Of a stretch of DNA of 36,572 nt, positions 1-36,572 are shown one piece after another. Position 1 is the stretch's first letter, and every line of letters begins with the position of its first letter. The DNA lies in IMG/VR virus record IMGVR_UViG_3300032322_000747, positions 1-36,572 of that record; one strand, 5' to 3'. Position numbers and translations under genes: made by a program. Under the pieces are notes generated by a model. That model worked only from the letters and a program-made list of their open reading frames with translations, searched no databases and was not told the DNA's origin. The stretch comes from a virus.

Positions 1-100
1 AACTGGTCAAACTGGTGATGACGTTAATGAATACATTTTGTCTAGGTCTTGGGACATTACGACTGCATCTTTTTTAGGCGTGTTTAGTGTTGCAAGTCAA
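1..100. repeat. 100-bp terminal direct repeat, left copy
   Basis: Bases 1-100 are identical to 36473-36572. The fibre reading frame runs through unbroken when the copies are merged, which is what a circular or circularly permuted genome gives when assembled as a linear contig. A short true terminal repeat is the less likely alternative. Confidence 0.97.
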
Positions 101-850
101 GATACTGTTCCGCAAGGAATTACATTTAAGCCTGACCTATCTAAGTTTTATATAGTTGGCGCTACCAACGATGCAGTCTTTCAATACTCCACAGGTAATA
201 GCAACATTGATCTAACAGCCAAGACCATTGATATAAATGGAACGACTAATGTCATTGGCCCAATAAACTTTCAAGACCCCGCTGTGTTCGCTGTAAACAA
301 CACAGAGCGTATGCGTATTGATTCTAGCGGTAACTTGCTAGTTGGCATAACATCCGCCAGAGCAAATGCTGGAGATGTACAAGTATCTAAAGGCATTTCA
401 TTCCCAGCCACTCAGTCTGCACAGTCTGACGCAAACACGTTGGATGATTATGAGGAAGGGACTTGGACACCTGTAATTGGCGGTGATGGTGGTGAAAGTG
501 GGCAATCGTACAGTAGACAAGTTGGTACATATACAAAAGTTGGAAATTTAGTTTGTGCGACATTTAGTGTTGTTTTAAGTGCAAAAGGAACAATTACTGG
601 ATTTGCTGTAATTAAAGGTTTGCCGTTTGCTAGTAATTCAACCGCAAATGCTGTTTCTGGGTCATCAATTGGATATTTTGCAAGTTTAGCCGTTAATTCT
701 ACTTGGGTTGGGTTTCAGTTATCAACCAATGCAACTATCTTTTATTTAGAAACAACTACCGCTGCACAAGCCACAGTAACAGATATGACTACAACAAATA
801 TTGGAAACACAACAAGATTTGACGGAACTATTGTTTATAGAACTGCTTAA
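1..850 (+). CDS. Tail fibre, C-terminal part (continues from 34977..36572)
   Basis: This is the distal part of the fibre gene that starts at 34977 and crosses the contig junction. Base 2 starts codon 500 and there is no stop before TAA at 848-850, giving about 781 residues in all. This part finishes propeller-like repeat 4 and holds repeat 5 (VFSVASQDTVPQG...FYIVG...FQY). It then has a segment common in phage fibres (ERMRIDSSGNLLVG) and a C-terminal domain opened by LDDYEEGTWTP, a motif I associate with distal tips of environmental phage fibres. The likely role is receptor recognition. A stem-loop follows the stop codon. Confidence 0.9.
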   Translation, partial: TGQTGDDVNEYILSRSWDITTASFLGVFSVASQDTVPQGITFKPDLSKFYIVGATNDAVFQYSTGNSNIDLTAKTIDINGTTNVIGPINFQDPAVFAVNNTERMRIDSSGNLLVGITSARANAGDVQVSKGISFPATQSAQSDANTLDDYEEGTWTPVIGGDGGESGQSYSRQVGTYTKVGNLVCATFSVVLSAKGTITGFAVIKGLPFASNSTANAVSGSSIGYFASLAVNSTWVGFQLSTNATIFYLETTTAAQATVTDMTTTNIGNTTRFDGTIVYRTA

Positions 851-853
851 TTA

Positions 854-874
854 TCTACACCAGACTAGTGTAGA
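854..874 (+). terminator. Stem-loop after fibre gene
   Basis: TCTACAC (854-860), a 7-nt loop and GTGTAGA (868-874) form a perfect 7-bp inverted repeat starting 3 bases after the fibre stop codon. There is no U-run, so it is more likely an mRNA processing or stabilising hairpin or an attenuator than a full intrinsic terminator. Confidence 0.4.
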
Positions 875-898
875 CGGACTTTAACGAAAGGAAACAAA

Positions 899-1150
899 AT
901 GATTACCAAAGAAACCGTAGTAGACCAAATCACCGTATGCGAAAACGGCATTGTGCTATACCGTGAGGCAACCCGCATCATTGAAGATAGCAAGGAACTT
1001 ACCAAAACTTACCATCGTTCCAGCCTGACACCGGGACAAGACCTGACAGGACAACCGGCCAATGTCGTTGCTATCTGCAATACAGTCTGGACAGCAGAGT
1101 GCATTGCGGCTTATCAAGCCCAACAAGAAGCCAACCGACTCGGAGCGTAA
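899..1150 (+). CDS. Small conserved phage protein downstream of fibre
   Basis: An 83-residue protein with a good Shine-Dalgarno (AAAGGAAA) before ATG 899. The N-terminal half is mostly beta (ITVCENGIVLYREA). Residues from about 43 read LTPGQDLTGQP, then a helical AYQAQQEA tail. Proteins of this kind are commonly encoded next to tail fibre genes, and a fibre assembly or minor tail role is a guess from position. No catalytic motif is seen. The function is unknown. Confidence 0.75.
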   Translation: MITKETVVDQITVCENGIVLYREATRIIEDSKELTKTYHRSSLTPGQDLTGQPANVVAICNTVWTAECIAAYQAQQEANRLGA

Positions 1151-1151
1151 T

Positions 1152-1301
1152 GTGGAAATGGTGTTGCGCCTGACAACCGAAAAAGTCAACGGCATCTTGC
1201 AAACCTTGGGTGCTTTACCCACATCATCTGGGGCATGGCCTTTAGTAGTCAAGATTAAGCAACAGGCAGAAGAACAGTTGCCCAAAAAAGAAGAGGAATA
1301 G
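1152..1301 (+). CDS. Small helical phage protein
   Basis: I start this at GTG 1152, just after the upstream TAA, because GGAG at 1142-1145 is correctly spaced. ATG 1158 is an alternative start, and the frame is also open upstream to ATG 1062 inside the previous gene. It encodes about 49 residues (EMVLRLTTEKVNGILQTL...VVKIKQQAEEQL) with an acidic/basic KKEEE tail. The sequence resembles short uncharacterised proteins found near tail genes of podoviruses. It is probably a virion-associated or assembly factor, and no function can be assigned. Confidence 0.65.
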   Translation: MEMVLRLTTEKVNGILQTLGALPTSSGAWPLVVKIKQQAEEQLPKKEEE

Positions 1302-1303
1302 AT

Positions 1304-1633
1304 ATGGGTACTCAAGCGTTCACCAAACTAGGCAATACGGTGGCATTTACTGCCGCTACGACTGCTCCTACGCCCGTACAAGCCGCCTCTACAACTTTAG
1401 GTGGTAACCAGTACCGGATTCTTAACGCAGGCACAGTGACCGTATTTTTAGGCTATGGCGCTAATTCCGCTGAGGCTAATGCCGCTGCTGCCGTAGTAAG
1501 CACTAGCGGAGAGGCATTGCCTTTGTTGCCGGGGACGGATGAGATTTTGACCTTTGTTCCAAACGCCTACTTTACTGGCATTACTTCAGCAAACACAGCA
1601 GCAATTTACATAACTCCGGGTGATGGCCTCTAG
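1304..1633 (+). CDS. Small beta-rich virion-type protein, paralogue of 11838..12179
   Basis: A 109-residue protein, Ala/Thr-rich and mostly beta, ending ITPGDGL. It aligns by eye with the protein at 11838..12179 (NQYRI.NAGTV.VF, a central FVP, and a near-identical ITPG[DE]GL end), so the two are paralogues. It sits between the two fibre genes, 2 bases after the preceding stop. It may be a head-decoration or fibre accessory protein. That is inference from composition and position. Confidence 0.8.
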   Translation: MGTQAFTKLGNTVAFTAATTAPTPVQAASTTLGGNQYRILNAGTVTVFLGYGANSAEANAAAAVVSTSGEALPLLPGTDEILTFVPNAYFTGITSANTAAIYITPGDGL

Positions 1634-1642
1634 GAGAGCATA

Positions 1643-2761
1643 ATGCTAAAGGTCGTATCAACTATTGGATTTACCAGCGGCACCATTGGCGCAGTCAACT
1701 ACAAAGGTACGTGGGACGCAAATGCCAACTCTCCCGCTTTGGCTTCTAGCGTTGGAACGCAAGGAGACTATTACGTTGTCAACGTGGCTGGTACGACAAA
1801 CCTCAACGGGATCAGTGATTGGCAGATTGGCGATTGGGCTATTTTTAATGGTTCCGTATGGCAAAAGGTAGACAACACAGACGCAGTTACTAGCGTAAAC
1901 GGGCAAGTAGGCACCGTAGTTTTAACCGCCGCAAACGTCAATGCCGTAGCAAATACGGCAACAATTACCGCTGGCACTGGCCTTACGGGTGGTGGCAATG
2001 TAGCCTCTAACGTCACTATTGCACTAGCCAATACTGCTGTTAGCCCAGACACTTATGGTGGTGGAACTAACGCCGCACAAGTTACAGTAGATCAACAGGG
2101 AAGAATTACGGCTGCTGCTAACGTAGCAATACCGCAAGGTACGGTAACTAACGTGGCTACTGGCACAGGATTAACTGGTGGGCCAATTACTTCTAATGGA
2201 ACAATTAGTCTTGCAAATACCGCCGTTTCTCCTGACACTTATGGCGGTAGTAATGCTGCTCCACAAATCACAATAGATGCACAAGGCCGTATAACTGCTG
2301 CGTCTAATGTTGCAATACCGCAAGGAACAGTTACCAATGTTGCCACGGGTACCGGACTTACCGGAGGGCCAATTACCAGCAATGGCACAATATCTTTGGC
2401 AAATACTGCCGTTACGCCAGCGACTTATGGCTCTGCCAATACTGCTGTAACCATTACGGTAGACCAGCAGGGAAGGCTTACCAATGCTTCTAACGCTACG
2501 ATTGCTATTAGCAACAGCCAAGTTTCCGGGCTTGGCACAATGTCTACGCAGAACGCCAATAACGTAGCAATTACTGGCGGAACGGTATCCGTATCCAACA
2601 TTACGGCATCAAATGTGTCAGTAACCGCTAACTTATATGCAAATCTAGCAACTAGCAATACAGCAGCAATGCCCGATCCTAGCCTGCCGTTGAACCCGGA
2701 AGGATATGTCACTATTATTGTGAACGGGGCGGCTAAGAAAATTCCTTATTACGGTGTCTAA
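1643..2761 (+). CDS. Second tail fibre with about 61-residue tandem repeats
   Basis: A 372-residue fibre-like protein with RBS GGAGAG before ATG 1643. Residues about 20-78 form a domain often seen in phage fibres (YKGTWDANANSPAL, GTQGDYYVV, DWQIGDWAIFNGSVWQKVD), probably a carbohydrate-binding or trimerisation module. Residues about 105-300 hold three tandem copies of a unit of about 61 residues, each with GTGLTGG, ANTAVSPDTYGG and D.QGRITAASNVAIPQG. A low-complexity SNITASNVSV stretch and a short C-terminal domain follow. Glycine/threonine repeats like these typically make trimeric beta shafts. It probably contributes to host recognition together with the larger fibre. Confidence 0.88.
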   Translation: MLKVVSTIGFTSGTIGAVNYKGTWDANANSPALASSVGTQGDYYVVNVAGTTNLNGISDWQIGDWAIFNGSVWQKVDNTDAVTSVNGQVGTVVLTAANVNAVANTATITAGTGLTGGGNVASNVTIALANTAVSPDTYGGGTNAAQVTVDQQGRITAAANVAIPQGTVTNVATGTGLTGGPITSNGTISLANTAVSPDTYGGSNAAPQITIDAQGRITAASNVAIPQGTVTNVATGTGLTGGPITSNGTISLANTAVTPATYGSANTAVTITVDQQGRLTNASNATIAISNSQVSGLGTMSTQNANNVAITGGTVSVSNITASNVSVTANLYANLATSNTAAMPDPSLPLNPEGYVTIIVNGAAKKIPYYGV

Positions 2762-2949
2762 TGGCTACTCATTCCGATATTGTGGAAACCAAACTGTCTG
2801 CCCATGAGGTGATCTGCGCCGAGCGCTACCGGGGTATTAACGCCCGTCTGAAGCGTATCGAGGTAATTGGCATCGGTGCAACCGCAACAATCATAGGTGC
2901 GATGGGTTGGGTAATTGACCTGCTTATTGGGCTGGTAGCCAAACTGTGA
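2761..2949 (+). CDS. Small membrane protein (possible antiholin or holin accessory)
   Basis: A 62-residue protein whose ATG shares one base with the upstream stop (TAATG). Residues 1-34 form an amphipathic charged helix (AERYRGINARLKRIE). Residues about 35-58 are a hydrophobic helix (VIGIGATATIIGAMGWVIDLL). This is the layout of XhlA-like or other one-TM lysis accessory proteins, but the main holin/endolysin pair is about 10 kb away, so the lysis role is a guess. It overlaps the next gene by GTGA. Confidence 0.75.
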   Translation: MATHSDIVETKLSAHEVICAERYRGINARLKRIEVIGIGATATIIGAMGWVIDLLIGLVAKL

Positions 2950-3287
2950 ACTTTGAGAGTCTGGCCCAAGTACGCTTTGGCGATCCAGATGGGCTAAAAG
3001 AGTTTTTATTTGAAAATGGTATCCAGCACCAAGCCTTTGCCGAAAGGTTGATTGACCTTGGGTTTACGGTTCCTCGCTACCCGTTAATTGACGCTGACGT
3101 AGAGGATTTGGACGATTGGCTGGCAATCCACCAAATTGAGCATCAGGCGTTTGCCACAATCCTTGATTTGGACAACCCGTTTAACCTTTTAGACACAGAT
3201 TGGAACCAAGAGGACTCTTTTTACGACTGGATCAACAGCCATTTGCTTATACATGAGCAAATAGCACGCTCTCTAGGTGTCACATAA
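2946..3287 (+). CDS. Protein with three degenerate helical repeats
   Basis: A 113-residue acidic protein starting at GTG 2946, coupled to the upstream gene by a GTGA overlap. It is built from three related units with the pattern [WF]L...(I)xHQAFAxxL: FLFENGIQHQAFAERLIDLG, then WLAIHQIEHQAFATILDL, then WINSHLLIHEQIARSLGV. The regular histidine/aromatic helical repeat suggests a small protein-protein interaction scaffold. Position after the fibres suggests a tail or virion assembly role. I do not recognise the family. Confidence 0.8.
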   Translation: MNFESLAQVRFGDPDGLKEFLFENGIQHQAFAERLIDLGFTVPRYPLIDADVEDLDDWLAIHQIEHQAFATILDLDNPFNLLDTDWNQEDSFYDWINSHLLIHEQIARSLGVT

Positions 3288-3467
3288 GGGCTAAAAATGA
3301 CCAAAATTTGTGATTTTGGGTTTCAACTAGACAATTTTGAAATTTTTCCCCGCCACCCAAAAAAAAACGGGTTTTTGTGCGGTGCAATATAGTAATAAGT
3401 TATTGATTAACAAAGGTGAATTGATGGAAAATATGGTGTCTGATCGGGATATAAGTTAGGGGTAGCA
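3288..3467 (+). promoter_or_regulatory. Gene-free regulatory gap with stem-loop
   Basis: This 180-bp gap is the longest on the plus-strand late arm. A perfect inverted repeat, CCAAAAT (3301-3307) with loop TTGTG and ATTTTGG (3313-3319), lies just after the stop. A run of nine A and a TTTTT follow, and TATAGT at 3388-3393 is a possible -10 without a convincing -35. It may end or attenuate the fibre transcript and restart transcription for the internal-virion genes. Confidence 0.35.
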
Positions 3468-3920
3468 ATGCAACCAGTAGATAGCAAACAAAAGATGGTC
3501 AGCCTAACGGAGTTGATTGTTGCCTCCAATCAGGCGCAAGAAACTGGCTTCCCTCCTCAACAGGCGGTTCTTATGGCTGTGGCAGAAATGTCCATGCCGG
3601 TCAACGAACACATGCGTTTTGGCAATACCTTGTTTATTATCAACAAGGGAGAAGGGCGCAATGGCTACATGAGCGCCATGAACGTTGACACGCCTAGAAA
3701 CTTCATAGAAAACGTCAAGAAATTTATAAATAGTGCGTACTTACTTGGATTTGACAACCTTGTAACTATTTTTAAGCAGCCAGAGTTAATTCAAATATTT
3801 CGCATTATTGCCAAAAACCCTCCCAGACCTGAGATGGGTTATGAGTTAAAAGAAAACAGAAACGGGGATTACGTTGCTAACTTCAAGTTAGGCCCATCAC
3901 GCGAGGGGGACGTACAATGA
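3468..3920 (+). CDS. Probable virion-associated protein upstream of internal virion genes
   Basis: A 150-residue protein with a GGGG RBS before ATG 3468. It has a helical N-terminus, then NTLFIINKGEGRNG and a helical segment SAYLLGFDNLVTIFKQPEL. The end reads NPPRPEMGYELKE...NFKLGP. Proteins with this pattern occur at the start of the internal core/ejection protein block in podoviruses, so a minor virion role is likely. It overlaps the next gene by ATGA, suggesting coupled translation. No enzymatic motif is recognised. Confidence 0.7.
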   Translation: MQPVDSKQKMVSLTELIVASNQAQETGFPPQQAVLMAVAEMSMPVNEHMRFGNTLFIINKGEGRNGYMSAMNVDTPRNFIENVKKFINSAYLLGFDNLVTIFKQPELIQIFRIIAKNPPRPEMGYELKENRNGDYVANFKLGPSREGDVQ

Positions 3921-6121
3921 GTGGCGTTCCTATTATTGGTGACGTTCTTGATTTCGCTGGAGAGATAGTTGAGTCTGTTGGCGATATTATTGAGGATACA
4001 TTTGACGCGGTAGTTGGCGCTATTGAAGATGTTGGCAAAGCAATCGGTGATGCGGTTGAGGCGGTTGGGGACGCTTTAAGCGACATAGGAGAGTTTGCTC
4101 AAGTGTTTGTTGAGCGCTATGCCATACAAGTAGCCTTGGTCGCTATGGGTGTGCCTCCTCAGTTTGCAGGCCCAATGTCAGCGGGTATGCACACCTTGGC
4201 TAAAGGTGGATCGCCAGAAGATGCTGTCAAATCAGCCGCAACTTCCGCTGCTATACAACAAATTGGTCAAGCAGTGCAAGGAGGAATGGAAGCCGCTAAC
4301 GCTGATGCAATTGCTCAACCGGGAGGGGCACCAGTTTATACTCCAGCAGAAATTGCTGCCGCAACCTCTGCCGCCCGATCTGCTGTTTCTGCAGCCGCTT
4401 CAGGCGGTGATATTAAACAAATATTAACTAGCGCTGCTATTGGTGGAGTTACTGGCGCTGCCGCTACTGAGGTTTATAAGGCTACTGGAAGTCTTGCCGC
4501 CGCTAACTTTACTCGTGTCACGATGCAAAGCACGTTGCAGGGCGTAGGAATTAAAGAAGCAATTCTAATGGGCGCTAGTTCAAGTATGGTTTCATATTTG
4601 CAAACTATGAATAAGTACGCCACTGAGTCATCGGATATTACTAGCCTTCGTGCAGCAGCAGTTAGTGCATATCAAACACGGGCAAACGATTACAACGATA
4701 AACTAGACTTATACAATCAAGCGGTAAATGCTGGAGATATTACAACCGCAAACCGATTGGCTGGCGAATTAAACGCTGAATTGCCAATTATTAACAATTT
4801 ATCTAAACAAATTGGTTCGTATAACACGCAACTAAAAGATTTGTCAGAAAAATATAAGGTAGAACAAGGCAAGGCAGTAAAAGAGGCTGAGAAAACAGGC
4901 TTTGACTTCAAGCCTCAAACCGATCAAATGTTAGCCGATGAGCAAACTCAACGCGATGACTTGGCTGACACCCTTATAAAACTGGTTGGCGAAACAGAGG
5001 GTCGGCGTTACGAAGGTGTTGATATTGCTGGTGGCTTGCCAGTTGCTATTGATGAGTCAATTAAAACCGTGCCTTTACTTGGTGAGCAAGTAGCCGGGGA
5101 AACAGAAGATACAGACTCAATCCGTAGAACAATTGAAGGAACGGATACTTCTGGAAACCCATATCAATACACAATTGTTATTGACAAAGAAACCGGGGAT
5201 GTAGGTTATGAAGTATTTACCGGGAATGTAAGCGGCGATCCAACTAGCCAAATGGGTGGAACAACTACTTTTTACAAAGACAGACCAATATTTAATGAGC
5301 GTGGCGAGGCACAGCAAATTGGTGGCGTAGAAGAATTGCTTGGTCAAAAACCTACGCTTACTGAGGCAGAAATTGCCGCAATCAATACACAAGCCCGTGA
5401 AACCCGTGGCGGCGCAATTCGTGGCGCAGTAGAAACTGATTTATTTGAAAAAGAACTTGAAACTTTTGAGCAAGACTTAGATGAAGCGGAAGATGAAGTT
5501 GCTAGGATTGCTTCTCGCAACCGGTTTGTACAGCAGCAACGACAAAGATTGCAAGAAGCAGGGCGTTTACCGGGAACTTTACAGTCCCAAATTGACGCTG
5601 AACTCGAAGTAATATTAGACGATTACGACCGTAACAAAAACCGCGCAACTGAGGCCGCTTCCAGAAAAGATAAGGTTGTTGCATCGCAACAAGAACGTAA
5701 GGGTGATGTTTCTGATGAAGAGATCATGCGCCTGCTTGGACTTAGCCCAGAAGAGGGTGAGCGTTACGGCCTTGGAACTGGTGGTGGTACAGGGTTCAAA
5801 CCGACTGAGGTTAAGCCAATATCAGAAGAGCCCCCTGAAGAAGCACCCGAAGGCGAGATTGAACTTGGCGGTGGAGAAGGTGAAGGTGAGCCGCCTGCTA
5901 GAAGGTTCGATGCTCAGGGCAGACCAATTACAACGACTGCTGTTGCGAGGGGTGAACAAGTAGCAAGGGATGGCGCTCCGGGCATATCTTCAAGGGTGAC
6001 AGGAGAGGCTTTGGTAGGTATTCTTGGGGAAAAAGAACCGTTGTTTGGTGGGGATGAAGATGAACAACGTGCGGTATGGAACCGCCGTTCACTACGCTTG
6101 AGAAAGGCGCTAGGACTATGA
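3917..6121 (+). CDS. Large internal virion / ejection-type protein
   Basis: A 734-residue protein starting in an ATGA overlap. The first 55 residues are a strongly amphipathic acidic repeat (DILDFAGEIVESVGDIIEDT-like, then VVGAIEDVGKAIGDAVEAVG), suited to membrane insertion. Residues about 60-240 are Ala/Gly-rich with possible transmembrane helices. The rest is charged and coiled-coil, with a Glu/Gly/Pro-rich linker near 640-670. This matches ejection (internal core) proteins of podoviruses that cross the cell envelope with the DNA. The identification is by composition and gene order, not by a named domain. Confidence 0.72.
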   Translation: MSGVPIIGDVLDFAGEIVESVGDIIEDTFDAVVGAIEDVGKAIGDAVEAVGDALSDIGEFAQVFVERYAIQVALVAMGVPPQFAGPMSAGMHTLAKGGSPEDAVKSAATSAAIQQIGQAVQGGMEAANADAIAQPGGAPVYTPAEIAAATSAARSAVSAAASGGDIKQILTSAAIGGVTGAAATEVYKATGSLAAANFTRVTMQSTLQGVGIKEAILMGASSSMVSYLQTMNKYATESSDITSLRAAAVSAYQTRANDYNDKLDLYNQAVNAGDITTANRLAGELNAELPIINNLSKQIGSYNTQLKDLSEKYKVEQGKAVKEAEKTGFDFKPQTDQMLADEQTQRDDLADTLIKLVGETEGRRYEGVDIAGGLPVAIDESIKTVPLLGEQVAGETEDTDSIRRTIEGTDTSGNPYQYTIVIDKETGDVGYEVFTGNVSGDPTSQMGGTTTFYKDRPIFNERGEAQQIGGVEELLGQKPTLTEAEIAAINTQARETRGGAIRGAVETDLFEKELETFEQDLDEAEDEVARIASRNRFVQQQRQRLQEAGRLPGTLQSQIDAELEVILDDYDRNKNRATEAASRKDKVVASQQERKGDVSDEEIMRLLGLSPEEGERYGLGTGGGTGFKPTEVKPISEEPPEEAPEGEIELGGGEGEGEPPARRFDAQGRPITTTAVARGEQVARDGAPGISSRVTGEALVGILGEKEPLFGGDEDEQRAVWNRRSLRLRKALGL

Positions 6122-7275
6122 AATCATTAACTGGAATGGGCGGCATGGGTAATGCCCGTGAGTTAGCCGAAATGTTGCGTCAGATGGGCAGAGGCCGGGA
6201 TACCGTGCTTGCCCACATTACGCCCGAAGAGGCGCAAATGCTTATGGATGCGGGTGGCTCTGGGGATACAAACCCCAACACTGGATTGCCTGAGTTTCAA
6301 GATGCAGATATTCAAGGCGCTGAAGATTTTTACGGAAAAGAAGTTCCGGGATTTTATCAATCAGGCGGTGATGTGCAAGCACAAGAGGGCGGTTTTTACG
6401 GTCAAACTCCAAACGCTTTTTACGACCGTAATTTTGGAACTACATATAGAATGCAATCTGATGAGTCTGGCCTTCCAAGAAAGGGAGAGCCAATTGCTAA
6501 TTATTTTATTCCGGGCGGAAATGAAACATTAGAACAATTTAACGCAAGAACAATGGATATTGGGTTTGGCCCCGGTAGGTTTGCTCCGCAATACACTCCT
6601 AGTGATATTGCTGGAATGGCACCGGATCAGTTTCAACGTATGCAGGCTGGTGTTGAGCCAAGTTTCTTGCAATCAGCAGCACAAACGGCTGAGTCAAAAC
6701 TTGGCGGTATTGCAGATTTAGCGCAAAGATACCCTCGTCTCGCACAAGCCGCAGGCTATAGCGCCCAAGGTTTAGTAGGGATGTTACAAGCAGCCCGTGC
6801 CCGTAAGCAGGGTAGAGAAGAGGCTGCACGGTTATCGGCTCTTGGCGCACCTTTACGCGCTCAGGGAGAATCATTGCGTCAACAGGCTTTGGCAGGTGGG
6901 ATGACTCCACAGCAGGCCGCTCAACAAGAAGCACAACGCGCCAGATTACGTCAAACCGCAGCAGGTAGAGGCGCTGTAACCGGCACACAGGCTGGAATGA
7001 TTGAAAACCAGTTAGGTAGACAGCGTTCTGAGTTTTCTCAAATTAACCTAAATAACGCTTTAAAACAGTTGAATCTGGCTAACGCCTACGATGAGGCTGC
7101 AATAAAAGCAACCATTGCCGCTGATCGTGAGGCTGATGATTACTTAAGCCAAATTGCTGGAAACATTGGTTCACAATTGGCAAGCAGCGCTCCAGTTTCT
7201 CGCGCTCCAAGAGCGCAACGGCAAGCCACGCCTGAGATTACCCGTAGACCTGAACTTCCACGCGGAGAAGCATAA
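6118..7275 (+). CDS. Internal virion protein with LAHITPEEAQML motif
   Basis: I choose ATG 6118 (385 residues) because it forms an ATGA overlap with the preceding stop. A longer frame from 6076 exists but lies inside the upstream gene. Near residues 28-56 is a conserved phage signature, DTVLAHITPEEAQMLMDAGG followed by NPNTGLPEF, which I know from uncharacterised internal virion proteins. Residues about 200-340 are Gln/Ala/Arg-rich helices. It is probably part of the ejected core complex with its two large neighbours. No enzymatic residues are seen. Confidence 0.75.
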   Translation: MKSLTGMGGMGNARELAEMLRQMGRGRDTVLAHITPEEAQMLMDAGGSGDTNPNTGLPEFQDADIQGAEDFYGKEVPGFYQSGGDVQAQEGGFYGQTPNAFYDRNFGTTYRMQSDESGLPRKGEPIANYFIPGGNETLEQFNARTMDIGFGPGRFAPQYTPSDIAGMAPDQFQRMQAGVEPSFLQSAAQTAESKLGGIADLAQRYPRLAQAAGYSAQGLVGMLQAARARKQGREEAARLSALGAPLRAQGESLRQQALAGGMTPQQAAQQEAQRARLRQTAAGRGAVTGTQAGMIENQLGRQRSEFSQINLNNALKQLNLANAYDEAAIKATIAADREADDYLSQIAGNIGSQLASSAPVSRAPRAQRQATPEITRRPELPRGEA

Positions 7276-8537
7276 TGGCTTTGCAAGAATCTTTAAATGT
7301 TTACGATCCAATCTCAGAGGTTGGCAAGGTTATGCGTGGAAAGACCACAGAACAACGTGGTACAACGGCTCGTCAAGGTTACGAACAAATGTTGCGAGAG
7401 CAAAGTTCAGCAGCAGAAAATGTAATGCGCGAAGAAAAACGAGCAAAAGAAGCACAAATTAATGAAGAAGAAAGACTTGCTAAAGATTTTGCTGGCAGAC
7501 AACGTAGATTGGTAGAGGGCTATCAACAAAAAGTTGGCGAAGTTCCTCAAGCAGATATTACCAAGTTTGATGCTCCAGCAGCAGCAGAAGTTGCTGGAAT
7601 GACCGCACTCCTTGGCGCTTTAACTGGAATGGCAGGTGGTCGTGCTGCCCTTAAATCTATGGCTAAATTTACTGAGGGCCATAAACAAGGGCGTGAAGAT
7701 TTATACAAAACAGAAGTAGCAAATTATGAGCGCGATTTAAAGCAATGGAAAGATAATAATGCGCTTGCTAAACAAATTCTTGACCAAAGTATAGATTTGC
7801 TCTCTACAGACAAAAATGCCGCTATGGTTAATTTAAAGCGTCTTGACCCAATACTGCAAGACGGTTTAATTTTAGCCAAAGTAAAACAAGGAAAAGTAGT
7901 AGAGGCTAAAAAAGATTTAGACAAAGCAATAGAACTTGAGGGCAGGCTAGACTTAAGTGTAGAAACGGCTCTTGGTAAACCACCTAAAGTCAGCGATAAA
8001 CAGCGTATGGCAATGGTTCAAAACCAAGAATTGTTACGCCGTTTAGAAAACTTAAAGAATTCAGCCAAAAAAGCATACTTCCAATTGGCTCCGCTTGATA
8101 CATTGGCAAAACTACGCCTATCAGCGCAAGAAGTTGGCCTTGGTGATCTGGCTGGAATTTTTGGTTTAGATGTAGATAATTCTGCTGTGCTTTGGTGGAA
8201 AGACTATTTTGACTTGATTTCAGAAGAACGCAAAGAACGATTCGGCGCAACCCTTACCGGAAATGAGAAAAAATCTTTCCGCGAGACAATTGTTGAGCCT
8301 TCCAGCACTTACGACATTGGCCTTGGCGTGTTGCAGCGCAAGATTGATCTTGCTAAAAAATCTAACCAAAACGTTTTGCAAGCCTTTGGTAGGGAGCAAC
8401 AACAGTTAACACAGCCACAGGCAGCGCCAAATGATGTGCAAGCAGAGTTAACTAAACGTAACTTGCCATACGAACCTCAAATTTATAATTACGGTTTTGA
8501 CGAAAAAGGTTTTTATAGGGAGCGTAAAGGTGGCTAG
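7275..8537 (+). CDS. Coiled-coil internal virion protein
   Basis: A 420-residue protein whose start overlaps the upstream stop by one base (TAATG). Residues 20-85 are a dense charged helix (EEKRAKEAQINEEERLAKD). Residues about 95-125 are Ala/Gly-rich (GMTALLGALTGMAGGRAAL) and could associate with membrane. The remainder is helical and Lys-rich. It sits between two other large virion-type proteins and overlaps the next by 8 bases, so equimolar expression of the three is plausible. The role is inferred from context. Confidence 0.72.
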   Translation: MALQESLNVYDPISEVGKVMRGKTTEQRGTTARQGYEQMLREQSSAAENVMREEKRAKEAQINEEERLAKDFAGRQRRLVEGYQQKVGEVPQADITKFDAPAAAEVAGMTALLGALTGMAGGRAALKSMAKFTEGHKQGREDLYKTEVANYERDLKQWKDNNALAKQILDQSIDLLSTDKNAAMVNLKRLDPILQDGLILAKVKQGKVVEAKKDLDKAIELEGRLDLSVETALGKPPKVSDKQRMAMVQNQELLRRLENLKNSAKKAYFQLAPLDTLAKLRLSAQEVGLGDLAGIFGLDVDNSAVLWWKDYFDLISEERKERFGATLTGNEKKSFRETIVEPSSTYDIGLGVLQRKIDLAKKSNQNVLQAFGREQQQLTQPQAAPNDVQAELTKRNLPYEPQIYNYGFDEKGFYRERKGG

Positions 8538-10659
8538 AGAATATCTAAGTGAGCCTGCAACGACTCCTCAAAGAGAATACTTTGACGAGCCAAAAAAAGA
8601 ACCTACTGAGAAACCTTCTAGAAACAAACGGGCTACGTTTGCAGAGGCAATCTACCCTGAGTTTTTGCCAAAACCGGAGACTGTTAAACAGTTTGCCCGT
8701 GAAGTAAGTACCCCGCAAGGCGCTATAAAAATGGTGCGTCCGGCCGCTGAAGCCGTGGGAACTGGATTGGGCGCTGTTCTTGGTGGCGCAGCAGGAACAA
8801 TATTTGCGCCCGGTGTTGGTACAACTGTGGGTGGTGTTGGTGGCGCTGGTTTAGGCTATGGAATCACCTCTCAAGCATTTAACCGTCTTGAAGAAAGTCT
8901 TGGCCTACGAGCGCCAAAAGCGCCTTCTCAGGTTGCTAAAGAAGCCGCCAAAGATGTATTGACGGGCGCTGCTTTTGAAACCTATGGTCGCGGTGTGATT
9001 CAGCCTTTAGTAGAAAAAGGTGCAAGGGCCGTGGCCCGTGGTGCTGGAGCAATATCTGACCTTGGGCAACTTGGAACTTTAAGGGCTGGAAAAATTGCTC
9101 GTGAGTCTTTAGGTCAGGATATAGGAAGAGCGCGTCAAACACTGTCTGCTGCCGCCGATGACATAACTGCAGGGCAAGCACTGGCTGATTTCAACATGCC
9201 AGTAACTCAGGCTTTGTTGCAACGTGCCGCTGCCCGTGATCCAAAGTTCTTTACTACCCTGCTAGGCGAACAAGAGGCTACAAGACTTAGAACTTTACAG
9301 GAATTGGCTGGAGGCGCAGACCAGACTGCCGCTAGAGGCGCTAGAGAGGAATTAAAGAAACTGCTTAACGAGCGTTTGATTCCAACTCTTGAGCGTGAGA
9401 TAGGTGCGGCAAACATTGCCGGTAAGTTACAGCCTAAGTTTGCTGCTGAAGCACAACGCATGGGACAAGCCGCTGCTGACAAAGTTCAGGATGTGCGCCG
9501 CTTTACCGCTGCTGCTGATAGGGCTAGAGGAACTCAAGTATTTCCTGTTGAGGGACAACCACGGGCACCTCAGCGTTATACCTACATGGGTGAGTTGGCT
9601 CAACGTGCAGACGATTTGGCTAATCAAGCGGCTGAAGCGTCACTTGCATTTGGGCAGGCTAGCAATTTAGCAAAGGCAGCGGAGTCTAGTCTTGCAGCCC
9701 ATAATTTGAAACCTTTGAAGTCTGAGCCAATTATTGAGGCTTTAGAGCGCCGTTTGGCAGACCCGAAGGTTGCTCCGGGCAATCGTGATTTACAAATTTC
9801 TTTGCGCCGTATTGGGCAAGAATTAAAACAGTGGACAGATAACAATGGTGTCATTGACGCTTGGGCTATCGACAATATCCGTAAAAACGCAGTCAACGGG
9901 GTAGTTCGCAGGCTATATCCAAATGCAGATGTTGCTACTCAAAAACGTGTGGCTGCTGACATTGTGGAACAAACCCGTCCCTTATTAGTTGATGCTGTAG
10001 AAGATGCTGGCGGTACAGGATACCGTCAATATCTGAAAGACTACTCCATTGGGATGCAGGCTATTGGGCAGACCAAACTTGGCTCTGATGCCATGAAACT
10101 GTATCTAAATGAGCCAAAAACCTTTGTAGAACTGGTAGAGGGAAATCGGCCTGAGTTGGTAGAAAAGGTGTTTGGGCCAAACAGTTACAACATATTTAAA
10201 GAATTGTCTGACGATATTCAGCGAAAACTTGGAAGAGTCTCTGCTGAAGTCAAGCGGGGTGAGGCAATTAAAACCCAAGCCACAGCCGGTGAGGATCGTC
10301 TGGTTGAGTTATTCAAAGAAAACGCCCCTAACTTTAGAATCCCAAACTGGTTCACGGTCTGGGTTACGACTACCAATAAGTTGTTAGGAGCGTTTGAGAA
10401 CAAACTTGGCAAAGATACCCTGAACGCATTGACTGAAGGTGCCAAGTCTGCCCAAAACTTTGAGCGACTAATTAATTCTCTGCCAGCAGTAGAGCGTGGC
10501 AAGGTATTGAGTACCCTTAATGACCCGACATTTTGGGCACAATTCCGTACCACGGCTGGTGCTACCGCAGCCGGTATGCAAGAGGCAAGAAAGAAAAACC
10601 AACCATCCACCCAACCATCTCAGATGGGCGGTATAACTGCAATGCCCTCACCTTTTTAG
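8530..10659 (+). CDS. Internal virion / ejection protein with glycine-zipper segment
   Basis: I start at GTG 8530 (709 residues), which has GGGAG at 8518-8522. The frame is open to TTG 8497, but that start lacks an RBS. Residues about 70-115 form a long Gly/Ala glycine-zipper-like stretch (GTGLGAVLGGAAGTIF, then VGGVGGAGLGYGI), probably membrane-inserting. A long helical, Ala/Arg-rich body follows. The low-complexity QPSTQPSQMGG tail is typical of large phage virion proteins. It likely forms a trans-envelope channel during DNA ejection with the upstream proteins. It overlaps the preceding gene by 8 bases. Confidence 0.74.
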   Translation: MAREYLSEPATTPQREYFDEPKKEPTEKPSRNKRATFAEAIYPEFLPKPETVKQFAREVSTPQGAIKMVRPAAEAVGTGLGAVLGGAAGTIFAPGVGTTVGGVGGAGLGYGITSQAFNRLEESLGLRAPKAPSQVAKEAAKDVLTGAAFETYGRGVIQPLVEKGARAVARGAGAISDLGQLGTLRAGKIARESLGQDIGRARQTLSAAADDITAGQALADFNMPVTQALLQRAAARDPKFFTTLLGEQEATRLRTLQELAGGADQTAARGAREELKKLLNERLIPTLEREIGAANIAGKLQPKFAAEAQRMGQAAADKVQDVRRFTAAADRARGTQVFPVEGQPRAPQRYTYMGELAQRADDLANQAAEASLAFGQASNLAKAAESSLAAHNLKPLKSEPIIEALERRLADPKVAPGNRDLQISLRRIGQELKQWTDNNGVIDAWAIDNIRKNAVNGVVRRLYPNADVATQKRVAADIVEQTRPLLVDAVEDAGGTGYRQYLKDYSIGMQAIGQTKLGSDAMKLYLNEPKTFVELVEGNRPELVEKVFGPNSYNIFKELSDDIQRKLGRVSAEVKRGEAIKTQATAGEDRLVELFKENAPNFRIPNWFTVWVTTTNKLLGAFENKLGKDTLNALTEGAKSAQNFERLINSLPAVERGKVLSTLNDPTFWAQFRTTAGATAAGMQEARKKNQPSTQPSQMGGITAMPSPF

Positions 10660-10667
10660 GAGAAATC

Positions 10668-10844
10668 ATGCCATTAATGAAAGGTTCTAGCAAAAAGACT
10701 ATCTCTACCAATATTGGAGAGATGGTAAGCAAGTACAAGCGTACTGGAAAACTCGGCACTTCCCGTCCGTCTAGTAAACGTGCCGCAATGAAACAGGCCG
10801 CTGCTGCCGCATACGCCAGCGCCAGAAAGAGCAAACGCAAATGA
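10668..10844 (+). CDS. Small basic protein, DUF6496-like
   Basis: ATG 10668 is preceded by TAGGAGAA and encodes 58 residues. MPLMKGSSKKTISTNI resembles the opening of DUF6496-type phage proteins (GKSKKTISKNI). The tail is rich in Lys/Arg/Ala (AAAAAYASARKSKRK). The net charge is strongly positive, so binding to nucleic acid or the packaged genome is possible. It begins a run of four overlapping small genes. The function is unknown. Confidence 0.8.
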   Translation: MPLMKGSSKKTISTNIGEMVSKYKRTGKLGTSRPSSKRAAMKQAAAAAYASARKSKRK

Positions 10845-11017
10845 AAGAAAAGTTTGAAGAATCAATGGTCAGAAACGCAAAAGAACAAGCAGAGCGAGAA
10901 ATGCAAAAAGATAAATCTGAACGTGCCGCCCGTGAAATGGGAGACCGCTTTGGAGCAACCATGACTCGCGGAGAAATGAAATCTATCAAACGTGAAACAC
11001 GAAAAGGCAAAAGATGA
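10841..11017 (+). CDS. Small charged helical protein
   Basis: ATGA overlaps on both sides place this 58-residue gene. It is almost all helix and highly charged (KEKFEESMVRNAKEQAEREM), ending in a basic KRETRKGKR tail. There is no recognisable family. Its tight coupling to similar basic peptides suggests a shared virion or DNA-binding role. Confidence 0.75.
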   Translation: MKEKFEESMVRNAKEQAEREMQKDKSERAAREMGDRFGATMTRGEMKSIKRETRKGKR

Positions 11018-11184
11018 AAAACTATCAAGAAATGTCTCCCAGTGAAAAACGGCAGGCTGATCGTTCTGCCGCACGTAATTCTGCTAATGAGACTACTGGC
11101 TCAGAAGATGCCATGAGAGCGCGTGGTATGCGTCCTTTGGAGCCAAAAAAGATGAACCGTGCCAAGCGGAAAACAGATAGATGA
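11014..11184 (+). CDS. Small basic protein
   Basis: A 56-residue Arg/Lys-rich protein (MKNYQEMSPSEKRQADRSAA, C-terminal PKKMNRAKRKTDR), joined by ATGA overlaps to both neighbours. No family is recognised. It is likely disordered and possibly binds nucleic acid. Confidence 0.72.
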   Translation: MKNYQEMSPSEKRQADRSAARNSANETTGSEDAMRARGMRPLEPKKMNRAKRKTDR

Positions 11185-11384
11185 GTCGTAAACAAAAGGG
11201 GCTGAACCCGGAATTAGAAGAGGCAGTGAACACGTTATTACGTCAAGTAATGAGTGACTCTACCGCTTCTTTGACCGACAAGACTAAAGTATTAGACCGC
11301 GCTCTCAAACTGGAACAGATCAAACAAAAGATTTCAGATGACGAGTGGGGCAAGGGTTTTTATAACGATGAAGAAGGAGAGTAA
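11181..11384 (+). CDS. Small helical acidic protein
   Basis: A 67-residue protein starting in an ATGA overlap. Helical segments LEEAVNTLLRQVMSD and DKTKVLDRALKLEQIKQKI are followed by an acidic tail (GFYNDEEGE). The layout resembles small phage proteins that pair with basic partners, and its upstream neighbours are basic. No function is known. Confidence 0.75.
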   Translation: MSRKQKGLNPELEEAVNTLLRQVMSDSTASLTDKTKVLDRALKLEQIKQKISDDEWGKGFYNDEEGE

Positions 11385-11386
11385 TT

Positions 11387-11614
11387 ATGTCGGAAGGAAT
11401 GTTGTTAAAAATTCTACGGATAACGATGGAAGTAATATCTATGCGGTTATTGACCATCTTATCTATGGGGATGAGTTTTGGACTGGCTCTGTGGACGATG
11501 CAAGAGCCTTCTTGGGAACGTATGTCGATGGCTGCATTTTTTGCAGTGTGCGTCTTTTTACCTTGCATTAACATTGAGAGGATTAAAAATGAAACTAAAG
11601 ATCAGCAAAACTAG
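11387..11614 (+). CDS. Small two-helix membrane protein
   Basis: A 75-residue protein with RBS AAGGAGA. Two hydrophobic helices are visible at about residues 15-38 (EVISMRLLTILSMGMSFGLA) and 46-62 (MAAFFAVCVFLPCI), with a charged C-terminus (IERIKNETKDQQN). It lies upstream of the holin and endolysin. It could be an antiholin or a spanin-like lysis accessory, but no lipobox is present. Confidence 0.7.
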   Translation: MSEGMLLKILRITMEVISMRLLTILSMGMSFGLALWTMQEPSWERMSMAAFFAVCVFLPCINIERIKNETKDQQN

Positions 11615-11837
11615 CGTTTACATGAACGGTAAAGGCAACGGCAACGGCGAGTACAAAAAAGGGCCAGCCGGTGAGCCTTATCGTCCAGCAGTCATCACGG
11701 ACGCTTGTGGGCATATGCAGCCTACTCGCACCAATCCGGGCGGCTTTGTAGGAATCTTTGATTACTCTGGTTCCGGCAGCACGAAACTGTCCCCAACGTC
11801 TAAGCCGGGTAACGCCGGAGGCAAAAGGATTATCTAA
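11589..11837 (+). CDS. Small Gly/Lys-rich protein
   Basis: I start at ATG 11589 (82 residues), preceded by GAGAGGAT. The sequence is Gly- and Lys-rich, probably beta or disordered (NGKGNGNGEYKKGP). It ends SKPGNAGGKRII, like the end of the protein at 29685..29870 (GKPGDGKKVI). It overlaps the upstream gene by 26 bases and abuts the next. The function is unknown; structural use is possible. Confidence 0.72.
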   Translation: MKLKISKTSVYMNGKGNGNGEYKKGPAGEPYRPAVITDACGHMQPTRTNPGGFVGIFDYSGSGSTKLSPTSKPGNAGGKRII

Positions 11838-12179
11838 ATGGCAAACAATATTGCGTTTCAAGCCAAAGGCAAAACAACACGCCTAAATGTTTCCAATGTT
11901 GCAAACACTGTTGTTATTCTTGCAGACAATCCATCAAATCAGTTGCGGATTCACAATGGAAGTGCTGTTGAAGTTTTTGTTCACATCAACACCACAGGCA
12001 CCGAAAACGCTGCGGTTCCAGTAGCAGGCACCCCTGCGTATGGTTGGGCACTGCATAACAATTCGACAGTAGTATTTACGGTTCCGGGTCAGGCAACCGA
12101 TGCCAACACTTGTTATGTCTCAGCAATTGTGAACACTGGCACCGCAAATGTCTTCATTACTCCGGGTGAGGGTCTGTAG
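11838..12179 (+). CDS. Small beta-rich virion-type protein, paralogue of 1304..1633
   Basis: A 113-residue protein starting directly after the upstream TAA. It is predicted beta-rich (TTRLNVSNVANTVVILADN, QLRIHNGSAVEVFV), with a VVFTVPG core and an ITPGEGL end shared with the protein at 1304..1633. The size and fold suggest a decoration or fibre-tip accessory protein. No family is assigned with certainty. Confidence 0.78.
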   Translation: MANNIAFQAKGKTTRLNVSNVANTVVILADNPSNQLRIHNGSAVEVFVHINTTGTENAAVPVAGTPAYGWALHNNSTVVFTVPGQATDANTCYVSAIVNTGTANVFITPGEGL

Positions 12180-12550
12180 TGTTTGATCCGCTGACCATAG
12201 CAGCGGCTCTAGGGCCATTAGCGGTTGATCTGGGAAAAACCCTCATTAACCGTTTCTTTGCGCCTGACGTATTCAAACCAGCAACGATTGATGACTACGT
12301 AAAAATGCGAACCCTTGACCTTGATATGTTCAAGGCCATGAACGAGGCGGGTGGATCGAATCCATCCTACCCTTGGGTTGAGGCAGTCGTGCGTATGCAG
12401 CGCCCATTTGTGGCTGCAATCGTGCTTGGTACTTGGGCGGTTATGAAACTGACGGGGCAAGGATCAGACGCGGTAGATAACTTTGCCGCAGCCATAGGTT
12501 TCTATTTATTCGGTGACAGAACATTGTTCTACGCCAGCAAGAAAAAATGA
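12179..12550 (+). CDS. Holin, 3TM family (GTA-like)
   Basis: A 123-residue protein starting at GTG 12179, sharing one base with the upstream TAG. Three hydrophobic segments are visible: about 2-22 (FDPLTIAAALGPLAVDLG), 76-93 (PFVAAIVLGTWAVMKL) and 101-118 (NFAAAIGFYLFGDRTLF). This matches the 3TM holin family known from gene transfer agents and phages. It overlaps the endolysin by ATGA, the usual holin/endolysin pairing. It would make the inner-membrane lesion that releases the peptidase. Confidence 0.82.
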   Translation: MFDPLTIAAALGPLAVDLGKTLINRFFAPDVFKPATIDDYVKMRTLDLDMFKAMNEAGGSNPSYPWVEAVVRMQRPFVAAIVLGTWAVMKLTGQGSDAVDNFAAAIGFYLFGDRTLFYASKKK

Positions 12551-12924
12551 TTGATTGGGCAAAGTATCCTAACTTCAAGGCTGCTGAGTTTAAGTGCAGC
12601 CATTGCCAAGGCGAGGGCATACGTGCTGAGTTGCTAGACAAGTTACAGGCTATGCGTACTGAGTACGGTAAGCCAATGACGATTACCTCTGGCTACCGCT
12701 GCCCCCAACACCCAATAGAATCAAAGAAATCGGCCCCCGGCGCTCATGCTTTAGGCATGGCAGCAGACATTGGGGTGCAAGGCGCAGAGGCTCACAGAGT
12801 CCTTGCTTTGGCCTGCAAGCATGGTTTTAGCGGTATAGGGGTTCAGCAAAAGGGTATGGGCAGGTTTATTCATGTAGACGTTGCCACCACAGAATTGCCT
12901 CGCCCTAACGTGTGGAGTTACTAA
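12547..12924 (+). CDS. Endolysin, M15A-type zinc peptidase
   Basis: A 125-residue protein of the M15 (VanY/L,D- or D,D-peptidase-like) family. The zinc signature is clear: H67 and D74 in GAHALGMAADI and H109 in RFIHVDV, with SGYRCPQHP at 48-56. Family members cleave peptide cross-links in peptidoglycan. There is no signal peptide, so export depends on the holin encoded just upstream, with which it overlaps. It is a single-domain, short enzyme typical of phages of Gram-negative bacteria. Confidence 0.93.
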   Translation: MIDWAKYPNFKAAEFKCSHCQGEGIRAELLDKLQAMRTEYGKPMTITSGYRCPQHPIESKKSAPGAHALGMAADIGVQGAEAHRVLALACKHGFSGIGVQQKGMGRFIHVDVATTELPRPNVWSY

Positions 12925-13157
12925 TGGCAAAAAAGAACGTGTCACTAGCCATCAGCCGGGGTGAGAAGTTACCTGTCAGCCGTGGTGCTGGCTTGACTGC
13001 AAAGGGAAGAGCCAAGTACAACCGGGAAACCGGAAGTGATCTCAAGGCTCCAACCAAAGATACCAGTAGCGGTAGGCACAAGTCGTTCTGTGCTAGAAGC
13101 CGTAACTGGAAAGGTGAACGCGGCAGAGCCGCACGTAAACGATGGGGGTGTAGATGA
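12924..13157 (+). CDS. Small basic phage protein with GLTAKGRAKYNRETG motif
   Basis: A 77-residue protein whose ATG shares a base with the endolysin stop. GAGLTAKGRAKYNRETGSDL followed by RHKSFCARS is a conserved phage signature (DUF6321-like, to my recollection). It is strongly basic throughout. It may be a virion-packaged DNA-binding protein. The function is unknown. Confidence 0.8.
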   Translation: MAKKNVSLAISRGEKLPVSRGAGLTAKGRAKYNRETGSDLKAPTKDTSSGRHKSFCARSRNWKGERGRAARKRWGCR

Positions 13158-13291
13158 AAGCCAAAGGACTGTATTACAACATCAATAAGCGGCGTAAAGA
13201 AGGAAAAACGCCTAAGAAGCCCGGACAACCCGGATATCCAACACGCGAGGCTTTTGTGCGATCCGCTAAGACCGCACGTAAACCACGCTAA
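13154..13291 (+). CDS. Small basic phage protein (GLYYNINKRR)
   Basis: A 45-residue protein in an ATGA overlap with the upstream gene, and the last gene of the plus-strand arm. KGLYYNINKRRKEGKTPKKP is a pattern I recognise from short uncharacterised phage proteins, often found beside the GLTAKGRA protein. It is very basic. A strong terminator follows 40 bases downstream. Confidence 0.78.
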   Translation: MKAKGLYYNINKRRKEGKTPKKPGQPGYPTREAFVRSAKTARKPR

Positions 13292-13330
13292 TCTCTCCTT
13301 CCCTGCTGACCATTCCCGGCAGGCTTGAAC

Positions 13331-13356
13331 CCCCGGCCTTGTGCCGGGGTTTTTTT
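13331..13356 (+). terminator. Intrinsic terminator at convergent gene ends
   Basis: CCCCGGC (13331-13337), loop CTTGT and GCCGGGG (13343-13349) are followed by seven T. It ends the plus-strand late transcript. The minus-strand arm also ends here (stop at 13355-13357), and the hairpin could slow that transcript too, though it has no U-run in that direction. Confidence 0.92.
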
Positions 13357-13591
13357 ATATTTTATTTACCTGATCGCAAATCACGCTGGCTATCGTAGCC
13401 CTGATCTCAGCGCTTCCATCCACCATCTTTGCCACTACGCGATTATTCGAATCAATGATCTCAATGCTGCCATCCCTGCGCGACATAACCACCCAAGGCA
13501 CAGCGCACATATCCTTAACCCATTCTGGCTCGCTACCCACCTCATGTTGCCACCTCTCCTGATCGTCAGCCATTTCGTGTAATGTACTCAT
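13355..13591 (-). CDS. Small unknown protein at end of minus operon
   Basis: A 78-residue protein overlapping the end of the upstream glycosyltransferase by 26 bases. It contains a beta-rich core (VPWVVMSRRDGSIEIIDSNN) and a C-terminal helix. No family is recognised. It is the last gene before the convergent terminator. Confidence 0.7.
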   Translation of the reverse strand: MSTLHEMADDQERWQHEVGSEPEWVKDMCAVPWVVMSRRDGSIEIIDSNNRVVAKMVDGSAEIRATIASVICDQVNKI

Positions 13592-14336
13592 TGCTTGGTT
13601 CCTCTTTAGTTTCTACCAGTTGCCCAGAAAAGTTATACGTTCCAAAGTGCCCAATCTTGCACCAAGGAGCAGCCCAAACTTTACCCCCAAGTTTTCTCCA
13701 TTGGTGACAAAAGTGGTAATCTTCACTTAGAAGCCGCTGGCTTTCAGGGTCTATGCTTTCCGTAAAAAATCTGTAAACCTGCTTTCCACCGGGCATGTGA
13801 CTCATATCGTTTCTAAATATGGGCGTAGTGGGAATCATCTGCTCAAAGACTTCCCGCTTAATCAGCATGATCCCAGTTCCACCTGCTGCTATCTCAAATG
13901 GCTGGTTGTTTGGCACCGTGATGCTGGCAGAACCATCAAGCAAGTTGACCACAAACGACCCAGTGAACTTGGATAAGTCCTCTTCACCGCGTAGTGCTGC
14001 TGCCTTGACCGAACCCCAGTTGATCTCTTTCTTGGGGCACATACCAACAATAACCTCGCAATCAGCGGTAATCATGTGATAAATGTCAGAGCCGCGCCAT
14101 TGCTGGTCTGCGTCAATAAAGAGCAGGTGCGTGTTGTCAGTCTCTAAGAACTGGCTAACTAGGTTGTTCCTTGCCCGTGTAATCAGGCTCTCATTAAACA
14201 TGAAGGCACAAGACAGCCGAATGTTTTTACTGCTTAGTACCCCAGACATATCCAACAACGACTGCACGAATACGCCCGTACAGTTTCCACCGTACATTGG
14301 CGTAGCCAAAAAAATCTTGATTTTCGGTTCTTCCAT
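13566..14336 (-). CDS. Glycosyltransferase, GT-A fold
   Basis: A 256-residue protein opening with KIKIFLATPMYGGNCTGVF, then helix ITRARNNLVSQFLET and the nucleotide-sugar/metal motif HLLFIDADQQWRG (DAD, about residues 73-77). PKKEINW (101-107) and a later CHQWRKLGGKVW complete a pattern common in phage-encoded glycosyltransferases. The likely role is transfer of a sugar to a virion protein, host surface glycan or DNA base; the acceptor cannot be read from sequence. GGAGG precedes the ATG, after a stem-loop/ACTAATT leader. Confidence 0.85.
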   Translation of the reverse strand: MEEPKIKIFLATPMYGGNCTGVFVQSLLDMSGVLSSKNIRLSCAFMFNESLITRARNNLVSQFLETDNTHLLFIDADQQWRGSDIYHMITADCEVIVGMCPKKEINWGSVKAAALRGEEDLSKFTGSFVVNLLDGSASITVPNNQPFEIAAGGTGIMLIKREVFEQMIPTTPIFRNDMSHMPGGKQVYRFFTESIDPESQRLLSEDYHFCHQWRKLGGKVWAAPWCKIGHFGTYNFSGQLVETKEEPSNEYITRNG

Positions 14337-14340
14337 ACTG

Positions 14341-14378
14341 CCTCCAATTAGTGAGGGGTGCCAGAATCGCTGCCCCTC
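14341..14378 (-). promoter_or_regulatory. Stem-loop / ACTAATT / SD leader of glycosyltransferase gene
   Basis: On the minus strand GAGGGG...CCCCTC (14378-14353) is followed at once by ACTAATT (14352-14346) and GGAGG (14345-14341), then the ATG at 14336. It is one of five clear examples of the same arrangement upstream of minus-strand genes. Confidence 0.55.
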
Positions 14379-14387
14379 GTCAACGTC

Positions 14388-14750
14388 CTAATCACCGTCT
14401 TTTGGGGACGGATGCACCTCTGGCTGTGCGGGGGGTAATTCATTTCCTAAAAACTTGAGCATGTCCTCCCACCTGACTAAAGCCAATGACTTCTCGCCAT
14501 CAGCCCTCATCACTACGATGGGAGTTTGCCCCTCTTTACATGATGCCTCTGCCTGCTTCATAAACTCATACACAGCGATTTTGCGGCGCCGCTTACATTC
14601 GATCACGAACTGCTCAAGGATGATGTCACCCTCGCCAGCCTCCTGATACTGCACTAGGTTGCGCCGTGTCTTATAGCCAAGGATCATGTATAGATCATTG
14701 ACTACATCTCTCTCGTACTGCGCCCCGCGCTGTCGCTGTAGTTTACCCAT
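14388..14750 (-). CDS. Holliday junction resolvase-like nuclease (Hjc type)
   Basis: A 120-residue PD-(D/E)XK nuclease. E13 (YERD), D42 (GEGDI), E51 and K53 (VIECKRRR) form the Hjc/VRR-NUC-like active site, and the small size fits a junction resolvase. It would cut branched recombination or replication intermediates before packaging. It lies downstream of the SSB-like, annealing and exonuclease genes in the same operon. Its ATG overlaps the stop of the cysteine-rich gene (TAATG). Confidence 0.85.
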   Translation of the reverse strand: MGKLQRQRGAQYERDVVNDLYMILGYKTRRNLVQYQEAGEGDIILEQFVIECKRRRKIAVYEFMKQAEASCKEGQTPIVVMRADGEKSLALVRWEDMLKFLGNELPPAQPEVHPSPKDGD

Positions 14751-14899
14751 TAGAAGCAGGTTGTGTTGCAGTTACCGTTGTAGCAGCATGTCGTACACAT
14801 AATAAACTTACCGCCTGAGTTTACAGTGTGCGTGGTGCAGTTAGCGTAAACTGTTCCTGCAAATGTCAAACCTATCACCGCCATAAAAATTTTCTTCAT
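14750..14899 (-). CDS. Secreted six-cysteine mini-protein
   Basis: A 49-residue gene with RBS AAGGGG, ending in a TAATG overlap with the resolvase gene. MKKIFMAVIGLTFAGTVYA is a classic Sec signal peptide with an AxA-like VYA cleavage site. The mature peptide of about 30 residues has six cysteines (21, 35, 38, 39, 44, 48; MCTTCCYNGNCNTTC) and is Thr/Asn-rich, suggesting three disulfides in the periplasm. No lipobox is present. Its place in the recombination operon is unexpected. Possible roles are superinfection exclusion or inhibition of an envelope enzyme; no function is known. Confidence 0.82.
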   Translation of the reverse strand: MKKIFMAVIGLTFAGTVYANCTTHTVNSGGKFIMCTTCCYNGNCNTTCF

Positions 14900-14911
14900 T
14901 TCTGATTCCCC

Positions 14912-15196
14912 TTAAAAAGGTACATCGTCATCCAAGTCATCTACTGACTTGCTAGGAACTGGTTGCACGTTCTGCTTGTAACTAGGATCGGGCTTCCAGT
15001 TATCTTCCTTCAGGGAGATTAGCGGCCCCCTTCCAGATTGCTTAGTCCATGCAGCAATCTTCAATGTCTCGCCTGCTGCATAGGCACGTTCTAATTTTAA
15101 CTCCCCCTTCCAATCTGGCCCTGCTCCACCTTCTGCTTTTTTAGTGTTGGTGAATAATACGCCAGTACCCGGTTTACGCTCTTCGTATGCCATCAT
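14912..15196 (-). CDS. SSB-like protein with acidic DDDVPF tail
   Basis: I start at ATG 15196, in an ATGA overlap with the upstream stop and behind AAAGGA, giving 94 residues. Short beta strands (GVLFTNTKKAE, DWKGELKLER, LKIAAWTK, PLISLKEDNWK) resemble a compact beta-barrel ssDNA-binding protein. The acidic C-terminus VDDLDDDVPF closely mimics the DDDIPF tip bacterial SSBs use to recruit partners. It lies between the annealing and resolvase genes. The SSB assignment is inferred from tail and context. Confidence 0.72.
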   Translation of the reverse strand: MMAYEERKPGTGVLFTNTKKAEGGAGPDWKGELKLERAYAAGETLKIAAWTKQSGRGPLISLKEDNWKPDPSYKQNVQPVPSKSVDDLDDDVPF

Positions 15197-15696
15197 CGTT
15201 CCTTTTTCAAATTCGCCCAATTAAATTGCACGCTCATTAACTCATTAAAATCAAAGTGCTTTCCAAAGCATTGCCGGAACGTCACCCCTTTTTCCTCAAA
15301 ACCCCAACGCCTGTTGTCGTAGATATACACGGCCTCTGGCATTGTTACCACACCAGCAACAAAATCAATACCGCCTTTCGTTGCTCTCCACTTGCCACTT
15401 CTAGCAGCCTGAGATTCAATCAGCGCCCAATGCTCTAGCAGTGGATAGGTCTTGCTCTTCAGCATCCACCTCGGCGCAGTATTCTGAACGTCTACCCAAT
15501 CGTCATCTCGCTTGTGGTCAATCATCCATTTCAAGCACAGTGCTAAATGCTGGCTTAGTTTGATCTTATAAACCTTGCCCCACTTATCACAGCACGGACA
15601 CTTACCACCATCGCCTGCGATTGTCTGTTTCCAAGAACTGCGTAAACGATCTAAATACTCTGCCTCTTCGTTAAACAGTCTCAGTGTCGCGCCCAT
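15193..15696 (-). CDS. Zinc-ribbon-containing phage protein
   Basis: A 167-residue protein with a CPCCDKWG metal-binding knuckle (C33, C35, C36) and further Cys/His in LSQHLALCLKW, so a small zinc finger is likely. The C-terminal half has aromatic-rich FRQCFGKHFDFNEL. It is in the recombination operon between the annealing and SSB-like genes. It may be a DNA-binding accessory of that system; the family was not recognised. Confidence 0.75.
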   Translation of the reverse strand: MGATLRLFNEEAEYLDRLRSSWKQTIAGDGGKCPCCDKWGKVYKIKLSQHLALCLKWMIDHKRDDDWVDVQNTAPRWMLKSKTYPLLEHWALIESQAARSGKWRATKGGIDFVAGVVTMPEAVYIYDNRRWGFEEKGVTFRQCFGKHFDFNELMSVQFNWANLKKER

Positions 15697-15698
15697 AG

Positions 15699-16544
15699 TT
15701 ATGATCGTTCACGAATTTGAGTATTGATAATGTGCTTTGCGCTGCCAATACCATTGCTTAACACTTCATATAGACCAGCGTTAGCATCGCGCACCTGAGC
15801 AAAGAACTTGCGATTGACCGTTTCAAACTCGCCTATCTTGAAAGACTTGTCCTCTACGCTAATCTTCTTGCTCTGCGCTACCTTATCGATCAGGGTCAAG
15901 AAAGCGTCTACCCAACCATCAGCGTCAGGATGATAGGAGTAAGGTTCCTCGCTGCCCGGAACAAACAAAGGCCAATCTCCGGCAGGCTCTTCGACAACTA
16001 CTGGCAGTGTGGGAATCGGCTCTGCCTGCGGGATTACGATATTTTCCTTAGTGGCATTAGGGATTGTTTCGACTTCGGTTTCGTCCAGCATCCCAAGTCC
16101 GCAATGAGCAAGCACTGATCGGCGTATTGCTTTGGTAGTGCATTTAAGCACTGCGTTAGCAAGTGCATCTCCCTTGAGGTTTCCAATGCTAACAGCCCCT
16201 TGATTTTCGCTAGAGCGTCCATCAGCCCCGGTAACTCTGACTGAGACAACGTAAATATCATCGACCCGTTCTTTATTTGTAATCTGAGTTGACAGTTTGT
16301 GGAGGTTACAGAGTTGTTGTGTGGCTCCTGAATTGGCATATAGCACCTGTTTTCCGCTAAGGTTCAGCAGGTCAAACGGTTTGGCGCTTGGATCAAGGCC
16401 AATCTGTTTACAACGGTAGTTGTAGTATTGAACCTTCTGAACTTGGTTTAGCCCCGACAAGTCCCCTTTTGTTACGATTGATTCAATGATCGCTGGATCA
16501 ATAACAGCGACCTCACCCTTCGGCATAGAAATGACATTGCTCAT
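15699..16544 (-). CDS. Single-strand annealing recombinase (RecT/Erf/Rad52-type)
   Basis: ATG 16544 is chosen because it overlaps the upstream stop by ATGA and has GGAGGG at the right distance; 281 residues. The N-terminal 165 residues carry the annealing-protein signature: YYNYRCKQIGLDPSAKPFDL, LSGKQVLYANSGATQQL, DGRSSENQGAV and ANAVLKCTTKAIRRSVLAHC with GLGMLDETEVETIP. A Pro/Glu linker and a C-terminal helical domain follow. It would anneal complementary ssDNA made by the exonuclease encoded upstream. The exact SSAP family needs a profile search. Confidence 0.87.
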   Translation of the reverse strand: MSNVISMPKGEVAVIDPAIIESIVTKGDLSGLNQVQKVQYYNYRCKQIGLDPSAKPFDLLNLSGKQVLYANSGATQQLCNLHKLSTQITNKERVDDIYVVSVRVTGADGRSSENQGAVSIGNLKGDALANAVLKCTTKAIRRSVLAHCGLGMLDETEVETIPNATKENIVIPQAEPIPTLPVVVEEPAGDWPLFVPGSEEPYSYHPDADGWVDAFLTLIDKVAQSKKISVEDKSFKIGEFETVNRKFFAQVRDANAGLYEVLSNGIGSAKHIINTQIRERS

Positions 16545-16738
16545 TGCAAACCCTCCCATTTGGCTTGCTCCATGTTCATATCTTCTATCATTTCGTTTTT
16601 CAAAGCCGTAGAAATGAATTCAAGAAGCCCAAGCGTCTGCACAAAACCATGCTTTTGTTGACACTTGTGCGCCCACATCAAACCCTCTTCAATCAGTGTT
16701 TGCTGTTGCTTTTCGTCACTGCCTTCATAATTTCCCAT
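16541..16738 (-). CDS. Small helical acidic protein
   Basis: A 65-residue protein, helical and acidic (EKQQQTLIEEGLMWAH, LLEFISTALKNEMIEDMN), between the exonuclease and annealing genes. It overlaps the latter by ATGA. It may be a partner linking the two, but there is no known family. Confidence 0.75.
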   Translation of the reverse strand: MGNYEGSDEKQQQTLIEEGLMWAHKCQQKHGFVQTLGLLEFISTALKNEMIEDMNMEQAKWEGLQ

Positions 16739-16748
16739 ATTAAGCCCC

Positions 16749-17651
16749 TTATTTAATTAAGAATCGGCGTGAGCCGGGTTGTTCTACTACGAACTTTTCA
16801 TAAGTCTCAGGCAACGCCTGCTTCAAAAGGTCAGCAGAGAATCGCTTGGTAGACTTGCTAGACTTCCAAGTGGCAAGGATTGACCCGTCAAATGCTTTCA
16901 GTGTGGCTTTCGATTGCATAGCCGCTTGGATCATCTGCTTTAACCCTTCCTCGGCCTCTTCATATTCCTTCATCTTGCCCTTGATTGCCTGCAATTGCTG
17001 GCAGGCTAACTCAAGTGCAGCGTTAGCCACCATGTCTGAGCCATCGTCAACCTTGTACAAATCTTTGGTTGCATCAGCCATTGTGACTGGGTTCCAGTTG
17101 CGGGTCTGCACCTGCGCCCAAAACTCAGCCATAGCCCGAATGTGAGCCTCAGCCTCTAGTTGTGTAAAGTTTTGCGGGAAGTGGCATAACTCCTGACCGC
17201 CAAAGAGAACAACCAGAACGATGTTCTCTACGCCCTCATGCACAATTTGTTCATGCAAGCACTGTGCGCGGTACTTCTCAGAGATCATCTCCGTGCCGTC
17301 ATCTCCGTATTTTTTGCGCTGGTGTACGCCAAGGTTCTTGACCTCGTAGAGAGTCTTGCCATCGGTAGAGATGTAGTCAAAGTGTGAGGCCATCCAGTCA
17401 TGCTTTGGATGATGCAGGGTGTAGTCAGCGTCTTTGAACTCCCAACCCCAACGCCCCGCAGCGATCCGCATGATAGGTTCTTGCAGGTGCAAGCCCATCT
17501 GTACAGGTTCCACATCGGATAGGTCAGGTGCATCTTTCTGCCCAACCTTTTGTAGGTAGACTTCACCGCCCTTACCTTCGGCGATCATCCCTGCGTCACT
17601 ACTCCATATTGCCTTGTCACGAATGGCAAGGTCTTTTTCGCTTAATGCCAT
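16749..17651 (-). CDS. YqaJ / lambda-type exonuclease
   Basis: I start at ATG 17651 (300 residues) behind GGGGG; TTG 17663 is an in-frame alternative. It has the YqaJ viral recombinase fold: E58 in MGLHLQEPI, D92 in ASHFDYI, E103 and K105 in LYEVKN form the PD-(D/E)XK centre. The C-terminal 100 residues are a coiled coil (LELACQQLQAIKGKMKEYEE) plus a small basic end. It would resect dsDNA ends to expose ssDNA for the annealing protein. The pairing with the SSAP is a Red-like module. Confidence 0.9.
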   Translation of the reverse strand: MALSEKDLAIRDKAIWSSDAGMIAEGKGGEVYLQKVGQKDAPDLSDVEPVQMGLHLQEPIMRIAAGRWGWEFKDADYTLHHPKHDWMASHFDYISTDGKTLYEVKNLGVHQRKKYGDDGTEMISEKYRAQCLHEQIVHEGVENIVLVVLFGGQELCHFPQNFTQLEAEAHIRAMAEFWAQVQTRNWNPVTMADATKDLYKVDDGSDMVANAALELACQQLQAIKGKMKEYEEAEEGLKQMIQAAMQSKATLKAFDGSILATWKSSKSTKRFSADLLKQALPETYEKFVVEQPGSRRFLIK

Positions 17652-17678
17652 ATCAGCCCCCAAATTAAGTTAGCGAAG

Positions 17679-18386
17679 TTACACGTTACTACAGAAATAT
17701 CGTTTATGCAAGAGTGGTCTATTAAGTTTAAGCCAATCCTCGGCTTCCATAGTGTTTTTACTGTCAGCACCAAAGCCACGCCCAATCGTGCTTGATCCTA
17801 CGTGGTGAACATAGGCGCGGCTGTTGAAGTGTTTGAAGCCCTCCTGAGCCATGTCATAGCAGGCCACGTTATCACTATAAAAGTTAGTAGGAGGAAAGCC
17901 CGGAAACCCTTCTCGATCCACGCTAGCAAACAAGGGTGCAGTCCACTCTACCTGCTGGATTGTCTCCTCGCTTGCCCACTTCATGCCTGCCCAAGTGTCA
18001 TTCTCGGTCTTGGCGCGGATGTTTTGCGGCATGGTAGCCATGTTAGAACGTGCCGACACAAAGCCCACCTTGTGCCCCTGCTGCTTTAGTAACACCCTGT
18101 CATGGCAGAGTAGCCAGTAGGTATTGGGATCAAGTACAACGTCATCGTTAGCCATGATCACAGTCTCATGCCCATCTAAGAACGCTTGGGTTATGGCGTA
18201 ATTGAAGGAATCTCCGAAATTAGTCTTATCGTTTTCCCCTAAGTAATGCACCCAATCCTGCTTATCTAGAGAGTCCCACTTGCCGTACACGTAAGTGGTT
18301 ACTTCCCTTGGCACGTACATCCAGATTGATTCTAGGAGTACGTTGATGCTCTTGCTGCCCTTCGTTGCTATGACTATCGGTGTCAT
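17679..18386 (-). CDS. Glycosyltransferase-like protein, GT2 fold
   Basis: A 235-residue protein opening MTPIVIATKGSKSINVLLES, with a typical GT-A nucleotide-binding core. The metal motif is ETVIMANDDVVLDPNTYWLL (DD about residues 82-83). A second acidic region is FYSDNVACYDMAQEGF, and a conserved AYVHHVGSST follows. This is the second glycosyltransferase in the minus arm. The acceptor is unknown; host surface or virion glycosylation are the usual options. It overlaps a micro-membrane gene by ATGA. Confidence 0.85.
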   Translation of the reverse strand: MTPIVIATKGSKSINVLLESIWMYVPREVTTYVYGKWDSLDKQDWVHYLGENDKTNFGDSFNYAITQAFLDGHETVIMANDDVVLDPNTYWLLCHDRVLLKQQGHKVGFVSARSNMATMPQNIRAKTENDTWAGMKWASEETIQQVEWTAPLFASVDREGFPGFPPTNFYSDNVACYDMAQEGFKHFNSRAYVHHVGSSTIGRGFGADSKNTMEAEDWLKLNRPLLHKRYFCSNV

Positions 18387-18466
18387 CGGTCATCTCCATA
18401 TCCAATGTAAATGCCAATGGCTACCACGACAGCCAGCAACATGAATAACTCTATGAGCCAGTTCAT
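18383..18466 (-). CDS. 27-residue single-pass membrane protein
   Basis: ATGA overlaps on both sides place this tiny gene, with GAGGAG upstream. The sequence is a single hydrophobic helix (WLIELFMLLAVVVAIGIYIG) with a charged GDDR end. Its role is unknown. Similar tiny phage membrane proteins alter envelope state or block superinfection. Confidence 0.7.
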   Translation of the reverse strand: MNWLIELFMLLAVVVAIGIYIGYGDDR

Positions 18467-18672
18467 ATCGACTCCTCTACCCTGATCGTGACACGCACTG
18501 GCTTGGCCTTGGCAAACCAGTAAGCATCGGTATCCAAAAAGGTCTGAGCATCCTTGCGGGTACGAAAGGTCATGGTTTTGAATGGTATGACAAACTGGTA
18601 GTGCAGCAGGTCAGGACGTTGAACAAACCTGCCACGCTTGTCTTGCAGTGCCCAACAGCGAATCTTTATCAT
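18463..18672 (-). CDS. Small basic beta-rich protein
   Basis: I start at ATG 18672 (69 residues) because GGAGGG lies 4 bases upstream and it forms an ATGA overlap with the preceding membrane gene. The longer frame to 18801 runs through that gene. It is predicted alpha/beta (IKIRCWALQDKRGRF, MTFRTRKDAQTFLDTDAYW). No family is recognised. Confidence 0.72.
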   Translation of the reverse strand: MIKIRCWALQDKRGRFVQRPDLLHYQFVIPFKTMTFRTRKDAQTFLDTDAYWFAKAKPVRVTIRVEESI

Positions 18673-18788
18673 TTGTCCCTCCAAGCCAGAAAGCCTATCA
18701 GGACAAAGACTAGCACCACAAACCACGCCAGTTCTTGCGCTGCCTCTGCCGCATATCCTGACCTCACCCACCAGTCCGCTTGGTTCAT
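18669..18788 (-). CDS. 39-residue single-pass membrane protein
   Basis: Flanked by ATGA overlaps on both sides. A polar N-terminus (MNQADWWVRSGYAAEAAQEL) leads into a hydrophobic helix (AWFVVLVFVLIGFLAW) and a basic RDK end. It overlaps the larger frame of its downstream neighbour, but the paired ATGA junctions argue for this gene. The function is unknown. Confidence 0.7.
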   Translation of the reverse strand: MNQADWWVRSGYAAEAAQELAWFVVLVFVLIGFLAWRDK

Positions 18789-18976
18789 CGGGCCACCTCA
18801 TCGACTATTCTTTGGATCATTGAGCAGTGGTGCCGTAACTCAGTGGCAACCCCGTCAATGTCCTCCCAGTTTGGTTTGTAGGCATTACGGCAAAGACGGT
18901 TCAGGTCAGTCATCAGTTTATTCATCTGCACTACATGACTGCCAACGTCAAACAACATTGGATCAACATCATTCAT
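18785..18976 (-). CDS. Small helical protein
   Basis: A 63-residue helical protein (VQMNKLMTDLNRLCRNAYK, TELRHHCSMIQRIVDEV). GGGGG upstream and an ATGA overlap downstream support it. No family or function is recognised. Confidence 0.72.
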   Translation of the reverse strand: MNDVDPMLFDVGSHVVQMNKLMTDLNRLCRNAYKPNWEDIDGVATELRHHCSMIQRIVDEVAR

Positions 18977-18993
18977 TATCAGCCCCCTGATGA

Positions 18994-19179
18994 TTAGTCT
19001 AAATGTGATGCTTGGTCTAGTTGTAGCCTGCGTTCCTTGGCCTTGGTTAGCAGGTCTGCTACCTCTCTGGCCTCTTGCCTGATGCGATACAACCTCTCAG
19101 CCAATTGACGCTCCACTACTAAACTGTTTAATGCGACTTCCATCGCCTCTTGAATTGTGTATTCACGTTGAATGTTCAT
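18994..19179 (-). CDS. Small helical protein, first gene of recombination operon
   Basis: ATG 19179 is chosen because GGAGG at 19189-19185 precedes it by 5 bases; the frame extends only four codons further. It has 61 residues of charged helix (EAMEVALNSLVVERQLAERL, then RQEAREVADLLTKAKERRLQ). It may be a small regulator or adaptor. It follows its own promoter and inverted repeat, so it leads the operon that runs to 13355. Confidence 0.75.
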   Translation of the reverse strand: MNIQREYTIQEAMEVALNSLVVERQLAERLYRIRQEAREVADLLTKAKERRLQLDQASHLD

Positions 19180-19191
19180 ATCATCCTCCAT

Positions 19192-19254
19192 TGATTAGGG
19201 TTGTGTAAACGTCTACACGATATGAACCGTATACCCATGTTTGTCTGTTGTCAA
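19192..19254 (-). promoter_or_regulatory. Promoter with palindrome and CCTAATCA leader
   Basis: TTGACA (19254-19249) is a perfect -35 element, with weak -10 options at 15 bp (TATACG) or 17 bp (TACGGT). Downstream is the near-perfect palindrome GTGTAGACGTTTACAC (19218-19203), either an operator or an RNA stem, then CCTAATCA (19199-19192) and GGAGG. It probably drives the recombination operon. Confidence 0.6.
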
Positions 19255-19261
19255 GCGGGAA

Positions 19262-19286
19262 ATAAAAAGGGGGGCTTTCGCCCCCC
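19262..19286 (-). terminator. Intrinsic terminator after 87-residue gene
   Basis: On the minus strand GGGGGGC, loop GAAA and GCCCCCC are followed by TTTTTAT. It lies 5 bases beyond the stop codon at 19292, so it separates that gene from the next operon unless antitermination acts. Confidence 0.9.
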
Positions 19287-19291
19287 ATAGA

Positions 19292-19555
19292 TTAGTGCTT
19301 CAAGGTGATCACCTCAAAGTCGGTGATTTCTTGATTGGTGTCATGCTCGAAGATTCCACTGTGGTCTGCATACCAGCCGTTACGGTTGGTCATGTCGATC
19401 AGAACCACCTTAATCGTCTCTCCGAATGAGTGCAGGTCTTTCCAGTCTCTCTTAGCCTGTTTGACTGCCCTCTTGACCGCTTCATCCCTGTCTGAGTTGT
19501 AAGCCCAAGATGAACCGCCACCAACAAAAACGATGCCGCAATAGTTTGTACCCAT
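19292..19555 (-). CDS. Monocistronic 87-residue protein behind consensus promoter
   Basis: An 87-residue soluble protein: an N-terminal MGTNYCGIVFVGGG strand, a basic helix (RDEAVKRAVKQAKRDWKDL), then ETIKVVLIDMTNRNGW and an acidic end. GGAGG is 6 bases before ATG 19555. It has its own consensus promoter and its own terminator and lies next to the probable origin. This suggests an abundant early product, perhaps an origin-binding, host-takeover or antitermination protein. The family is unrecognised and the function unknown. Confidence 0.82.
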   Translation of the reverse strand: MGTNYCGIVFVGGGSSWAYNSDRDEAVKRAVKQAKRDWKDLHSFGETIKVVLIDMTNRNGWYADHSGIFEHDTNQEITDFEVITLKH

Positions 19556-19561
19556 TGAGTA

Positions 19562-19609
19562 CCTCCATGATTAGGATTGTTAAAGAACGATGAGAGTTTT
19601 CACTCTCAT
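19562..19609 (-). promoter_or_regulatory. Leader: GAAA-capped stem-loop, boxA-like element, CCTAATCA, SD
   Basis: Reading the minus strand from about the start point: ATGAGAGT-GAAA-ACTCTCAT (19609-19590) is an 8-bp stem with a GNRA tetraloop. Next is CGTTCTTTAACAA (19589-19577), close to the rrn boxA core TCTTTAACA, then CCTAATCA (19575-19568) and GGAGG. A stem-loop plus boxA is the composition of nut-type antitermination sites, though here the stem comes first. Confidence 0.7.
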
Positions 19610-19614
19610 TCACT

Positions 19615-19642
19615 ATTATACACGTTCTATACAGTTTGTCAA
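19615..19642 (-). promoter_or_regulatory. Consensus sigma70 promoter
   Basis: TTGACA (19642-19637), a 16-bp spacer and TATAAT (19620-19615), both hexamers perfect. It is the best promoter I found in the genome and reads into the boxA leader and the 87-residue gene. It should be active at once with host RNA polymerase. Confidence 0.93.
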
Positions 19643-19672
19643 GTCACTTGATACCACGATATGAAAATATGC

Positions 19673-19929
19673 TGTGGATAACTAAAAATATCTGTGGATA
19701 ACCCTGTGGATAAGTTGTTGATAAGTGCTGTGTTACAATGCTTCCTACTATATGTCTTATATGCCTACATCTAGAGGGTTTACATCTACGTAGTACTTAT
19801 CAATTCTAGAATGTAAACATAGCCTAGATAAAAAATCATCTAGTTAACTAAAATTCTAGGTTTATAGGTGGGTAGTATCTAGGTTTAGGTTTAATCTAGA
19901 TTTAGGATATATAGGGCGATTGTGGATAA
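19673..19929. other. oriC-like region: DnaA boxes and AT-rich CTAG tract
   Basis: TGTGGATAA (complement TTATCCACA, the strong DnaA box) occurs exactly at 19673-19681, 19693-19701, 19705-19713 and 19921-19929. A one-mismatch copy, TGTTGATAA, is at 19716-19724. All are in the same orientation, and the first four are spaced 20, 12 and 11 bp. Between the cluster and the last box lies about 190 bp of AT-rich DNA with seven CTAG motifs (19771, 19806, 19824, 19840, 19856, 19879, 19896), three of them as CTAG[GA]TTTA. This is the architecture of a bacterial origin: a DnaA cluster beside an unwinding element. Confidence 0.85.
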
Positions 19930-20137
19930 CTTTGGGACTCGCACCGCCGCTGTCCAACGGATCAGCAGGCGGGGTGCGTACTCGATTTCCGAATTTTTGG
20001 TAACGGCAACCAATTCGCATGGGTTGGGCGCACTCCCGAATTTTGCCCGTCAATTTATAGATATTTTGACCGAGGGATTGGAAACGGTAGAGGGTAGGTT
20101 ACGGGGTGCAGCAGGAAAAAAGGCGGGAATGGATTAG
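19922..20137 (+). CDS. Possible 71-residue protein, GTG start in DnaA box
   Basis: A plus-strand frame starting at GTG 19922, inside the last DnaA box, and ending at TAG 20135-20137. The product looks protein-like: SRRGAYSISEFLVTA, then a helix (FARQFIDILTEGLETVEGRL) and a basic GAAGKKAG tail. Against it, no Shine-Dalgarno is visible and flanking genes run the other way. If real, DnaA bound at 19921-19929 would cover its start codon. The family is unknown. Confidence 0.4.
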   Translation: MDNFGTRTAAVQRISRRGAYSISEFLVTATNSHGLGALPNFARQFIDILTEGLETVEGRLRGAAGKKAGMD

Positions 20138-20154
20138 AGGCGATTAGAGGGCAC

Positions 20155-20188
20155 AAAAAACCCGCCGTAGGGGTTAGCCTAGGGCGGG
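20155..20188 (-). terminator. Intrinsic terminator of second minus operon
   Basis: On the minus strand CCCGCC pairs with GGCGGG, extended by an inner TAGG/CCTA stem past one mismatch, and is followed by TTTTTT (20160-20155). It lies 24 bases past the last gene of the operon (stop at 20212-20214). Confidence 0.85.
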
Positions 20189-20211
20189 GTTAGAAAAGGC
20201 CGTAGAGAGGC

Positions 20212-20301
20212 TTAAAACAGGCCGAAAACGATATATAAAACCATCCAAACAACCACAAGTCCGAAAGCGGCGGCGAAAAGGGTCATTAGATCGTCACTCA
20301 T
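20212..20301 (-). CDS. 29-residue single-pass membrane protein
   Basis: Starts in an 8-base ATGAGTGA overlap with the upstream gene. MSDDLMTLFAAAFGLVVVW plus MVLYIVFGLF is one hydrophobic helix behind an acidic N-terminus. It is the last gene before the operon terminator. The function is unknown. Confidence 0.72.
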   Translation of the reverse strand: MSDDLMTLFAAAFGLVVVWMVLYIVFGLF

Positions 20302-20506
20302 TTTCAGTCACTCCCATGCAAGCCGTCCCCATGCTATTCAAAAAATCGGCCGCTGGATCGCTGGATTGATCGTAAAGAATCGGCGCACCATTTTCGGTTA
20401 TGACCGCGTAGTGATCGATAATGCCTGAATCTAAGCCAGCGGCGAGTGCATCATCTATTTGGGAAATCGATCCGCAATCGATAAAAACAAGGTATTTAGC
20501 CATCAT
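20294..20506 (-). CDS. Small alpha/beta protein of unknown function
   Basis: A 70-residue protein starting in an ATGA overlap with the cysteine-rich gene. The N-terminal strand KYLVFIDCGSISQIDDALAA suggests a small Rossmann-like or ferredoxin-like fold, followed by YAVITENGAPILYD. Despite this D-rich strand no catalytic site is evident. The ATCG-rich composition matches its neighbours rather than the late genes. Confidence 0.75.
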   Translation of the reverse strand: MMAKYLVFIDCGSISQIDDALAAGLDSGIIDHYAVITENGAPILYDQSSDPAADFLNSMGTACMGVTENE

Positions 20507-21189
20507 GCAGCCCTCGCGATTGGAATCACCCGACGGGCAATGCTATCGGCTAACTTCTCGCGGGTACCGTGAGCCCGAAAACCGATAATCGCATCCCGAT
20601 CCGCACGCGCGCATAGTCCGCACGATTTGCAGGTAACATCGTCACGGCTTTGGGCCGGGCATACGATAATTTTACGGCCCTCGGGGGTATAGGTTTTTTC
20701 GGGTGTATCGATTGGAACCACCACCACCACGGGCCCGGCTTTTAACTTCGCAAGCGTATCGGCCTCGCTGGCGTTATCGGCGGATAAGTTAACCGTAAAC
20801 CCTGCGCGATTAGCCGCTTTAATGGCCCGAATGGCCTGAGCGCTTTTCTTGTGAGAGTACGTGAAACCCCGTTTTCCCATATTGGATAAAACGAGAGCCG
20901 CTAGCGCTTTAGAGTCTACCTTCTCACCCTCTCCCGGTAGATCACCGGCGATATTATGCCGCCATAAAGTACCTAGAGGGAGAGCCGCGACCTTCTCGCA
21001 TAATTGCGACCATTCAATCCCGTCACGCTCGACTCGGTTCCAAGCCAGTGACGTATAGTAGCCCTCGGCATAGCACGAGGCCCGATAATGCGGGCATGAC
21101 GGCGGGCAAGTGTCACGGCCTGAGTAGGTCACGGGAATCGGGCCGGTTTTAGAATTGCTAGACTTTAAAACGAAAATCGCTGTCATCAT
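20503..21189 (-). CDS. Cysteine-rich phage protein (DUF7227-like)
   Basis: A 228-residue protein. After KTGPIPVTYSGRDTCPPSC come CPHYRASCYAEG, LWRHNIAGDLPGEG, GFTYSHKKS and NLSADNASEADTL. Near the end is the cysteine set CPAQSRDDVTCKSCGLC. The pattern is one I know from a widespread uncharacterised phage family, possibly related to the Gp37/DUF5131 proteins, with a likely TIM-barrel-like core and a bound metal or Fe-S cluster. The biochemical role is not established. It overlaps both neighbours by ATGA. Confidence 0.82.
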   Translation of the reverse strand: MMTAIFVLKSSNSKTGPIPVTYSGRDTCPPSCPHYRASCYAEGYYTSLAWNRVERDGIEWSQLCEKVAALPLGTLWRHNIAGDLPGEGEKVDSKALAALVLSNMGKRGFTYSHKKSAQAIRAIKAANRAGFTVNLSADNASEADTLAKLKAGPVVVVVPIDTPEKTYTPEGRKIIVCPAQSRDDVTCKSCGLCARADRDAIIGFRAHGTREKLADSIARRVIPIARAA

Positions 21190-21458
21190 TGACCCCCCGA
21201 ATAAATGTCATAACCCCGTACACGTGAGCGCTTTTCACGGGCTACACGCTCGCGGATTTTAGGATCGACCCCGAAACACTGCCGATAGGCATTGAAAAAT
21301 TTCGTTAGGTCACAATCCTCTTCGAGATAGGCGAAATCGCCACGCTCGTATGAGTAGCGGCTAATTTCTTTTGAAATCAAGAGATCGGATAATAGGCGCT
21401 TGGGTACTTTGACCCAGCCGTGGCCCGGATCGGCGATAAAATCAAATTTTTTCTGCAT
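21186..21458 (-). CDS. Conserved phage protein (DPGHGWVKV)
   Basis: A 90-residue protein with conserved DFIADPGHGWVKVPKRLL, ISRYSYERGDFAYLEEDCDL and a basic REKRSRVRGYD end. These motifs recur in uncharacterised phage proteins often found with the cysteine-rich DUF7227-like protein, as here. AGGGG precedes the ATG after a stem-loop/CCTAATC leader. The function is unknown. Confidence 0.8.
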   Translation of the reverse strand: MQKKFDFIADPGHGWVKVPKRLLSDLLISKEISRYSYERGDFAYLEEDCDLTKFFNAYRQCFGVDPKIRERVAREKRSRVRGYDIYSGGQ

Positions 21459-21464
21459 TTTTTA

Positions 21465-21500
21465 CCCCTTACGATTAGGAAAGCCGGGGAAATTCCCGGC
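21465..21500 (-). promoter_or_regulatory. Stem-loop / CCTAATC / SD leader
   Basis: On the minus strand GCCGGG-AATTTC-CCCGGC (21500-21483), three bases, CCTAATC (21479-21473), then AGGGG before ATG 21458. There is no obvious promoter, so it is probably an intra-operonic RNA element. Confidence 0.6.
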
Positions 21501-21542
21501 CCGTTGCCCCCTATCGTGAGACAAAGGGCAAAAGGCCGGAAA

Positions 21543-21959
21543 CTAATCAAGCCGTGAACCGGCATGGCAATCAATACCCGCATTGCGAAGTACCTGCGCA
21601 AAAGCGCCCGAATAAGCCGCTTTGCGCTCTACACTTTGCCCGAATTCGCTAACCCATATGCATAAGCCCGAAGGATAATGCGAGCGTGCTAACCCTTGTT
21701 TTTTCGCCCAGCGACCGAAGGCCGTGTTACCGGGGAAAGCGATCCAAGCGAACCCGCAAGCGCCATCGTCCACAATTTCGACAGGACGGCCCGTAGAGTC
21801 GCAAACGGCCATTGCAATCGGCCTACACTCTCGACCGGCTTTAATCCCAGCCGCATGAGCGACACTGATGAGAGCGGAAAAACCCGCGTTGCGCTCTACG
21901 CGCAGCCGGGAATCGTGAGCGATTTTCTCGCGTAGTGTTAAAAATTGTTGCGTTTGCAT
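21543..21959 (-). CDS. Conserved phage protein (DGACGFAWIAFPGNT)
   Basis: A 138-residue protein. Residues about 60-125 hold DGACGFAWIAFPGNTAFGRW, SGLCIWVSEFGQSVERKAAY and a helix ending LRNAGIDCHAGSRLD. This combination is a common uncharacterised phage protein with a compact alpha/beta fold. It is the second gene of the operon. AGGGG is upstream, behind a stem-loop/CCTAATCA leader. The function is unknown. Confidence 0.82.
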   Translation of the reverse strand: MQTQQFLTLREKIAHDSRLRVERNAGFSALISVAHAAGIKAGRECRPIAMAVCDSTGRPVEIVDDGACGFAWIAFPGNTAFGRWAKKQGLARSHYPSGLCIWVSEFGQSVERKAAYSGAFAQVLRNAGIDCHAGSRLD

Positions 21960-21969
21960 AATTGAACCC

Positions 21970-22007
21970 CTTTTGAGTGATTAGGAAACGGGGGAAACCG
22001 CCCCCGT
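21970..22007 (-). promoter_or_regulatory. Stem-loop / CCTAATCA / SD leader
   Basis: On the minus strand ACGGGGG-CGGTTT-CCCCCGT (22007-21988), two bases, CCTAATCA (21985-21978), then CTCAAAAGGGG before ATG 21959. It is a strong 7-bp GC stem without a following U-run. Confidence 0.6.
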
Positions 22008-22017
22008 GCGGTATTGA

Positions 22018-22239
22018 TTAGATTGAAAAGACCGACCGAAGGGTTTCCCTGCGGCTGTTGTTTTGATCTACTTCTGAACGTAATTTTTCAAGTGCTAACT
22101 CGATGGATGCACTTACCCCAAAAAGCAATTCGGCCGTGTCAAGGTCATATTTTGAATACTGGACAGCCAGTTGATCGGCCTTAGATTGCATCGCTTCTAA
22201 CTTGCGGATACTGGCTTCGGTCTTTAGATATCGGCTCAT
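22018..22239 (-). CDS. Small coiled-coil protein, first gene of minus operon
   Basis: A 73-residue helical protein (EASIRKLEAMQSKADQLAVQ, IELALEKLRSEVDQNNSRR) with GGGG before ATG 22239 and CCTAATA at 22265-22259. It is the first gene of the operon reading away from the divergent intergenic region. It may be a small DNA-binding or regulatory coiled coil. The function is unknown. Confidence 0.75.
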   Translation of the reverse strand: MSRYLKTEASIRKLEAMQSKADQLAVQYSKYDLDTAELLFGVSASIELALEKLRSEVDQNNSRRETLRSVFSI

Positions 22240-22405
22240 TGATAACCCCTCATATATGTATTAGGAATTTATAAGATAGCACGTTATCGCGTTTAGTGCC
22301 CCATATATACATATATTTTTTTTTATAGGTTTTTACTATACGATAGTCTAGTCCTATATATAGGTAGTTCTTTATGTATATATAGAGATATGCTCTCAGG
22401 GCTAT
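22240..22405. promoter_or_regulatory. AT-rich divergent intergenic region
   Basis: Very AT-rich DNA with nine T at 22316-22324, alternating TA steps and a perfect palindrome CCTATATATAGG (22353-22364). It should contain the promoter for the minus operon starting at 22239, but no pair of consensus hexamers is clear. It may be bent or easily melted. Confidence 0.5.
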
Positions 22406-22734
22406 ATGTGCTGGGGTTGTCTCTCCCCCTGCGTTTCACAATGGGGTAAAAGGGGACAGCAACCTTTCCCGCACCCACGCATTCACGCATCGCACAATGT
22501 CAAACCTCTACGCATCAATGATTCTTTTCTGACAGGCAAAGTTGCCCGATCAAATGGGTTTGGCTCTGAGTTTTACGCGCCCCTCAACCTTCCCCGCCCC
22601 AAGGAAAAATCAGGTTTTCCTATAATGGCTACGGGTGCGGTAACAATCTGTCTGGCAACGCTGAGATCGGTTGTTGTACACAACCGCACCCACCATTTAT
22701 GCTAATATCTGTCCATATCGTTTAAGGAGGATGT
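22406..22734 (+). promoter_or_regulatory. Upstream region of plus-strand arm
   Basis: About 330 bp without a convincing gene. The last 70 bases hold an inverted repeat and promoter elements (listed separately). A lone TATAAT at 22621-22626 lacks a -35. Confidence 0.5.
22668..22708 (+). promoter_or_regulatory. Rightward promoter with operator-like inverted repeat
   Basis: CGGTTGT-TGTAC-ACAACCG (22668-22686) is a perfect 7-bp inverted repeat covering a possible -35, TTGTAC (22674-22679). TATGCT follows after 18 bp, and an extended -10, TGCTAATAT, lies at 22700-22708. AAGGAGG and ATG 22735 follow. A dyad over the -35 is the usual arrangement for repression. Confidence 0.6.
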
Positions 22735-22956
22735 ATGGAACAGATGTATCAGATAGAAAAGAACGTACCGATACCGCAGCCTAGAAAGAGGTATTCGTAT
22801 CCGTATGCTCAGTTGCAGGTGGGGGAGAGTTTTTTGGTTACCGGCATGAAGATGCAGTCTTTATCGAATATGAATCTGAGGAATGGGAAGTCTTTGGGTA
22901 GACGCTTTGTTTGCCGCAAAGAGGGCGATGGCATACGGATATGGAGGATTGAATAA
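22735..22956 (+). CDS. Small conserved phage protein (DUF7303-like)
   Basis: A 73-residue protein with a near-perfect AAGGAGG. IEKNVPIPQPRKR...YPYAQLQVGESFLV is a recurring phage signature (IP.P..R..YPF..M.VGDSF), and the end FVCRKEGDGIRIWRI resembles a small winged-helix or nucleic-acid-binding fold. It is the first gene of the rightward transcript, so it is probably early and possibly regulatory. Confidence 0.82.
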   Translation: MEQMYQIEKNVPIPQPRKRYSYPYAQLQVGESFLVTGMKMQSLSNMNLRNGKSLGRRFVCRKEGDGIRIWRIE

Positions 22957-23123
22957 TGGCACTTACAGACCAGTTGGAGCCGACGAGCAAGTTGAGAATC
23001 GTGAAGGTGTTAGAAGAGTATGTGCTCCAGCAGTGGTGGAGTAATGCGGTCAACGTCAGGATGGGGCCAACGCAGATGATTAAGGGCGAGTGGAGAGATG
23101 TACCTGTGGTGGAAGAAGAGTGA
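22956..23123 (+). CDS. 55-residue unknown protein
   Basis: Starts in a TAATG overlap. A helix (TSKLRIVKVLEEYVLQQWW) is followed by an acidic WRDVPVVEEE end. No family is recognised, but both gene junctions support it. Confidence 0.72.
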   Translation: MALTDQLEPTSKLRIVKVLEEYVLQQWWSNAVNVRMGPTQMIKGEWRDVPVVEEE

Positions 23124-23200
23124 GTGAGGTGTTGTTTGCCTTTGCTGTTGGCCTTGTTTGTGGCTACGTGCTTGGAGTTGTGATGGGAGAAGATAGATGA
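23120..23200 (+). CDS. 26-residue single-pass membrane protein
   Basis: GTG 23120 overlaps the upstream stop by 4 bases (GTGA), and the end overlaps the next gene by ATGA. The whole chain is a hydrophobic Gly/Val helix (LFAFAVGLVCGYVLGVVMG) with a charged GEDR tail. The function is unknown. Confidence 0.68.
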   Translation: MSEVLFAFAVGLVCGYVLGVVMGEDR

Positions 23201-23469
23201 CAGTACCTACCAATGTGGCACCCGATGATGCACGGCATGACTACATAGCCCGTGTCTACAAGATGAGCCATGCTGAACTCTTTGCCGAACTAATGAGGGT
23301 GCATACCGAGGCTAATCGGTTGGTTAATGATGCTGTGGCTGCTGAAAGACAGGCGTGTATTCAGGTCTGTGAAGATTATGTAAGCGAAATGGATAGTAAC
23401 TACCGAGAACTAGGCCATGAGATTGCCGGGATTATCCAAGCCAGAGGCAAACAAGAAAGACAGCAGTAA
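23197..23469 (+). CDS. Small helical protein
   Basis: A 90-residue mostly helical acidic protein (AELFAELMRVHTEANRLVND, AAERQACIQVCEDYVSEMD). It is coupled to both neighbours by ATGA/TAATG overlaps. It could be a small adaptor; a small terminase role cannot be excluded but is not supported by any motif. Confidence 0.75.
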   Translation: MTVPTNVAPDDARHDYIARVYKMSHAELFAELMRVHTEANRLVNDAVAAERQACIQVCEDYVSEMDSNYRELGHEIAGIIQARGKQERQQ

Positions 23470-23690
23470 TGACTGTGCGGGGGTTTGATGTAAAGAAAAC
23501 GGCGCAGGCTTGGTTTAAGCAAGCGTCTAATCTGGATAAGGATTACTTTTGGCGCTGCATGAAAAGCCATAAGGAAAACTCTAAACCTAATGGAGAATAT
23601 CCTTATTGTGGTATACACGCTGAAACGTATAAACTAATGGTTAACCACCCTTGGGGTCAGGAGTATCTAAAAATTGTCAAACTTAAATAA
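23469..23690 (+). CDS. Small basic protein
   Basis: A 73-residue protein (DVKKTAQAWFKQASNLDKDY, WRCMKSHKENSKPN, YPYCGIHAETYKLMVNHPWG). Cys/His residues at C29, H33, C46 and H49 could bind a metal. The start shares a base with the upstream stop. It overlaps the methyltransferase start. The function is unknown. Confidence 0.72.
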   Translation: MTVRGFDVKKTAQAWFKQASNLDKDYFWRCMKSHKENSKPNGEYPYCGIHAETYKLMVNHPWGQEYLKIVKLK

Positions 23691-24237
23691 GGTTCTCCCT
23701 CAGATTGCTCCCATGTGTACCGATATGTGGGAACACTTCACCACCCTTAGAGATTACGCACAAGAATGTTCTTCCGTGGTTGAGATGGGGGTAAGAGGCG
23801 GATGCTCTGCCTACGCCTTGGCGGCTGGTTTAGAAGCCAGCCCCTACAAAGGCAAGTGGATGCTCTACTTGGATATTAATGCCTGCCAAAACCCGAAGTT
23901 AGAGGAACTGTGCAAACTTTCTGAGATAAGCATCGAGTTTAAGCAGGCAGACTCTAGGCACGTTGATATACCTACCTGCGACCTTTTGTTTATTGACACC
24001 TTGCATACCTATGGGCAATTGAAGGTGGAATTGGAGTTACACCACTCCAAAGCCAAACAGTACATCATCATGCACGACACCGATGCCCCTTGGGGGTTTA
24101 AGAACGAGGTGGATGATGGCTCACCTGATCGCGGTCTTTGGCCTGCCATAGAGGAGTTTTTAGAGGAACACAAAGACTGGATACTGCATGAGCGCTACCG
24201 TAACTGCCACGGTTTGACTATTTTATTGAGAGCCTAA
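23674..24237 (+). CDS. Class I SAM methyltransferase (Methyltransf_24-like)
   Basis: A 187-residue protein starting at TTG 23674 with AGGAG upstream; ATG 23713 is a shorter alternative. Motif I is VVEMGVRGGCSAYAL, acidic motif II is LYLDINACQN, and the later strand reads TCDLLFIDTLHTYGQLKVEL then QYIIMHDTDAPWG. This is typical of the CmcI/Methyltransf_24 group acting on sugars or small molecules. With the next gene it forms a methyltransferase pair just before the terminase. The substrate is unknown. Confidence 0.85.
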   Translation: MSNLNKVLPQIAPMCTDMWEHFTTLRDYAQECSSVVEMGVRGGCSAYALAAGLEASPYKGKWMLYLDINACQNPKLEELCKLSEISIEFKQADSRHVDIPTCDLLFIDTLHTYGQLKVELELHHSKAKQYIIMHDTDAPWGFKNEVDDGSPDRGLWPAIEEFLEEHKDWILHERYRNCHGLTILLRA

Positions 24238-24785
24238 TGCACGAATCTGCAATAACCAATGCTAGGCGGTTTTTTGACACCTACGCCAAGAACAAAGAAT
24301 CAGGCCGTGTTATTGATATTGGTAGCCAAGACGTAAACGGTAGTCTGCGTTCTGTATGCCCAGAGCGATTTGAATATGTTGGCCTAGACTTTCAAGAAGC
24401 AAATAACGTAGATATTGTTCTTACAGACCCATATCAATTGCCATTTGAAAACCAATCAGTTGATATTGTGGTGTCATCTTCTTGCCTTGAACACTCAGAA
24501 TTCTTTTGGCTGACATGGCTTGAGATTGTCCGGGTAGTCAAACCAGATGGCCTGATTTACATAAACGTACCGTCTGAAGGGCAGCATCATCCATATCCAG
24601 TGGATTGCTGGCGATTTCGATTAGACGCTGCTACTAGCCTAATGAACTGGGCTAACCGCAATGGATACCCAACACGGCTCTTAGAAGCCTATACAGACCA
24701 AGTATGCCCTTGGAAAGATTTTGTGGCTGTCTACGTTGGCGATGAGGCTAATGTGCCTATGTATCTTAAACGGATTGATCTCTAA
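24237..24785 (+). CDS. Class I SAM methyltransferase (Methyltransf_11-like)
   Basis: A 182-residue Rossmann-fold methyltransferase: GRVIDIGSQDVNGS (motif I), FEYVGLDFQEA, LTDPYQLPFENQSVDIVVSS and CLEHSEFFWLTWLEIVRVVK. The last is the SxxEHxxD/E-type signature of Methyltransf_11. PSEGQHHPYPVDCWRF suggests a sugar or lipid substrate as in capsule-modifying enzymes. It overlaps terL by TAATG. DNA modification is less likely because no NPPY or DPPY motif is present. Confidence 0.87.
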   Translation: MHESAITNARRFFDTYAKNKESGRVIDIGSQDVNGSLRSVCPERFEYVGLDFQEANNVDIVLTDPYQLPFENQSVDIVVSSSCLEHSEFFWLTWLEIVRVVKPDGLIYINVPSEGQHHPYPVDCWRFRLDAATSLMNWANRNGYPTRLLEAYTDQVCPWKDFVAVYVGDEANVPMYLKRIDL

Positions 24786-26545
24786 TGAAGTTTGATACTA
24801 AGAAGTTTTACCAGTTTTGCCGCAACCTAAAGATTGAATCTAAAGAGCAAGGCATGATTACCTTGGGGGAAACCCTGCTAGGTACGCAGACCTATGTGAT
24901 TGATGAGGTAGCCAAGGGCTTAGAAGACAACATTCATTTCTTTATTGTGCTTAAAGGCAGGCAGTTAGGGATAACCACTATCAGCCTAGCAATGGATTTG
25001 TATTGGCACTTCCTAAACCCCGGTATGCAAGGAACGCTTACAACCGATACGGAGGAAAACCGTGAACAGTTTAGAAGCACCCTACAGATGTACATGGACG
25101 GACTACCAAAGGAATACAAGATTCCTCTCATGTCCCACAACAGAAACCAGATGGTTCTTAAAAACCGATCAAGAATGTTCTACCAAGTCGCAGGCACAAG
25201 ATCAAAAGGCACACTGGGACGCGGTAAAGGTATCACTTTCTTGCACGGCACTGAGACTTCTTCTTGGGGTGACGAAGAAGGACTCGCCTCTCTTCTCGCC
25301 TCCCTTGCAGAAACAAACCCACTACGCTATTACATGTTCGAGTCCACCGCCCGTGGGTTCAATATGTTCCATGACATGTGGGTAACAGCCAAAAGAGCGC
25401 GTACACAAAAGGCCATATTCTGTGGCTGGTGGCGCAATCAACTCTACGCTTCTGACCCAAACTCCGATGTGTACCGCGTCTACTGGGACGGAAAACTTAG
25501 CCCAGAAGAGAAAGAATGGACGCGAGAGATTAAAAAAGTCTACAACTACGAGATCAATAGCCGCCAAATGGCTTGGTGGCGCTGGAAACTGCACGAAGGA
25601 CTCAAAGACGAAGGCTTAATGTACCAAGAGTTTCCTCCTACCGAGGACTACGCCTTTGTAATGACCGGCTCATCCTTCTTTTCTACTAGCAGATGCACTG
25701 ACGCTATGAAAGAAGCAAAGTTAATAGACGCTAACTATTATCGGTTTAGCATGGGGGCTAACTTTCAAGACACGGAGTTAATTAAGTCCACGGCTAGGCT
25801 ATCAACCATGACAATTTGGGAAGAGCCAATAGACTCTGCCTACTACGTGATTGGTGCTGACCCTGCCTACGGTTCATCTGACTGGGCTGACCGCTTTTGT
25901 GTGCAGGTCTACCGTTGCTACGCCGATGGGCTAGATCAGGTGGCTGAATTCTGTTCTGCTGAACTCAATACATTCCAATTTGCGTGGGTTATCTGCTACT
26001 TGGCAGGCGCATATAAGAACTCCACCCTAAACTTGGAAGTCAATGGCCCCGGACAGGCCGTAATTAACGAGATGCGTAATCTAAAGAGGCAGGCTACCGC
26101 TATGGGAGGCTCTGATGCGGCAAGCCTACACAACGTGCTAGGCAACATGCAGCACTACCTCTGGAGGCGAAATGACAACTTTGGTGGGGTGTCAAACAGT
26201 ATTGGGTGGGTAACTACTCACTCAAGCAAAGAACGGATGCTTAATTACTTCAAGGATTACTTTGAGCGTGGTATGTGTAATGTGTATGGCGTTGATTTAC
26301 TAGATGAAATGAAAGGTATAGTACGTGACCAAGGGACAATTGCAGCGTATGGAAGGGGAAAAGATGATCGCGTTATTGCTTCAGCGCTGGCCTGTGCAGC
26401 CTATGCAGAGCAAGTCCAGCCAAGACTCATTGCCCAAAGACTTACCCGTGTCAAAAAAGAAGCCCAAGACACAGCCGCCACAAATCCTGAAGGAGAGCAG
26501 GTCAGGAAACAGGTCAATAACTACCTCAAGGCACTTGGCTTTTAG
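24785..26545 (+). CDS. terL: Terminase large subunit
   Basis: 586 residues with an ATPase and a nuclease domain. The Walker A is the deviant K57-G-R-Q-L-G-I-T-T65, with the lysine at the first position as in lambda gpA. Walker B is about 150-157 (ITFLHGTE) and the coupling motif is FESTARG (185-191). The RNase H-like nuclease has D359 (VIGADPAYG), E418 (LNLEVNG) and D527/D528 (GKDDRVIASALA). It drives ATP-dependent packaging through the portal encoded 800 bases downstream. No recognisable small terminase subunit is adjacent. Confidence 0.95.
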   Translation: MKFDTKKFYQFCRNLKIESKEQGMITLGETLLGTQTYVIDEVAKGLEDNIHFFIVLKGRQLGITTISLAMDLYWHFLNPGMQGTLTTDTEENREQFRSTLQMYMDGLPKEYKIPLMSHNRNQMVLKNRSRMFYQVAGTRSKGTLGRGKGITFLHGTETSSWGDEEGLASLLASLAETNPLRYYMFESTARGFNMFHDMWVTAKRARTQKAIFCGWWRNQLYASDPNSDVYRVYWDGKLSPEEKEWTREIKKVYNYEINSRQMAWWRWKLHEGLKDEGLMYQEFPPTEDYAFVMTGSSFFSTSRCTDAMKEAKLIDANYYRFSMGANFQDTELIKSTARLSTMTIWEEPIDSAYYVIGADPAYGSSDWADRFCVQVYRCYADGLDQVAEFCSAELNTFQFAWVICYLAGAYKNSTLNLEVNGPGQAVINEMRNLKRQATAMGGSDAASLHNVLGNMQHYLWRRNDNFGGVSNSIGWVTTHSSKERMLNYFKDYFERGMCNVYGVDLLDEMKGIVRDQGTIAAYGRGKDDRVIASALACAAYAEQVQPRLIAQRLTRVKKEAQDTAATNPEGEQVRKQVNNYLKALGF

Positions 26546-26547
26546 AT

Positions 26548-26946
26548 ATGGATACGGTACTGACTAAGCAAGAGATTATTCGTAGGCTTGAGATCATGCG
26601 CTCTAAGCGCAAGCGCGGCTTTACCATGCGGATGTTTGCCGCCTTTGCCGCCATAGGCTACAGGCACATGGAGTCGATCACCCGCGATCAAACTTCTAAC
26701 TTTACCGAACTCACCCAACGTAAGTTATCCAAGGCGTTACTGGCTCTGGAGCGAGGCGAGGCTGGCCCAAGAATCGACATTTTAGGCAAGAAGTTTATAG
26801 GCTTTCACCCAAAGGCAAAGCCCGTTTTGCGCCGCAGTATGGGGCTTGAAATGACCGCCGATGGGTTCAAAATGAAGGTAGGAATCACCAATAAGTACGA
26901 TTTTTCTAAACCAAGACTTGATGACTCAGTGAAAAAAAGGGGCTAA
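26548..26946 (+). CDS. Small basic protein between terL and portal
   Basis: A 132-residue basic protein. Residues 1-35 (LTKQEIIRRLEIMRSKRKRG) and 55-75 (FTELTQRKLSKALLALERGE) could form a helix-turn-helix. The C-terminal half is beta (GFKMKVGITNKYDF). The position makes it a possible small terminase subunit or DNA-binding factor, but no family match is evident. Confidence 0.72.
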   Translation: MDTVLTKQEIIRRLEIMRSKRKRGFTMRMFAAFAAIGYRHMESITRDQTSNFTELTQRKLSKALLALERGEAGPRIDILGKKFIGFHPKAKPVLRRSMGLEMTADGFKMKVGITNKYDFSKPRLDDSVKKRG

Positions 26947-26947
26947 T

Positions 26948-27361
26948 ATGGCAGTGATGAACGACTATAAGTGTCCGGCTCACGGGTACTTTGAATCGCG
27001 TGAAGCGGTATGTCCTCATGGGTGTACCGATGTACAAGTGGTTTTCTTGCAGCCTGTAGGTATGACAAGTGATCGTACCAAGGGTAGCGACAAAACCCTA
27101 CAACAACTTGCACTGGACTTTAAGATGAGCGATGTGAAGTCTGTTAAAAAAGGTGAGGCACAACCGCCACGGTTTGCAAAGCCTGATAATCCATTTGCCC
27201 CACGATGGGGTTCTCCGGGTGATCTTGGCGGCTTTAACTTGCGTTCTGTCGGAGGCGAAAATGTATCCGGCATTGGTGCAGTCAAAGAATCAGCAAAACT
27301 TTCGGGGCCGCGTATTGGCAGTTATATTGCCGACCATCAAAATTTAAAAGTTGACAAATGA
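26948..27361 (+). CDS. Zinc-ribbon protein preceding portal
   Basis: A 137-residue protein. The N-terminus has an FmdB-like zinc ribbon, YKCPAHGYFES with AVCPHGCTD (C9, C22, C26 and nearby His). The rest is basic and Gly/Pro-rich, probably disordered. It overlaps the portal gene by ATGA. Zinc-ribbon proteins occur at this place in several podovirus genomes, and a head-assembly role is a guess. Confidence 0.77.
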   Translation: MAVMNDYKCPAHGYFESREAVCPHGCTDVQVVFLQPVGMTSDRTKGSDKTLQQLALDFKMSDVKSVKKGEAQPPRFAKPDNPFAPRWGSPGDLGGFNLRSVGGENVSGIGAVKESAKLSGPRIGSYIADHQNLKVDK

Positions 27362-29001
27362 GAATACCTACCGATCCATTAGAACGTGAGATGTTCTACA
27401 TGGACATTATGCAAAAGTGCATGGTGTCTATGGAGTCCAGACGCACGGAATCAGAAGGCTTGCGATCCTACTACCTGTTTGGTGCAGGGCCAGAAGAAGC
27501 GCCAGCGCAATATAACAAAATCTTCCCGCACATAGATCAACTATCTGCGTTTATGTATGCAGCAGATTCTACACGCTTTTCAATCAACATTGGAGCAAGC
27601 GAATCTGAAGAGTATCAACGCATGGTGCCTGTTTTAACCAAGGCTTTGTACGATTATTGGCTCAATAGCAACGCAGATCAGGTCTTCGGTCAAGCGCTTA
27701 ACTGGTCATTTTGCTACAACACTACCTTTGTAAAACCAGTTTGGCGCAATGGCATCCATCCGTACATGGTTGAGCCTGCTGCCATTGGCGTGTTACGCGA
27801 AGATGTGCCTTACACGGATCGGCAAGAGGCCATGATCCAGCGCTACTACATGACCAAGAGCGAATTGTTCTCAAGGCTTTGGTCGCATCCCAAGCGTGAT
27901 GAATTGGTGCGCCGCATCACCTTCTCTCAACAAGAAACGTCTGACAATGCTTCCGGCATGGATCGTGTTATTACGTCTGCGACCAATCCTACGATTTACG
28001 GAAACATTAACTTAAACCTAACTGGCGTAAACCGTTACGTGCCAATGATTGCCGAAGATACGGTAATGATGCACGAACTGTGGATTTATGATGACGAGAG
28101 TGATGATTACCTATGCGTCACGATTGCTGAACCAAACGTAATAATTTTTGATCGCTCATCTAAGATGATGTTCTTAGAAGGCGAAGTGCCGTTTGTTCAG
28201 ATATCTCCCAACCCACAGTACGACTACTACTGGGGTCAATCAGAAGTACAGCGTTTAATCTTCTTGCAAGACATGAGGAATAAACGTACTACCCAGATCA
28301 TGCAATTGCTAGACAAGCAGGTAGACCCACCCACGGTATTACAAGGCTTTGGTGGCCTTTTGGACGAGAAAACCTTTGCCCTACGCCGCGCTGGTGGCCT
28401 ATTGGCTAACGATATGCCCAATGGCAAGGTCGAACAGTTTGCTCCAGACATTCCAAATGACATATTTCGTGAGATTGCTGAGATTGATGCCATGTTTGCG
28501 GAGGCTTCAGGTATCGTTTCCGTTCTACAAGGCCGGGGTGAAAGTGGTGTTAGAAGCGCTGGACACGCCTCCCAACTGGCTAGACTCGGCTCTTCACGGG
28601 CTAAAAAGCGTGCTTTGGTCATTGAAAGCGCCTTGGAGAAACTGGCTACCCTCTATTTGAAGATGATGATGGTATATGATGATACCGTTTACGTTGATGA
28701 AAAGGGTAATAAGTTTATAGCAAAACAGTTTACTGATGATTTCAACGTCAAGGTGGATGCCCATAGCAACAGTCCTATCTTCATGGAAGATCAGCGTGAG
28801 ATGGCTTTTAGCCTTTATCAGGCTGGAACCATTAGCAAAGAGCGCTTGATTGAGATGATTGATCCGCCGATGAAGCAACAACTGCTTGAAGATTTGAAAA
28901 AACAGACTCAAACTATCCAAACTCCTCAAAGCCCTGAGATTCCTCAGAGCCAAGAGCCAATTGCACCTCAACCGGGAGAAATAGATGGCGGCCCAGTCTA
29001 A
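27358..29001 (+). CDS. Portal protein
   Basis: 547 residues, the right length for a podovirus portal, between terL and the scaffold and capsid genes. It has a helical N-terminal clip/stem half (YYLFGAGPEEAPAQYNKIFP, LIFLQDMRNKRTTQIMQLLD) and a C-terminal crown with SGVRSAGHASQLARLGSSRA and helices. The Gln/Pro-rich tail is PQSPEIPQSQEPIAPQ. It would form the 12-fold ring through which DNA enters and leaves. The C-terminus overlaps the next small gene by 17 bases. Confidence 0.93.
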   Translation: MRIPTDPLEREMFYMDIMQKCMVSMESRRTESEGLRSYYLFGAGPEEAPAQYNKIFPHIDQLSAFMYAADSTRFSINIGASESEEYQRMVPVLTKALYDYWLNSNADQVFGQALNWSFCYNTTFVKPVWRNGIHPYMVEPAAIGVLREDVPYTDRQEAMIQRYYMTKSELFSRLWSHPKRDELVRRITFSQQETSDNASGMDRVITSATNPTIYGNINLNLTGVNRYVPMIAEDTVMMHELWIYDDESDDYLCVTIAEPNVIIFDRSSKMMFLEGEVPFVQISPNPQYDYYWGQSEVQRLIFLQDMRNKRTTQIMQLLDKQVDPPTVLQGFGGLLDEKTFALRRAGGLLANDMPNGKVEQFAPDIPNDIFREIAEIDAMFAEASGIVSVLQGRGESGVRSAGHASQLARLGSSRAKKRALVIESALEKLATLYLKMMMVYDDTVYVDEKGNKFIAKQFTDDFNVKVDAHSNSPIFMEDQREMAFSLYQAGTISKERLIEMIDPPMKQQLLEDLKKQTQTIQTPQSPEIPQSQEPIAPQPGEIDGGPV

Positions 29002-29164
29002 CCAACCAGAAGGAAACTTGCGTACAGGCGATCAGCCTCGCGCTACCGAGACTTCTATCAAAGACACCGAACGAGCGATGGGTAGAATATCCTATACACG
29101 CCAAGCACAGCGTGGAGGATTCCCCAAAACTTCATACGGTACTCGTTACATGAGGAAATCATAA
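28985..29164 (+). CDS. 59-residue basic protein after portal
   Basis: ATG 28985 lies inside the portal C-terminus in another frame, with GGGAGAA upstream. The product is Arg/Gln-rich (GNLRTGDQPRATETSIKDTE, then RQAQRGGFPKTSYGTRYMRK). It may be a small virion or portal-associated protein. It ends before a terminator/promoter-like gap. No family is recognised. Confidence 0.68.
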   Translation: MAAQSNQPEGNLRTGDQPRATETSIKDTERAMGRISYTRQAQRGGFPKTSYGTRYMRKS

Positions 29165-29166
29165 GT

Positions 29167-29203
29167 GGCGAAAATGCAGTCACGCCCTTTTTTTTGGTTG
29201 ACA
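29167..29203 (+). promoter_or_regulatory. Weak terminator then TTGACA promoter element before scaffold/capsid genes
   Basis: GGCG (29167-29170) and CGCC (29183-29186) could pair ahead of eight T (29188-29195). TTGACA (29198-29203) follows immediately, with only a poor -10 17 bp downstream (TGAAAA). This may separate portal from capsid expression. Confidence 0.4.
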
Positions 29204-29254
29204 CTATAGTTTGTCTCAATTGAAAATCCGCACATCATAGGAACAGGATCACTT

Positions 29255-29674
29255 ATGGCTGTTTCAAGCAAAGAAATGATGGACATGCTCAAATCTGAGC
29301 AACCACAACCTACACCGCCTCCAAACGAGCAGGCGAGTCAGACTGCCCCTATGCCTTCCCCAATGACCACGCCTGAGCCACAGTCAGGAAACATGGAACA
29401 GGCACGTTTGAACGTAATGATGGCACTCGACATGCTGCAAAACGCCTTGCAGACCTTTGGTATGCAGTCCGAAGAGGGCATGGCGCTTCAGGATGTTGTT
29501 GGAAAGATCACGGCTAAGTTTGGTGAGCGTGAGTCTGATACCCGTCAACTCATGCCAGCAGAGATAATGAATTTGATTCAAACCTTGCCGCAGGCGGGTG
29601 GTGCAACCCCTGAAGCAAGAGCAGTTGCAGCAGCACCAGCACCCGGAACCGAACAACCTCCATTACCAGTTTAA
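29255..29674 (+). CDS. Pro/Gln-rich head-region protein
   Basis: A 139-residue protein. A disordered Pro/Gln/Thr N-terminus (SEQPQPTPPPNEQ) is followed by helix QARLNVMMALDMLQNALQTF, MLQDVVGKI-like helices and a Pro/Ala tail. It lies between portal and scaffold genes and may assist capsid assembly. No family is recognised. Confidence 0.75.
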   Translation: MAVSSKEMMDMLKSEQPQPTPPPNEQASQTAPMPSPMTTPEPQSGNMEQARLNVMMALDMLQNALQTFGMQSEEGMALQDVVGKITAKFGERESDTRQLMPAEIMNLIQTLPQAGGATPEARAVAAAPAPGTEQPPLPV

Positions 29675-29684
29675 GGAGAATTAA

Positions 29685-29870
29685 ATGGAACTTTTCAAAC
29701 CCCGTGGAAACTTGGCTCCACGCCGACCCACTGATAACACACAACAGAACGGTCAAATCGTCAACACTCCGCGTTTTGCAGAGTTTGGCGGCTTAACCGC
29801 ACCAAACAAAATCGGAGCCAAGAACAAAATGACTCTTGGCAAACCCGGTGACGGAAAAAAAGTCATCTAA
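29685..29870 (+). CDS. 61-residue basic protein
   Basis: RBS AAGGAGAA. It is Asn/Lys-rich, with LFKPRGNLAPRRPTDN and an end (GKPGDGKKVI) resembling the protein at 11589..11837. It is likely structured only when bound to a partner and may be a minor head component. Confidence 0.72.
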   Translation: MELFKPRGNLAPRRPTDNTQQNGQIVNTPRFAEFGGLTAPNKIGAKNKMTLGKPGDGKKVI

Positions 29871-29892
29871 TTGACAGAAAGGGGCTAACAAA

Positions 29893-30423
29893 ATGTCATT
29901 AGAGAATCTATCCGTAGAAGCACAACAAGAGTTGGCAATGCTTGCAAAGACTTTGGCTGAAGACCCAAAGACGCGCAGATCATTTCTTCAACTTACAAAG
30001 CAGGTACGCCCGGACGTTCCAATCCCTGAGATTGAAATCGAAGAGCGTACTAACTCTGTCCTCCAGAAAGCCGAAGACCGTGTTAAGTCTCTTGAAGACA
30101 AACTACGGGCTAAGGAAGCACGGGAAGAGTTAATGAAACGCCGCGATACCCTAGTTAAAAAGGGTCTTGTCGATTCTGAAGACGATATTAAGGAAGTCGA
30201 AAAGATCATGGTTGAAAAAGGTATTGCCAATCACGAAACCGCTGCTGAATACCATTCGTGGATGAAGCAAGCGGCAGCGCCTACACCATCACAGTTTCCT
30301 CAGCCTGTAATGTCCAAGTTTAATACCAAGGACTTTATGAAGAACCCTGTTGGTGCGGCCCGTGACGCGGCTCATGCAGCATTAAATGAATTTAGGAAAA
30401 ATCCGAAGCCTATTGGCTTTTGA
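29893..30423 (+). CDS. Scaffolding protein
   Basis: 176 residues, strongly helical and charged, with a central coiled coil (VLQKAEDRVKSLEDKLRAKE, then ELMKRRDTLVKKG). This is the composition of podovirus head scaffolds. A C-terminal Lys/Asn-rich helix (EFRKNPKPIGF) may dock on the capsid protein, as in P22-type scaffolds. It sits directly upstream of the major capsid gene. The assignment rests on position and coiled-coil content. Confidence 0.82.
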   Translation: MSLENLSVEAQQELAMLAKTLAEDPKTRRSFLQLTKQVRPDVPIPEIEIEERTNSVLQKAEDRVKSLEDKLRAKEAREELMKRRDTLVKKGLVDSEDDIKEVEKIMVEKGIANHETAAEYHSWMKQAAAPTPSQFPQPVMSKFNTKDFMKNPVGAARDAAHAALNEFRKNPKPIGF

Positions 30424-30461
30424 TTTTATTGGTTTAGGGGCTTTTTTCTAGGAGATTAAAA

Positions 30462-31463
30462 ATGCCTATTGGCGGAGGAATTATACCGGCCTCTGGGAGT
30501 CAACAATACACGGAACTTACTTATGTAACGCGCCGTGCGTTTATTCCCAAGATGGTCGTGCAGATTTACAACTCTACGCCCCTCATGGCTGCACTGATCG
30601 CCAATAGTCAAACCGCTTCTGGCGGTGTGTCATCGGTGACGGTGCCCGTTCAGGGGTCGCAGTTTGTCAACGCACAATGGTCAGATTATTCTGGCTCTTT
30701 TGCACAACCTTCAGTTCAGCAAGGCGCTTATAACGCTGAGTTCAACCTGAAACTTCTTGTCTCTCCGGTACCGTTCCTCGGTATGGAAGGCGCAGTTCAG
30801 CAAGACTACGCGATCATCCCCCTCATTGAGGCTCGCATGAACGATGCGACCAACGTGATGATGGATGCTATGGCTACCTCGCTGTACACCAACATCTCGG
30901 ATACTCAGCAGTTTACGGGCTTGCCCATCGCTGTTGACTCGTCTGGCACCTACGGTGGCATTAGCCGTAGTGCTTATTCGTGGTGGGCTTCCAAAGAGTA
31001 CGCTGCTGGTTCGGTCAACCCGACTCGCCAGAACGTGTTGCAGTACATTTCCGGTACCGTCAAGAACTGTGCAGAAGTGCCGACATTCGGTGTCTGCGGT
31101 TTTGGTACTTGGACATTGCTGGCTCAGGACTACGTAGGCCAAGAGCAGTACATGATTACTCCGGGTTCCGGGTTTGATGCAGATGCCAATGGCCCACAGG
31201 CTGCTTTCCGCGCCTTGATGGTTGCTGGCGTTCCTATCTATCCTGATCCGTACTGCCCAGAAGGTACTCTGTACCTCTTAAACACAAACTATCTGTCCTT
31301 GTACATACATGAGCAGGCATCGTTTGCGTTTACTGGCTTTGAATCGACTCTGCCAAACTTCCAAATCGGTTATGTTGGCGCTGTCTTGATGATTGCCGAA
31401 ATGGTAAGCACCAAGCCTAAGTCGATGACGAAGGTTACTGGCTACAACTCTCTGACACTATAA
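30462..31463 (+). CDS. Major capsid protein (HK97-like fold, inferred)
   Basis: 333 residues with a strong TAGGAGAT before ATG 30462. The mix of beta segments and a long helix (IPLIEARMNDATNVMMDAMA), an early RAFIPKMVVQIYNSTPLM and a VGAVLMIAEMVSTKPK end fit an HK97-fold major capsid protein. It directly follows the scaffold gene. It is probably the most abundant virion protein. The fold is inferred; a profile search would settle it. Confidence 0.9.
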   Translation: MPIGGGIIPASGSQQYTELTYVTRRAFIPKMVVQIYNSTPLMAALIANSQTASGGVSSVTVPVQGSQFVNAQWSDYSGSFAQPSVQQGAYNAEFNLKLLVSPVPFLGMEGAVQQDYAIIPLIEARMNDATNVMMDAMATSLYTNISDTQQFTGLPIAVDSSGTYGGISRSAYSWWASKEYAAGSVNPTRQNVLQYISGTVKNCAEVPTFGVCGFGTWTLLAQDYVGQEQYMITPGSGFDADANGPQAAFRALMVAGVPIYPDPYCPEGTLYLLNTNYLSLYIHEQASFAFTGFESTLPNFQIGYVGAVLMIAEMVSTKPKSMTKVTGYNSLTL

Positions 31464-31476
31464 AGGAGAAATAGAC

Positions 31477-31818
31477 ATGCCTTCATTAGCCCTTAATAAA
31501 ATCCTGTTAGCAAGCGCTAACGCCAACAGCACGGCTGCATACTTCATTGCAGGCTCTACCGGCCTGACTTCTGGAGCATCGTCCGTGTTGGCTGCTGGTT
31601 CGTATGTTTTCTATCCAGTGGCAAACATAGCCGTTCAGGTGAACAACTCATCTGCCGGTACTGGCTTTGCTAGCGTGTTGGCTAACAACACCGGCGGTTT
31701 TATGATCGCTGACGGTACAAACGTGCGTATTACTAACCTTGGCAACCAACTTGTTACGTCTACCTATGTTATTGTTGGCAGCGAAGTCGCTGCTCCCGAA
31801 ACATTCGGTAACGTATAA
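31477..31818 (+). CDS. Probable head decoration or small virion protein
   Basis: A 113-residue Ala/Ser/Asn-rich beta protein (LALNKILLASANANS, SYVFYPVANIAVQVNNSSAG) with AGGAGAAA upstream. It lies between the major capsid and adaptor genes. The size and beta content suggest a decoration protein or capsid cement. Its glycine-rich style is like the paralogues at 1304 and 11838, without clear homology. Confidence 0.7.
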   Translation: MPSLALNKILLASANANSTAAYFIAGSTGLTSGASSVLAAGSYVFYPVANIAVQVNNSSAGTGFASVLANNTGGFMIADGTNVRITNLGNQLVTSTYVIVGSEVAAPETFGNV

Positions 31819-31827
31819 GGAGACACT

Positions 31828-32229
31828 ATGGACGCAAATGCCGTAGGCCGTGAATATCCAGATGGTTTTGGGTACAAGCGCCTTGGTTTCTTGCAAGGCC
31901 AATCTATCGGCACTGCTGGAGACACTGTTGTTTCCGTTCAGGACGGCAATAAGTACATTGTGCGTCAAGTTACCTTGAGTAATTTCAGTGGTAACGCATC
32001 TGCTGCTAACGTGGGGGTTCATACCGCTGCGGCAGCAGGTGGAACAGACGTTGCTGATACTCAAAATATCAGTGGTGCTAGCAGCACTTCCTCTTGGGTA
32101 AACCTTACCCTATCGTCTGCTGCAAACGCCAATGTGTTTACTGAGCCTGCCCTGTATTTCAACGTAAACGCTGCTGCTACAGGTGTTACCTGTGACGTAG
32201 CGATCTATGGAGATATTGTCACGCTATGA
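31828..32229 (+). CDS. Small beta-rich head-region protein
   Basis: A 133-residue protein (GREYPDGFGYKRLGFLQGQS at the N-terminus, then VSVQDGNKYIVRQVTLSNFS), with RBS AAGGAGA. It is probably a beta-sandwich virion protein such as a decoration protein. It overlaps the next gene by ATGA. Confidence 0.72.
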   Translation: MDANAVGREYPDGFGYKRLGFLQGQSIGTAGDTVVSVQDGNKYIVRQVTLSNFSGNASAANVGVHTAAAAGGTDVADTQNISGASSTSSWVNLTLSSAANANVFTEPALYFNVNAAATGVTCDVAIYGDIVTL

Positions 32230-32579
32230 GCCAAAGTATCTTTGTAACCAACAAAGGGATTCCAGCAACCGGACGTTTTGAAAACATTGAATATGTTTTT
32301 GAAACAAATAAGGAGGTTGAAATCTCATTGGAGGCTGCAAAGCATATCTTTGGTTATGGCGATGATGATAAAGAGCAGTATTTTGTCAGGCTTGGCTGGA
32401 TGAAAATAAATACAGACTTGCCACGCGCAAAAGAGCGTTTGGCTGATTTTTCATTCTCTAACGAGCCTGCAAAGAAAGTCCACTTGACAGCCCCGGTGGT
32501 GGAACGAGTAGCCGCGCCAATGCCCAAGGTTCAAAAAGCCGAGGTCAAAGGCGTGGCAAAAGTCCAACAGTTACAGTAA
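32226..32579 (+). CDS. Small head-to-tail region protein
   Basis: A 117-residue protein starting in an ATGA overlap, with IEYVFETNKEVEISLEAAKH and a basic/hydrophobic tail. It lies between the capsid-region genes and the head-tail adaptor. It could be a head-completion protein, but the family is not recognised. Confidence 0.7.
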   Translation: MSQSIFVTNKGIPATGRFENIEYVFETNKEVEISLEAAKHIFGYGDDDKEQYFVRLGWMKINTDLPRAKERLADFSFSNEPAKKVHLTAPVVERVAAPMPKVQKAEVKGVAKVQQLQ

Positions 32580-32588
32580 TGAGGGCTT

Positions 32589-33227
32589 ATGCCAACCTTA
32601 TCAGACTACATCACCGAAACACGGCGGTTGCTGCATGACGTTAATGGCAACTTTTGGACTGACTCAGAACTAACCGACTACATCAACGATGCGCGGGGTC
32701 ATACCGTGCAAGATTCTGGGTGTAGGAGGATATTACAAAACTATACTTTGACGGTAGGCGATGAAACCATCGACTACTTAAATTTGCCGCAGGGCAATAA
32801 TACGATTGATATTCTTAATATCAACCTTTACTGGGGCGATAGTCGTTGGCCTATGTATTACATGGCTTGGACGGACTTTAACGCCCAATTACGTTTCTGG
32901 CAAAACTACAATGGCAGGCCTATAGGCTTTTCCATTTATGGTGCCAAGACAATTTACATAGGGCCAAAACCGGATCAAGTATATGAAATCGAACTGGATA
33001 CTGTCGTTCTTCCGTCACCTCTTGTCACTGGGTCGCAGTCCGACACCGATATCCAAAGCCCGTTCTACGAAGCAGTCGCGTACTACGCGGCGCACAAAGC
33101 CAAGTACCAAGAGCAGTCCTACGGTGAATCGGAAATCTTCAAGCAAGAGTACACGAAGCAAATCCTTGGTGCGTTAAACAGCACATTCACACGCCGACTG
33201 CCATCTGTGTACCAATCGGGGTACTAA
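32589..33227 (+). CDS. Head-to-tail adaptor protein (P22 gp4-like)
   Basis: 212 residues. The N-terminus TLSDYITETRRLLHDVNGNF with TDSELTDYINDARGHTVQDS is the typical helical adaptor seen in short-tailed phages. A beta-rich middle and a C-terminal helix (EIFKQEYTKQILGALNS) follow. It would bind under the portal to close the head. The position between capsid and tail hub agrees. RBS GAGGGC. Confidence 0.82.
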   Translation: MPTLSDYITETRRLLHDVNGNFWTDSELTDYINDARGHTVQDSGCRRILQNYTLTVGDETIDYLNLPQGNNTIDILNINLYWGDSRWPMYYMAWTDFNAQLRFWQNYNGRPIGFSIYGAKTIYIGPKPDQVYEIELDTVVLPSPLVTGSQSDTDIQSPFYEAVAYYAAHKAKYQEQSYGESEIFKQEYTKQILGALNSTFTRRLPSVYQSGY

Positions 33228-34976
33228 ATGGCGGCTGTCGAGCAAAAGAAATCATACTTTGTAAGTAAAGATTTCAAGGGCGTAAACGTCAAAAACAACC
33301 GCACCGCCATTGGCGAGGGCGAGTTTGCTTGGCTTGAGAATACTCAACCAATTGGCTACGGCAATATCAAGATTGTTAACTCGCCACAAAACGTGGCTAA
33401 CGTGTCTTTTGCCAATACGGTCACGTATATGGCATCGGCAAACATCAATAATACTGAGTTTATGTTTGCCTTCCAGCAAAACGGAAGCGCCCAGTACGTC
33501 AATATTGAGACTAATACTCAAGGCAACCTAGCCGCTGCCAATACATTTTCCAATGCTGACGTACAGATTGTGCAGTGGAAAAACGAAAGAATCCTAATTA
33601 TTGATCCTGCCAGAGGCTATAAAACTTGGGACGGAACAAACCTTGTAAGCATTGGTAGCATTGGCACGGTAACCATCAATAATGGTGGCGCTAACTATGT
33701 TGCCCCTACCGTTACCTTTGGAACGCCCGGACAGACTGGCGGTGTTACGGCTACGGGAGAAGTAATATTAGTTGGCAATACCGTATCTCAAATTATTGTT
33801 ACGGAGGCCGGAAGTGGCTACACATCTGCACCTACAGTCACGATCACAGATACAGGAGGCAACGGTGCTGGCGCTAATGTCACTTGTACTATTTTTAGTC
33901 AAAATGGCAATTCTATTGCTACTTTCAGTGGTCGTACTTGGATTGCTGATGGTCGCACGGTGTACTACTCTGCTGCTGACACCTACAATGACTTTATATC
34001 GGTATCTAGCGGATTCATTACGCTTACCGACTCAACGCTAAGAACCGACATTGCCGTAATTATTGCGGCAAACAACTTCCTGTATATTTACGGTGAAGAT
34101 AGCATTAACGTGTTTTCTGATGTACGGGTTAATAGTTCAACAGGTGAAACAATATTTACCAATACCAACGTATCGGCATCTATTGGCTCTAACTTTAAGT
34201 ACGCTATTTTTCCGTATTTTCGATCCATGTTGTTTATGAATCGCTACGGGATCTACGCCCTAGTAGGTGCTACAACCTCTAAAATCAGCGATGACATAGA
34301 TGGAATCTTTCCAGACATAGACTTTACCAAGCCCATAACGGCTGGTCAGGTCTTGCTTAACAACATTTTGTGTGCCTGCTGGACGTTTACCTATAATGAG
34401 GTTACTAACGGCACTACCACGCCACGGACAATCGAAGCGATTTTCTTTGACCGAAAGTGGTTCTTTACAAGCCAAGGAAACAGCATAACCCGCACGGCTT
34501 CAGCAGTGATTTCTGGCAATATTTTGATGTACGGCACCACCGGTCAAAACCTAATCAAGTTCTACCAAGACAGCACGACAGGTATTGAGTGGGAGGTGGT
34601 GTCTGCCCTCTGGCCTATGGGCGATCCAATTAGGGACAAACAAGCCCTAAAGGTCGGTATTGAGGCTACGCTTGGCGCTGGCTTTGCTGACTTTACGGCC
34701 TTTATAGATTCCGAAAATCAGCAGTCTAACGCCATCAGGTTTGTCAACTCTATCGAATGGATTAACAATTCTAGCCAAGTGGTGCAGTGGACTAACTCTA
34801 ATGGCACTTTTATTGCTTGGATTTCTCCTACCGTAACTGGCGGTTCTGACTACTATCTATACAAATCCGATGCCAAGATGTATGGTAAGTATCTTGGAAT
34901 CACCCTTGACGGAACAACTACGCCGTTTACGATCAACGGCTTCCAACTTGAGCATGAATTGAGAGCGAGGTTCTAA
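33228..34976 (+). CDS. Tail hub / DNA stabilisation-type protein (P22 gp10-like)
   Basis: 582 residues starting just after the adaptor stop codon. The N-terminus KSYFVSKDFKGVNVKNNRTA, then EGEFAWLENTQPIGYGNIKI, fits tail-hub proteins of P22-like podoviruses, rich in beta structure. Residues about 140-225 are an insertion of two related units with [AS][NG]Y...APTVT (VTINNGGANYVAPTVTFG, then GSGYTSAPTVTITDTGGNG). This module is also found in fibres and adhesins. It probably forms the short tail between adaptor and fibre. Confidence 0.8.
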   Translation: MAAVEQKKSYFVSKDFKGVNVKNNRTAIGEGEFAWLENTQPIGYGNIKIVNSPQNVANVSFANTVTYMASANINNTEFMFAFQQNGSAQYVNIETNTQGNLAAANTFSNADVQIVQWKNERILIIDPARGYKTWDGTNLVSIGSIGTVTINNGGANYVAPTVTFGTPGQTGGVTATGEVILVGNTVSQIIVTEAGSGYTSAPTVTITDTGGNGAGANVTCTIFSQNGNSIATFSGRTWIADGRTVYYSAADTYNDFISVSSGFITLTDSTLRTDIAVIIAANNFLYIYGEDSINVFSDVRVNSSTGETIFTNTNVSASIGSNFKYAIFPYFRSMLFMNRYGIYALVGATTSKISDDIDGIFPDIDFTKPITAGQVLLNNILCACWTFTYNEVTNGTTTPRTIEAIFFDRKWFFTSQGNSITRTASAVISGNILMYGTTGQNLIKFYQDSTTGIEWEVVSALWPMGDPIRDKQALKVGIEATLGAGFADFTAFIDSENQQSNAIRFVNSIEWINNSSQVVQWTNSNGTFIAWISPTVTGGSDYYLYKSDAKMYGKYLGITLDGTTTPFTINGFQLEHELRARF

Positions 34977-36572
34977 ATGGCACTTCCTGTAACTGTACCC
35001 AATACGTTTGCTAATGCCACAACGTCTATCCCGTTGTCGCAACTAGATGCTAACTTTTCTACACTATCTAACGCCATAAACGGTATAAACAGTGGTGCCG
35101 AAACATTAGTCAATCTAAAGGCAAGCAACGTCACAATCACTGGCGGCACAATCAGCAACATCACGCTGGATAACGTCACTGTAGACGTAGAAACTTTGTC
35201 AAATGTGACGATCAATGGCGGCAACGTAACTGTTACCAATATGGTTGCAACCACTGCTAATGCCAATACGATCAATGTTGCTACAATTAACGCTAGAGAT
35301 GGCACGGCTTCTATTAGTTTGGCTAACACTACTGGTATTGCAACACTTAGCAAAGCCACTGTAATTGAAACCACAGACAACACCAATGCCGCACTTCGTA
35401 TTACTCAAACAGGTACTGGTAATGCGTTGCTGGTTGAGGATTCTACTAATCCTGATGGAACACCGTTTTTGATTGACAATTTAGGTGGCGTTGTTAATGG
35501 ATATACAACACCACTTTCGATTGCTTCCTTTACCCCAAGATACCAGCAACACGGTACTTCTGCAAATTTTAGGTCGTTATCTGTTAGTTCTTGGCAAGCA
35601 GGTACAGATGTTGGGGCTGAAATCTTCCTTACTAGAGGCGACAACACAGCAATAGGGGATTACACGCTTATTGGTTCTACTGATGTTTTGGGTAATGTGC
35701 GTTTTTATGGCGCAGATGGAACTCAAATGGTGGAGGCTGCAAAAATTTCTTCAGTAGTTGACGGTGCCCCCGGCGCTAACGATATGCCCGGACGCTTGGT
35801 GTTCAATACAACTGCTGATGGCGCATCAAGCCCGACCGAACGCACTCGCATCTCGGCTAACGGCACACTACAACACCGAAATGATTTAGTAGCCAATAAC
35901 GTAACTGTATTAACAGCATCTTATGATTCTGTTTCGTTTAGTGTTGCTGGGGAAGAATTAACTCCAACATCTATTGCATTTAGCACCGATGGCACAAGAA
36001 TGTATATCTTGGGTGACACAGGAAATGACATTACCCAATATACGTTAACTACCGCTTGGGACATTACAACTGCTGGAAGTCCAACGACATTCTCTGTTAG
36101 CGGGCAAGAAACCAGTCCTTCTGGATTTTATTTTAGACCAAACGGATTGCAATTTTATGTAGTTGGAAGTTTAAATGATACAGTTTATGAATATGCCTGT
36201 TCAACCGCATGGAGCATAGCGACAGCATCTTATTCATCTAAATCATTTAGCGTTTCTAGTCAAGATACCGCTCCAACTGGAATTTTCTTTAAACCAGATG
36301 GCAAAAAAATGTATGTTATTGGTACTACAACAGATACTATTTATGAGTACGATTTAGGCACCGCTTGGGATGTATCAACATCTGTTTATAACAGTATAAG
36401 TTTATCTATTTCAGGACAAGAATCAGGCCCTAATGATTTATTCTTTACTAATGATGGCTATAAATTATTCGTAACTGGTCAAACTGGTGATGACGTTAAT
36501 GAATACATTTTGTCTAGGTCTTGGGACATTACGACTGCATCTTTTTTAGGCGTGTTTAGTGTTGCAAGTCAA
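34977..36572 (+). CDS. Tail fibre, N-terminal part, with propeller-like repeats (continues at base 2)
   Basis: ATG 34977 follows the hub stop codon directly. The N-terminus PLSQLDANFSTLSNAINGI is a common attachment-end motif of phage fibres. Beta-helix-like SNVTITGG and NVTVTNM segments follow, then a domain ending DMPGRLVFNTTADGASSPT. From about residue 319, five units of about 47-50 residues repeat: FSV[AS][GS]Q[ED]..P..[IF].F..DG...Y[VI][IV]G...D...Y, then [ST]AWDI.T. This is a beta-propeller-like (YVTN/lactonase-like) pattern. The last 100 bases duplicate the window start. Confidence 0.92.
   Translation, partial: MALPVTVPNTFANATTSIPLSQLDANFSTLSNAINGINSGAETLVNLKASNVTITGGTISNITLDNVTVDVETLSNVTINGGNVTVTNMVATTANANTINVATINARDGTASISLANTTGIATLSKATVIETTDNTNAALRITQTGTGNALLVEDSTNPDGTPFLIDNLGGVVNGYTTPLSIASFTPRYQQHGTSANFRSLSVSSWQAGTDVGAEIFLTRGDNTAIGDYTLIGSTDVLGNVRFYGADGTQMVEAAKISSVVDGAPGANDMPGRLVFNTTADGASSPTERTRISANGTLQHRNDLVANNVTVLTASYDSVSFSVAGEELTPTSIAFSTDGTRMYILGDTGNDITQYTLTTAWDITTAGSPTTFSVSGQETSPSGFYFRPNGLQFYVVGSLNDTVYEYACSTAWSIATASYSSKSFSVSSQDTAPTGIFFKPDGKKMYVIGTTTDTIYEYDLGTAWDVSTSVYNSISLSISGQESGPNDLFFTNDGYKLFVTGQTGDDVNEYILSRSWDITTASFLGVFSVASQ
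36473..36572. repeat. 100-bp terminal direct repeat, right copy
   Basis: Identical to bases 1-100. The duplication lies in fibre repeats 4 and 5, but only one register keeps the reading frame, which supports an assembly overlap over a real tandem duplication. Confidence 0.97.

Follow-up and report, generated by a model that had tools for sequence, protein, structure and literature searches.

A predicted five-bladed beta-propeller in the middle of a tail fibre encoded across a circular genome junction

Introduction

Phage fibres decide which host gets infected; to our knowledge, most marine and freshwater fibres are without functional annotation. Only a few phage receptor-binding proteins are known to contain propellers (PMC4901313). 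The nearest precedent for the fibre described here is Gp45 of the Staphylococcus phage phi11, which is built of a stem, a five-bladed propeller platform and a tower (PMC4901313; PMC7048315) and whose propeller has 3NOL as its best DALI match (PMC4901313). Two further propellers in (putative) phage receptor-binding proteins are cited in PMC4901313, the distorted five-bladed head of PRD1 P2 and the seven-bladed phiKZ gp131C; they come from unrelated virus groups, are irregular or seven-bladed and, as far as is known, are not sequence-repetitive like the one described here.

Here we analyse a tail fibre gene of the IMG/VR virus record IMGVR_UViG_3300032322_000747; the window is the whole stretch of 36,572 nucleotides, positions 1 to 36,572 of that record. 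Like phi11 Gp45 (and 80alpha gp61), the fibre is predicted to comprise a stem, one five-bladed propeller per chain and a C-terminal domain, and 3nol is also among the top structural matches of our propeller model. Unlike Gp45, which has a coiled-coil stem and a tower and comes from a long-tailed phage of a Gram-positive host, it has an anchor, a beta-rich shaft and a beta-sandwich tip, so that blades, shaft and tip all differ. Gp45 itself was not among the PDB sequence matches or fold matches listed, a result that is compatible with homology. Five-bladed fibre propellers being already known, what is new is the blade family, which has neither a name nor a dedicated model.

Results

Bases 1-100 of the window, when compared with the window itself, are identical to 36473-36572, and the virus record is therefore circular. 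The fibre gene runs through this junction. As had been noticed in a preliminary description of this DNA, the linear contig end splits the gene, its halves being truncated ORFs at the two ends of the record, and the joining suggested there (34977..36472 to 1..850) has the right coordinates and yields one frame of 781 residues. The repeats do continue past the junction, but not over bases 2-200 as proposed, because bases 2-100 duplicate the 3' end and are to be read only once; the fifth blade thus consists of 36534-36572 and 101-202.

34977..36572 (aa 1-532) joined to 101..850 (aa 533-781 and stop), + strand: fibre gene, a single open frame across the junction
36473..36572, no strand: terminal direct repeat of 100 bases, copy of 1-100, the circular junction (identity of both ends)

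Elsewhere in the window, a second tail-like protein (1643-2761) contains near-identical internal repeats (VTNVATGTGLTGGPITSNGTISLANTAVSPDTYGG) and matches tail protein PHROGs, and two adjoining ORFs at 23674-24785, methyltransferase-like by eye, lie just ahead of the terminase gene.

The fibre contains five homologous units at aa 313-566, each of 47-51 residues with a period of 51-52. With a blade HMM whose final training set was composed of relatives only, the units score 57-92 bits (E 1e-19 to 1e-30), whereas shuffling the protein 500 times gave 7.9 bits at best. The five propeller-like repeats first recognized by eye are thus borne out, with a start near aa 313 rather than 319 and a longer period than the 47-50 residues given at first. 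The motif written for them fits approximately: blade 2 reads AWSI, and blade 5 has neither the glycine of the PDG segment nor the WD segment, the latter because it is the closing blade.

35913..36065, + strand: propeller blade 1, aa 313-363 (78.6 bits; AF2 of a homologue); blade 5 is expected to be closed by its first strand
36066..36218, + strand: propeller blade 2, aa 364-414 (59.7 bits)
36222..36374, + strand: propeller blade 3, aa 416-466 (92.3 bits)
36378..36530, + strand: propeller blade 4, aa 468-518 (59.3 bits)
36534..36572 (aa 520-532) joined to 101..202 (aa 533-566), + strand: propeller blade 5, aa 520-566 (56.7 bits for the whole unit)

For the fold, AF2 was run with a 42-row alignment on the propeller of the relative L006, which is 58% identical to that of the window over the best segment. 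The L006 model has 20 strands arranged as 5 x 4, with a pLDDT of ~98 over the blades and a pTM of 0.88. Its top PDB match (VIA-align) is E. coli YjiK (Z 23.1, rmsd 2.7, 228 aligned residues), followed by the glutaminyl cyclases 3mbr, 3nol, 2iwa and 3nok (Z 20-22); all of these are solved five-bladed propellers. The fold is thus shared with the YjiK C-terminal domain and the cyclases at Z 20-23, whereas these are cellular proteins or enzymes rather than fibres, and sequence identity to them is 9-13%. Six-bladed NHL and Pizza6 entries rank below them, and among predicted viral proteins the closest by fold comparison with the L006 model are uncharacterised phage proteins. Neither tachylectins nor VCBS proteins appear among the PDB sequence matches or fold matches listed, which falls short of proof of absence. 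A shaft-like or unrelated predicted fold had been named at the outset as the outcome that would speak against a propeller; the prediction on L006 gave a five-bladed ring instead.

Unit counts in relatives bear on the same question. We counted units in 63 distinct proteins from viral contigs and from bacterial or archaeal genomes; genome contigs were searched with a consensus-like five-blade sequence, so that matches are biased to FKPDGTKM-type blades. Multiples of five were found in 52 of the 63 (33 proteins with 5 units, 10 with 10, five with 15, two with 20 and two with 30), which corresponds to a naive binomial P of 2.5e-26 against one in five, related proteins not being independent. Groups separated by linkers also have five units each (L023, L025, L152, L154, L196), and in the largest arrays a single phage protein holds as many as six rings. 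The exceptions inspected, a part of the total, mostly trace to weak units that were missed, to frameshifts or to split blades. For instance, weak units are present in L157 and L171, L150 has 3 + 2 units across a stop or frameshift, and L033 consists of four complete units flanked on both sides by a part-unit, which fits ring closure. A clear six units occur in the patescibacterial L151, whose sister proteins with the same flanks have one or two. Five is thus a strong preference without being an absolute law.

Two sets of arrays were observed alongside these counts. The viral contigs L019 (2270-8052) and L030 (2420-7912) carry very long arrays: 20 and 15 units in adjoining ORFs, and 30 within a single ORF. 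In Patescibacteria, L150, L151, L163, L178 and L199 share the same flanks and have 5 (split), 6, at least 3 (at a contig end), 2 and 1 blades; such a series may be read as ongoing blade amplification or as assembly collapse.

It is thus strongly supported, from the AF2 model, the PDB fold matches and the unit counts in fives, that the fibre repeats form a closed five-bladed beta-propeller, as had been suspected. Repeats are frequent in phage fibres, and one might imagine an open, non-closed shaft like the usual repetitive stalk; this is very improbable given that AF2 and the PDB matches give closed five-bladed rings, that phages, bacteria and archaea all show units in fives, separated groups included, and that L033 distributes its units as ring closure needs.

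By sequence, the blades belong to the YVTN/WD40-like superfamily. A comparison with YVTN propellers, advised in the preliminary description, found them YVTN/SGL-like, and their closest solved relative by sequence is 1l0q, a YVTN propeller from a surface-layer protein of archaea (E 2e-7 alone and 5.6e-16 when the profile is used). The latter is seven-bladed, in contrast with closure at five in the fibre blade family. In Pfam, the SGL match is above the cut-off, and the SGL and lactonase matches reflect superfamily resemblance. A dedicated model of the blade family was found in none of Pfam, PHROG and NCBIfam; PHROGs gave almost nothing and NCBIfam generic matches only. Blades also occur as unnamed proteins in cultured phages, such as gp51 of Lentibacter phage ICBM2 (5 units) and gp43 of Roseobacter phage CRP-13 (15 units), and Roseobacter phage CRP-9 likewise has such fibre proteins. 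One phage protein with propeller units (L149:3734-5992, MW202577.1) is annotated as 'putative isomerase ybhE', a name that probably derives from general propeller similarity.

These resemblances raise the question of whether the propeller is an enzyme acting on surface polymers, breaking them down or modifying them as a lyase, hydrolase or cyclotransferase. The nearest folds include glutaminyl cyclases, in Pfam it matches propellers of enzymes (SGL, lactonase, arylesterase), and phage endosialidases carry propellers (PMC4901313). We nevertheless hold this to be improbable: it shares 9-13% sequence identity with these enzymes, and among close relatives variation is greatest in the inner strand and the top loops, the place to expect an active site. 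An enzyme identity drawn from the Pfam matches was itself rejected, since these cover only part of the models and owe their scores to single blades.

The remainder of the protein places the propeller within the fibre.

34977..35291, + strand: N-terminal anchor region, aa 1-105, directly 3' of the upstream tail gene (40-82% identity, 42/42 testable relatives)
35292..35912, + strand: middle part resembling a shaft, aa 106-312 (matches the tail fibre PHROGs 18345 and 9942)
443..847, + strand: C-terminal beta-sandwich tip ('LDDYEEGTWTP' domain), ~aa 647-781 (AF2, Dettilon match)

The identification as a fibre is based on the conserved N-terminus after the upstream tail gene and on the tail fibre PHROGs 18345 and 9942, which match the N-terminal half. 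About 215 residues lie C-terminal of the propeller and end in the beta-sandwich. The AF2 model of this tip has a pLDDT mostly above 90 and matches the C-terminal domain of the Dettilon tailspike (Z 15.2, rmsd 2.5, 127 aligned residues) and, weakly, the receptor-binding heads of other phages. Since it lies between anchor and shaft (aa 1-312) and these C-terminal residues with their tip, the propeller is, judging from the sequence, a mid-fibre platform and not a terminal head. The initial idea of a sugar-binding head in place of the usual shaft thus stands insofar as the domain is predicted to be a propeller and not a shaft fold, but not as to its position, the C-terminus being occupied by a separate beta-sandwich tip.

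Relatives of the virus were collected by major capsid protein (80 loci), and in 42 of these the sequence reaches beyond the upstream tail gene. In all 42 the next gene starts with the same anchor, at 40-82% identity, and a propeller unit was found in none of the 80; in other fibres without a propeller, anchor identity reaches 86%. Residues 106-312 are common to fibres with a propeller (L007, L008, L039) and without one (L050-L053, L061-L066), and the shaft region and propeller also occur on different N-termini, e.g. the collagen-like stalks of L007 and L008. The tip domain is very common in phage fibres, with at least 589 confirmed stretches in otherwise different fibres. Because the anchor is present in 42/42 relatives and the propeller in 0/80, and because shaft and propeller occur on other N-termini and the tip in many fibres, the propeller would most likely have been exchanged into the lineage of this virus as a module.

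Amino-acid differences among close homologues of the propeller amount to 0.42 in the D-A loop, 0.37 in the inner A strand and 0.28 in the B-C loop; in the close set, with the window left out, they are 0.08 in the A-B loop and 0.00 in the C-D loop. In the standard nomenclature the top of a propeller, usually the ligand side, is made by the D-A and B-C loops. Variation biased to one face and the inner strand fits a binding surface, as far as sequence comparison can tell, and much of the conservation of the bottom face may be structural. Positive selection on the binding face was considered and set aside, since dN/dS stayed below 1 in all regions that allowed an estimate.

The same blades were found in bacteria. 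In Pelagibacteraceae (SAR11), commonest and dominant bacteria of the ocean, the relatives L160-L197 have five units followed by an autotransporter beta-barrel. The barrel domain PF03797 was detected in 30 of the 31 proteins scanned, one of the 31 being gammaproteobacterial. N-termini resemble signal peptides in those SAR11 autotransporters that were read, and these proteins are often tandem paralogues, two or three in a row. A literature search returned no useful paper that linked propellers to marine phage fibres or to Pelagibacter autotransporters.

Discussion

We propose, with a probability of about 0.6, that the gene encodes a trimeric fibre of anchor, shaft, five-bladed propeller acting as a receptor-binding platform, and beta-sandwich tip. 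The N-terminal segment would plug the fibre into the tail of a phage that we infer to be probably short-tailed, the shaft would come next, each of three chains would bear one closed propeller, and the tip would end the fibre. By analogy with phi11 Gp45, the propeller is most likely a lateral receptor-binding platform, a reading drawn from the phi11 precedent, from its setting in a fibre and from variation biased to one face. Through its variable side, made up of the inner strand and the D-A and B-C loops, it would touch a structure on the host surface, perhaps a glycan, and the conserved opposite face would pack against the fibre.

The main competitor of this platform makes the propeller a structural spacer or trimer-stabilising element and the C-terminal beta-sandwich the receptor-binding head. 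That assignment would agree with the similarity of the tip to the Dettilon tailspike domain and, weakly, to other phages' heads, and most relatives of the virus live without a propeller. We consider it unlikely, if less so than an enzyme, in that a tip shared by so many differing fibres fits a generic trimerisation or tip module, and the propeller varies on one face.

Tentatively, and with less confidence than in the platform itself, the blades may constitute a mobile five-bladed propeller family, a general prokaryotic surface-recognition module occurring in phages as single rings or arrays of up to six and in SAR11 as an autotransporter passenger. For annotation, the 51-residue repeat is a handle on many 'hypothetical' fibre proteins, those of cultured phages included, and the strong preference for fives seen across phages, bacteria and archaea is a natural test of what fixes blade number even as blades duplicate. 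The SAR11 autotransporters may be more interesting biology than the fibre, even though they lie outside the window. The same ring in these proteins suggests a shared recognition module in the ocean's commonest bacteria; if the blades are such a general module, infecting phage and infected host would both rely on it for recognition.
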